In this document: positions 1 through 47,219 of the stretch, piece after piece
How positions within the stretch are numbered: the stretch's first letter is position 1
Layout of the letters: the number at the start of each line of letters is the position of its first letter
From: Bryobacteraceae bacterium
GTDB lineage: Bacteria > Acidobacteriota > Terriglobia > Bryobacterales > Bryobacteraceae
Length of the DNA stretch: 47,219 nt
NCBI GenBank assembly: GCA_028275505.1
Contig: JAPWUP010000009.1
Location: 1 to 47,219 of the forward strand
Reading direction: 5' to 3'
The notes under the pieces: generated by a model
The model's input: only the letters and a program-made list of their open reading frames with translations
Told to the model about the DNA's origin: nothing
The model's database searches: none
Position numbers and translations under genes: made by a program

Positions 1-1203
1 GAACCGCGCACCTGCCCCGTCCGGGATGCGCAACCGGGTCCGCTCGCCCACTGCAATGACCACGGTTTCGCCCACGACCAGCGGCTCTGCGTGCCGGGCC
101 ACATTCAGGCGTCGCGGTTCACCATCCTGAAACATCTGCAAAGAGCCTTCGAACCAGCCCAGCCACGCCGCATCGTCTTCCCAGCTTGAACGGACAAATA
201 ACCATCCGAACTTCGGATCGTGATGAAGCAGAGGCAGGCTATGATAAGTGAGACCGGGGTGGTAAGGATTGGCCCAGAGGAACTCGTAGGGAATGCCGAA
301 AGGATGGCGCATGAGGTAACGGTCCTGCATTACCCAGCCTTGCAGAAACTGGGTTTCTTGTGCGTTGGGCTCGTAGGCCACTAACGCCATGTCCGCGGCG
401 CGCGACAGCATGGCCGCGATCAGGTCCGGCCTGGCGTCGGCAGCGGCGGGGATGCGGTAGTCGTTCTCTGCTCCCGGGTAAGTCGCGGGATAGTAAGTGA
501 TAAGTCGGTAAAAGGGAAGATCCTTGAAATACCAGCGGGCGTCCTCACGTAAATCGAGATCCAGATTGTCGCGCAGGGCGTGGAGTAACTCGAAGAGCGC
601 GTAGTGCTCGGATCTGGGAACGGGTGTGCCACGGTTCAGCGCGGGCACGATCTTTCCTTTCCACCATTGCTCCACGATGCGCTGCAGTTCCGCCTCGGTT
701 TTCTTCGGTCTGTGGTCTGCCAGGGCGATCGCGGCCAGCGCGCGGGAACGCGCCTCTGCCACACTATCGCCGGGCGGCTTTTGCAAGGCGGCCTCGAGCC
801 GGCTCACCAGGGCGTTGGTTTGCGCCTCATCCATGAGCGGGCCGCACCAGTCCATTACGAACGCAAGCTGGCGCAAATCGTTGCCTTGGGAGATAGCCCA
901 CGCCACGGCCTGGCGTCCGACGCGTTCGTCCCCGCTGACGCGGTAGTAGAGCGCCAGCGCGAACCCCGGTTCGGGCAACGACGCATGTCCCTCCACCAGA
1001 GCCTGAAATTGTTCCCAGCGCATGGACTGGCGACTCCGCTCGCGCTGTAACAGCCGCAGGCGCTGGGGACGCAACAGCAGGCGCGGTGGGGCCGTACCTG
1101 GCCGGTAATCAATCACGTCCTGGCCCGCCGCGGCAGCGCTGGAAATCAGGCAGGCCAGCAAAAGGGGGAACAGCCGCGAGCAGTGCAAATCCGATTGTGT
1201 CAC
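1..1203 (-). CDS. Partial secreted heparinase II/III-like protein (C-terminus outside window)
   Basis: An open frame runs without a stop from near 1278 down to base 1, so the C-terminus lies beyond the left edge. I read about 400 codons. The N-terminus has a hydrophobic export signal (RLFPLLLACLISSAAAA), then mature sequence beginning near GQDVIDYRPG. The segment PPRLLLRPQRLRLL and the aromatic, helical stretch after it resemble the alpha/alpha-toroid part of heparinase II/III and alginate-lyase-type proteins. A later segment, LFVRSSWEDDAAWLGWFEG, resembles the start of their beta-sandwich domain. The family call is inference from pattern; no catalytic residues could be assigned. The start is uncertain: GTG at 1203 or TTG at 1188, neither with a convincing ribosome binding site. 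A polysaccharide-processing role would suit a Bryobacterales-type organism. Confidence 0.6.
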   Translation of the reverse strand, partial: MTQSDLHCSRLFPLLLACLISSAAAAGQDVIDYRPGTAPPRLLLRPQRLRLLQRERSRQSMRWEQFQALVEGHASLPEPGFALALYYRVSGDERVGRQAVAWAISQGNDLRQLAFVMDWCGPLMDEAQTNALVSRLEAALQKPPGDSVAEARSRALAAIALADHRPKKTEAELQRIVEQWWKGKIVPALNRGTPVPRSEHYALFELLHALRDNLDLDLREDARWYFKDLPFYRLITYYPATYPGAENDYRIPAAADARPDLIAAMLSRAADMALVAYEPNAQETQFLQGWVMQDRYLMRHPFGIPYEFLWANPYHPGLTYHSLPLLHHDPKFGWLFVRSSWEDDAAWLGWFEGSLQMFQDGEPRRLNVARHAEPLVVGETVVIAVGERTRLRIPDGAGARF

Positions 1204-1211
1204 AGTGACAC
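1197..1211. promoter_or_regulatory. 15-bp perfect inverted repeat at the start of the lyase-like gene
   Basis: The sequence GTGTCACAGTGACAC has two 7-bp arms around one central base. It overlaps the possible GTG start at 1203, or lies just upstream of the possible TTG start at 1188, where a repressor could act. A 7-bp-arm palindrome at one fixed spacing is expected a few times by chance in 47 kb, so position is the only real argument. Confidence 0.3.
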
Positions 1212-1682
1212 AGGGCTGTGGCAGAGGTCGCCTGGCGCAGGCGGCCACCCGCTGTTCTGACTCATTATTTTCAATAGGTTAGGAGCGTTCGCGAGAGGAA
1301 CCCGCTTTGCACTTTCCGAGGGCGAGTTGATGAGAGATCTCTGAATGACCTGCCCTCTGCTGCGTCAGGCAGATCGGCAGTGAGCGGTGCAGTGCGACAC
1401 GACGTGCTTGCGGGAGCCGGTGTTTCATGCCAAGGCCGCTCACACGGCCGCCCTGCTGGTCGCAACAGAGGGTCTTTTTTTTGCACTTATAGCGTTTTCC
1501 TTTCCGGGACCGCAGGTTCCGGGTGCAGTCCGGCCTTACCGGCGATGGAATTTTCGGACGCGGGCCTCGTCGGTGAGGGTATGGCGAAGCGGGTGCTCCC
1601 ATTCCGGACCGCCCCGGCGCCCGGTCCCAGCCCGAGCACCGGGCACCCGCGCTGAGGTCCCATCCCGTCGCGCGGGCTTTCC
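1212..1682. other. Non-coding gap with nested hairpin at 1589-1650
   Basis: No reading frame here has a convincing start, composition or family resemblance. Besides the terminator at 1451-1482 it holds nested inverted repeats. GCGGGTGC (1589-1596) pairs with GCACCCGC (1643-1650), or alternatively GGTGCTC (1592-1598) pairs with GAGCACC (1634-1640). Inside both, GGACCG (1606-1611) pairs with CGGTCC (1622-1627). No T-run follows on either strand, so it is not a simple terminator. I do not recognise RNase P RNA, tmRNA, SRP RNA or a known riboswitch. Confidence 0.4.
1451..1482 (+). terminator. Intrinsic terminator with no gene upstream
   Basis: CCCT, a bulged G, then CTG (1451-1458) pair with CAGAGGG (1466-1472) around a 7-nt loop. 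TC and eight T's follow (1475-1482). No plus-strand gene ends here. The minus-strand lyase-like gene begins to the left, so this may close a small RNA transcribed rightward from about 1270-1290. Confidence 0.5.
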
Positions 1683-1964
1683 TCACCAGCACAGGGTTCC
1701 GCTGCGGGGTTCCTCGTCAGGATTGGGCAGGTACAGGGTCTTGCAGCGCTCGCAACGGTAGATTTCCGCGTCCTCGCCGAAGCGCCGTTTGATTTCCTCG
1801 CCGAAGAAATACCAGCGCTTCAAGTGGCCCGCGCAGAGCTTGCCCTTGGAGTCCTTTTCATTGCACGCGCGCTGGCGCGGGATTCGACGCTTGATCTTGG
1901 TGCCGTCGGGCAGGCGATCCACCAGATTGGGATCCTGAACCTGCGTCTCGCTGCTGGCTTCCAT
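1683..1964 (-). CDS. Small zinc-ribbon-like protein
   Basis: A 93-residue acidic and basic protein. It has Cys34, Cys44 and His47, then a CxxC pair at 71 and 74 in the segment YRCERCKTLYL, plus Cys92 near the C-terminus. This suggests a zinc-binding fold of the ribbon type. There is no signal peptide or membrane segment, so it should be cytosolic. I chose the ATG at 1964 over a GTG at 2006 because a good extended -10 element (1997-2005) overlaps the longer version. I do not recognise a named family and assign no function. It is transcribed divergently from recO. Confidence 0.6.
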   Translation of the reverse strand: MEASSETQVQDPNLVDRLPDGTKIKRRIPRQRACNEKDSKGKLCAGHLKRWYFFGEEIKRRFGEDAEIYRCERCKTLYLPNPDEEPRSGTLCW

Positions 1965-1996
1965 GGTCTCGTTCACGCGCAACCTCGAAGTATGCG

Positions 1997-2005
1997 AGTA
2001 TAGCA
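1997..2005 (-). promoter_or_regulatory. Extended -10 promoter of the zinc-ribbon gene
   Basis: Reading leftward, TGCTATACT is an extended -10 element (TGn plus a 5/6 match to TATAAT), 32 nt before the ATG at 1964. No -35 box is evident. The overlapping plus-strand hexamer TATAGC (1999-2004) could weakly serve recO. Confidence 0.5.
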
Positions 2006-2067
2006 CCGCGGGTGAAGTGGACCGGGGCCGGGCGTCTTTGTTACCCTGAAATGTTCGCCGTTCGCTA

Positions 2068-2709
2068 ATGCCGGCCCGCGTGAGCGAAGCCCTTGTGCTT
2101 CGTACCTATCCCTTCCGGGAGGCCGATTTGATCGTGAGTTTTCTGACGCGGGACGCGGGCAAGCTGCGCGGGGCGGCGCGACGCGCGAGGCGGCCGGGAA
2201 GCCGCTTTGGCGCGGGGTTGGAGCGACTTTCGCACGTGAGGATGACGTATTTTCAGCGCGAAATGCGGGAGCTGGTGACGCTCGACACCTGCGAGCTGAT
2301 CTGGTCCCCGTTCGATCTGGCTGCCGATTACACCACGGGCGTCGCGCTCGATTACATGGCGGAAGTAACTGAGCAGTTGCTGCCGCCGGCCGAGCCGAAC
2401 GAGCGCTTCTTCCGGTTGCTGCTGGCGGTTCTGGAGTTCCTTCGCAACAAGGGCGCCGCCGGAGTCTGGCAGGCGGTCGCTTACTTTACGTTATGGGCGG
2501 TCAAGCTCTCCGGCTGGCTGCCCCCTCTGGGAGTACAGCCGGATTCCCAGGCGCTGGCCGAGGAAATGCTGCGCACGCCCATCAGCCGGATGACGCCCCG
2601 CGTCTGGGATCGCACTACGGCCGCGGACCTGCGGCGCTTCCTGGTGCGCCAGATCGAGGAACATATTGAGCGCAAGCTGGTGACGGCGCCGCTCCTGGAG
2701 ACGGCATGA
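2068..2709 (+). CDS. recO: DNA repair protein RecO
   Basis: 213 residues. In the RecFOR pathway RecO binds single-stranded DNA and helps RecR load RecA at gaps. The N-terminal OB-fold region (about 1-80) is recognisable from [22 protein letters not shown] and [11 protein letters not shown]; a helical domain follows. The protein is shorter than the usual 240-250 residues. The zinc-finger cysteines that many RecO proteins carry in the C-terminal domain are absent: after SGWLPPLGV the chain passes straight to [12 protein letters not shown] with no CxxC. It is the first gene of a run with glyQ, glyS and ppdK, 34 bp before glyQ. A zinc-free RecO is plausible because the finger is not universal. 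Confidence 0.85.
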
Positions 2710-2743
2710 GGATCACAAGGAGCGACCAGTCGGGCTGAAGACT

Positions 2744-3631
2744 ATGTACACGTTCCAGGACATTCTGATGCGGCTCAAGCAATACTGGGCCGAGCGCGGC
2801 TGCATCGTGCAGGAACCCTACGATGTGGAAGTGGGCGCCGGCACGATGTGCCCGGAAACGTTCCTGCGTGTGCTGGGGCCGCAGCCGTATCGCGTCGCCT
2901 ACATCCAGCCCAGCCGCCGCCCGGCCGACGGGCGTTACGGGGAGAACCCCAACCGGCTGTACAAACACTGGCAGTTGCAGGTGATCCTCAAGCCGTCGCC
3001 CGAGGACATCCAGGAGCAGTATCTGGACAGTCTTCGCGCCATCGGCATTGATCTGCGCAAGCACGACATCAAGTTCGAGGAAGACAACTGGGAATCTCCC
3101 ACTCTGGGCGCCTGGGGCATCGGCTGGCAGGTCATGCTGGACGGCCTGGAAATCACCCAGTTCACTTACTTCCAGCAATGCGGCGGGCTGGACCTGGACG
3201 TGGTGCCCGTGGAACTGACTTACGGAATGGAGCGCCTGGCCGCGTTCCTGCAAAACAAATCCAGCGTTTATGACATCGAGTGGGCGCCGGGCATCACCTA
3301 CGGGCAGGTGCGACGCGCTGACGAGCTCCAGTTCTCGGTTTATAACTTCGAACTGGCTGACGTACCCACCTTGTGGCGCCTGTTCGAACTGCACGAGGGG
3401 GAGTGCCGTCGCCTGCTGGATGCCTGGCCGCAGTACCCGGACAAGCGTCGCTTCCCGCTTCTGGCTGCCTACGACCAGGTGCTGAAGTGCTCGCACCTGT
3501 TCAACCTGCTGGATTCGCGTGGGGCGCTCAGTGTGACCGAACGCGCGGCCGTGATCGGACGCGTCCGCAAGCTGGCTGTAGGCGTCGCCGAAGCCTGGCT
3601 CGAGCAGCTCCGGCTGGAGGAAGCAGCGTGA
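2744..3631 (+). CDS. glyQ: Glycyl-tRNA synthetase alpha subunit
   Basis: 295 residues, the usual length for GlyQ of the bacterial alpha2beta2 glycyl-tRNA synthetase (class II). The start [20 protein letters not shown] is the family hallmark. The catalytic core follows with [30 protein letters not shown] and [20 protein letters not shown]. This subunit makes glycyl-adenylate and charges tRNA-Gly; the beta subunit binds tRNA. The stop codon overlaps the glyS start by 4 bp (GTGA), so the subunits are probably translationally coupled. A Shine-Dalgarno-like AAGGAG lies rather far upstream, with a weaker GAAG nearer the ATG. Confidence 0.97.
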
Positions 3632-5688
3632 CGGACCTGGCGTTCCTGCTGGAAATCGGCACGGAAGAAATCCCCGACTGGATGATCCCGCCCGCGCTGG
3701 AGGACCTCCGCACCTCCTTCCAGCGCCTGGTCGAGGAAAGAGGCGTGGCCGGCGACGGGCTGGCGATCCAGGTGGACGCGACCCCGCGCCGCCTTGTGCT
3801 GCGCGCCGGGCCGCTGGCGGAGCGCCAGCCTGATCGCGAGGAGTGGGTCCTCGGCCCGCCCCGCTCGGCAGCTTTCCGCGATGGCCAGCCGACACCCGCT
3901 GCTGAAGGCTTCGCCCGCAAAATGGGCGTCGCAGTCACGGATTTGGTCGTGCGCGAAACCCCTCGCGGCGAGTATGTAGCCTGCCGGCGAGTCACGCCCG
4001 GACGGCCTACGCGCGATATCTTAGCCGAAGCGCTCCCGGACCTCATCCTGGGCATTCACTTCCCCAAGACAATGTACTGGACCGGCAAGGGCGGGCCGCG
4101 TTTCATCCGTCCCATCCGCTGGCTGGTGGCGCTGCTGGGCGACGAGATCGTGCCGTTCGAGCTGGCAGGCGTTCGCTCCGGCAATCACACCCGCGGCCAC
4201 CGCCTGCTGGGTTCGGATCGCATCCCGGTGACGCTGGCCACTTACTCGGACCAGTTACGGCAAAATTACGTGTTGGTTTCCGCCGAGGAGCGGCGCCGAA
4301 AGATCGAAGAGGGGATCGAAAAGCTCCTGGCAGGAACGGGACTGCGGCTGCGTCCTGACCGCGCCCTCCTGGATACCCTCGTCTACCTCACCGAGTATCC
4401 TACCCCGATTCTGGGCAGCTTCGATAGGGAATTTCTCAGTCTCCCCGAAGAAGTTCTGGTCACGGTGATGCGCCACCACCAGAAATACTTCTCGGTGGAG
4501 GACGCGGAAGGCCGCCTGGCGCCTTTCTTCATCGCCGTCATGAACACGGACGCGGATCCGGAAGGGTTGGTCCGTCAGGGCAACGAAAGGGTGCTTCAGG
4601 CGCGCTTCACAGACGCCCGTTTCTTCTGGGAAGTAGACCAGCAGAAGAAACTGGAAGACCGCGTTCCCATGCTCGCCCAGGTCACTTACCAGGCCAAGCT
4701 GGGCACGTACCTGGACAAGGCGCACCGTATGGTTCGCCTGGGCCGGCGACTGGCCCGAATGCTGAAGGCCGATCCGCGACCCGTGGAACGCGCGGCCCTG
4801 CTGGCCAAGTGCGACCTGACCACCGAAATGGTCAAGGAGTTCACCGAGCTTCAGGGCATCATGGGCGGGCTCTACGCGCGCCGCCAGGGCGAGCCGGAAG
4901 AAGTCTGGCGCGCGATCTACGAGCATTACCGTCCGGAAAGCATGGAAGACGCCATCCCGGGCACCTTGACGGGATGCCTGGTTTCGCTGGCGGACAAGCT
5001 GGACGCACTGCAAGGATGCTTCCGGGTGGGCTTGATTCCCAGCGGCTCGCGGGATCCCTTCGCCCTGCGGCGAGCAGCGCAAGGCGTGGTCAGGATCCTC
5101 GTTGAAGCGAGGCTACCGCTGCCTCTGCGGCGACTCCTGGGGAAGGACCAGGCGCTGATCGAGTTTTTTGAGGACCGACTGCGATACTACTTCCGCGAAG
5201 TCCGCGGATTCGCCTACGACGAAGTGAACGCGGTCCTGGCCGCGGGCTGGGACGACCTGACCGATCTGGAAAGCCGGCTGGAGGCCCTGCGGCAGGTGCG
5301 GCCCACAGAGAATTTCGAGCCGCTGGCGGTCAGTTTCAAGCGAATCAAGAACATCCTGCGTCAGGCGAACTGGCCGGCGACGCCGGACTCCGCCTGCCAG
5401 GTCCGCGAAGAAAAGCTGGAGGCCGGACCGGAAAAGGAGCTGTGGGGCGCGTTTCAGCGCGTGCGGCGCGAAGTGCGGCGGCGCCGCCGAAACAAGGAGT
5501 ACCGCGAGGCCCTGGAAGCGATCGCCTCGCTGCGCCCGGCGGTGGACCAGTTTTTCGACAAGGTTCTCGTCAACGCGCCGGATCCCGAGATCCGGCAAAA
5601 CCGGCTGAACTTACTCAGCCACCTGTTGAGCGAGTTCTCATCCATTGCCGATTTTTCGGAAATTGTAACCAGACAAGAGGAGAAATAA
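3628..5688 (+). CDS. glyS: Glycyl-tRNA synthetase beta subunit
   Basis: 686 residues, typical of GlyS. I start it at GTG 3628 ([16 protein letters not shown]) because [10 protein letters not shown] is the conserved beginning of the family, GGAGGAAG lies just upstream, and the codon overlaps the glyQ stop. A longer in-frame extension upstream would run through glyQ in another frame and is not real. Segments such as [34 protein letters not shown] and [10 protein letters not shown] are family signatures. The C-terminal region is expected to bind the tRNA anticodon. ppdK follows after only 4 bp, so the genes are probably cotranscribed. Confidence 0.97.
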
Positions 5689-5692
5689 CCGT

Positions 5693-8440
5693 ATGCCCAA
5701 GTACGTATACGCATTCGGCGGCGGCACAGCCGACGGCGACGGAACCATGAAAGACATCCTCGGCGGCAAGGGCGCCGGCCTGGCGGAAATGTCGCGGGCA
5801 GGCGTTCCTGTACCTCCGGGATTCACCATTTCCACCCAGGTCTGCAATATTTTCTTCGAGCGCGGCGGCGAGCTGCCTCCCGAAATCGAAGAGGAGATCC
5901 AGCAGCACCTCCGCCAGCTCGAGGAACGCATGGGCCAGAAACTGGGCGATCCGGAAAACCCGCTCCTGGTGAGCGTGCGCTCCGGCGCCAAGTTCTCCAT
6001 GCCCGGCATGATGGACACCATCCTCAACCTCGGGTTGAACGACGAAACGGTGAAGGGTCTGGAAGCCAAGACCAACAATCCGCGCTTCGCCTACGACTGT
6101 TACCGGCGCTTCATCCAGATGTTCGGTAACGTCGTTCTCGGCATCCCCAAGGAGGAGTTCGAGAAAATTTTCGAGGCGCGCAAGAAGAAGGTCAAGGCCC
6201 GCTACGACACCGACCTGACGGCTGAGGACCTGAAAGCCATCATTGCCGAGTACAAGAAGCTGGTCGAAAAGAAGACCGGCAAGCCCTTCCCGCAGGACGC
6301 CCACGAGCAGTTGCGCATGGCGCGCAACGCGGTCTTCCGCTCCTGGTTCAATCCCCGCGCCCAGCATTATCGCCGGATGAACAAGATTCCTGATGACCTG
6401 GGCACGGCGGTCAACGTCCAGGCCATGGTCTTCGGCAACATGGGCGAGACCTCGGGCACCGGCGTGGGCTTCACGCGCAACCCCGCCACCGGCGAGAAAG
6501 AGTTCTACGGCGAGTTCCTGCCCAACGCCCAGGGTGAAGACGTGGTGGCGGGCATCCGCACGCCGCGGCCGATCAAGGAGCTGGAAACGCTCATGCCCGA
6601 CGTATACAACCAGCTCCGCGAAATCACGGCCATGCTCGAGCGTCACTACCGCGACATGCAAGACTTCGAGTTCACCATCCAGGAAGGCAAGCTCTACATG
6701 CTGCAAACGCGCAACGGCAAGCGCACCGGACAGGCTGCCGTCCGGATCGCGGTGGACATGGTGGAAGAGGGCCTCATCAGCAAGGAAGAGGCCATCATGC
6801 GCGTGGACCCGCAGCAGCTTGACCAGCTCCTGCACCCCATGATCGCGCCCGAGTCGCGCAAGACCCTGCAAAAGATCGCCGAGGGCCTGCCTGCGTCCCC
6901 TGGCGCCGCGGTGGGCCGCATCGTGTTCACGGCGGATGACGCCGTAGCCCAAGCCAAGAAAGGTCCGGTCATCCTGGTGCGCTCCGAGACGGTGCCCGAC
7001 GACATCCATGGCATGGAAGTGGCCAAGGGCATCCTCACTTCGCGGGGCGGCATGACTAGCCATGCTGCGGTGGTGGCGCGTGGCATGGGCACTCCCTGCG
7101 TGGCCGGCGCGGGCGCGCTCGAGATCAACGAGCACAAGAAAGAAATGTCGGTGCGGGTGGGCGATCGCACCATCACCCTGAAGGAAGGCGACTGGATCTC
7201 GCTGGACGGCTCTACGGGCGAAGTGTTCGCCGGGCAGGCCAAAACCGTGGATCCCGATCCCACCTCCGGCGTGCTCGCCAAATTCATGAGCTGGGCCGAT
7301 GAGTTCCGGGGTTCCTTCGGGGTGCGCGCCAACGCCGATATCCCGCGCGACGCTGAGGTGGCACGCCGCTTCGGCGCCGAGGGCATCGGATTGTGCCGCA
7401 CCGAGCACATGTTCTTTGCCCCCGACCGCATCCCGCACATGCAGGCCATGATCATGGCTCGCGACGAAAAGGAGCGGCGCAAGGCGCTCAACAAGCTGCT
7501 GCCCATGCAGCGGAAGGACTTCATCGGGCTGTTCAAGGTCATGAACGGCTACCCGGTCGTCATCCGCACCCTGGATCCGCCGCTGCATGAGTTCCTCCCC
7601 AAGCGCGAGCAGATCATGGTGGACCTGGCCAGGCTGCCGCACGCCGACATGAAGACCAAGCGCGAGATGGCCGAGCGCTACGGCGTCAAAGTCAGCGAGC
7701 TCAAGAAGCACCTGCCCGAGCTGCTCAAGCGCGTTGAGGAGCTGCACGAGTTCAACCCCATGCTCGGGCTGCGCGGCTGCCGGCTGGGCATCACGAATCC
7801 GGAGATCACGGAAATGCAGGCCCGCGCCATTTTCGAAGCCGCGGCCGAATGCCACAAGCAGGGCATCAAGGTGATCCCGGAGGTCATGATCCCGCTGGTG
7901 GGCTCGGTGGCCGAGCTGGCGCATCAGAAGGAGATCGTGGTCCGGGTGGCGCAGGAGGTGCTCGCCAAGCACGGCATCACTGACCTGAAGTACATGGTGG
8001 GAACCATGATCGAGGTGCCGCGCGCGGCGCTCACTGCGGATCAGATCGCTCAGGAAGCTGAGTTCTTCAGCTTCGGCACCAACGATCTGACCCAGATGAC
8101 GCTGGGCATCTCCCGCGACGACTACGTCAAGTTCTCCAAAGTCTACGAGGACAAGAAGATCTTCAAGAGCGACCCCTTCGCCGTTCTGGATCAGGAAGGC
8201 GTAGGCAAACTGGTCGAGATGGGCGTCAAGCTCGGTCGTCAGACGCGGCCCGAGCTGGAAGTGGGCATCTGCGGCGAGCACGGCGGCGAACCGAGCTCGG
8301 TGGAGTTCTGCTACCGGGTAGGGATGAACTACGTCTCCTGCTCGCCTTACCGGGTGCCCATCGCACGGCTGGCCGCAGCCCAGGCCGCTATCGCCGCCAA
8401 GGCGGCCGAGGCCAAGGCCGAGCTGATGCGCACGGCGTGA
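5693..8440 (+). CDS. ppdK: Pyruvate, phosphate dikinase
   Basis: 915 residues, longer than the roughly 870-900 usual for bacterial PPDK. The enzyme interconverts pyruvate + ATP + Pi with phosphoenolpyruvate + AMP + PPi in the cytosol. The N-terminal ATP-grasp region begins YVYAFGGG and GGKGAGLAEMSRAGVPVPPGF. The swivelling phosphohistidine domain carries GGMTSHAAVVARGMGTPC, with His457 as the catalytic histidine. Thr455 lies at the position phosphorylated by regulatory proteins in plants and some bacteria. The C-terminal PEP/pyruvate TIM-barrel has GFGTNDLTQMTLG-like sequence (here FSFGTNDLTQMTLG) and the catalytic Cys860 in GICGEHGG. A strong RBS (AGAGGAGA) precedes the ATG. The gene sits directly behind glyS and ends at a terminator. 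Confidence 0.97.
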   Translation: MPKYVYAFGGGTADGDGTMKDILGGKGAGLAEMSRAGVPVPPGFTISTQVCNIFFERGGELPPEIEEEIQQHLRQLEERMGQKLGDPENPLLVSVRSGAKFSMPGMMDTILNLGLNDETVKGLEAKTNNPRFAYDCYRRFIQMFGNVVLGIPKEEFEKIFEARKKKVKARYDTDLTAEDLKAIIAEYKKLVEKKTGKPFPQDAHEQLRMARNAVFRSWFNPRAQHYRRMNKIPDDLGTAVNVQAMVFGNMGETSGTGVGFTRNPATGEKEFYGEFLPNAQGEDVVAGIRTPRPIKELETLMPDVYNQLREITAMLERHYRDMQDFEFTIQEGKLYMLQTRNGKRTGQAAVRIAVDMVEEGLISKEEAIMRVDPQQLDQLLHPMIAPESRKTLQKIAEGLPASPGAAVGRIVFTADDAVAQAKKGPVILVRSETVPDDIHGMEVAKGILTSRGGMTSHAAVVARGMGTPCVAGAGALEINEHKKEMSVRVGDRTITLKEGDWISLDGSTGEVFAGQAKTVDPDPTSGVLAKFMSWADEFRGSFGVRANADIPRDAEVARRFGAEGIGLCRTEHMFFAPDRIPHMQAMIMARDEKERRKALNKLLPMQRKDFIGLFKVMNGYPVVIRTLDPPLHEFLPKREQIMVDLARLPHADMKTKREMAERYGVKVSELKKHLPELLKRVEELHEFNPMLGLRGCRLGITNPEITEMQARAIFEAAAECHKQGIKVIPEVMIPLVGSVAELAHQKEIVVRVAQEVLAKHGITDLKYMVGTMIEVPRAALTADQIAQEAEFFSFGTNDLTQMTLGISRDDYVKFSKVYEDKKIFKSDPFAVLDQEGVGKLVEMGVKLGRQTRPELEVGICGEHGGEPSSVEFCYRVGMNYVSCSPYRVPIARLAAAQAAIAAKAAEAKAELMRTA

Positions 8441-8451
8441 TCCCTTTTTCC

Positions 8452-8491
8452 GGCCGGCCCGGCGGCCCGTCCCCGTCGGGCCGGCCTTTTT
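8452..8491 (+). terminator. Intrinsic terminator after ppdK
   Basis: GGCCGGCCCG (8452-8461) pairs perfectly with CGGGCCGGCC (8477-8486) around a 15-nt loop and is followed by five T's. It closes the recO-glyQ-glyS-ppdK transcript. On the minus strand the stem is followed by A's, so it is not bidirectional. Confidence 0.9.
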
Positions 8492-8492
8492 C

Positions 8493-9839
8493 TTAGCGCC
8501 CGGGTTTGACGCAGAACAGGTCGGTCCGGGTTTTCCCGCCTTCGGTGATGCGCGAGAGCGCGTACACCGTGCCGTCCTTGCCCACCGCAATCGAGTTCAC
8601 GTAACTCGGCCTGTCCCCGTTCTCAAAGAAAATGGGGCCGTGATCTTTGTAAGTCCCCGTGGGGATGTGGTAAGTGATGAGGTGCAGGTTTTCCCTGCCC
8701 TTGGCCTCCCCCATGGCCGTGGTGGCTTTGCCGGTGACCCGCTTGCCGCCCTCGTAAATCGGCCCTCCAGTCAGGTAATAGATCGTGTGACCGTCAGGCC
8801 CCAAGGTGAAGCCCAGGTAGCCGTAGCTGAACTGGTCGAACATGCCCGCGCGCTTGGAGGGTTCGGAAGTAATCCTCTCGAGCACTTCCACGCGCGGAAC
8901 GCGAGGATCGAAGGCAAACAGATACCCGGAGTTGCCGTGCACCGCGTAAATGCGCTTCTCGGGCGCATACCAGAAAGTCTGCCGCCAGTTATAACCCATG
9001 TGGCCGGGCGAGGAGGGGTCGTACTGGCCGAAGTAGTCCTTCCGCAGGTCCTCGCCTTGCACCACTTCCACCGCGTCCTTGTCGTACACGTAGCGCAGGA
9101 TCTGGCCGTCGGCATTGCTGAAGTAGGCCGAGCCGTCCTCGGGATCAATGGCGATGGAACGGCAGAGAGTGCGGTACTCGGCGCCGCGGCCGCTTTCGCC
9201 CTTGCGCGCGTACAGACCGAGGTTCTTCCATTCGCGCCGCGCAAGATCGTAGCGGAAGAAGTACCCCGTGGGCCAGGTGATGCCGTAAATGCGGCCCCGG
9301 CGCGTGTCCATGTTCATGGTCAGAATTCCCTCGCGTTCCGGCGCCACGCCGAAATCCTCGAAGGTGCGGTTTTTCATATCGAAGGCGAGGAGGTGTCCGC
9401 CCGGATAGGGTTTGTAACCCGGCGGAGGCACGCCGATGGTTTCCATGCCCTCCTTGATCGTGTAGTAACCGATGTGGGTGGCGAAATACAGCTTGCCGTT
9501 GCTCTCCACCGGGGTTACGTGGACCTTGCCCTGGGGTATCGCCTTCAGCCCCTTTTCCCCGCAAGCTTCCGTGATGTCGCCCAGAAACTCGATGCGATCC
9601 CGGAGCGGGTCGTAAACAAACATCCGCGCGCCTACGTCCACCGAGTCCGTGCTCAGGATGTAGTAGATACGGCCGTCGCTGCCCGTGACGATGCCGTTGT
9701 AAGTGTCATGGGCTTCCGGGAAGCCCGAGTTGAACGTGCGCGCCCGCAACTGTTTGGGCTTCACCGTCCGCGGTTGCGGCTGGCAGGAACAAAGAGCGAC
9801 AAGAAGACCGACCGAAATCATCAGGCTTATCGTTCTCAT
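8493..9839 (-). CDS. Putative lipoprotein, beta-propeller-like, unknown function
   Basis: 448 residues from the ATG at 9839, with GGAGG upstream. The N-terminus MRTISLMISVGLLVALCSC is a signal peptide with a likely lipobox cysteine (LCSC), so the protein is probably exported and lipid-anchored. The mature part repeats blade-like units, such as NGIVTGSDGRIYYIL, GKLYFATHIGYY, LLAFDMKNRTFEDFG, GRIYGITWPTGYFFRYDL and GYLFAFDPR. This indicates a beta-propeller of the SMP-30/quinoprotein-like kind. No active-site set could be assigned. It is the last of three minus-strand genes; the others are a Gfo/Idh/MocA oxidoreductase and another exported protein, which suggests carbohydrate use. Function unknown. 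Confidence 0.7.
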   Translation of the reverse strand: MRTISLMISVGLLVALCSCQPQPRTVKPKQLRARTFNSGFPEAHDTYNGIVTGSDGRIYYILSTDSVDVGARMFVYDPLRDRIEFLGDITEACGEKGLKAIPQGKVHVTPVESNGKLYFATHIGYYTIKEGMETIGVPPPGYKPYPGGHLLAFDMKNRTFEDFGVAPEREGILTMNMDTRRGRIYGITWPTGYFFRYDLARREWKNLGLYARKGESGRGAEYRTLCRSIAIDPEDGSAYFSNADGQILRYVYDKDAVEVVQGEDLRKDYFGQYDPSSPGHMGYNWRQTFWYAPEKRIYAVHGNSGYLFAFDPRVPRVEVLERITSEPSKRAGMFDQFSYGYLGFTLGPDGHTIYYLTGGPIYEGGKRVTGKATTAMGEAKGRENLHLITYHIPTGTYKDHGPIFFENGDRPSYVNSIAVGKDGTVYALSRITEGGKTRTDLFCVKPGR

Positions 9840-9918
9840 GGCGTTGGGATCCTCCATTGTACTGGGGAGACGGTCCGCGAAAAGCACGCCGCGCGCCCTT
9901 GCACCGTGTCACCTCGAG

Positions 9919-10824
9919 CTATCGCCGGTTCCTCAAGGTGGAGAGCCATTCGCGGTACATCGCTTCGATGTGCCCCAGCTCGGAATCGCTGATCACCGCC
10001 AGGCTCGCTCTGGCTTTCGCGCTTTCGCCGGCGCGGATCGTGCGTCCGAACAGGCTCAGATACAGGGAATTGTGCGGGTCCTGGTGGTGAGGCGTGGCGA
10101 CCGCGAAACAATCCTCGGGAGCGGCCATCAAAACGACGGCCAGACCAAGATCGCGGGCGCGCCGGATCGCGATGGGAGCAGCCAGTTCGGGGCGGATGGC
10201 CCAATCCACCGGATTGGGCGGGATCTTCCAACGCCCGTCGCGAATCAGAGCGAGCGCGCCGGTGTCGCGCGGAAACATTTGCCAGGCTCCATGTTCTGGC
10301 GCGGCTTCCACCCATCCGGGCGGGGCACCGGCCCAGGCCGCCGAAAAGTTGAAGTCTTTGGTGAAATAGCAGGCCAGAAACGACTCAAAATCCACTAGTT
10401 CCTCGATTGCGCGCACCCTCGTCTCCACCTCCACCCAGTTCCCCTCCCGCCACCGATACCTCGCCCCCAGCTCGAACGGCCTCCCGGCTTCCGCCGGCCA
10501 GAAAACCTCGACCTCCCCCTCAGGAGTCAGCTTCGCTTCTCCCGGCCAGCTCCACGCCCCATCCCCGTACCGCTTGCCTTTCGTGAACACACGGTAGTGG
10601 CTCAACAATCCCATGCTGCTCGACAAGGGGATTCCCTGCGGCACGTACTCCACGCGGGACAGCCCAGTCGCACGCCCTCCTTCGCGCAGCTTGCCGCGCA
10701 ACACGCCGGTATCGAATACGAATTCGGCGCCGGCGGCCCGGAAACGCAGCCCGCCCGCCTGTCCCCAGACCGCGATGGCCATACCCAGCAGGCCGGTTCT
10801 CCAACGGACCCAGCACGTTGCCAT
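9919..10824 (-). CDS. Exported protein of unknown function
   Basis: 301 residues. It starts at ATG 10824, which overlaps the stop of the oxidoreductase gene by one base (TGATG), indicating translational coupling. The N-terminus (MATCWVRWRTGLLGMAIAVWGQA) looks like a signal peptide. The rest is rich in beta-strand, Trp and charged residues (for example GAWSWPGEAKLTPEGEVEVFWPAE) and resembles carbohydrate-active beta-sandwich proteins, but I do not recognise the family. By context it may act with the oxidoreductase on a sugar derivative. A 79-bp gap separates it from the downstream lipoprotein gene, which holds nothing recognisable beyond that gene's RBS. Confidence 0.65.
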   Translation of the reverse strand: MATCWVRWRTGLLGMAIAVWGQAGGLRFRAAGAEFVFDTGVLRGKLREGGRATGLSRVEYVPQGIPLSSSMGLLSHYRVFTKGKRYGDGAWSWPGEAKLTPEGEVEVFWPAEAGRPFELGARYRWREGNWVEVETRVRAIEELVDFESFLACYFTKDFNFSAAWAGAPPGWVEAAPEHGAWQMFPRDTGALALIRDGRWKIPPNPVDWAIRPELAAPIAIRRARDLGLAVVLMAAPEDCFAVATPHHQDPHNSLYLSLFGRTIRAGESAKARASLAVISDSELGHIEAMYREWLSTLRNRR

Positions 10825-12110
10825 CAGAGCAACCTCGTCACGCCGGGAATGAACACCGGGTAGATGCCCTCCGCATCGGGCCGCACGGGAGGCTCCATGT
10901 CCTTGTGCACCTCCTCCGGGCGAGGAGGATAGTAAAAGTCCGACTTGGAAATCCGCTCCCAAGTGATTTCCTCGCCCGTGTAGCAACTGATCTGGCCCAT
11001 GATCGCAATCAGCGTGCTGCGGACCATGTAATCGCCGTTATTGATGGGCTGGCCGGAGCGAATGGCGCGGAACAGGGCCACGTGCTCCAGATCGTAGGGA
11101 TTCACCTTCGGCCCCTGATACTGCCATGTGGTCTCGCCTTCGATCCGCATCTCGAGCAGGCTGGCCCGGCCCTTCGCCCCTAGGATCCGGCTCGAGGTCT
11201 CGTTGTAGCAGTTCGGGATCGTGCGACAGAAGGCGTACACGCGGACATGATTGGGGAATTCGTAAACCACCGCGTGGTGGTCGAAGACGCTGCCATAGAT
11301 CTCTCCGCGCAGCGTGGACCGCCCGCCCATGCCGTGGCATTTCAAGGGAGCCGCCTCCTTGAGCACCCACGATGCGCGGTCGAGGTTATGGATGAGGGAT
11401 TGCGGGACGTCGTCGCCCGAGAGCCAGTGGAAGTGATACTGGTTGCTGGCCTGGTACTCCACTTCGGTCAAGCCGGGCCGGCGCGGATACAGGACATAGG
11501 GGGCGCGCAGGAAGTTTTCCTCGATGGCGATGACCTCGCCGATGGCGCCCTCGTGGATGCGCCGCACGGTCTCGATATAGCCCGGGTGGTAACGGCTTTG
11601 CAAACCGGAGACCACGCAGAGCTTCTTGCGACGGGCGAGCTCACAGGCCTCGGCGACCACTTTGACACCGGCGGGATCTATGGCGTGAGGCTTTTCGACG
11701 AACACATGCTTGCCGGCCTCGATGGCGGCCTTCATGTGCAAGGGATGGAACTTGGCCGCGTTGGCGATGATCACCACGTCCGAGCACTCGATCACGCGGC
11801 GGTAGGCGTCGAATCCGGCAAAACAACGGTCGTCGGTCACCTGGACCTGATCGGGTTTCTTCAACCGCAGCGCCGTGCGCTTTTCCTGCACCCGATCCAT
11901 GAGCAGGTCGGCCATGGCCACGAGCTGCACTCCCTTGTCCGCATTCATGGCGTTCAGGGCGGCGGCTTCGCCACGCCCGCCGCAGCCGATCAAACCCACG
12001 CGAATTACGTCGCTGCCCCCCACGTAACCGGCGGAGGCCGGCAACCAGCTCAGGCCGATGGCGGCGTTTCTCAGGAACTCGCGGCGCGATCCCGTGGTTC
12101 GGTCGTTCAT
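10824..12110 (-). CDS. Gfo/Idh/MocA-family oxidoreductase with Tat signal
   Basis: 428 residues. The N-terminus GSRREFLRNAAIGLSWLPA is a twin-arginine signal, so the folded enzyme with its cofactor is probably exported. The Rossmann motif is VGLIGCGGRG (residues about 37-46), and the family EKP motif appears as VFVEKPHAID. The C-terminal domain is the usual alpha/beta dimerisation fold. Members oxidise or reduce sugars and sugar derivatives with NAD(P), but the substrate cannot be read from sequence. The RBS GGAGGAG is strong. The gene is the head of a minus-strand operon and is divergent from the gene at 12205. Tat-exported members of this family are numerous in Acidobacteria and Planctomycetes. 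Confidence 0.88.
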   Translation of the reverse strand: MNDRTTGSRREFLRNAAIGLSWLPASAGYVGGSDVIRVGLIGCGGRGEAAALNAMNADKGVQLVAMADLLMDRVQEKRTALRLKKPDQVQVTDDRCFAGFDAYRRVIECSDVVIIANAAKFHPLHMKAAIEAGKHVFVEKPHAIDPAGVKVVAEACELARRKKLCVVSGLQSRYHPGYIETVRRIHEGAIGEVIAIEENFLRAPYVLYPRRPGLTEVEYQASNQYHFHWLSGDDVPQSLIHNLDRASWVLKEAAPLKCHGMGGRSTLRGEIYGSVFDHHAVVYEFPNHVRVYAFCRTIPNCYNETSSRILGAKGRASLLEMRIEGETTWQYQGPKVNPYDLEHVALFRAIRSGQPINNGDYMVRSTLIAIMGQISCYTGEEITWERISKSDFYYPPRPEEVHKDMEPPVRPDAEGIYPVFIPGVTRLL

Positions 12111-12186
12111 AGGTGTTCGCTCCTCCGCAACAGTCTAGTGCAGGGGCGTGCCCGCCGTGGGGCGGTCGTCCCGGCAGCAAAAAGCT

Positions 12187-12195
12187 TAGTATAGG
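12187..12195. promoter_or_regulatory. Overlapping divergent -10-like hexamers
   Basis: TATACT (minus, 12193-12188) faces the oxidoreductase gene. TAGTAT (12187-12192) or TATAGG (12190-12195) faces the gene at 12205. The minus element is a 5/6 match and the plus elements are weaker, 4/6. Confidence 0.4.
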
Positions 12196-12204
12196 AAAGT
12201 GGCT

Positions 12205-12624
12205 ATGTTCTTCCGACGCGTACGCCCGCGCGAACCCGATTTCGCCGAGCGCATCCAGGCTTTGAAGGACTGGGGCTTCCAGGTCGTGCCCCAGAGTGAC
12301 GGCAGCGTCCTTGTTTTCCGTGACGGTTGCCGGGCGCGGGTGCGCCGCGGTCCAGGCGAGGTCCCTGAGGTGGATCAGGTGGGGCGCGATCTGGGCGGAG
12401 AAACGGCGCGGCTGGTGGATGCCGGCTATCAGAAATTCTGGCTGACACCGGGCGGACGGCGCCGGCCCGCTCTCGCCGAAGAGCTCAAGGCGCTTCATGC
12501 CTTCGAGGAAGACCTGCGCGAGGCGCTGGGCTTGACGAGCCTGTACAACACGTCCCTGGGCACCGTCAACGCTTACCATCGCTATGACCGTTTGCGGGAT
12601 CGCCAGAACGGGACCTCCCTTTAG
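12205..12624 (+). CDS. Conserved-looking protein of unknown function
   Basis: 139 residues from ATG 12205. A GTG two codons upstream (12199) is the alternative; AGGAAAG suits the ATG better. The protein is soluble and charged, starting MFFRRVRPREPDF. It has an N-terminal alpha/beta-looking half (ALKDWGFQVVPQSDGSVLVFRDGCRARVRRG) and a C-terminal helical half ending TSLGTVNAYHRYDRL. I do not recognise a family, signal peptide or catalytic motif. It lies between the oxidoreductase operon and hfq, with a GC-rich hairpin behind it. Confidence 0.65.
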   Translation: MFFRRVRPREPDFAERIQALKDWGFQVVPQSDGSVLVFRDGCRARVRRGPGEVPEVDQVGRDLGGETARLVDAGYQKFWLTPGGRRRPALAEELKALHAFEEDLREALGLTSLYNTSLGTVNAYHRYDRLRDRQNGTSL

Positions 12625-12638
12625 GCCACAACCTGTAG

Positions 12639-12662
12639 CCCTGCGTGCTCTCGCATGCGGGG
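12639..12662 (+). terminator. GC-rich hairpin before hfq, possibly a terminator
   Basis: CCCTGCGTGC (12639-12648) pairs with GCATGCGGGG (12653-12662), with two G-T wobbles and a TCTC loop. It lies 15 bp after the preceding stop. No T-run follows, so termination is uncertain. It may instead stabilise a 3' end. Confidence 0.35.
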
Positions 12663-12688
12663 CGAGCCGAGCCCTGGATCGCTCGTGG

Positions 12689-12697
12689 TGTTAAAAT
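12689..12697 (+). promoter_or_regulatory. Extended -10 promoter of hfq
   Basis: TGTTAAAAT is an extended -10 (TGn plus a 5/6 match). Transcription would start near 12704 and give a leader of about 54 nt. No clear -35 box is visible. Confidence 0.45.
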
Positions 12698-12757
12698 CGG
12701 GTGACGCGGATGATACTCGCCGCAAGGCCCCGGGGGACCTGGCCGGAGGAGATAGTT

Positions 12758-13045
12758 ATGGACAAACCAGCGCAAAATATTCAGGAAGCGTTCCTCAACA
12801 ATGCGCGCAAGGAAAAAATCCTGCTGACCATTTACCTGATGAGCGGGGTCAAGTTATCTGGCCGCATCAAGAGCTTTGATAAGTACTCGCTCATCCTGGA
12901 ATCCAACAATCAGGAACAGCTCATTTTCAAGCACGCGATATCCACCGTGGTGGTTCCCAAGCCCAGCCACACCCACGCCGCAAGCCACTCCGCGGGGGAG
13001 ACGACGCATAGCACGCCTGGCGCGACTCCGGCCGCGGAAGCCTGA
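12758..13045 (+). CDS. hfq: RNA chaperone Hfq
   Basis: 95 residues. Hfq forms a hexameric Sm-like ring that binds small RNAs and U-rich or A-rich stretches and promotes pairing with mRNA. The Sm1 part reads [23 protein letters not shown], and the Sm2 part has the signature FKHAISTVV. The start [20 protein letters not shown] is canonical, with GGAGGA upstream, so an upstream in-frame ATG at 12701 is rejected. The C-terminal tail of about 30 residues is low-complexity, rich in His, Thr, Ala and Ser, as in other long-tailed Hfq proteins. hflX follows 23 bp later, the conserved hfq-hflX arrangement. Confidence 0.96.
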
Positions 13046-13068
13046 TCCGCGCCTGGCTGGACCCAACT

Positions 13069-14379
13069 ATGGAACGCGCCATTCTGGTGGGCCTGGACCT
13101 CAAGGATCGCCGCCGCCGGCCGCGTTCCTCGCTCGACGGCGCCGATTACAGCGCGGAGGAATCTTTGCAGGAGTTGGTCGCGCTGGCTGAGAGCGCCGGC
13201 GCCCAAGTCATCGGGACCACCCTCCAGTCGCGACCGCGCCCGGAGCCCGATACCCTCATTGGCTCGGGGAAAGTGGAGGAGATCGCGCAGTGGGTCCAGG
13301 CTGAGGGCGCCGATCTGGTGATCTTCGACCACGACCTGACGCCCTCGCAGCAGCGCAATCTCGAGGAGCGGCTGGGCTGCAAGGTAGTGGACCGCACCCA
13401 GCTCATCCTGGACATCTTCGCGCGGCGCGCCCGTACCCGCGAGGGCCAGCTTCAGGTCGAGCTGGCTCAGTTGAACTACTTGCTGCCGCGGCTGACCGGA
13501 CGGGGCGCTGAAATGTCGCGGCTGGGCGGCGGCATCGGCACGCGAGGGCCGGGCGAAACGCAACTGGAAACCGACCGCAGGCGCATCCGCCGCCGCATCC
13601 GCAAATTGATGGAGGAACTGGAAGCGGTGCGCGCCGCCCGCGCCGTTCAGCGGCGCCGTCGCAAGGAAGCCCCTTTGCCTACCGCGGCGCTGGTGGGATA
13701 CACGAACGCCGGTAAATCTACACTGTTCAACCGGCTGACCGGAGCCCACGTGCTCACGGACGATCGCCTGTTTGCCACGCTGGATCCCACCGTGCGACCC
13801 GTGGTGCTGCCGTCGCACCGTCGTGTCCTGCTCAGCGATACTGTGGGCTTCATCCGCAAGCTCCCCGTCACCCTGGTGAAAGCCTTCCGGGCCACCCTGG
13901 AGGAGGTGACGGAAGCCGCCCTGATCCTGCATGTCGTTGACGTTTCCGCGCCCCAAGCCGCCGCGCAAATGGCGCAGGTGGAAAAGGTCTTGGCTGACAT
14001 CGGCGCCGGTTCCACACCGCGCTTGCTGGTGCTCAACAAGGTGGACTTGCTGGAGCAAAAGGACCTGGACGCGCAGGCCTGGCTGACCCGACTGGCTGGC
14101 GAGGCGGCCCGATCCCAGACCCGAGCCGTGGCCATTTCGGCGCTCACCGGCGAGGGCGTGGACCAATTACTGAGCGCCATGGACGAGGCTCTCTCGTTCG
14201 ATCCCCTGACAACAGCGACCTTCCGCTTTCCGGCTGGCGACTCATCCAAGGCGGGCCTGCTCTATCAACTGGGGCGCGTGATCTCGGCGCGCTTCGACGG
14301 TTCGGAATACGAAATCGAGGCCGAGGTCCCGCAATCGCTGAAGCTGAGGCTGGCAAACTACCTCGTGGAAAGCTGCTGA
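13069..14379 (+). CDS. hflX: GTPase HflX (ribosome-associated)
   Basis: 436 residues. HflX is a GTPase that binds the large ribosomal subunit and helps rescue or split stalled ribosomes under stress. The N-terminal HflX domain contains TLIGSGKVEEIA and DHDLTPSQQRNLEERLGCKVVDRT. A glycine-rich linker follows, LGGGIGTRGPGETQLETDRR. The G domain has G1 GYTNAGKSTLF, G3 DTVGFIRKLP and G4 NKVD. It is placed immediately after hfq, as in many bacteria. Confidence 0.96.
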   Translation: MERAILVGLDLKDRRRRPRSSLDGADYSAEESLQELVALAESAGAQVIGTTLQSRPRPEPDTLIGSGKVEEIAQWVQAEGADLVIFDHDLTPSQQRNLEERLGCKVVDRTQLILDIFARRARTREGQLQVELAQLNYLLPRLTGRGAEMSRLGGGIGTRGPGETQLETDRRRIRRRIRKLMEELEAVRAARAVQRRRRKEAPLPTAALVGYTNAGKSTLFNRLTGAHVLTDDRLFATLDPTVRPVVLPSHRRVLLSDTVGFIRKLPVTLVKAFRATLEEVTEAALILHVVDVSAPQAAAQMAQVEKVLADIGAGSTPRLLVLNKVDLLEQKDLDAQAWLTRLAGEAARSQTRAVAISALTGEGVDQLLSAMDEALSFDPLTTATFRFPAGDSSKAGLLYQLGRVISARFDGSEYEIEAEVPQSLKLRLANYLVESC

Positions 14380-14429
14380 AGTCGCCGGGTCCCGGGAGCA
14401 TCCGGCTGGTTTATCATTGAAAATACCTG

Positions 14430-15068
14430 ATGAACATCCCGACCCTGCTGACCCTGCTGCGGATCTTTTTCGTCCCGTTGCTCGTCGCGCTTCTGGTGCA
14501 GGGCAAGGTGTCGCTCAACCTGCTGGGCGTGGTGGTCAGCAGCGAGCTGGTGGCGCTCGCTATTTTCCTCGCGGCGGCTATCACGGATCTGCTCGATGGC
14601 TATCTGGCGCGACGCTGGGGTCAGATCACCACGGTGGGAACCCTGCTGGACCCCATCGCTGACAAGCTCCTGATTTCCTCGGCCCTGATCGCCTTGGTGC
14701 AGGTGGACATGGTGCCTGCGTGGCTGGTGATCGTCATTGTGGGACGGGAATTTGCCGTGTCCGGCTTGCGCAGCATCGCGGCCAGCGTGGGTTATACGAT
14801 TCACGCCAGTGATCTCGGCAAAACCAAGATGGTCACGCAAGTGGTGGCCGTGTCCTTGTACCTGCTGGCGATGCGCTGGCCCAAGCTTCAGCCGTGGGCG
14901 GCAGCCTGCATGTGGGGCGTGGCCGGTTTTGCCTTGTGGTCGGCGGCAGGGTATTTCCGCAAGTTCTGGCGCGCGGTGGACGAGGGAGTCAAACGGCGCA
15001 GACGCCTCGAATTACTGCGGATTGAACGCGAGCGGCGGCGGAGTCTCGCCGGACGGCGGCTCGGCTGA
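14430..15068 (+). CDS. pgsA: CDP-diacylglycerol-glycerol-3-phosphate 3-phosphatidyltransferase
   Basis: 212 residues, an integral membrane protein with about five or six hydrophobic segments. It makes phosphatidylglycerol phosphate from CDP-diacylglycerol and glycerol 3-phosphate, the committed step to PG and cardiolipin. The CDP-alcohol phosphotransferase motif is complete: DLLDGYLARRWGQITTVGTL followed by LDPIADK (pattern DxxDGxxARx8GxxxDxxxD). The C-terminus is strongly basic (RRRRLELLRIERERRR). Its last 57 bp overlap the 3' end of the convergent rodZ-like gene. A weak -10 (TTTATCATT) lies in the 50-bp gap behind hflX. Confidence 0.92.
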   Translation: MNIPTLLTLLRIFFVPLLVALLVQGKVSLNLLGVVVSSELVALAIFLAAAITDLLDGYLARRWGQITTVGTLLDPIADKLLISSALIALVQVDMVPAWLVIVIVGREFAVSGLRSIAASVGYTIHASDLGKTKMVTQVVAVSLYLLAMRWPKLQPWAAACMWGVAGFALWSAAGYFRKFWRAVDEGVKRRRRLELLRIERERRRSLAGRRLG

Positions 15069-15977
15069 AGGCTTGGGCTCGGCTTCCGACGGTTTCGGCC
15101 TCGGCCCCGAGATGCGGTACGTTTCTTTCGTGATCTCCACGGTCCGCACCTGCCCCTCCGGGCCGATGGGACCCAACGGGGTGCCGTTCCTGAGCACTTG
15201 CAAACCTCCCGCGTTGCCCGTCAGAATCCGAATCCGCTCAGAAGCTTCGAAGGTGCGAGCCTGCCCGCTGCGGAGCGTGCCCACAAAAACGACCTTTTCG
15301 TCGGAGTGCACCTGGATCCAGGAGTCTTTCTGCGCCCGGATCTCGACCACGAGCGATTGTCTTTCGGGAGTACTCTCCGCCGCGGGCGCAGGCTGGGCGG
15401 TTTCGGCGGGTCCCGCGGCTGCGGGTTGAGGCGCTGGCGCGGGGCCAGCTGTCGGCGCAGGTCCCGGCAACGTAGATGCCGGCGGCTGCACAGCGGGCTG
15501 CGGCGTGACTGGCGCGACTGTGGTCTCAGCCGGGCGGATCGCATGCAACTCGGCCTCGGCGCGGACCCGCACCTGCCGCCAGCCCAGATAAACTCCAAGG
15601 ATGCCCGCAACCACCAGGCCGGCCACCGTCACATAAGCCAACCACCGCGATGCGGGCTGGGTCCGCCACAAGACCGGGGACTTTTCCGGACCGCTCACGC
15701 TCAGGCCGGTCAGGACCTCCTGGGCGCTCACCACAGGGCCGGGTTCGCCAAGCTGGCGCTTGATCTCGGCTTCCAGCTCCGGATCATCCAGCCCGATATA
15801 GCGCGCGTACTGCCGGATGAAGCTGCGGGCATAAAAGGCTCCCGGAAGCTGATCGAACTGGTCATTCTCGATGGCTTCCAGGAAGGCTGTGCGGATGCGG
15901 GTAAATTCGGAGATTTCGGAAAGCTTGATGCCCTTTCGCAGGCGTTCCTCGCGCAGCCGCTGGCCGATCGAATACAT
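15012..15977 (-). CDS. rodZ: RodZ-like protein: HTH, one membrane span, DUF4115
   Basis: 321 residues from ATG 15977. Residues about 4-70 form a Cro/CI-type helix-turn-helix of the RodZ kind (GQRLREERLRKGIKLSEISE, then ARSFIRQYARYIGLD). One membrane span follows at about 112-134, then a long Pro/Ala-rich periplasmic linker of about 60 residues. A beta-rich DUF4115-like domain follows (LVVEIRAQKDSWIQVHSDEKVV), and the tail is Pro-rich. RodZ links MreB filaments to the elongation machinery. The layout fits, but acidobacterial proteins of this class may have diverged in role. The promoter is probably TATTAT at 16010-16005. The 3' end overlaps pgsA by 57 bp, tail to tail. Confidence 0.85.
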   Translation of the reverse strand: MYSIGQRLREERLRKGIKLSEISEFTRIRTAFLEAIENDQFDQLPGAFYARSFIRQYARYIGLDDPELEAEIKRQLGEPGPVVSAQEVLTGLSVSGPEKSPVLWRTQPASRWLAYVTVAGLVVAGILGVYLGWRQVRVRAEAELHAIRPAETTVAPVTPQPAVQPPASTLPGPAPTAGPAPAPQPAAAGPAETAQPAPAAESTPERQSLVVEIRAQKDSWIQVHSDEKVVFVGTLRSGQARTFEASERIRILTGNAGGLQVLRNGTPLGPIGPEGQVRTVEITKETYRISGPRPKPSEAEPKPSAEPPSGETPPPLAFNPQ

Positions 15978-16003
15978 CGCTACTCCGCCACGCGCCCCAT
16001 CGC

Positions 16004-16010
16004 TATAATA
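16004..16010. promoter_or_regulatory. Symmetric -10: TATAAT (+) overlapping TATTAT (-)
   Basis: A perfect TATAAT on the plus strand (16004-16009) would serve the glycosyltransferase chain beginning at 16084. The minus-strand TATTAT (16010-16005) would serve rodZ (ATG 15977). Neither has an obvious -35 box. Confidence 0.5.
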
Positions 16011-16083
16011 CAACAAATCCTGCGTGTATCCGCGGCGCGATCGTTGCGCCTCGCCAACTTGATCCGGCGTCGGGACTTTGCCG

Positions 16084-17118
16084 ATGTCAGAAATTTCGGT
16101 GATCGTAGTGAACTGGAATCGCCGTGAGTTGCTCCGGCATTGCCTGCTTTCCCTCGCGGAGCAGCGTGAAGTCTCTTTCGAAGTAATTCTGGTGGATAAC
16201 GGGAGCGAGGACGGCTCCGTAGAGATGGCGCAAAACGAGTTCGGATCCCGGCCCGGTTTCCCCTTGCGGATCCTGCGCAATGCCTCGAACCGGGGATTTT
16301 GCGCCGCCAACAACCAGGGCATTGCCGTGGCAAGCGGCGATTACGTGGCGCTGCTCAACAATGACGCCGTGGCGTCTCCGGGCTGGCTGGCCGCGCTGCG
16401 ACGCGCTTTCGAGTACGGTGCGGACATAGGCATGGCGGCCTCGAAGATTCTGGTCAAGGAGGATCCCGCCCGGATTGACAAGGTTGGCCACCTGATTTAT
16501 CCCGACGGTCAAAACCGGGGCCGGGGATCGGGCGAGCTGGATCAGGGCCAGTACGACGCCATGGAAGAAGTCCTCTGGCCGGACGGCTGCGCGGCGATGT
16601 ACCGCCGGAGCATGCTTGAGCAAATCGGGGGTTTTGACGAGGATTTCTTCGCTTACGGGGACGACGCCGAGCTGGGCCTGCGGGCTCGCATCGCCGGCTG
16701 GCGTTGTCTTTATGTGCCGGACGCCGTGGTCTGGCACCACCGCGGGGCCACGCTGGGACTGACCTCCACCCGGCGCCTGCAATTGATCGAACGCAACCGT
16801 GTGCTGCTTGCCGTGAAGCTTTTTCCCTGGAGCCTGCTGGCGCTGAATCCCTGGTATTACGGCGTACGGCTAGCCGCCGGGGTCTGGGCAGCGATCCGCA
16901 ACAGGGGCGAGCTGGCGCGCTATGCTGGTTTCTCCGGCAAGTTGCGGGCTGCGTTGGCGCTGCTCGCAGGGGATCTGGCTGCGATGGCCCTGATTCCCCG
17001 GATGCTCCGCAAACGGCGCGAGCTCCGGCGTATCCGGAAACTCAGCGATTCCGAACTGAGGCGCCTCATCCTGAGGCATCGCATCAGCCTCCGGCAAATG
17101 ATGGGACTGGCAGCGTGA
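16084..17118 (+). CDS. GT2 family glycosyltransferase
   Basis: 344 residues. The GT-A fold motifs are present in order: SVIVVNWNRRELL, ILVDNGSEDGS, NRGFCAANNQG, the metal-binding segment LLNNDAVASPGWL, and GGFDEDFFAYGDDAELGLRA near the acceptor site. The pattern is that of rhamnosyl- or other O-antigen/exopolysaccharide transferases; donor and acceptor cannot be read. The C-terminal 100 residues are hydrophobic then very basic, suggesting membrane association. I start at ATG 16084 rather than TTG 16078. The stop overlaps the next start (TGATG), the first of several couplings in this chain. Confidence 0.9.
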   Translation: MSEISVIVVNWNRRELLRHCLLSLAEQREVSFEVILVDNGSEDGSVEMAQNEFGSRPGFPLRILRNASNRGFCAANNQGIAVASGDYVALLNNDAVASPGWLAALRRAFEYGADIGMAASKILVKEDPARIDKVGHLIYPDGQNRGRGSGELDQGQYDAMEEVLWPDGCAAMYRRSMLEQIGGFDEDFFAYGDDAELGLRARIAGWRCLYVPDAVVWHHRGATLGLTSTRRLQLIERNRVLLAVKLFPWSLLALNPWYYGVRLAAGVWAAIRNRGELARYAGFSGKLRAALALLAGDLAAMALIPRMLRKRRELRRIRKLSDSELRRLILRHRISLRQMMGLAA

Positions 17119-18086
17119 TGAGCACTCAAGCAGCGGCAAGCAGACCTTGCCCGGCCTGCGATGAACCCGAATTTCGCGTGCTGTTTCACGCCGGTGACCG
17201 TCTTTACCGGACGACAGCGGAACAGTTTCGAATCCTGCAGTGCGCTCAGTGCGGCCTGATCCGACTCGATCCCTGGCCTTCCCGGGAAAAACTCGCAAGT
17301 TACTACCCGGAGGATTACTGGTTCGCGCCCGCCAATGGCGCGGCGGACCGCCTGGAGGAGGCCTGGCGGAGACTGGTCATCAGCGATCACGTGGAGTTCG
17401 TACGGAAGGCGTTGCGCCACGCGGGGGAGGACGGCCTCGTGCTGGACGTAGGATGCGGCGGAGGCTTGTTCGTCCGCGTTCTGCGCGAGCGCGGCATCCG
17501 TGCCATCGGCCTGGATCTCTCGCCGCGCGCGGCTGCCCTGGCCTGGCGCGCGAACGGGTCGCCCACGGTCTGTGGTTCCCTGAAGCAGGCGCCGCTGCCG
17601 CCTTCCAGTTGCGCCGTCGTAACCATGTTTCACGTACTCGAGCATCTGGAGGATCCCGCGGAGTATCTGGACGCCGCCTGGCGGCTGCTGGCGCCCGAAG
17701 GTCGCCTGGTCGTCCAGACCCCGAACGCAGCCTGCTGGCAGTTTCTTCTGCTCGGCGAAAACTGGAGCGGGCTCGACGTACCGCGCCACTTACTGAATTT
17801 CCGGGATCGCGATCTCGAATATTTACTGGATTGCTGCGGTTTTGAAGTTACTCGGCGGAAATATTTTTCCTTGCGCGATAACCCTGCAGGGCTCGCCACC
17901 AGCCTGGCGCCCTGGCTGGATCCCATGGCGCGAAGGGTCCGCAAGGTCCGCGAATCACCGGCCGTGCGACTGTGCAAGGACTTGCTCTATCTGGGGCTGG
18001 TGGTGGCCGCGTTGCCTTTCACCCTGCTCGAAGCCGCCTGTCGTGCCGGCTCCACCGTGATGCTGGAGGCGCGCAAGAAGCGGTGA
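17118..18086 (+). CDS. SAM-dependent methyltransferase with N-terminal zinc site
   Basis: 322 residues. The N-terminus carries two CxxC pairs (CPAC at 11-14 and CAQC in RILQCAQCGLIRL), a rubredoxin-like zinc site typical of sugar C-methyltransferase-type and related proteins. The Rossmann-like methyltransferase fold follows with motif I VLDVGCGGGLF, motif II IGLDLSP and the post-motif VTMFHVLEHLEDP. The C-terminal part has a hydrophobic segment (LYLGLVVAALPFTLLEAA) and a basic tail. It starts at ATG 17118, overlapping the GT2 stop, and ends overlapping the next start (GTGA). The context suggests methylation of a glycan or its lipid carrier. Confidence 0.88.
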   Translation: MSTQAAASRPCPACDEPEFRVLFHAGDRLYRTTAEQFRILQCAQCGLIRLDPWPSREKLASYYPEDYWFAPANGAADRLEEAWRRLVISDHVEFVRKALRHAGEDGLVLDVGCGGGLFVRVLRERGIRAIGLDLSPRAAALAWRANGSPTVCGSLKQAPLPPSSCAVVTMFHVLEHLEDPAEYLDAAWRLLAPEGRLVVQTPNAACWQFLLLGENWSGLDVPRHLLNFRDRDLEYLLDCCGFEVTRRKYFSLRDNPAGLATSLAPWLDPMARRVRKVRESPAVRLCKDLLYLGLVVAALPFTLLEAACRAGSTVMLEARKKR

Positions 18087-18769
18087 GATACAAAGCCATC
18101 CGCCGCCACTTGCCCGCCTGGCTCCGTCGCCGCCTGCTCGCTTTCGAAGCCGCCATCCAGGATGCGGTCCAGGCCTTCGCCGCTAGCCTTCCCACAGACG
18201 CCCGTGTTCTGGACGCGGGAGCGGGCGAGGGCGCCTACGCAAGTTACTTTGCCCGGCAGCGCTACTGCGGCGTGGACCTGGCGGTGGGCGATCCCTCCTG
18301 GGATTACAGCCGGCTGGACGTGATTGCCGACCTTGCCGCCCTTCCCTTCGCCGACGGCGCCTTCGATGCCTGTCTGAACGTGGTCACGCTGGAGCACGTA
18401 CCCGAACCGGCAGTCGTGCTTTCAGAAATCGCGCGCGTGCTGGCGCCGGGCGGTCGGCTGCTGCTGGTGGCGCCGCAGGAATGGGAAATTCATCAGGCGC
18501 CTCACGATTACTACCGCTTCACGCGCTACGGCCTCGCTTATCTCATCCGGAAGGCAGGCCTGTCCCCGGTCAGTGTGGAGGCAGTAGGCGGTTTCTTTCA
18601 GCTCCTCGCGCGACGATTGCTCAACGCGCTGCAATTTTTCCCGGGGCCGTTCTTTGTGGTGGCAGCGCTGGTTGCGGCCCCACTGGCTCTGGTCTTGCCG
18701 TTGCTGGATCGCCTGGACCGGCAGCGCGATTTTACCCTGGGTTACATATGCATCGCCGTCAAGCCCTGA
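18083..18769 (+). CDS. SAM-dependent methyltransferase (class I)
   Basis: 228 residues starting at GTG 18083, which overlaps the preceding stop by 4 bp. Motif I is VLDAGAGEGAYASYFA, motif II is YCGVDLAVGD, and the later core reads DACLNVVTLEHVPEP and LAPGGRLLLVAPQEWE. The segment EIHQAPHDYYRFTRYGLAYL is common in methyltransferases of polysaccharide clusters. The C-terminus has a hydrophobic hairpin (FVVAALVAAPLALVLPLL). The last 22 bp overlap the next gene. The methyl acceptor is unknown. Confidence 0.85.
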   Translation: MRYKAIRRHLPAWLRRRLLAFEAAIQDAVQAFAASLPTDARVLDAGAGEGAYASYFARQRYCGVDLAVGDPSWDYSRLDVIADLAALPFADGAFDACLNVVTLEHVPEPAVVLSEIARVLAPGGRLLLVAPQEWEIHQAPHDYYRFTRYGLAYLIRKAGLSPVSVEAVGGFFQLLARRLLNALQFFPGPFFVVAALVAAPLALVLPLLDRLDRQRDFTLGYICIAVKP

Positions 18770-19629
18770 TCTTGACCCTGGCAGCGGCCTGGCAGGCTTG
18801 CGGGCAGGCCCGGCGCGGTGAATTCAACGCTCGCACGGCGCTGAGGCACGCGCAGCGCGCGACCGCCTTTGGACCCCGTCCGCCCGGCTCCCCTGCCCTG
18901 AACCAGCTCCGCGGCTACATTTTGAGCGAGCTGGAAAAAACCGGCTGCCAGATCCTTCGCGACCGCTTCACCGCGCAAACGCCGCTGGGGCCCATCGAGA
19001 TGGAAAACCTGATCGCGCGTTTCCCCGGAACGAGCGGGCGAGCCGTGGCCGTCAGCGGCCACTACGACACCAAGTGGATGCCGGACATCGAATTCGTGGG
19101 CGCCAACGACGGTGGCTCTTCCACGGGCTTTCTGCTCGAGCTGGCCCGTGCAATCTCCGGCCTCAAGTTTCGCAACGACATCCTGGTGGTCTTCTTCGAC
19201 GGCGAAGAGTCGTTCGGGCCGTGGTCGGACAAGGATGGCGTTTACGGCAGCCGTCACCTGGCCGAACGCTGGGCGAGCGACGGCACGCTGGCGCGCCTGA
19301 AGGCTCTGATCAATGTGGACATGATCGGCGACCGCGATCTGGGCATCGTGCGCGAGATGAATTCGACCGCCTGGCTGCGCGACCTGGTCTGGCAGACTGC
19401 GGCCGAGCTCGGCTTGCGCCGCTACTTCCTGGATCAGCCGGGCTGGATTGAGGACGACCACGTTCCCTTCCTCCGCCGCGGCGCCAGCGCCGTCAACCTG
19501 ATTGACTTCGAGTATGGACCCAACAACTCCTACTGGCACACCGAACAGGACACCCCGGACAAACTGAGCGCGGACAGTTTCGAGGTCGTAGGGCGCGTCG
19601 TGCTCGAAGTCCTGCGCAAGCTCGACTGA
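18748..19629 (+). CDS. Glutaminyl-cyclase-like M28 family enzyme, exported
   Basis: 293 residues from ATG 18748. A short signal-like N-terminus (MHRRQALILTLAAAWQACGQ) may be a lipoprotein signal (WQAC). The sequence matches the animal-type glutaminyl-peptide cyclotransferase pattern within the M28 clan: SGHYDTK (His105), FVGANDGGSS (Asp121, zinc), FFDGEESFGPWS with YGSRHLAE (Glu153/154), INVDMIGD, EDDHVPFLRRGA and SYWHTEQDTP (His264, zinc). Glutaminyl cyclase converts N-terminal Gln to pyroglutamate; an aminopeptidase role is the alternative. The gene overlaps the methyltransferase gene by 22 bp, so it is the last member of the coupled chain starting at 16084. Confidence 0.85.
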   Translation: MHRRQALILTLAAAWQACGQARRGEFNARTALRHAQRATAFGPRPPGSPALNQLRGYILSELEKTGCQILRDRFTAQTPLGPIEMENLIARFPGTSGRAVAVSGHYDTKWMPDIEFVGANDGGSSTGFLLELARAISGLKFRNDILVVFFDGEESFGPWSDKDGVYGSRHLAERWASDGTLARLKALINVDMIGDRDLGIVREMNSTAWLRDLVWQTAAELGLRRYFLDQPGWIEDDHVPFLRRGASAVNLIDFEYGPNNSYWHTEQDTPDKLSADSFEVVGRVVLEVLRKLD

Positions 19630-19638
19630 CGAAAGCCC

Positions 19639-20544
19639 TCAGGTTTCCGGACGATCCTTGCGCGCCGGATCCTCCGGATCGAACTGCGGTCCGTCCGGGC
19701 CCCAATCCTCCGCACGAAACATGCGGCCTTGCCCCGGCGACCCGCTCAGCTCTTTGACGGTGAAGCGGGCTTCCGTGCCCTTTACGTGGACCCAGACGTG
19801 GTGATAGAAAAAGCCACGCGAGAAGTTGGCCGGATCGGAAAGGTAGCGCGCTAAATTCGCACCCGAGCTCCCCACGATGATGTAGGTGACCCCGTCGCGC
19901 GTCATGCGGGCGAAATTGTGGGTGTGGCCGGAAATCACATAATCCACCCCGTATTCCCGCGCCAGTTGATGGAGCCGGAATTCGCCCGAGCCCAGCCGCA
20001 GGGGTGCAAGCCAGTACGGTTTGTGGAGAAAGACAAACTTCGGACGCCGATTGCGGTGTGCGCGCAGGTCGCGCTCCAGGAACTCATGCTGATCGTCCCC
20101 CAGGGTGGTCGTCTGGCTGTTGTCGAGGACCACGAAGTGGGCGTTCTGGTAGTCGAAGCTGTAAGGGACTTTCCGGCCCGCATACTTTTCGAACAGCCGA
20201 CGTGAGTGCTCGCTCCAGATGTCGTGATTGCCGGGCACCAGGAAGAGCGGGTAGCGACGGTAGCGCTCCAGCGCGGGCAGGACTTGTTGCCAGTCCGACT
20301 CGGCGCGCTCGTCGCGTCCGCCCTGGATCGTGTCGCCCACGTTGATCACGAAAGCCGGCCCCAGCATGTCAATCTCGCGCCAGATGCGGCCATAGATTTC
20401 CGGCGCAGCCGAGCCGGTGCGATCACCCAGAATCGAAAAGTGGAAATCGTTCGCCGGCGCCTGCGGAGCGCTCGGACTCAGGCCCAAGCCCAGCAGCAGG
20501 AACGCCAGCAAGACCAGAATCAACCTTCCGAATTTTCGTCGCAT
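19639..20544 (-). CDS. Exported calcineurin-like metallophosphoesterase
   Basis: 301 residues. A signal peptide or N-terminal anchor (RRKFGRLILVLLAFLLLGLGL) starts at ATG 20544, with AAGGAC before it. The metallophosphoesterase blocks are complete: FSILGDRTGS, INVGDTIQGG, LVPGNHDIW, FLHKPYW and ISGHTHNFARM. These bind two metals for phosphoester hydrolysis. The substrate is unknown; being exported, it may act on extracytoplasmic phosphoesters or phosphoproteins. It converges on the glutaminyl-cyclase-like gene with 9 bp between stops. The 95-bp divergent region to the next gene has no strong promoter that I can see. Confidence 0.88.
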   Translation of the reverse strand: MRRKFGRLILVLLAFLLLGLGLSPSAPQAPANDFHFSILGDRTGSAAPEIYGRIWREIDMLGPAFVINVGDTIQGGRDERAESDWQQVLPALERYRRYPLFLVPGNHDIWSEHSRRLFEKYAGRKVPYSFDYQNAHFVVLDNSQTTTLGDDQHEFLERDLRAHRNRRPKFVFLHKPYWLAPLRLGSGEFRLHQLAREYGVDYVISGHTHNFARMTRDGVTYIIVGSSGANLARYLSDPANFSRGFFYHHVWVHVKGTEARFTVKELSGSPGQGRMFRAEDWGPDGPQFDPEDPARKDRPET

Positions 20545-20639
20545 GTCCTTATTGTGCGGGAGACGAACGACGCCATGCGACTTTCCTGACCTTGTGGCCA
20601 CTATCTCTGGATGGACGCCTCCCTTTGCGGAGAAGCCGG

Positions 20640-22463
20640 ATGAACTGGCTGGACGGCTGGATAGCGGCGTGGCTCGCTCCCCTGGCGGTCTGGTTGCTCG
20701 TGAGCGGCCTCGATGACCTGTTTGTGGACTTCGTCTGGCTGGCAAGCTTGCTCCGGCGCAAGCTGAGACCCGCGGCATCCCTGACTCCGCCCGATCCCCA
20801 ATCGCTTGCCTCCGCTCCACGGCAGCGTATTGCCGTCTGGATCCCCCTGTGGCAGGAACATCGCGTGATCGGCCGCATGCTGGAGCGCAATCTCGCTGCC
20901 TGCCGCTACCAACCGGTGGATTTTTTCGTGGGGTGCTACCCGAACGATGAGCCCACTGTGGAGGCGGTGAAGGAAGTCTGCGGCCGCCACCCCAACGTCC
21001 ATATCGCGCTTTGCCCGCACGACGGACCGACCTCCAAGGCCGATTGTCTGAACTGGATTTACCAGGGGATGCTCGACTTTGAGCGCGAACAGGGCGTGCA
21101 CTTTGACATCATCGTGACCCACGACGCCGAAGACTGGATGCACCCGCTCGAGCTGGAGTGGATCAACTTCTACGCCCAGCGTTACGACATGGTGCAACTG
21201 CCCGTTCTGCCTCTGCCCACGCCGCACCGCTACCTGACTCACGGCGTGTACTGTGACGAGTTCGCCGAATACCAGCACAAGGATGTCCCGGTACGCCTGC
21301 GCCTCGGCGCGGCACTGCCCGGCAATGGCGTGGGTACGGGTTATACGCGGCGGGCCATCGAGCTGCTCGCCGCCTCCCACAACGGTCGGGTCTTCGAGCC
21401 GCGCGAGCTCACCGAAGATTACGCCAGCGGTTTGCGCCTTCGCAGACTGGGTTGCTCGCAATACTTTGCCGGAGTCCACTTGCTGGAGGGCGTGCCGGTG
21501 GCCACGCGAGAGTACTTCCCCCAGTCGCCGCGGGCCGCCATACGGCAGCGCAGGCGCTGGGTGACCGGGATCGCCTTGCAAGGCTGGGAGCAGTTCGGCT
21601 GGCGCGGCAGAGTCGCCGAGGTGTACTTCCTGTGGCGGGATCGCAAAGGCCTCATCGGCAATCCCCTCTCCGTGCTGGTCAATTTCATCTTTCTCTACGG
21701 CGCGCTGACGTGGATCGCGGCAGAGATTGCAGGTGAGGCCTGGGGATTCGGCCAGGCCGCGCACACGCAGTGGTTGCTGGCCGCAACCCTCGGCATGCAA
21801 TTGTGGCGCATGGCTGTGCGCTGCGTCCTGGTGGCGCGAATCTACGGCTGGGCCTTCGCCATAGGGTCGCCCTTGCGAATCCTGTGGGCAAACGCCATCA
21901 ACGCAGTGGCCACCGTGCAGGCGGTGTACGACTACGAGCGCGCCCGTCTGGGCAAGCGTTCCCTGGCGTGGCGCAAAACCGAGCATCGCCTGCCGCAGCG
22001 CGCGACCCTTGCCGACAACCGCAGGCGGCTGGGAGAGCTGCTCGTGGAGTCGGGCTGGCTCACCGCGCGCGATCTCGAACAGGCCCTGGCCTCCAAACCG
22101 GCGGATCTGCGCCTGGGCGAGTATCTCGTCCGGCTGCGCAAGCTGGACGAGCGCCAGGTCTATTCCGCTTTGAGCTCCCAGCAGGACCTGCCTTTGGAAA
22201 ACCTCCAGCCCGAGCAAATCCCGCCCGCCGTGGCTCGCAGCCTCCCTGCCCATCTGGTCGAGCGCTGGAAGGTGCTTCCGTTCCGGGTGGCTAGCGGCAA
22301 TCTGTTCGTGGCCAGCCCCGAACTCCCCAGCGAAAAACTCGAGCGCGAACTCCGCCAGCACACACGACTCGAAATTCGTTTCCATCTGGTGACCCCCAGC
22401 GATTTTCGCCGGCTGGCCGAGGCGTTGCTCGCAGGGTCAGAGAGCCCCGCCGCACATTCGTAG
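20640..22463 (+). CDS. nfrB: NfrB-like membrane glycosyltransferase with C-terminal MshEN-type domain
   Basis: 607 residues from ATG 20640. There is one N-terminal membrane span, then a GT2 domain with THDAEDWMHPLELEW (DxD-like), ELTEDYASGLRLRRLG and the (Q/R)xxRW-type segment RQRRRWVTGIALQGWEQ of processive synthases. Several membrane spans follow (about 340-430). The C-terminal part (about 460-600) is a GspE-N/MshEN-type domain, RRLGELLVESGWLTARDLEQ then LRLGEYLVRLRKLDERQVYS. E. coli NfrB (phage N4 adsorption protein B) has this architecture and is a c-di-GMP-dependent glycan synthase. The second MshEN motif here has Arg where Gly is usual (LVRLRKL), so ligand affinity could be altered. The substrate sugar is unknown. 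Confidence 0.85.
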   Translation: MNWLDGWIAAWLAPLAVWLLVSGLDDLFVDFVWLASLLRRKLRPAASLTPPDPQSLASAPRQRIAVWIPLWQEHRVIGRMLERNLAACRYQPVDFFVGCYPNDEPTVEAVKEVCGRHPNVHIALCPHDGPTSKADCLNWIYQGMLDFEREQGVHFDIIVTHDAEDWMHPLELEWINFYAQRYDMVQLPVLPLPTPHRYLTHGVYCDEFAEYQHKDVPVRLRLGAALPGNGVGTGYTRRAIELLAASHNGRVFEPRELTEDYASGLRLRRLGCSQYFAGVHLLEGVPVATREYFPQSPRAAIRQRRRWVTGIALQGWEQFGWRGRVAEVYFLWRDRKGLIGNPLSVLVNFIFLYGALTWIAAEIAGEAWGFGQAAHTQWLLAATLGMQLWRMAVRCVLVARIYGWAFAIGSPLRILWANAINAVATVQAVYDYERARLGKRSLAWRKTEHRLPQRATLADNRRRLGELLVESGWLTARDLEQALASKPADLRLGEYLVRLRKLDERQVYSALSSQQDLPLENLQPEQIPPAVARSLPAHLVERWKVLPFRVASGNLFVASPELPSEKLERELRQHTRLEIRFHLVTPSDFRRLAEALLAGSESPAAHS

Positions 22464-22559
22464 CGCCCGGCCACACCGCACGGTGCGCTATCGTGATGGA
22501 GGGGCGAAGCCCCGAGTCCAGGTTGTCTTCCGCTGCGACTGACGTCGCCTGACCGCCAT

Positions 22560-22790
22560 ATGCCCCGGCGCCGTTACCGCTGGCTGCTGATCGTTGCAAT
22601 CCTGCTGCTACTGTTTGTGGCCACGGTAGCGCTGACTCTGCACTTGCTTCCCCGCCCGTGGGGACGGGGAGATTACCTGGTCGCCGGTTCGGTTGCCACG
22701 CTCGTCACGCTGCTTGCCCTGTTCATCATTTTGCTGGTGGCGGGTCTTCTGTCCGGTCGCATTTCATTCCGGAAACGCGGACCGCGTTGA
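22560..22790 (+). CDS. Small two-span membrane protein
   Basis: 76 residues with a basic start (MPRRRYRW) and two hydrophobic segments (about 8-30 and 41-66) separated by a short loop with RPWGRGDY; the tail is basic. The composition is that of a genuine membrane protein, but there is no convincing RBS and no family that I recognise. It lies 96 bp behind the NfrB-like gene and could be a partner; this is inference from position only. Confidence 0.5.
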   Translation: MPRRRYRWLLIVAILLLLFVATVALTLHLLPRPWGRGDYLVAGSVATLVTLLALFIILLVAGLLSGRISFRKRGPR

Positions 22791-23032
22791 GCTGGCAGCG
22801 CCAGGCGCACCGCGCACGAGTCCGAGGACGTCCTTTCCCGCAGCCGTGGCGTCTCCGCTGCGAAGGCGAGCCATCGCCTCCGTTTCGCGGCAGTCGCAGG
22901 TTATTGCCCACAGGGCTCAGCAGCCCTTCCTGCGACATACGGGCGGTGATCAACCCGGTCCCCGGCTCGCCGTAACGCGGTTGCGCAGTTGCCGAAAGCT
23001 GCCGCCTGGAACTACACAGACGCCAATGCCGA
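22791..23032. other. Non-coding gap before tRNA-Ala
   Basis: I see no coding frame with a start and normal composition, no clear terminator and no repeat in this stretch. It ends at the tRNA promoter. Confidence 0.5.
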
Positions 23033-23041
23033 TGCTATAAT
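23013..23041 (+). promoter_or_regulatory. Promoter of tRNA-Ala
   Basis: A perfect TATAAT (23036-23041) is preceded by TGC (extended -10). A weak -35 TACACA (23013-23018) lies 17 bp upstream. Transcription would start near 23048, about 11 nt before the tRNA. Confidence 0.8.
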
Positions 23042-23058
23042 TGAATTCGGCCCACGGT

Positions 23059-23134
23059 GGGCGGCTAGCTCAGCTGGGAGAGCACGGCGTTCGCAACGCC
23101 GGGGTCGTGGGTTCGAATCCCATGCCGTCCACCA
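23059..23134 (+). tRNA. tRNA-Ala, anticodon CGC
   Basis: All four arms fold. The acceptor GGGCGGC pairs with GCCGTCC, with one G-T wobble, then discriminator A and an encoded CCA. The D stem is GCTC/GAGC. The anticodon stem CGGCG/CGCCG encloses loop TTCGCAA with anticodon CGC, reading GCG. The T arm is GTGGG-TTCGAAT-CCCAT. Length is 76 nt. The D-arm TAGCTCAGCTGGGAGAGC is typical of tRNA-Ala. Confidence 0.95.
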
Positions 23135-23138
23135 ACCT

Positions 23139-23570
23139 TCACCTGCCGGAAGATCCGAAGCCGGAAGTTCCGCGCCGCGAATCCCCTAGTTCCCCTTCTT
23201 CCCACTCCACCGGCTCGTACCGCGCGACGACCATCTGAGCAATGCGATCGCCGCGGCGGACCTGGTAGGGCTGCGACCCCAGATTGAGCAGGATCACGCG
23301 GATTTCACCCCGGTAGCCGGGATCTATCGTGGCCGGGCTGTTGGGTAGCGTGATGGCGTGGTTGAGGGCCAGACCGCTGCGTGGCCGGATCTGCGCCTCC
23401 CAGCCCGGGGGCAGCTCGATGGCAAGACCGGTTGAGACGGTAGCCGGCACGCCGGGCTGAAGCGTGACGTCCTCGCGTGCCCGCAAATCCATGCCCGCAT
23501 CCTCGGCGGGACCGTGTGCATATTCCGGCAGATATGCATCCGGAAAAAGCCGTTTGATCCTGACGCGCAC
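23139..23570 (-). CDS. dut: dUTP diphosphatase (dUTPase)
   Basis: 143 residues from GTG 23570. The trimeric dUTPase hydrolyses dUTP to dUMP and PPi, keeping uracil out of DNA and supplying dUMP for thymidylate synthesis. All five motifs are visible: [10 protein letters not shown] (1), [10 protein letters not shown] (2), [13 protein letters not shown] (3), [10 protein letters not shown] (4) and the C-terminal [11 protein letters not shown] (5). In motif 3 the usual first Gly is Ala. No Shine-Dalgarno is visible. The start lies 9 nt after a -10-like TATGAT, so the mRNA may have a very short leader. Its stop lies 4 bp beyond the tRNA end, on the opposite strand. It is divergent from the ThyX-like gene, with only 17 bp between the two start codons. 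Confidence 0.94.
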
Positions 23571-23578
23571 CGGATTAG

Positions 23579-23585
23579 TATCATA
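23579..23585. promoter_or_regulatory. Shared dut / thyX-like divergent promoter core
   Basis: TATCAT on the plus strand (23579-23584) overlaps TATGAT on the minus strand (23585-23580); both are 5/6 matches. The plus element lies 3 or 6 nt before the two in-tandem GTG codons of the ThyX-like gene, the minus element 9 nt before dut's GTG. The whole intergenic space is 17 bp, so promoter and start sites of both genes overlap. Confidence 0.5.
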
Positions 23586-23587
23586 GC

Positions 23588-25021
23588 GTGGTGGACAAGC
23601 CGTCTCGCGTCCTCGTACTCGCGCCGATGCCGCCGGAGGCCTGCGCGTACGCGTTGGCGCGGTACAGCCGTTCTCCCGATTCCATTCGCGAGTCGCTCGA
23701 ATGGGTGCGCCGGCACGATTCCCGCCGTTTCCTCGAGCATTACTATTTCCAGTACGGTCACGCCTCGATCGCCGATCTTGGTCACCTGGCGGTGTGCTTC
23801 GAGGGCGTCTCCGAGCTGGCGGCGACGGAAATTGAGGACGAGCCGTTGTGGGACGGACAGGCCAAATCATCGCGTTACCAGGATTACTCGCGCGCCCAGC
23901 CGGTCACGCCCCCCGAACTTACTGAAGAGCAGGCGATGACTTACCATCGCATCGCCACTCAATTACTGGCGACTTACTCGAAGGTCCACGCAGCAGTCCT
24001 TGGCGCCCTCCAGGAGCGCCTTCCCCGCCCTGCCGACATGTCGCCTGAAAGTTACCAGCGCAACCTCGCGGCGCGAGCCTTCGACGTAGCCCGGTATCTG
24101 CTCTTTCTCGGCGCGCCCACCAATGTCGGCCAGGTGACCAGCATCCGCACGCTCGAAAAACAAATCCGCCGCCTGAAGATCTCCGAGTATGCGGAACTGC
24201 GGGAATTGGCGGAGGAAATCGCCGCCGCGCTGGCCGCGCCGCCTGCCTGCACGTGGTATTCCGGCGTGCCCGCCGATCCCGTGGCGCCGACGCTTGCCCG
24301 CTTCGCCGGTCCCGACGAGTACCAGCGCAGCGTGCGCGAACAACTGCGTCTCTGGGCCCAGCAAAATCTCCCTGCACCGCAAGCCGTTGAGCCGCGCGCG
24401 GTAGATCTGGTCATGCCGCGCGACCCGGCCGCCGACGCCGTGGCTACGCTGCTCTATCCGGTGACCGACCGGCCCTATCGCGAGCTGTACGAAATGGCCG
24501 CAGGCTGGAGCCCGTCCATGCGCCGGGAAGTGCTGGAGCTGGCAACCCGCCCGCGCGGCGAACGGGACGAGCTGCCGCGGGCCTTCCGCAGCGCGCCGTA
24601 CGTCTTTGACATCGTCATGGACATCGGGGCCTGGCGCGACCTGCACCGTCACCGCCGCTGCCACCAGTACCGTCAGGCCTTCACCAGCCGGCTCGGTTAC
24701 GACACGCCGCCGATCCTGGGCGAAGTCGGGCTGGAGGCCGATTTTCGGCGCGCCATAGAAGAGGCGTTGACCGCGGCCGCGAGCCTTCCCGAACCCGCTT
24801 CCCACTATTTGCTGCCTTTCGCTACGCGCTCGCGCTTCCTCTTCAAGATGGACTTCGCCGAGGCCGATTACATCTGCCGGTTGCGCACCAGCGTCAAGGG
24901 CCACTTCAGCTACCGCCGGATCGCCTGGGAAATGAAGCAGGCTCTGGAGCGCGCGCAACCGGAACTGGGCCGGCTGATCCAAGCCACTCCGCCCTGGGTC
25001 GAGGATCCTCTGCGTCGCTGA
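23588..25021 (+). CDS. Double-length ThyX-like protein (FAD-dependent thymidylate synthase superfamily)
   Basis: 477 residues, about twice a ThyX subunit, with two ThyX-like halves. The N half (about 20-215) has [31 protein letters not shown] followed by SSRYQDY (94-100), matching the end of the ThyX signature; the RHR that should precede it is replaced by EPLW. The C half (about 240-470) keeps [11 protein letters not shown] with Arg354-His355-Arg356 but lacks the following Ser-x-Arg-Tyr. True ThyX makes dTMP from dUMP with FAD, NADPH and methylene-tetrahydrofolate. Each half here retains part of the motif, so it could be a fused pseudo-dimer or an enzyme with a new role. It starts with two adjacent GTG codons (23588, 23591) and no RBS. 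The divergent neighbour dut supplies dUMP. Confidence 0.75.
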
Positions 25022-25060
25022 GCGCGTCCCCGGCTCGAAGCGGGCTGCGCGGAGCGGTTT

Positions 25061-25069
25061 TGCTAAGAT
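25061..25069 (+). promoter_or_regulatory. Extended -10 for the OPT transporter
   Basis: TGCTAAGAT (TGn plus a 5/6 match) ends 7 nt before the ATG at 25077, so transcription would begin at or next to the start codon. This suggests a leaderless mRNA. Confidence 0.45.
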
Positions 25070-25076
25070 AACGCCG

Positions 25077-27128
25077 ATGCAAGAACCAACCAAGCCCGAC
25101 TCCTCGACTGCGACCGAATTCCGGCCCTTCGTCCCCGAGAACGTGCAGATGAGCGAGTTCACGCTGCGCGCGGTCTTGCTCGGCCTCGTGATGACGGTCA
25201 TCCTCGGCGCTGCCAACGCCTACTTGGGCCTGCGCGCGGGCATGACTATCGCCGCCACCTATCCGGCGGCGGTGATCTCGATGGCCGTCCTCCGTCTCCG
25301 GCGCGGCTCGATTCTGGAAGAGAACATCGCGCGCACGGTGGGCTCGATCGGCGAGTCGGTGGCGGCAGGCGCGATCTTCACCATTCCTGCATTCGTGATC
25401 ACGGGCACCTGGGCGCGCTTCGACACCTCCGAGGCGTACTGGAAATCCAGCGTGCTGATGCTGGTGGGCGCTTTCCTCGGCATCCTGTTCGTGGTCCTGC
25501 TGCGGCGCGTCATGGTGCGCGATCCCGAGCTTCCCTTCCCCGAATCGCAAGCCGCCGCCGAGATCCACAAGGCCGGCCAGCGAGGCGCGCAGGCCGCCCG
25601 CCTGCTCTTCTACAACATGGGCGTGGGCGCCGCCGTGTACTTCCTCGGAGTGATCCATGTCTTTGCAGCCAGCAAGGATTTTCTGGTGCGCGTGGGCGAG
25701 CTGGGTCGCAGCCTGGTGCGTCTGGGAACCACCGAGCAGGCACGCGCTCTAGGCGCCGGCGGCGTGACCACGTTCTCGGCCCCCGCGATCAGCCCGGCCT
25801 ACCTGGGCGTCGGTTACATCATCGGACCGCGACTGGCGGCGCTGAACTTTTCGGGCGGCGTTCTCGCCTGGGGGCTGCTGGTGCCGCTGCTGATGTATTT
25901 CCTCGGACCGCAGCTGAGCCAGACCCTGCCGGCGGGGGCAGGCGAAGAATCCTGGGCGGCGCTGGCTGCGGCGGTGTGGCGCTTCATCGTGCGTCCCATC
26001 GCGGTGGGCGGCATGCTCGTCGGCGCCGGCTTCACGCTCTTCCGGATGCGCAAGAACCTGGCCGCGGGCATGAGCCGCGCCATTTCCGACTTGAAGAAGG
26101 CAGGGGAACAGGCCGCCACGACGAGCCGGCTGGATCGGGACATCAGCGCCCGGGTCACGTTTGCAGGACTGGCGGTGGCCTTCCTGTGCATGATCGTCCT
26201 GTACTCCTATCTTTCGGGCCGGATCGCCGGAGGCATCCTCGCGGCCGCGGTGATGATCGTGCTGGGATTCTTCTTCGCGGCAGTGTCGGGCAATCTGGTG
26301 GGCATGATCGGGTCCTCCAATAACCCGATCTCCGGGCTGACCCTTTCCACCCTGATCGTGGCGGCGCTGCTCATGGTGACCATCGGCGTTTCCGGTCCCA
26401 GCGGCGTGGCAGCGGTGCTAGGCGTGGCGACGGTGGTGTGCGTATCGTCGGCCGTGGCCGGCGAGATGCTTCAGGACCTCAAGGTGGGCCACCTGCTCGG
26501 AGGCACTCCGCGCTACATGCAGATCGGCGATTTCCTGGGCGTCGCCATCGCGAGCTTCGTGCTCTACTTCCCGCTGCTGGTGCTGCACGTGGGCAACATC
26601 AATGCGGGCGGGATCGGCTTCGGCGACAAGGCGCTGCCGGCGCCGCAGGCCGGCCTGATGGCCATGCTGGCCCAGGGCATCGTGGGCGGGCAGATGGCGT
26701 GGCCGCTGATCGTGGTGGGCATGCTGATGGGCTTCACGCTGATCCTGGTGGGCGCCCGCAGCCCCATGCTGTTCGCAGTCGGCATGTACCTGCCGCTCGA
26801 AACAACTTTTGCAATTTTTGTTGGAGGTCTGATCCGTTGGGTCACGGACCGTCTCAGGGACAGCCGCGGTCTGAACGAAGCGCAGCGGGCGCGCGTGGAG
26901 AACGCGGGGGTACTCACGGCAGCGGGTTTGATCGCCGGCGAAGCCCTGATGGGGCTGGTGGTGGCTACGTTCCGCTTCTTCGAGTACCCGCTGCCCAAAG
27001 TGACTGCGGAACCTTCCTTCTTGCTCGGTCTGGTCGTGCTCGCAGCACTGGCTTACCTGATGGTGCGCGTGCCGCTGGCCAATGCGGGGCGTCCCGACGA
27101 ACCGGCGCCGCCCACAGCCATCATGTGA
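25077..27128 (+). CDS. OPT superfamily (oligopeptide-type) transporter
   Basis: 683 residues with about 14-16 hydrophobic spans. The cytosolic N-terminus (FRPFVPENVQMSEFTLRAVLLG) and the segment NAYLGLRAGMTIAATYPAAV identify the bacterial OPT branch. Further family blocks are ISPAYLGVGYIIGPRLAALNFSGG, SGNLVGMIGSSNNPISGLTL and GKALPAPQ-like FGDKALPAPQAGLMAML. OPT proteins import peptides or metal chelates by proton symport; the bacterial branch is poorly characterised. No RBS precedes the ATG, but a -10 does. The next gene begins 10 bp downstream with its own GAGG, so both are likely cotranscribed. Confidence 0.92.
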   Translation: MQEPTKPDSSTATEFRPFVPENVQMSEFTLRAVLLGLVMTVILGAANAYLGLRAGMTIAATYPAAVISMAVLRLRRGSILEENIARTVGSIGESVAAGAIFTIPAFVITGTWARFDTSEAYWKSSVLMLVGAFLGILFVVLLRRVMVRDPELPFPESQAAAEIHKAGQRGAQAARLLFYNMGVGAAVYFLGVIHVFAASKDFLVRVGELGRSLVRLGTTEQARALGAGGVTTFSAPAISPAYLGVGYIIGPRLAALNFSGGVLAWGLLVPLLMYFLGPQLSQTLPAGAGEESWAALAAAVWRFIVRPIAVGGMLVGAGFTLFRMRKNLAAGMSRAISDLKKAGEQAATTSRLDRDISARVTFAGLAVAFLCMIVLYSYLSGRIAGGILAAAVMIVLGFFFAAVSGNLVGMIGSSNNPISGLTLSTLIVAALLMVTIGVSGPSGVAAVLGVATVVCVSSAVAGEMLQDLKVGHLLGGTPRYMQIGDFLGVAIASFVLYFPLLVLHVGNINAGGIGFGDKALPAPQAGLMAMLAQGIVGGQMAWPLIVVGMLMGFTLILVGARSPMLFAVGMYLPLETTFAIFVGGLIRWVTDRLRDSRGLNEAQRARVENAGVLTAAGLIAGEALMGLVVATFRFFEYPLPKVTAEPSFLLGLVVLAALAYLMVRVPLANAGRPDEPAPPTAIM

Positions 27129-27138
27129 GGTCACAGCG

Positions 27139-27927
27139 ATGTCCGCGTTGCTGATGGATGAAATCCGCGCCTTTCAGGTCCCGGCGGGCAAGGTGGCCCT
27201 GTGGTGGCTGGGCCAGATGGGCTTTATCTTCAAGTCTCCGGCGGGAACCACTCTCGGTGTGGATTTGTACCTGACGGATACCCCCTCCAGCTCGCAACGC
27301 CCGCTCGACCTCAACCGCTGCTTTCCCTCACCGATCGAACCGGAAGATCTCGATGTGGACGTGTTCGCCTGCACGCACAATCACCGCGATCACACGGATC
27401 CCGGCACCATCGCCCGCCTGTCGCGAAAGGATTCGATGTTATTCGCTGGCCCGGCCCCTAGCTGTGAGACCTTCCGCCGCCTGGGGGTTCCTTCCGATCG
27501 GATTCGAATGCTCTGGGCGGGCGCCGAGCTGGAGCACGCCGACCTCCGGCTGCGCGCGACGTTCGCCCTGCCTACCGACCCGGGCGACCTGAATCATCTG
27601 GGCTACGCCATCCGCTTCGCCGACGGTCCGCTGATCTACCTGACCGGGGACACGGCCTGGCACGAGCTGGTGGCCGAGGCCGCTCCGCAGCAGCCCGACG
27701 TGCTGATCACCTGCATCAACGGCGGGTTCGCGAATCTGTGTCACTGGGAAGCGGCGGGGCTGGCGGCACGCATCCGGCCCAAAGTCGCCATCCCCTGCCA
27801 CTACGACATGTTCCCGGACAATGCCGCCGATCCCCGCCAGTTCCGCGCCGCTTTGGTAATCCGCGCCCCCGGCGTGCGGTACCAGCAACTGGAACGGGGC
27901 AGGGTCTGGGTTTATCCGGACGAGTGA
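27139..27927 (+). CDS. UlaG-like metallo-beta-lactamase-fold hydrolase
   Basis: 262 residues from ATG 27139. The metal-binding motif is THNHRDHTD (HxHxDH), with later ligands in YLTGDTAWH and IPCHYDMF. The N-terminus ALWWLGQMGFIFKSPAG matches the L-ascorbate-6-phosphate lactonase (UlaG) branch, and length agrees. UlaG opens the lactone ring of ascorbate 6-phosphate; distant relatives may act on other lactones or phosphates. No ascorbate PTS genes are nearby, so the substrate is open. It is probably cotranscribed with the OPT transporter, which may import its substrate or a precursor. Confidence 0.86.
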   Translation: MSALLMDEIRAFQVPAGKVALWWLGQMGFIFKSPAGTTLGVDLYLTDTPSSSQRPLDLNRCFPSPIEPEDLDVDVFACTHNHRDHTDPGTIARLSRKDSMLFAGPAPSCETFRRLGVPSDRIRMLWAGAELEHADLRLRATFALPTDPGDLNHLGYAIRFADGPLIYLTGDTAWHELVAEAAPQQPDVLITCINGGFANLCHWEAAGLAARIRPKVAIPCHYDMFPDNAADPRQFRAALVIRAPGVRYQQLERGRVWVYPDE

Positions 27928-27943
27928 GGGGCCTCGGACGCTT

Positions 27944-28546
27944 TCATGCGATTGGGCCGCCGGCCAGGGGAATCCGGCGCTGCCGCTTCGTCTCCAGCAT
28001 GCGCTGGTCGGCCTCCTGCAAGCTGTCCCGGGCGGTCGAACCCGCCGGGATCGCCGCCACAGCCCAGCTCAGCCCCACCGAAGCGGGTCCGTGGTTGCGG
28101 ACATAAAAGTTTGCCAGCCGTCGCTCGAGCGCGCGCAGCCGGTCCTCCACCAGCGCCTGGTCTTCGGTCCGGAAGTAAATCACGAACTCGTCCCCGCCCC
28201 AGCGAAACGCACGGTCCTCCTGGCGGATCGAGCCGCGGATGAGCTGGCCGATGTCGCGCAGCACCTGGTCGCCGACGAGGTGCCCGTAGCGGTCGTTCAG
28301 CGCCTTGAAGTTATCCAGGTCGCAGACCGCCAGCAGACCCGCGCAGGGCTGCACCTCCTCGATCCATTTCTCCAGGGCCACGCGACTGGACAGTTCCGTG
28401 AGTGAATCGGTGTGAAGGTGACTTGCCGCGCGGGCTTCCAGCTCCTGCACCTGCTGCAGAAGCTGGCCCACACGCCGGCGTAGATCGAGGGCGTAGATTC
28501 CCAGCCCCAATCCCAGCGCGAGCGAAATGACCAGCAGAACCGTCAC
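27944..28546 (-). CDS. Membrane-anchored GGDEF diguanylate cyclase
   Basis: 200 residues. One N-terminal membrane span (about 3-20) is followed by a short coiled coil (RRRVGQLLQQVQELEARA) and a GGDEF domain from about 46. The active site WGGDEF is intact (GGDEF at 117-121), as is DLDNFKALNDRYGH for metal and nucleotide binding. The I-site RQED (108-111) lies exactly five residues before GGDEF, implying feedback inhibition by c-di-GMP. The opening is DSLTELSSR instead of DxLTGLxNR. There is no sensory domain beyond the anchor. It converges on the UlaG-like gene and lies 14 bp behind the YmdB-like gene. An NfrB-like c-di-GMP effector lies about 5.5 kb to the left. Confidence 0.92.
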   Translation of the reverse strand: MTVLLVISLALGLGLGIYALDLRRRVGQLLQQVQELEARAASHLHTDSLTELSSRVALEKWIEEVQPCAGLLAVCDLDNFKALNDRYGHLVGDQVLRDIGQLIRGSIRQEDRAFRWGGDEFVIYFRTEDQALVEDRLRALERRLANFYVRNHGPASVGLSWAVAAIPAGSTARDSLQEADQRMLETKRQRRIPLAGGPIA

Positions 28547-28560
28547 CGCCTGGCTCTCAC

Positions 28561-29343
28561 TCAGGATCTTTCGCGGAAAACCCGCAATACCTCCTGCGCC
28601 TTGCCAGTTTGGTCGTCTATGCGCACCACGAGCCCATGTAGTTCTACTTTACCCCGAGCGGCCTCCAAACGCACTGGGGTAGAAGTCAGAAACCGGCGTA
28701 AGGCAATATCCTTATCCATGCCGATGACCGAATCGTAAGGCCCGGTCATGCCGGCGTCCGTCTGGTAAGCGGTCCCGCCCGGCAGAATGCGGGCATCGGC
28801 GGTGGGTACGTGGGTGTGGGTGCCGATCACGGCGGAAACCCGCCCGTCGAGGTACCAGCCCATGGCCATTTTCTCGCTGGTCACCTCGGCGTGAAAGTCC
28901 ACGATGCGGATCCGGATGGCCGGATCCAGGGAAGCGAGAATTTCGTCGGCCTTGCGAAACGGGCAGTCGGTAAGAGGCATATAGGTGCGCCCTTGCAAGT
29001 TGATCACGGCCACCGCAGACCCGTTGCGCGCCCGCCCCGTATATACTCCGCGACCCGGCAGGCCTGGCGAGTAATTGGCGGGCCGCAGCAGGCAAGGCTG
29101 GCGATCCAGATACTCGATGATTTCTTTCTTGTCCCAGATGTGATTACCTGAAGTAAGCACATCCAGGCCCATCGAAAATAGCTCGTCCGCGACCGGAGGG
29201 GTGAGGCCGAAACCACCCGCCGCATTTTCCGCGTTCGCCACGGTAAGGTGAATCCCGTACTCGGAAATCAGATCGGGCAGCGCCTCAGCCACGAAACGCC
29301 GGCCGGCGGAGCCAACGATATCGCCAATAAATAACAGGTTCAT
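28561..29343 (-). CDS. ymdB: YmdB-family metallophosphodiesterase
   Basis: 260 residues, full length for this family (TIGR00282-type). Metal-binding blocks are LFIGDIVGSAGRR, ANAENAAGG, LTSGNHIWDKKE, VDFHAEVTSEKMA and IGTHTHVPTADARIL. B. subtilis YmdB is a cytosolic 2',3'-cyclic-nucleotide phosphodiesterase that influences biofilm and motility decisions. No Shine-Dalgarno precedes the ATG; the upstream stretch is pyrimidine-rich and is the tail of the 6S RNA terminator. It may therefore be translated from readthrough or from an unseen promoter inside the RNA gene. Confidence 0.93.
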   Translation of the reverse strand: MNLLFIGDIVGSAGRRFVAEALPDLISEYGIHLTVANAENAAGGFGLTPPVADELFSMGLDVLTSGNHIWDKKEIIEYLDRQPCLLRPANYSPGLPGRGVYTGRARNGSAVAVINLQGRTYMPLTDCPFRKADEILASLDPAIRIRIVDFHAEVTSEKMAMGWYLDGRVSAVIGTHTHVPTADARILPGGTAYQTDAGMTGPYDSVIGMDKDIALRRFLTSTPVRLEAARGKVELHGLVVRIDDQTGKAQEVLRVFRERS

Positions 29344-29344
29344 G

Positions 29345-29380
29345 GAAGCAAAAAGCGAAAAGAAAAAAGAAAAAGGAGCG
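29345..29380 (-). terminator. 6S RNA terminator with long pyrimidine tract
   Basis: CGCTCC, the 3' strand of the closing stem, is followed by TTTTTCTTTTTTCTTTTCGCTTTTT on the minus strand. GGAGCGCTCC is also self-complementary. The tract continues to the ymdB start codon. Confidence 0.6.
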
Positions 29381-29573
29381 CTCCTACTGAGTCGCCGGCT
29401 CCCTCATTGACCCCGTACTCGACAGGGTGGGGATCCCCCGTGCGCCTTCAGGCTTCTCCCGCGCCCTCGTCGGGCCGGAGCTTGCTCACCGGCGCAAACC
29501 TACGAGTCGGAACCCCAAAACGTTGGTGTTGGATCAAGTTTTGGAGTCCGGCCTGACTCGGGATACGCTCCAC
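29370..29573 (-). ncRNA. ssrS: 6S RNA
   Basis: About 200 nt. The conserved core reads GGTGAGCAAGCTCCGGCCCG, then after a short stretch GAGAAGCCTGAAGGCGC. This parallels the E. coli 6S core GGTGAGCATGCTCGGTCCG...GAGAAGCCTTAAA. The ends form a long closing stem: 5' GGAGCG (29571-29566), GAGTC, GCCGG and CTCC pair with 3' GGAG, CCGGC, GACTC and CGCTCC (29380-29375). A T-run at 29374-29370 follows. A good promoter sits just upstream. 6S RNA mimics an open promoter, binds housekeeping RNA polymerase and tunes transcription in stationary phase. It lies between the aminotransferase gene and ymdB. Confidence 0.85.
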
Positions 29574-29577
29574 TTGC

Positions 29578-29606
29578 ATGATAACACGGCTTTCCTTGAA
29601 TCCCAA
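29578..29606 (-). promoter_or_regulatory. Promoter of 6S RNA
   Basis: On the minus strand, TTGGGA (-35, 29606-29601) and TATCAT (-10, 29583-29578, preceded by TGT) are separated by exactly 17 bp. Transcription would start at about 29573-29571, which is where the closing stem begins. Confidence 0.8.
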
Positions 29607-29613
29607 GACTTTT

Positions 29614-30789
29614 TTAACGCCGCTGCAAGAAGCGCTCGAGCCGGCCCAGGGCCTCCTCGAGGATCCCCCGATCGGCCGCGAAGCACAACCGGACCGACCC
29701 CTCGCCTCCCGCGCCAAAAGCCACCCCCGGCGCCAGTCCTACCCGCGTCTCTTCCAGCAGCCGCAGGCAGAATCCGAAGGAATCCTCCACGCCTTCGATC
29801 CGGGGGAACAAATAAAATGCACCCTCGGGTTCCGGAGTGCGCACGCCAGGCATGCTCCGCAGCGCGGACAACGCGAAGTCCCGGTTTTCCTTCAGCCGGA
29901 TGAGCATGGCCCGCAGCTCATCCTCGCCCCGCTCAAGCGCTGTTTCCGCGGCCTTCTGGGCAAAACTCGGCGCGTGCGAGACGATGAATTCGTTGAGCTG
30001 GGCCGCCTTCCGGGCCAGATCCGCCCGCGCCACCAGCCATCCCACGCGCCATCCGGTCATCGAGTAGCTCTTGGAGAAAGACTGGACGACGATCACCGCA
30101 TCGTCCCGGTTGGCGAGTCTGAGAATCGAAGGCGCCGGATCACCCAGCGTGTCGGTACGCCAGTAAAGCCGCTCGTAGACTTCGTCCGCCAGCAGCCACA
30201 GCTCGTGCTCGCGAGCGAACTCGAGCAGCCGTGCCTGGTCCTCCACCGTGGCGACCCAGCCGAGCGGATTGGAGGGCGAGGTGTAAATCAAAAGACGGGT
30301 CCTGGGAGTGAGCGCCGCCTGTAACGCGTCGAAATCCACCTCGTAGCGTGCGCCGCATAACACGTGCGGCACTTCGCGCGGCCTGCCGTTGGCCAGCCTC
30401 ACGTTGGCGGCGCCGTTGGGCCAGGCCGGCGTCAGCACGATCGCCTCGTCGCCGGGATCCAGCACCGCCCGGATCGCAACGTTCAAGGCCTGAACGCCCG
30501 AAGCGGTGATGACAATTTCACGCTCGGGGTCCAGCTCGACGCCGTGCAAGCGGCGGTAGTGGCGCGCCAGGGCTGCACGCAACGAGGGCAGGCCGGCGTT
30601 CTCGGTGTAATAGGTGTAGCCTTGTTGCAGGGCCTCCCAGGCCGCCTGCTTGATGTAGTCCGGCGTGGGAACGTTGGATTCGCCGAAGTAAAGCTTGAGT
30701 ACCCCTGGCAGGCGCATGGCGCGTTCGGCAAGCTCGCGAATCCGCGAGTAAGGAACGCTTTCGGCCGAAGCGGCCACGCGTGCGGGCAT
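29614..30789 (-). CDS. Class I/II PLP-dependent aminotransferase
   Basis: 391 residues, an AspC/ArAT-like fold type I enzyme. Family blocks are YTENAGLPSLRAALA, VITASGVQALNVAI, TPAWPNGAANV, YTSPSNPLGW (Asn contacting PLP), LWLLADEVYERLYW (Asp) and the PLP lysine in VQSFSKSYSMTGWRVGWLVA. FYLFPRIEG lies near the substrate. It transfers amino groups between amino and keto acids; aspartate, aromatic or alanine specificity cannot be told. It begins one base after the purF stop, so it belongs to the purine operon transcript. The 6S RNA promoter begins right after its stop. Confidence 0.9.
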   Translation of the reverse strand: MPARVAASAESVPYSRIRELAERAMRLPGVLKLYFGESNVPTPDYIKQAAWEALQQGYTYYTENAGLPSLRAALARHYRRLHGVELDPEREIVITASGVQALNVAIRAVLDPGDEAIVLTPAWPNGAANVRLANGRPREVPHVLCGARYEVDFDALQAALTPRTRLLIYTSPSNPLGWVATVEDQARLLEFAREHELWLLADEVYERLYWRTDTLGDPAPSILRLANRDDAVIVVQSFSKSYSMTGWRVGWLVARADLARKAAQLNEFIVSHAPSFAQKAAETALERGEDELRAMLIRLKENRDFALSALRSMPGVRTPEPEGAFYLFPRIEGVEDSFGFCLRLLEETRVGLAPGVAFGAGGEGSVRLCFAADRGILEEALGRLERFLQRR

Positions 30790-30790
30790 C

Positions 30791-32197
<1,407 letters not shown>

Positions 32198-32203
32198 CGT
32201 CGC

Positions 32204-34414
32204 TCACCCCCTGAGGGCCTCCTCGAGTGCGGACTCCCAGGGGCGCCTCAACTGCTCCACCGAACAATCTACCAGCAACCGCCCGCGCTGCCGGATCCGC
32301 AAAGCGCCACGCACGGTGTGGCCGAGTCGCAGGAACTCGACGCCGTGCCGCGCCGCGATGCGCTCGACCCGATCCGGCTGCGCGGTCGAGATCACGATGC
32401 GCGACGGACCTTCGTGGAAGAGAACAAATTCCGGCCGATCATCGCCAGGCAAATCCACCTCGGCGCCCACGCCCCCGAGCGAGCACTCGGCCAGCGCCAC
32501 GGCCAGCCCGCCGTCGCTCACATCGTGGGACGACTCCGCCAGCCCTTCACCCACGATCTCGCGAATGGCGGCCTGCACGCGCTTCTCGTAATCCATATCC
32601 AGCAGAGGCGGCAAGCCCCAGATCTCGCGCACGATGACCTTCGCGTACTGGGTGGCGCCGAAACGCTTGTCGTCACAGGCGCCCAAGCCGCCCACCAGCA
32701 TCACGTGAAGGCCCTCGCGCTTGAACGCGGGCGTCACCGGCAGCCCCGTCTTCATCAGGCCGACCACGCCCACCACCGGCGTGGGATAAATCGCTTCCCC
32801 CAGCGTCTCGTTGTACAGGCTCACGTTGCCGCCGGTGATCGGTGTCTCGAAAAAGGCGCAGGCCTCGCCCATGCCTTCGATGGCCTCGACGAGCTGGGCC
32901 ATGATTTCCGGGCGCTCCGGGTTGCCGAAGTTCAGGCAGTTCGTCGCCGCCACAGGCAGAGCGCCCACGGTGGAAACATTGCGGCAGCATTCGGCCACCG
33001 CCAGTCGCGCGCCTTGCCGCGGATCCAGATAGCAGTATCGCCCGTTGCCATCCAGCGCCATGGCCAGCGAGTTGCCGGTTTCCTTGATGCGCAGGATGGC
33101 GGCGTCCGCGCCCGGCCCCAGCACCGTGTTGGTGCGCACCATGTAGTCGTACTGCTCCCAGATCCAGCGCTTGTCGCACAGATCGCCCGAGGCCAGCAGG
33201 CGGATCAGGTCCGCCGTCAGGTCGTGGCTGGAAAACTCAGGCCCCTCCATGGGCGCCGTGCGGAAGGGACGCGTGCGCGGGCGGTCATAGACCGGGGCCT
33301 CATCAGCCAGCGCGCGGCTGGGAATTTCGGCCACCACTTCGCCATTGTGCTTGACGCGCAGCATGCCATCGCCGGTGACCTCGCCCACCGCCACGGCGTC
33401 CAGGCCCCATTTGCGGAAGATGCGGAACACCTCCTCCTCGCGCCCGCGCTGGACCACCAGCAGCATGCGCTCCTGCGACTCCGAAAGCATGATCTCGTAT
33501 GGCGTCATGCCGGCCTCGCGCTGGGGCACGCGCGAGAGTTCGATTTCGACACCGGTGCCGCCGCGGCTGCCCATCTCGCAGGTCGAGCAGGTCAGGCCTG
33601 CGGCACCCATGTCCTGGATGCCCACCACGGCGCCCGTCTCCATCGCTTCCAGGCAGGCCTCCAGCAACAGCTTCTCCATGAAGGGATCGCCCACCTGCAC
33701 GTTGGGCCGCTTCTGTTTGGATTCTTCGGTGAACTCGGCCGAAGCCATGGACGCGCCGTGAATGCCGTCTCGCCCCGTCTTGGCGCCCACGTAAACGACG
33801 GGGTTGCCGATGCCGCAGGCGCGCGCGTAAAAGATGCGGTCCTGGCGCACGATGCCGAGCGCAAAGACGTTCACCAGCGGGTTGCCGTTATAGCAAGGCT
33901 CGAACACGCATTCGCCGCCCACCGTCGGCACGCCGAAGCAGTTGCCGTAGTGAGCGATCCCCGCGACCACGCCTTGCAGGATGCGCCGGTTGCGCGGTCC
34001 GACTCGCGGGTCGTCCAGCGGCCCGAAGCGCAGCGAGTCCATCACGGCGATGGGCCGCGCCCCCATGGTGAAGATGTCGCGCAGGATGCCACCCACGCCG
34101 GTGGCTGCGCCCTGGAACGGCTCGATGAAGCTCGGGTGATTGTGGGATTCGATCTTGAATGCAGCCGCGTAGCCGCCGCCGATGTCAATCACGCCTGCAT
34201 TCTCGCCAGGGCCTTGCAGCACGTACGGGCCCTTGGTGGGGAGCTTCTTCAAGTGGAGGCGAGAGCTCTTGTAGGAGCAGTGCTCGCTCCACATCACGCT
34301 GAAGATGCCCAGCTCGGTGTAGGTAGGCTCCCGGCCCAGCAGGCGTACGATGCGCTCGTACTCTTCCGCCGTGAGCTGATGGGCGGCAACGAGTTCGGGT
34401 GTGATGGCACTCAT
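32204..34414 (-). CDS. purL: Phosphoribosylformylglycinamidine synthase subunit PurL (small type)
   Basis: 736 residues, the small PurL of the PurS-PurL-PurQ complex, which converts FGAR to FGAM with ATP and ammonia from PurQ. The early motif [18 protein letters not shown] and the ATP-binding segment [22 protein letters not shown] are typical. [20 protein letters not shown] and [12 protein letters not shown] are further signatures. Its ATG overlaps the purQ stop by 4 bp (ATGA). The small form normally needs PurS, and no purS gene is seen in this window. Confidence 0.97.
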
Positions 34415-35085
34415 CGGGAGGCGTGCGAGAGCGCCGCAACCATGGAACGGAACACGAGCAGGCCGTCGGTGGAACCCATCAGCGGGTCCGAGGCGCGCTC
34501 GGGGTGCGGCATCATGCCAAGCACGTTGCGACCTGCATTCAAAATGCCTGCGATATCGCGGAGCGAGCCGTTGGGATTGTCCACGTAGCGGAAGGCCACG
34601 CGGTCCTCCGCTTCCAGTTCATCCAGCGTACGCGGATCGGCGTAGTAGCAACCCTCGCCGTGCGCAATCGGGATGCGCACGATCTGACCTTTCTGGAACT
34701 CCGAAGTGAACGGCGAGTTGATGGTCTCCACTCGCAGTTCGACCTGCTTGCAAATGAATCGCAACCCGCGGTTGCGAATCAGAGCGCCGGGCAGCAGGCC
34801 GCACTCCACCAAAATCTGAAAGCCGTTGCAGATGCCCAGCACCAGGCCGCCCTCGCGCGCGAAGCGCTCCACCGCACGCATGATCCGCGAGAACTTGGCG
34901 ATGGCCCCGCAACGCAGATAATCGCCGTAGGAGAAACCGCCCGGCAGGATGACGGCGTCCACCGCGTTCAGCGACTCGGAATCATGCCACAGGAACTCGG
35001 CTTCGTGCCCGAGGTTGTGGGTCACCGCATACCAGGCATCGTGGTCGCAGTTGCTGCCCGGGAAGACGACGATCCCGAACTTCAT
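34411..35085 (-). CDS. purQ: Phosphoribosylformylglycinamidine synthase subunit PurQ
   Basis: 224 residues, a class I glutamine amidotransferase that feeds ammonia to PurL. The catalytic triad is Cys86 ([10 protein letters not shown]), His194 and Glu196 (MMPHPE). The start [16 protein letters not shown] and [15 protein letters not shown] are family signatures. It is the first gene of the purQ-purL-purF set. A possible extended -10 (TGCTAGACT, minus, 35103-35095) lies 9 nt before the ATG, and no RBS is clear. Confidence 0.97.
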
Positions 35086-35144
35086 CGAGCTTTCAGTCTA
35101 GCAAACCGGGGCAGCAACGAACCGGCTTGTCCCGACCGTGCGGA

Positions 35145-35384
35145 TCAGCCGGCCGTGCCTGCCACCGCAGGCTTGGTTTTGCGACGCGACGATCGCTTCT
35201 CGGGCGGAGGCTGGCGATCGCTCTTCTTCAGCGCAGGCAAGACGATCGGCGTGACGAATTTCTTCTCACCGTAATCGTCGAACCGGATTACGATGTGCTC
35301 CTCATTGCAGGAAACGACGGTGCCGAAGCCGAACTTGCCGTGTTCGACCTGTGCACCCTGGGGGAACAGCGCCTTGACGCCCAT
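35145..35384 (-). CDS. Small protein with UvrD/PcrA C-terminal Tudor-like domain
   Basis: 79 residues. The first 50 (FPQGAQVEHGKFGFGTVVSCNEEHIVIRFDDYGEKKFVTPIVLPALKKSD) resemble the Tudor/SH3-like domain at the C-terminus of PcrA/UvrD helicases, which contacts RNA polymerase in that setting. The tail is very basic (KSDRQPPPEKRSSRRKTK), suggesting nucleic-acid binding. As a free-standing unit it may be a transcription-associated factor; that is inference. It occupies the place where purS often lies but is not PurS. It is 59 bp upstream of purQ, and its likely -10 (TATATT) overlaps the promoter of the divergent protease gene. Confidence 0.65.
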   Translation of the reverse strand: MGVKALFPQGAQVEHGKFGFGTVVSCNEEHIVIRFDDYGEKKFVTPIVLPALKKSDRQPPPEKRSSRRKTKPAVAGTAG

Positions 35385-35405
35385 GACAGGTAGCTCTCTT
35401 AATCC

Positions 35406-35413
35406 AATATAAC
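35406..35413. promoter_or_regulatory. Overlapping divergent -10 elements
   Basis: Plus-strand TATAAC (35408-35413, 5/6) would serve the subtilase at 35484. Minus-strand TATATT (35411-35406), preceded by TTTTGT, would serve the Tudor-like gene at 35384. Confidence 0.45.
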
Positions 35414-35483
35414 AAAATCTTCACTTTTTGTGGGAACGGTCGAAACCCACTGCTGACGAATTGCGTCGCAACAAACAGCCGCC

Positions 35484-38400
35484 ATGAGTCGCCTTTGGAC
35501 GCTGCTCGCTCTACTCCTCACGCTGCTCTATCCCGCCGCGCCCCTTGATCGCGCTGCCGATCGCTACGCCTTGCTTCTGGAAGACCCGCCGCTCGTGGCC
35601 CAGATCGGGTCACGGGAAGAACTCGAGAGCTTGCACACGCGGCAGGCCGGACAGCGCTTGCTGGACCGGCAACGCGCCTTGCGGCAGGAGCTCGAGCGCC
35701 GCGGGATTCAGGTGACGGCCACCAGCCATATCCTCGTCAACGCGATCTTCGTCCGCACGAGCGCCGACCGCTTGGAGGAACTGCGGCGGCTTCCCGGCGT
35801 ACGCCGCGTCGAATATTTGCCTCCGATCCGCCTGCATCTGAACCGCGCACTCGATCTGAGCAACGCGCGGGCCGCCTGGAACCGGATCGGCGGCTTCGCC
35901 AACGCGGGCGCCGGCGTGAAGATCGGAATCATTGACTCCGGCATTGACCACCAACATCCCGCTTTGCTGGACGACTCGTTGCGACCGCCGCCCGGTTACC
36001 CCAAATGCGTGCCGCGCGACTGCCCTTACACCAGCAACAAGGTGATCGTGGCGCGCAGCTACGTGGAAATGCTGGCGGCGGGCACCCCGCCCAATCCCGC
36101 GGAAGATTCGCGCCCGGACGATCCCACGCCGCGGGATCGCGTCGGTCACGGCACCGCCGTGGCAGTGATCGCCGCGGGCCGTGAGGTCTCCACGCCGTCG
36201 GCCACGATTTCCGGCGTGGCGCCCAAAGCATTCCTGGGCAACTACAAGATTTTCGGTTCGCCGGGCGTCAACGACACAACGTATGGCGACGTCGTGATTG
36301 CAGCCCTGGAAGACGCGTTCCGGGACGGCATGGACATCGTCACGCTCTCGCTGGGCAGCGCCGCCGTCTACGGGCCGCTCGATACGGGCGCGATCTGCGG
36401 AGCCAACGCTTCCGAACCTTGCGACGTGCGCGCGTTGGCTGTCGAAAACGCCGTGAAAGCCGGGATGCTGGCCGTGGTGAGCGCAGGCAACGATGGCGAC
36501 ACGGGCCTGAAATATCCGGCGCTGAACAGCGTGAACACGCCGGCCACGGCGCCATCGGCCCTCACCGTGGGCGCCATCACCAACGCCCACGTCTGGTTCT
36601 CTCGCGTGGGTCTGGAAGCCGATAACGCGCCTGCCGAGTTGCGCAAGATTCCCGCGCGCTTTGGCGACGGGCCGCGCCCGGTGGCGCCGCTCACCGCGCC
36701 CATCAAGGACGTCGAGAAGCTGGGCGACGACGGGCGCGCCTGCCGTCCCCTTCCCACCAGTTCGCTGGCGGGCGCGGTGGCGCTGGTGCAACGGGGCGGC
36801 TGCTCGTTCGCCTTGAAGGTCTTCAACGCCGAGAATGCCGGCGCAGTGGGCGTCGTCATTTACCAGCTCGATGGCGTGGACTCCATCTTCAGCCCCGCGG
36901 GCCTGGCCGGCTCGGGCGTCCCGGCGGTCATGATCCCCAACAGCGCGGGCAAGCAACTGAAAAGTTTCCTCGCCGGCAACCCGGACGCCCGCGTGATCCT
37001 CGACCCCACGCTGACCGAGTGGGAAGCGCCCTCCGATGAAGTGGCGGTGTTCAGCTCGCGCGGTCCCTCGATCGGGGAGTACGGGATCAAGCCGGAATTG
37101 GTTGCCGTGGGCACCGATCTGTTTACGGCAACGCAGCGTTACGATCCCAACAGCGAACTGTGGGATCCCACGGGGTACACCGCGGTGGATGGCACGAGCT
37201 TCGCCGTCGGATTGGCGGCGGGCGCGGCAGCGCTCGTCAAGCAGCAGAAACCGGATCTCACTCCGGGCCAGCTGAAATCCGCGCTGGTCAACACCTCGAG
37301 CGCGGATGTTGCCGAAGACGGGCAAAAAGCGAGCGTGGTGTCCGCGGGCGCAGGCAAACTCGACGCCGAAGCAGCCTTGCAAACCCCCGTAACCGTGGAG
37401 CCCGCTACGGTCTCCTTCGGGGCGGTGACGCAGGCGACGCTCGGCAGCTCGCGTACGCTGACCCTGAAAAACATCGGCAGCGCGCGGCTGACGCTGCGGT
37501 TCAGCGTGGCGCCGCGGGTCGAGGATCCCCGCGCACGGATCACGCTCTCGCCCGCGAGCGTGACGCTCGATCCGGGCAGCTCCGCGCAGGTGGCTGTGCA
37601 GCTGGAAGGAAGCCTGCCGTCCCCGGGGCGATACGAAGGTGAGATCCGCATCGAGGGCGGGCCGGGCCCGTTGCGGGTTCCGTACCTGTATCTGGCGAGC
37701 GACAACACACCGTTCAATGCGTTCCCGCTGATCGGCTATGACTTCGACGGCGTGGCGGGTTCCTATATCCCCGAGCGCGTCATCGCCTTCAAGCTGACGG
37801 ACCGCTACGGCGCGCCGGTGCCCAACGTCCCCGTGCGTTTTCGCGCCACGATCGGCGGGGGCTATATCGAAGCGGCCGATCCTGCAACCGACGTCTACGG
37901 CATCGCTGCGGCGCGCGTGGTGCTGGGGCCGCTTTTGGGCGAACAGCAGTTCGTTGCCGAAGCGGGCGGGCTCGTGGTCCCCTTCGACGGGTGGGCGCGC
38001 CTGCGGCCTGCCATCTCCACGGACGGTGTGGTCAACGCGGCCAGCTTTGAGCGCGGTGCTCCCGTGGCGCCAGGCTCCTACATCGCGATCTTCGGCGTTG
38101 GATTGAGCGACACGACGATGGTGTTCAGCACGCCGTATCTGCCGCTGTCGCTAGCCAAGGTGAGCGTAAGCTTCGACGCGCCATCGCGGGGCCTCAGTCT
38201 GCCTGGCAGGATCTACTTCGTCAGCCCGAGACAGATCAACGTGCAGGTCCCCTGGGAGTTGCAGGGCCTGAACTCGGTGCTGCTCAAAGTGAGCATCGGT
38301 TGGATTTCGAGCGCGCTCTACACGTTGCCGCTCGCCGATTACTCGCCCGCCTTCTTCGAGCGCCAGGACGCTACCGGACGCAGGGTGATTGCCGCTCTCG

Positions 38401-38729
38401 ATGAACAATACCGCGTCGTAGACAGCACGAATCCGGCCCAACGGGGGCGCGTGGTGCAACTTTTCGCCAACGGGCTGGGACCTGTGGATCCGACGCCTCC
38501 CACCGGCGAGCCGACTCCGGCGCAACCTTATCACGTGACGCGGGTTCAACCGGAAGTGACCATCGGAGGGCGCCGCGCGCAGGTCCAGTTCAGCGGGCTG
38601 GCGCCGTACATCGTGGGCCTCTATCAGCTCAATGTGGTCGTCCCTGCGGACGCTCCCACCGGGCTGCAAGAGGTCAAGATCACGATCGGCGGCGTAACTT
38701 CCAAGGCAGCGCTGCTGCCCATACAGTGA
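35484..38729 (+). CDS. Secreted S8 subtilase with PA insert and Solibacter-type C-terminal domain
   Basis: 1081 residues. A signal peptide (1-20) is followed by an I9-like propeptide that ends near LNRALDLS. The subtilase domain has Asp151 (IIDSGIDHQHP), His222 (VGHGTAVA), Asn in SAGNDGDTG and Ser572 (DGTSFA). A protease-associated (PA) domain is inserted at about 390-510 (VALVQRGGCSFALK). Two Ig/beta-sandwich segments follow, one resembling ASH/HYDIN-type repeats (VEPATVSFGAVTQATLGSSRTL). Residues about 842-1081 begin VVNAASFERGAPVAPGSYIAIFG and match my memory of the Solibacter C-terminal domain (TIGR03437). It is likely an extracellular protein-degrading enzyme. A paralogue follows 49 bp downstream. 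Confidence 0.9.
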   Translation: MSRLWTLLALLLTLLYPAAPLDRAADRYALLLEDPPLVAQIGSREELESLHTRQAGQRLLDRQRALRQELERRGIQVTATSHILVNAIFVRTSADRLEELRRLPGVRRVEYLPPIRLHLNRALDLSNARAAWNRIGGFANAGAGVKIGIIDSGIDHQHPALLDDSLRPPPGYPKCVPRDCPYTSNKVIVARSYVEMLAAGTPPNPAEDSRPDDPTPRDRVGHGTAVAVIAAGREVSTPSATISGVAPKAFLGNYKIFGSPGVNDTTYGDVVIAALEDAFRDGMDIVTLSLGSAAVYGPLDTGAICGANASEPCDVRALAVENAVKAGMLAVVSAGNDGDTGLKYPALNSVNTPATAPSALTVGAITNAHVWFSRVGLEADNAPAELRKIPARFGDGPRPVAPLTAPIKDVEKLGDDGRACRPLPTSSLAGAVALVQRGGCSFALKVFNAENAGAVGVVIYQLDGVDSIFSPAGLAGSGVPAVMIPNSAGKQLKSFLAGNPDARVILDPTLTEWEAPSDEVAVFSSRGPSIGEYGIKPELVAVGTDLFTATQRYDPNSELWDPTGYTAVDGTSFAVGLAAGAAALVKQQKPDLTPGQLKSALVNTSSADVAEDGQKASVVSAGAGKLDAEAALQTPVTVEPATVSFGAVTQATLGSSRTLTLKNIGSARLTLRFSVAPRVEDPRARITLSPASVTLDPGSSAQVAVQLEGSLPSPGRYEGEIRIEGGPGPLRVPYLYLASDNTPFNAFPLIGYDFDGVAGSYIPERVIAFKLTDRYGAPVPNVPVRFRATIGGGYIEAADPATDVYGIAAARVVLGPLLGEQQFVAEAGGLVVPFDGWARLRPAISTDGVVNAASFERGAPVAPGSYIAIFGVGLSDTTMVFSTPYLPLSLAKVSVSFDAPSRGLSLPGRIYFVSPRQINVQVPWELQGLNSVLLKVSIGWISSALYTLPLADYSPAFFERQDATGRRVIAALDEQYRVVDSTNPAQRGRVVQLFANGLGPVDPTPPTGEPTPAQPYHVTRVQPEVTIGGRRAQVQFSGLAPYIVGLYQLNVVVPADAPTGLQEVKITIGGVTSKAALLPIQ

Positions 38730-38778
38730 TGCACGGCGCACGGGATGGATAACTGCCATAGAATGCGATAAGGGGCAT

Positions 38779-41169
38779 ATGAGGCGAACGAAGGGCTGGC
38801 TTTGGTTCCTGCTGGGGGCTGCGATCGCCGGGGCGCAGGTGGTTCCCGATCTCTACATCGTGGAGCTCGCCGGGGAACCCGCAGCATCGGCAGTGGTGGG
38901 GAGCGTCAAGGCGCGGCGCGAGGCGCTGGCCGACCGGCGCGCCCGGGTGCAGGCCGAACAGCGTGTGGTCCGCGCGGCGCTGGCGGAACGCGGCGTCGAG
39001 GTGCTGGAATCGGTGGACACCGTGGCCAACGCGCTCGTGGTGCGCGTGCCGGACCGAGAAGCTGCGCAGCTGACAAGTGTCCCGGGCGTAGTGCGAGTCC
39101 ATCCGGTTTACGAGGTGCGGCTTTTGCTCGACCGCGCGCTCCCGCTTTCCCGCGTCCCGGAAGCATGGGAAAAAATTGGAGGCGAGCAGCGAGCAGGGGC
39201 GGGCGTAAAAATTGCTGTGATTGACACGGGAATTGATCACGAGCACCCGGCATTTCAGGATCCCTCGCTGGAAATTCCCGAAGGATATCCGCGGGTGGCG
39301 CGGGAGGAACACCGCCAGTACACCAACAACAAGATCATCGTGGCCCGCACCTATGAGAGCCTTCTCGGCAACAGCGCCGGGACGCCGCGCGACGACATGG
39401 GGCACGGCACCGCGGTGGCCATGGCGGCGGCAGGCGTGCGCAACCGGGGTCCGCTGGCCGAAATCGTCGGAGTGGCCCCCAAGGCCTGGCTGGGCAACTA
39501 CAAGGTTTTCACCGCGAGCAGCGAGACCACGCGCACGGACGTGATTCTCAAAGCGATTGACGATGCGGTGGCCGACGGGATGGATGTCATCAATCTGAGC
39601 GTTGGTTCGCCGCTGGCGCCGCGGCCTGCGGACTCGATTTCCGTGCAGGCGGTGGAGCGAGCCGCCGCGGTTGGGGTCGTCGTGGTCGCGTCGGCGGGCA
39701 ACGAAGGTCCGGATCCGTTCACGATCAGCTCGTACGCTACCGCGCCCTCCGCGATTGCCGTGGGCGCGACGGCGAGCGACCGCATTTTCGGAACCGCGGT
39801 CGTGCTCGATGGCGGCGGCCTCTATCTGGCCACGCCCGGCAACGGTCCTCGACCGGAGGAGCCGATCACGGCGCCGCTGGCCGACGTGGCGCGTTGGGAT
39901 CAGAACGGGATGGCCTGCCAGGCCTTGCCCGAAGGCAGCCTGCAAGGACGTATCGCCTTGATCCTGCGCGGCGCCTGTTTGTTCGAAGATAAACTGAACA
40001 ACGCGCAGCGTGCGGGAGCGCTGGCGGCGATCGTGTACACGGACGATCGGCCCGTAGCCATCATGAGCGTCGGTTCGGCCACGCTGCCGGGCGTGATGGT
40101 GAGCAACGCCGACGGGCTGGCGATCAAACAGCGACTGAAGGACAACCCGGACCTGATCGCGACCGTGAACTTCCGGCCCGGTCCCTTGCCGGCAAACGGC
40201 AACCGCCTGGCTTCGTTTTCCAGCGCCGGTCCCAATCCGGATGAAAACATCAAGCCCGATCTGGTGGCGGTGGGGACCAGCATCTACACGGCGACGCAAT
40301 CCTGGTACTCCGCGGGCGAGATGTACGACGAATCGGGCTACACCACCGAGTCGGGCACGAGCTTTTCCGCTCCGGTGGTCGCCGGCGCTGTGGCGGCGTT
40401 GAAGTCAGGGCGGCCAGGCCTCTCCGTTCAGCAGTACCGCTCTCTGATCGTGAACACGGCGGATCCGTTCCCTCCGGATGCAGAAAAGCCGGCGGCGGTG
40501 CAACGCGCTGGCGCCGGGCGCTTGAACCTCGCTGCAGCAGCGGAGAGCACCATCGCCGCCATCCCTGTTTCCCTCAGCTTCGGCAGCGGAAGCGGCACGA
40601 CGGATCGGGTGCGCGAGCTGAGGCTCGTCAACCTGGCGAGCGAGCCGGACGTAGTGAGCATCGCGGTTGCGCCGCGACGCGAAGGGCCGGCGCCCACGGT
40701 GAGCGTGAATACGCTTTGGCTCGACGCGGGAGCTGCGGCCACCGTTTCCGTGCGCTGGTCGGCGGAAGGGCTGACCTCGGGCGAGTATGACGGCTACCTG
40801 ATCATCCGCGGCACGCGTTCGCCCGTGGAAGTTCGGGTGCCCTACTGGTATGCGGTGCCCACGGGAGAGCCCGCCTACCTGACCATCCTGAATGCGCGCG
40901 AGCAAGGCAACGCGGGAGCGTCCCTGCGGCGGGCCATTTATTTCCGGGTGACCGACGCCGCCGGCATCCCTGTGCGGGAGCCGCGGCCGGAGGTCACTTC
41001 GCTGACGGAAGGCGCCGAGGTGACCGACGTCTCGTTCATTGACGGCGAGATCCCGGGCGCGTGGGCCATCAGCGTGCGGCTGGCGCCCCAAGGCGGACGG
41101 AATGACTTCCGCATCCGGGTCAACGAGCTGGTGCGCACGGTGAGCATCGTGGGCCTGCGCAATCCCTGA
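38779..41169 (+). CDS. Secreted S8 subtilase with PA insert (paralogue)
   Basis: 796 residues. The signal peptide is MRRTKGWLWFLLGAAIAGAQ and an I9-like propeptide follows. The catalytic residues are Asp149 (VIDTGIDHEHP), His209 (DMGHGTAVA), Asn in SAGNEGPD and Ser528 (SGTSFSAPVVAGA). A PA domain is inserted before the serine (IALILRGACLFEDK). The order and many blocks match the preceding subtilase (for example GVAPKAWLGNYKVF against GVAPKAFLGNYKIF), so the pair is a tandem duplication. This copy has shorter beta-sandwich segments and lacks the Solibacter-type C-terminal domain. AAGGGG precedes the ATG and TAGAAT may be its own -10. Confidence 0.9.
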   Translation: MRRTKGWLWFLLGAAIAGAQVVPDLYIVELAGEPAASAVVGSVKARREALADRRARVQAEQRVVRAALAERGVEVLESVDTVANALVVRVPDREAAQLTSVPGVVRVHPVYEVRLLLDRALPLSRVPEAWEKIGGEQRAGAGVKIAVIDTGIDHEHPAFQDPSLEIPEGYPRVAREEHRQYTNNKIIVARTYESLLGNSAGTPRDDMGHGTAVAMAAAGVRNRGPLAEIVGVAPKAWLGNYKVFTASSETTRTDVILKAIDDAVADGMDVINLSVGSPLAPRPADSISVQAVERAAAVGVVVVASAGNEGPDPFTISSYATAPSAIAVGATASDRIFGTAVVLDGGGLYLATPGNGPRPEEPITAPLADVARWDQNGMACQALPEGSLQGRIALILRGACLFEDKLNNAQRAGALAAIVYTDDRPVAIMSVGSATLPGVMVSNADGLAIKQRLKDNPDLIATVNFRPGPLPANGNRLASFSSAGPNPDENIKPDLVAVGTSIYTATQSWYSAGEMYDESGYTTESGTSFSAPVVAGAVAALKSGRPGLSVQQYRSLIVNTADPFPPDAEKPAAVQRAGAGRLNLAAAAESTIAAIPVSLSFGSGSGTTDRVRELRLVNLASEPDVVSIAVAPRREGPAPTVSVNTLWLDAGAAATVSVRWSAEGLTSGEYDGYLIIRGTRSPVEVRVPYWYAVPTGEPAYLTILNAREQGNAGASLRRAIYFRVTDAAGIPVREPRPEVTSLTEGAEVTDVSFIDGEIPGAWAISVRLAPQGGRNDFRIRVNELVRTVSIVGLRNP

Positions 41170-41252
41170 GCTGCCCACCGCGTAACCTCCCCTCCCCCGC
41201 GACCGTGTAGTATGCTGAAGTAGGATTGTTCGGTACCGACTGGAGGTTTGCT

Positions 41253-42407
41253 ATGACAGTGCGAAAACTCGCCTGGCTTGGCGCGGCCTTCCTGCTCGCG
41301 GCCAGCGTGAGCCTGGCGCAGACGTCATCCATTGCAGGGCAAGTCAAAGGTGAGGACGGCAAGCCCTTGCAGGGTGCTCTCATTCGAATCGAACGCCTGG
41401 ATATCAAGGGCAACTACCGGGTGAAAACGAACAAGAAAGGTGAATACTTCCACGCCGGCCTGCCGCTGGGCACATACCGCGTGATCCTCGAGGTGGACGG
41501 CAAGGAAGTGGATCGCGTGGAGAACGTGCGGACGCGGCTGGGCGATCCTACCGAGGTCAATTTCGACTTGCAGCGGCTCAAGCAGCGCCGCGAAGCGCTC
41601 CAGCGCGCCGCCGAAAGCGGCCAGCTCACTCAGGATCAGTTGCGCGAACTGACGCCCGAGCAGCGGGCCGCCATGGAGCGCGCGGCCAAAGAGCGTGCCG
41701 CGCAACTGGCGCGCAACAAGGCGCTGAACGACGCCTTCAACGCGGGCATGCAGGCGCTCCAGGCCAAGCAATACGATCAGGCGGTGGAGTCGTTCACCAA
41801 GGCGGCGGAAATTGACCCCAAACAGCACGTGGTCTGGGCACACCTTGCTGACGCCTACATCGGACTGGCGGGGACCAAGACCGGCGCCGAGCAGGAGGCC
41901 GCTCTGAACAAGGGCCTGGAGTGCTACCAGAAGGCACTGGAGATCAAGCCCGAGGAGGCGGCCTACCACAACAACTACGCGCTGGCCCTGGCGCGTGCGA
42001 AGAAGTTCCAGGAGGCGCAGGCCGAGTTAACCAAGGCCGCCCAGCTCGATCCGGCCAACGCCGGGCGATATTACTACAACCTGGGCGCGTTGCTCGTGAA
42101 TTCGGGCCAGAACGAGCAGGCTACCGAGGCCTTCAAGAAAGCGATCGAGGTTGATCCCAATTACGCCGACGCGCACTATCAGTACGGCGTCTCCCTGATG
42201 GCCAAAGCCCAGGTTACTCCCGACGGCAAGGTGGTTCCGCCTCCGGGGGCCCGCGAAGCGTTCGAGAAGTATTTGCAGCTCAAGCCCGACGGGCCTTTCG
42301 CAGAAGCGGCCAAAGGCATGATCGCCACCATTGACGCGGGTGTGCCCACCCAGTACACCAACCCTGAAGCGGAAAAGAAAAAGAAAGCCCCGCCGAGGAA
42401 GAAATAG
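41253..42407 (+). CDS. Exported TPR protein with N-terminal carboxypeptidase-regulatory-like domain
   Basis: 384 residues from ATG 41253, with TGGAGG before it. A signal peptide (MTVRKLAWLGAAFLLAASVSLAQ) precedes a carboxypeptidase-regulatory-like beta-sandwich (SSIAGQVKGEDGKPLQGALI to about residue 95). A charged helical linker (about 96-150) is followed by four or five TPR units (ALNDAFNAGMQALQAKQYDQ, LECYQKALEIKPEEAAYHNNYA and so on). The tail is very Lys-rich (EAEKKKKAPPRKK). TPRs bind proteins, so this may be a periplasmic scaffold. Such domain pairs are frequent in Acidobacteria. No enzymatic role is visible. Confidence 0.82.
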   Translation: MTVRKLAWLGAAFLLAASVSLAQTSSIAGQVKGEDGKPLQGALIRIERLDIKGNYRVKTNKKGEYFHAGLPLGTYRVILEVDGKEVDRVENVRTRLGDPTEVNFDLQRLKQRREALQRAAESGQLTQDQLRELTPEQRAAMERAAKERAAQLARNKALNDAFNAGMQALQAKQYDQAVESFTKAAEIDPKQHVVWAHLADAYIGLAGTKTGAEQEAALNKGLECYQKALEIKPEEAAYHNNYALALARAKKFQEAQAELTKAAQLDPANAGRYYYNLGALLVNSGQNEQATEAFKKAIEVDPNYADAHYQYGVSLMAKAQVTPDGKVVPPPGAREAFEKYLQLKPDGPFAEAAKGMIATIDAGVPTQYTNPEAEKKKKAPPRKK

Positions 42408-42444
42408 CTTCTGAACGCGACGGCCGGAAGGCAGAAACATCGAA

Positions 42445-42732
42445 ATGGTGCGCCTGATCCTTTACCTGCTTCTGGCCGTCCTTCTGATTACTTTACTCCG
42501 CTCCTTTATCGGAATTTTTCTGCGGCTGGCGTCGCAGTGGCTCTTGTCAGGCCCGCGGTCGGGCCCGCCGCGAGTAGAAATGGGCGGCGAGCTCAAGCAG
42601 GACCCCGTCTGCGGAGTTTACGTTCCCGCCAGCACCGCTATCAAGTTGAACTACGGCGGCAAAACTCTTTATTTCTGCTCGGAATCCTGCCGGGAAAAGT
42701 ACCGCCGGGGCGAGCGCCGCACGCAGGCCTGA
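42445..42732 (+). CDS. Membrane-anchored YHS/TRASH-domain protein
   Basis: 95 residues. One N-terminal membrane span (about 3-25) is followed by a linker and a YHS-type metal-binding domain: DPVCGVYVPASTAIKLNYGG and KTLYFCSESCREKY, with Cys at the three expected places. YHS/TRASH domains bind metals such as copper and often accompany metal transporters; here there are none nearby. GGAAGG lies upstream. The small size and anchor suggest a metal-sensing or chaperone role at the membrane, which is inference. Confidence 0.82.
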   Translation: MVRLILYLLLAVLLITLLRSFIGIFLRLASQWLLSGPRSGPPRVEMGGELKQDPVCGVYVPASTAIKLNYGGKTLYFCSESCREKYRRGERRTQA

Positions 42733-42765
42733 GGCCGACGGCAGCAACCCGAAAGCTCGCCCGGC

Positions 42766-42771
42766 TACAAT
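42766..42771 (+). promoter_or_regulatory. -10 element 7 nt before an ATG
   Basis: TACAAT (5/6 match) ends 7 nt before the ATG at 42779. No Shine-Dalgarno lies between, which suggests leaderless transcription. Confidence 0.45.
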
Positions 42772-42778
42772 AGCGCCT

Positions 42779-44479
42779 ATGCGCCGAGCGGCGCCGCTTC
42801 TGGGCTTTGTGGCCTTCGCGCTTCTCTTCTTAATCGTCAACCGAGGCGCCTATCAGAGTTACTTCCACGGCGACGAGCTCGATAACATCCAGTGGACCCG
42901 CTATCTGACCCCGGGCGAGTGGATCCGCGGCTTCTTGTCCCTCAAGTACTATCCCCAGAACTTCCGTCCCGCCGGGCATCTTTACTTCAACCTGATGGGC
43001 CGCGCGGTGGGCCTTGACTTCCGCTGGTACGTTTTCGGCATCCATGCGCTCCATTTGCTCAACTTGCTGCTTCTGTGGCGGCTCCTGCGGCTGCGCTTTG
43101 ATTTCACCGCATGGCCCGCTTTCGCGGGATGGCTGTTTTTTGCCTTTCACATGGGCGTTTTCGATGCCTTGTGGAAGCCCATGTACGTCTTCGACCTGCT
43201 GGCGACGACCTTTTCCCTGCTCTGCCTGCTGGCTTATGGCTCACCGCGCCGGGCCTCGCTCACCGTGGCGTTCCTGTGCTTCTGGCTGGCTGTCAAATCC
43301 AAGGAAATGACCGTGATGCTGCCTGCCGCACTCGCCGCCTGGGAATACTGGTTCGGGGCGAAACGCTGGAGGCGTCTGGCGCCGTTCTTTGCCGTCTCCC
43401 TGATTCTGGGCGTGCAGGCACTCTTGGTCAATGCCGGGCGACAGTCGGAATATACCCTGCACTTTACTCCCGGGGAGATCTGGAAATCGCTAACTTTCTA
43501 TTCGTCCAAAGTATTTCTTCTGCCTTATGCGGGCCTGAGCCTGATCGCACTGCCGCTGCTGCTGCGCGACCGCCGGGTCAATTTCGGCCTGGTTTTCTCG
43601 CTTTTGCTGTTGACGCCGATGTTGCTGCTTTCGGGACGCCTGTTCGGCGCCTATCTTTACCTGCCGCTGGCCGGCCTCTCGATTGCGGCGGCGGCGGTGG
43701 CGGAAAAAATCCATCCGGCGGCCGTGGTTGCCTTCTACCTGATCTGGCTGCCTTTCAACCACGCCTCGTTGCGTGCGCAGCGTCGCGAAGCCCTTTCGCT
43801 GGCGGACGAGAATCGCCGCTACGTGACAAAATTGCAAGAAATTGTTCCAGCCAGTCCGGGCGCCCGCGCCTACATCTACGATGGCGTGCCCGCAGCGCTG
43901 CACACCTGGGGGATCGAGGCCGCTGTCAAGCTGTTCGCGGGCCGCGGCGATTTGAGCTTCTATCCCGCGGAGGGAGTGGATCTGGAGAGGACGCTCCAGG
44001 AGGGAAGCGGCGTGGTGTTGCTGAGCTGGGACCCTATATTCCGCGAACTCTCGTCCTTTTCACGCGCTCCCGGTGAGCCGGACGCCTCCTATATCGTGGT
44101 AAGCCGCCGTGCGCCGGTGTGGCAGTTCGGGGAGGGGTGGTACTTTCTGGCCGGACACTTTCGATGGTGCCGTCCTTACGCGACCGCCCGCCTGCGCCGT
44201 CCGCCGCAGGCCACAGCCTTCGAGCTGGTGGTGAACATGGGACCGCCGCCCGAGGGCGAACCGATTCGCGCCAGTGTGGCCCTCGATGGCCGCTGGATCG
44301 GCTCGGCCGATCTGCGGCGCGGCTCGGGCTGGCATACCCTTCGCTGGAACCTGCCCGTGGGAGCCCCTGGCACGGTGCGGATGGAAATTCGCGTGGAACC
44401 GCCGTTCGTGGCCGACCCCGTCCGCCCGCTGGGGCTGGCCGTGGGCGCGTTCGGATTCCTCCCCAGGGAGCAACCATGA
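42779..44479 (+). CDS. GT-C-like multi-span membrane glycosyltransferase or related protein
   Basis: 566 residues. About ten hydrophobic spans lie before residue 350, and the first loop carries YFHGDELDN, the acidic pair expected of GT-C (PMT/ArnT-like) enzymes. The loop also has RPAGHLYFNLMGR. The last 190 residues are soluble and beta-rich (ASVALDGRWIGSADLRRG, TVRMEIRVEPPF), likely extracytoplasmic. GT-C enzymes transfer sugars from lipid carriers to lipids, proteins or glycans. The donor and acceptor are unknown and the family call is inference from topology. Its stop overlaps the MFS start by 4 bp (ATGA). Confidence 0.7.
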   Translation: MRRAAPLLGFVAFALLFLIVNRGAYQSYFHGDELDNIQWTRYLTPGEWIRGFLSLKYYPQNFRPAGHLYFNLMGRAVGLDFRWYVFGIHALHLLNLLLLWRLLRLRFDFTAWPAFAGWLFFAFHMGVFDALWKPMYVFDLLATTFSLLCLLAYGSPRRASLTVAFLCFWLAVKSKEMTVMLPAALAAWEYWFGAKRWRRLAPFFAVSLILGVQALLVNAGRQSEYTLHFTPGEIWKSLTFYSSKVFLLPYAGLSLIALPLLLRDRRVNFGLVFSLLLLTPMLLLSGRLFGAYLYLPLAGLSIAAAAVAEKIHPAAVVAFYLIWLPFNHASLRAQRREALSLADENRRYVTKLQEIVPASPGARAYIYDGVPAALHTWGIEAAVKLFAGRGDLSFYPAEGVDLERTLQEGSGVVLLSWDPIFRELSSFSRAPGEPDASYIVVSRRAPVWQFGEGWYFLAGHFRWCRPYATARLRRPPQATAFELVVNMGPPPEGEPIRASVALDGRWIGSADLRRGSGWHTLRWNLPVGAPGTVRMEIRVEPPFVADPVRPLGLAVGAFGFLPREQP

Positions 44480-45750
44480 AGATTCCGAAGCTGCGCTGGG
44501 TGATCGCGGGCATGCTCTGCGCCGCCACCATGCTCAATTACGCCGACCGGCTGGCGCTGGCCGTGGTGTCGGTCGAGGTGCGTCGCGAGTTCTCGATGGA
44601 TGAAAGCGACTACTCCCACGTGGTCAGCCTGTTCATGCTCGCCTACGCGATCATGTACGCGGGATCGGGCTACGTGGTGGACCGGCTGGGGACGCGGCGC
44701 GGATTTGCCGCCTTCATCAGCGGCTGGTCGCTGGCTCAGATGTCGCACGCGCTGGCTCGTGGGAAATGGTCGCTTGCCGCTAGTCGCTTCGCACTGGGAC
44801 TGACTGAGCCGGGCAACTGGCCGGCTGCGGCCAAAGCCATCGGAGAGTGGTTCCCGCCCAGGCAGCGCGCGCTCGGGGTAGGCATTTTCAACGCCGGGTC
44901 TTCGCTGGGTTCGGCCCTGGCCAGTCCGATGGTGGCGTTCCTGACGCTGCACTTCGGCTGGCGTTTCGCCTTTGTTTTCACGGGCGCACTGGGTTTGCTC
45001 TGGCTGGCCCTGTGGCTGGTGATCTACCAGCCGCCGCATCGCAACCGCTGGCTCGACCCGGCCGAGTACGAGCGAATGAAGCACGAGCTGCGTCCGCCAG
45101 AAGAAGCACGCGCGGCGCGTGAGGGCGTGAACTGGCGGCAGGTGGTGCGCAAGCCCGGCTGTTATGCCCTGATTCTCGCCCGCTTCTTTACCGATCCCGT
45201 CATCTACTTCGTGATTTTCTGGCTGCCGGAATACTTGCGGCGCGAGCGTGGATTCGATCTGGCCATGGTGGGCCGCTACGCATGGGTGCCTTATATCTTC
45301 GGGGATATCGGCTATCCGCTGGGCGGCTGGCTGTCGGGATATCTCATGCGGCGCGGATGGCCGCTGGGTAAAGCACGCAAGTTCGTTATGGCGCTCGGCG
45401 CGGCCTTCCTGCCGGTGGCGATCCTCGCGCCGTACGTGCCTGCGGCGTGGATGGCGATCGCCGCCACCTGCTTCGTCACGTTCGGCCACGCCTTCTGGGT
45501 GGCGAATCTGCAGGCGCTGCCGATTGATCTGTTCCGCGGACCGGAGGTCGGCACGGCGACGGGCTTTTCGGGAACCGGGGGCGCCATTGGCGGCGCCCTC
45601 GCGGCGCTGGGCACCGGCTGGGTCGTACGCAGATTCTCTTACGCTCCGATCTTTCTGGCGGCTGGCCTGATGCACCCGTTGTCCGCCCTGCTCATCTATC
45701 TTCTGTTGCCGGAACGGGAGTTCCGGGCGGCGGAAGCGCGGGGCGTTTAA
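44476..45750 (+). CDS. MFS transporter, ACS (anion:cation symporter) type
   Basis: 424 residues with twelve likely spans. I start at ATG 44476, which overlaps the previous stop. The first helix region MLNYADRLALAVVSVEVRREF and the loop DRLGTRRGF are typical of the hexuronate/galactonate/glucarate (ExuT/DgoT-like) group, as is LGLTEPGNWPAAAKAIGEWFPPRQRALGVGIFNAGSSLG. Such proteins import sugar acids with protons. The substrate is inferred at group level only. The stop overlaps the truA stop by 4 bp on the opposite strand. Confidence 0.88.
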   Translation: MKIPKLRWVIAGMLCAATMLNYADRLALAVVSVEVRREFSMDESDYSHVVSLFMLAYAIMYAGSGYVVDRLGTRRGFAAFISGWSLAQMSHALARGKWSLAASRFALGLTEPGNWPAAAKAIGEWFPPRQRALGVGIFNAGSSLGSALASPMVAFLTLHFGWRFAFVFTGALGLLWLALWLVIYQPPHRNRWLDPAEYERMKHELRPPEEARAAREGVNWRQVVRKPGCYALILARFFTDPVIYFVIFWLPEYLRRERGFDLAMVGRYAWVPYIFGDIGYPLGGWLSGYLMRRGWPLGKARKFVMALGAAFLPVAILAPYVPAAWMAIAATCFVTFGHAFWVANLQALPIDLFRGPEVGTATGFSGTGGAIGGALAALGTGWVVRRFSYAPIFLAAGLMHPLSALLIYLLLPEREFRAAEARGV

Positions 45751-46502
45751 AGCCCCTCAGGGTAGCGGACCTCGATCAGGAACAGCCCGCAGGCCGGCGC
45801 CGTAGGCCCTGCAGATGCCGGTTTGCCCGATTTCAGAAGGGCGACAACGTCGTCCTCGTCGAGGCGTCCCCGCCCGACCTGAATCAACGTCCCCACGATG
45901 TTGCGCACCATGTGTTTGAGGAAGCCGCTGCCCGTGACGCGATAAATCAGGCGGTCGCCCTCCCGAAAGGCGCGCGAGGAAAAGACGCGGCGTACCTTGG
46001 AGCCGCCCAGAAGGTCCTTCTCGTCCGTTGCGGCGAAGGCCGTGAAATCGTGTTCGCCCTCCAGCAGCGGCGCCGCGCGTATCAAACGCTCTTCGTCGAG
46101 GGGATAAGGAAAGTGATGGATATAGCGGCGTTCGAACGGAGAGCAGATCTCGCCGCGCCAGATACGGTATTCGTAAGTTTTGGAAATCGCGTGGCGGCGG
46201 GGATGAAAATCGGGCGGGGCTTCGCGCACTTCCAGGACCCGGATCGAGTCGGGCAGCAGACGGTTCATGGCGCGGCGCAGGTTGTCGGTGGGAATCCGGT
46301 TCTCCAGATCGAAGGCCGCCACCTGGGCCAGCGCGTGCACGCCCGCGTCCGTGCGGCCCGCGCCCGTCACGTGGACGGGCTTGCCCTCGATCTGGCTCAG
46401 CACGGACTGAAGCGTTCCCTGGATCGTGGGCAGCGACGGCTGCACCTGCCAGCCGTGAAAGTCCGTGCCGTCGTAAGCCAGCGTGATGCGGATGCGGCGC
46501 AT
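45747..46502 (-). CDS. truA: tRNA pseudouridine(38-40) synthase TruA
   Basis: 251 residues. TruA isomerises uridines 38-40 of the tRNA anticodon arm. The start MRRIRITLAYDGTDFHGWQVQP is canonical. The catalytic Asp lies in TGAGRTDAGVHALAQVAAF. SKTYEYRIW, FTAFAATD and RVTGSGFLKHMVRNIVGTL are further family blocks. I reject an upstream start because it would run into pyrE. It begins 7 bp behind the pyrE stop, so the two are cotranscribed. Confidence 0.96.
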   Translation of the reverse strand: MRRIRITLAYDGTDFHGWQVQPSLPTIQGTLQSVLSQIEGKPVHVTGAGRTDAGVHALAQVAAFDLENRIPTDNLRRAMNRLLPDSIRVLEVREAPPDFHPRRHAISKTYEYRIWRGEICSPFERRYIHHFPYPLDEERLIRAAPLLEGEHDFTAFAATDEKDLLGGSKVRRVFSSRAFREGDRLIYRVTGSGFLKHMVRNIVGTLIQVGRGRLDEDDVVALLKSGKPASAGPTAPACGLFLIEVRYPEGL

Positions 46503-46509
46503 GCGACGG

Positions 46510-47100
46510 CTAACGTCGGGATCCGGGCTTGACCAAGGGAACGCCCTGGCGGCACAATGGGCAATCCTGCGGCGGGTACGTGACGACCTCGAGCGTAGCC
46601 AGGGCCACGCGGGGCACGCCGACGTCCGCCTTGCCGCCGCTGCGATCAATGATGGAACCGGCGGCCACCACCAGGGCGCCTGCCGCCCGCAGCACCTCGA
46701 TGACTTCGCGCGTGCTGCCGCCGGTGGTCACCACGTCCTCGATCACGACCGCCCTTTCGCCTGATCGGACCTGAAAGCCGCGCCGCAGGGTCATGAGGCC
46801 GGAGGCATCGCGCTCGGTAAAAATGGAGCGCGCGCCCAACGCACGGGCCACTTCGTGGCCGATCACGATCCCGCCCAACGCCGGCGAACCCACCACATCC
46901 ACCTGGCCCTCGATCAGAGGACGCAACGCGGAGGCCAGCGCCGCGCCCAGCCGCGCCGCGTGTTCCGGATACTGCAGCACCACCGCGCACTGCAAATACT
47001 CCGGACTGTGAAGGCCGCTGGTGAGCAGAAAATGGCCTCGCAAATAGCCTCCGGTGCGCTCGAAAAGATCCAGAATGGCATCCCTGGTTTCTGTCACCAC
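46510..47100 (-). CDS. pyrE: Orotate phosphoribosyltransferase
   Basis: About 196 residues from GTG 47100 (or 195 from GTG 47097). It joins orotate with PRPP to give OMP. The PRPP motif is VVIEDVVTTGGST. LLTSGLHSPEYLQCAVVLQYP and SPALGGIVIGHEVAR are family segments. The C-terminal CPLCRQGVPLVKPGSR is usual in the branch of PyrE with a CPLC tail. An in-frame ATG at 47187 would add 29 residues unlike the family. The -10 TATAGT (47112-47107) ends 6 nt before GTG 47100, so a leaderless start is plausible. Confidence 0.93.
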   Translation of the reverse strand: MVTETRDAILDLFERTGGYLRGHFLLTSGLHSPEYLQCAVVLQYPEHAARLGAALASALRPLIEGQVDVVGSPALGGIVIGHEVARALGARSIFTERDASGLMTLRRGFQVRSGERAVVIEDVVTTGGSTREVIEVLRAAGALVVAAGSIIDRSGGKADVGVPRVALATLEVVTYPPQDCPLCRQGVPLVKPGSRR

Positions 47101-47106
47101 CGCATT

Positions 47107-47112
47107 ACTATA
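47107..47112 (-). promoter_or_regulatory. -10 element of pyrE-truA
   Basis: TATAGT on the minus strand is a 5/6 match and lies 6 nt before GTG 47100. No -35 is evident. The remaining 107 bases of the window to the right show no other feature. Confidence 0.45.
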
Positions 47113-47219
47113 GCTCAAGCCGACGGGACCGCTCGAAGGCGCGCTAGCATGGAGGTTCGGGAACATCGGGCCTGCCCGCATCGTCATACTGTAGTTGAGG
47201 CTCGGAAATCCACCGAGGG

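Follow-up and report, generated by a model that had tools for sequence, protein, structure and literature searches.

A gene at positions 23588–25021 (forward strand) of the window, the whole 47,219-nucleotide stretch of Bryobacteraceae DNA analysed here, raises the question of whether a ThyX-like protein of double length, with its active-site motif divided between two halves, can still work as a thymidylate synthase. The first-pass annotation, made from the sequence alone, had offered two readings: a fused pseudo-dimer that rebuilds a composite site, or a protein that has acquired another flavin or nucleotide role. Sequence comparisons and genome context indicate that the product very probably functions as a thymidylate synthase and belongs to a common, poorly described fused subfamily.

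Both halves of the protein have a ThyX fold

The open reading frame starts with GTG and encodes 477 amino acids. The Pfam Thy1 profile (PF02511) matches it twice (52.6 and 44.4 bits), reaching 95 bits over the whole protein (E 6.5e-27, cut-off 24.8). By profile–profile comparison with hhalign, the N half (residues 1–250; 23588–24337, forward strand) and the C half (residues 253–477; 24344–25018, forward strand) matched single ThyX at 99.6 % and 99.4 %, respectively, and each other at 98 %. An AlphaFold2 model of the full protein was built with 65 family members (pLDDT 92.2, pTM 0.90), and its residues 10–245 fitted Mtb ThyX 3gwc with a Z score of 13.3 (2.9 Å over 201 residues). The C half modelled alone (residues 250–477, pLDDT 92.4) fitted 3fnn (Z 12.1, 3.7 Å over 150 residues) and Mtb ThyX 3hzg (Z 11.3, 3.0 Å over 145 residues, VIA-align). 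The description of a double-length ThyX-like protein is therefore borne out by the two PF02511 matches, by hhalign and by the models. Both halves fit solved ThyX structures, a comparison of the kind that the first-pass annotation had proposed, and its caveat that one half might not be ThyX-like does not hold. For the C-half model, Foldseek gave a global rmsd of ~12–13 Å, as against the 145 residues that VIA-align superposed at 3.0 Å; as modelled, the core of this half is ThyX, and a helical part may be shifted.

With the NCBI equivalog model TIGR02170, whose cut-off is 87.9, the protein scored 28.5 bits, so we regard it as a divergent ThyX lying under the cut-off of the standard model. Three of four phage or plasmid doubles also scored below this cut-off and one gave no match at all, while one Acidobacteriota double scored above it. 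A phmmer search of PDB sequences with the single 477-residue protein returned no match; the family profile matched 23 PDB sequences, none of which was a double ThyX.

The active-site residues are divided between the two halves

In Mtb ThyX, subunit A binds FAD through its RHR motif (residues 95–97), and its Arg95 and Arg199 also contact dUMP; subunit B holds the FAD phosphates through Ser71 and Arg190; and subunit C holds the same dUMP through Arg87, Ser105, Arg107 and the lid residue Tyr108 (PMC6514825). We refer to these contributions as roles A, B and C. In PBCV-1 ThyX, Ser88/Gln89 of one monomer lie opposite Arg182 of another (PMC3498832), and S88, R90, Y91 and R174 of Tm ThyX have roles in catalysis (PMC8316439). 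Because RHR and Ser/Arg/Tyr come from different subunits at each site, the ThyX motif, although continuous in sequence, serves two different sites. It never forms one site in space, and a fusion that splits it between two halves leaves half of the sites unharmed.

Alignment of the two halves, all features being on the forward strand, assigned role A to the C half, which carries RHR at residues 354–356 (24647–24655; Mtb 95–97, Tm 78–80) and the distal arginine R433 (24884–24886; Mtb R199, Tm R174), associated with dUMP activation. The N half has D84-E85-P86 (23837–23845), in ungapped alignment with Mtb R95-H96-R97, in place of RHR, and L196 in place of R433. When the N halves of the 65 A1 doubles were scanned over their first 150 residues, RHR was absent from all of them. 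Role B lies in the N half, with S60, the last residue of GHAS (residues 57–60, 23756–23767), and R187 (24146–24148). These correspond to Mtb Ser71/Tm Thr55 and Mtb R190/Tm R165, the FAD contacts from a third subunit (PMC6514825), and their C-half counterparts are R331 (24578–24580) and A424. Role C is also found in the N half, where S94, R96 and Y97 of SSRY (residues 94–97, 23867–23878) align with Mtb S105, R107 and Y108 and with Tm S88, R90 and Y91; these residues are lost from the C half. The N half also holds EGVS (residues 72–75) and R169 (24092–24094; Tm R147, Mtb R172), whose C-half counterpart is Y407. Three canonical positions are replaced in the double: Mtb R87, a dUMP contact, by E76, Tm E58 by D63 and Tm H59 by L64.

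The positions reported in the first-pass annotation (GHAS, EGVS and SSRY in the N half, RHR only in the C half) were confirmed, as was the division of the motif. RHR occurs only at 354–356 and S-x-R-Y only at 94–97, with no continuous stretch that contains both. Across both halves, the full set of FAD and dUMP ligands can be aligned, with the exception of Mtb R87. As judged from this alignment, each of the three roles is retained by one half of the 477-residue protein and lost by the other. The C half holds the canonical subunit-A set and the N half the Ser/Arg/Tyr set, which supports the reading of a fused pseudo-dimer that rebuilds a composite site.

The division is conserved in a large family of double ThyX proteins

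We aligned 72 doubles, of which 65 came from Acidobacteriota, the window included, and seven from plasmids and phages (Actinomycetota, Bacillota, Bacteroidota, a cyanophage, a Vibrio phage and a Tunturiibacter phage). R354, H355, R356 and R433 of the C half and S94, R96 and R169 of the N half were invariant in all 72. Position 60 was S or T in every double and Y97 was present in 71, with a single Y97F, and the C-half counterpart of S60, R331, was R or K in 66/72. The role-B arginine R187 lies outside this strict pattern, since it was R in just 46/72 doubles; it is kept in the lineage of the Bryobacteraceae gene. In these alignments, conservation of the residue division is far beyond chance. 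The same partition was seen in 24 phage proteins from IMG/VR, retrieved with a search pattern that required the C-half RHR (hence 24/24) and nothing of the N half: S94, R96 and R169 were present in all 24, S60 in 23 and Y97 in 22, and R433 was present in 23, with one gap. The layout of two Thy1 domains in a single frame, the C-terminal one with RHR and the N-terminal one with S-x-R-Y, was seen in the 72 doubles and, with few exceptions, in the 24 phage proteins. Many of the 24 IMG/VR contigs (L115–L138) are 200–530 kb long, corresponding to large phages.

Among 149 Acidobacteriota genomes, 114 had a Thy1 match and 76 had two; among the 76 are one single ThyX split by an intein and one gene broken by contig ends. 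In genome G097 (L107, 511–2586, reverse strand), Thy1 is interrupted within a 692-residue ThyX frame by ~400 residues with an HNH endonuclease and an intein-splicing-like end, probably representing an intein in a single ThyX and not a double.

The double-ThyX design is widespread in Acidobacteriota and large phages, and about half of the sampled Acidobacteriota genomes appear to rely on such a fused double as their essential thymidylate synthase. Despite the commonness of such fusions, the standard NCBI model scores the Bryobacteraceae protein below its cut-off. Judging from the sequences collected, the divided motif defines a large ancient family and is not peculiar to the gene at 23588–25021. 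The same length and layout recur in 35 loci at 59–80 % identity, the closest named related loci being from Bryobacteraceae.

These data also bear on whether the gene might be decayed or misassembled, either as a pseudogene or as two adjacent thyX copies joined by error. Each half does lack part of the motif, as such an origin would predict, but the frame contains no stops, the residues listed above are invariant, and the layout is repeated in the 35 loci, in other phyla and in phages, so that we give this explanation practically no credence. Misassembly, decay and chance were all rejected on the conservation of length, layout and invariant residues.

In a phylogenetic tree, the C halves formed one clade. 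Monophyly of the N halves was not rejected by an AU test run on a thinned sequence set (p-AU 0.495), and long branches joined one N-half group with Tm-like single ThyX. The N- and C-half subtrees showed largely mirrored branching, with the same main subgroups. The single C-half clade, the N-half clade that was not rejected and the mirrored branching fit one ancient duplication and fusion.

The gene is the only thymidylate synthase candidate found in its genome

The first-pass annotation had asked whether the genome also carries a normal thyX or thyA. The host genome measures 4.66 Mb at 98.9 % completeness, and in it we found no second Thy1, no ThyA, no FolA and no TK1-type thymidine kinase. 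The gene at 23588–25021 is the only thymidylate synthase candidate found, and its product appears to be the host's only enzyme for making dTMP. Across the 149 Acidobacteriota genomes, full-length ThyA (>300 bits) was detected in 29 and Thy1 in 114, with both in none, so that double ThyX occupies the place of ThyA in this genome and follows a phylum-wide exclusion. In agreement with this, ThyX has been reported in 6/6 Acidobacteria and ThyA in 0/6 (PMC5954106).

In a few Thy1 genomes, the ThyA family was matched weakly and over part of its length. Some double-ThyX genomes encode a partial, divergent ThyA-family protein, which scored 77–88 bits in two of them (G112:C161:2340–2843 and G130:C10:437851–438480). 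Four genomes (G037, G085, G113 and G122; family f28) had only weak thymidylate-synthase-family matches of 28–46 bits; G037 and G085 are recorded as lacking Thy1, and G113 and G122 are absent from the Thy1-positive list.

The divergent neighbour of thyX is dut (23139–23570, reverse strand), encoding a dUTP diphosphatase (TIGR00576, 155.5 bits; NF001862, 160.8 bits), for which we read the start as the GTG at 23570. Its product makes dUMP, the substrate of ThyX. In 33 of the 35 relatives, dut likewise adjoins thyX divergently. The double thyX of the Tunturiibacter phage lies beside a dCMP deaminase gene and that of the Euzebya plasmid near a dCTP deaminase gene. The likely start codons of dut and thyX are ~17 bp apart (23571–23587), and the spacing is similarly tight in relatives, for example L035 and L036 (of L033–L067), which implies either that the promoters sit inside coding sequence or that the true starts are further in.

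The other reading in the first-pass annotation was that the protein has acquired another flavin or nucleotide role. A protein of ThyX ancestry might, for example, methylate UMP as PolB does or be an unrelated flavin enzyme. Its divergence from the TIGR02170 equivalog model would suit such a change, and the ThyX fold can methylate UMP, as described for PolB (PMC5003785; PDB 4p5a/4p5b, which were among our structural matches). PolB, a UMP/dUMP methylase, has the ThyX fold in common with the double, but it is a single-domain protein of an antibiotic pathway. With another role for the double, the host would be left without a thymidylate synthase and without TK1-type salvage. The strict Thy1/ThyA exclusion across the phylum, the dut neighbour and the invariance of the residues of dTMP chemistry also oppose this reading, which we consider very improbable. 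Given the sole candidacy of the gene, the Thy1/ThyA exclusion and the dut and deaminase neighbours, de novo dTMP synthesis is by far the most likely role.

A proposed covalent pseudo-dimer with composite active sites

The alignments, models and genome context make it highly likely that the gene product works as an FAD-dependent thymidylate synthase in the form of a covalent pseudo-dimer, with composite sites formed from both halves. Weighing on the other side are the replacements at Mtb R87, Tm E58 and Tm H59, the incomplete conservation of R187 and the low TIGR02170 score. As to assembly, site geometry, stoichiometry and catalysis, we infer that two double chains would assemble into the usual ThyX-like tetramer of domains. 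If this geometry is kept, each dimer would likely have two complete and two dead sites. In each of the two composite sites, the C half would give R354-H355-R356, facing the FAD phosphate/ribityl and flavin, and R433 for dUMP activation, one N half would give S94, R96 and Y97, which would bind dUMP and provide the tyrosine lid, and S60/R187, for the FAD phosphates, would also come from an N half. The other two sites, combining the N-half RHR position with the C-half S/R/Y position, would be dead. NAD(P)H would reduce FAD, which would take the one-carbon unit from CH2-THF and pass it to dUMP, supplied in part by the neighbouring dUTPase.

Alternatively, the enzyme could be a thymidylate synthase with the whole site within one chain, either as a single pseudo-dimer or in a quaternary structure unlike the canonical tetramer. 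All three roles are indeed found in a single chain, but canonical ThyX sites draw on three subunits, and here the C half has role A while the N half has both B and C, so that two N-half domains would be needed per site. Since the two N-half contributions to one site come from different domains, a dimer of doubles is required if the tetramer geometry is kept, and we regard the one-chain arrangement as distinctly unlikely. A further idea within the dimer-of-doubles model, rather unlikely in our view, is that the dead sites, in which the C half has conserved R331, Y407 and R443, have been turned into regulatory nucleotide or folate sites, giving an allosteric control that homotetrameric ThyX does not have.

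Canonical ThyX/FDTS (PF02511, TIGR02170; TM0449, Mtb 2af6/3gwc) shares with the double the fold of both halves, the FAD- and dUMP-contacting residues and the exclusion of ThyA. Unlike it, the double has two fused domains, carries RHR and S-x-R-Y on separate halves, falls below the TIGR02170 cut-off and is predicted to have two of four sites dead. Doubles of the same length class, layout and residue partition occur in Microcystis phage Ma-LMM01 (YP_851034.1) and Tunturiibacter phage Tunturi_5 (XOB77493.1), and on plasmids of Miltoncostaea, Euzebya, Paenibacillus and Parabacteroides, but they differ from the Bryobacteraceae protein in sequence (~23–34 % identity). The models of the Ma-LMM01 and Bryobacteraceae doubles matched with a TM score of 0.77 over 474 columns. 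Where annotated at all, the phage and plasmid doubles are called FAD-dependent thymidylate synthase or thymidylate synthase.

Among open-licence papers, we found no description of fused, tandem, double or pseudo-dimer ThyX, or of divided sites. The ThyX of Chlamydia trachomatis (CT632) is, at ~530 residues, also of double length, and one member of the subfamily may therefore have been tested already: in 2005, Griffin et al. reportedly showed the chlamydial protein to be a thymidylate synthase. If CT632 is a double, activity of the fused subfamily would already have been demonstrated. The monomeric dUTPase of herpesviruses, from a family unrelated to ThyX, is likewise a duplicated, fused enzyme with motifs shared between its halves.

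If the composite-site model is correct, double ThyX would offer a clear natural example of how duplication and fusion can make a symmetric enzyme asymmetric, with each residue of an inter-subunit site fixed in the half that needs it. It would let one residue be changed without its symmetry mate, which is hard in homotetrameric ThyX, and such single-site changes would be of use in resolving contested steps in the catalytic cycle of ThyX.

Elsewhere in the window, 20592–22463 (forward strand) encodes a family 2 glycosyltransferase that carries an MshEN domain at its C terminus, and a GGDEF protein is encoded nearby at 27944–28546 (reverse strand); in other systems, MshEN is a cyclic-di-GMP-binding domain.
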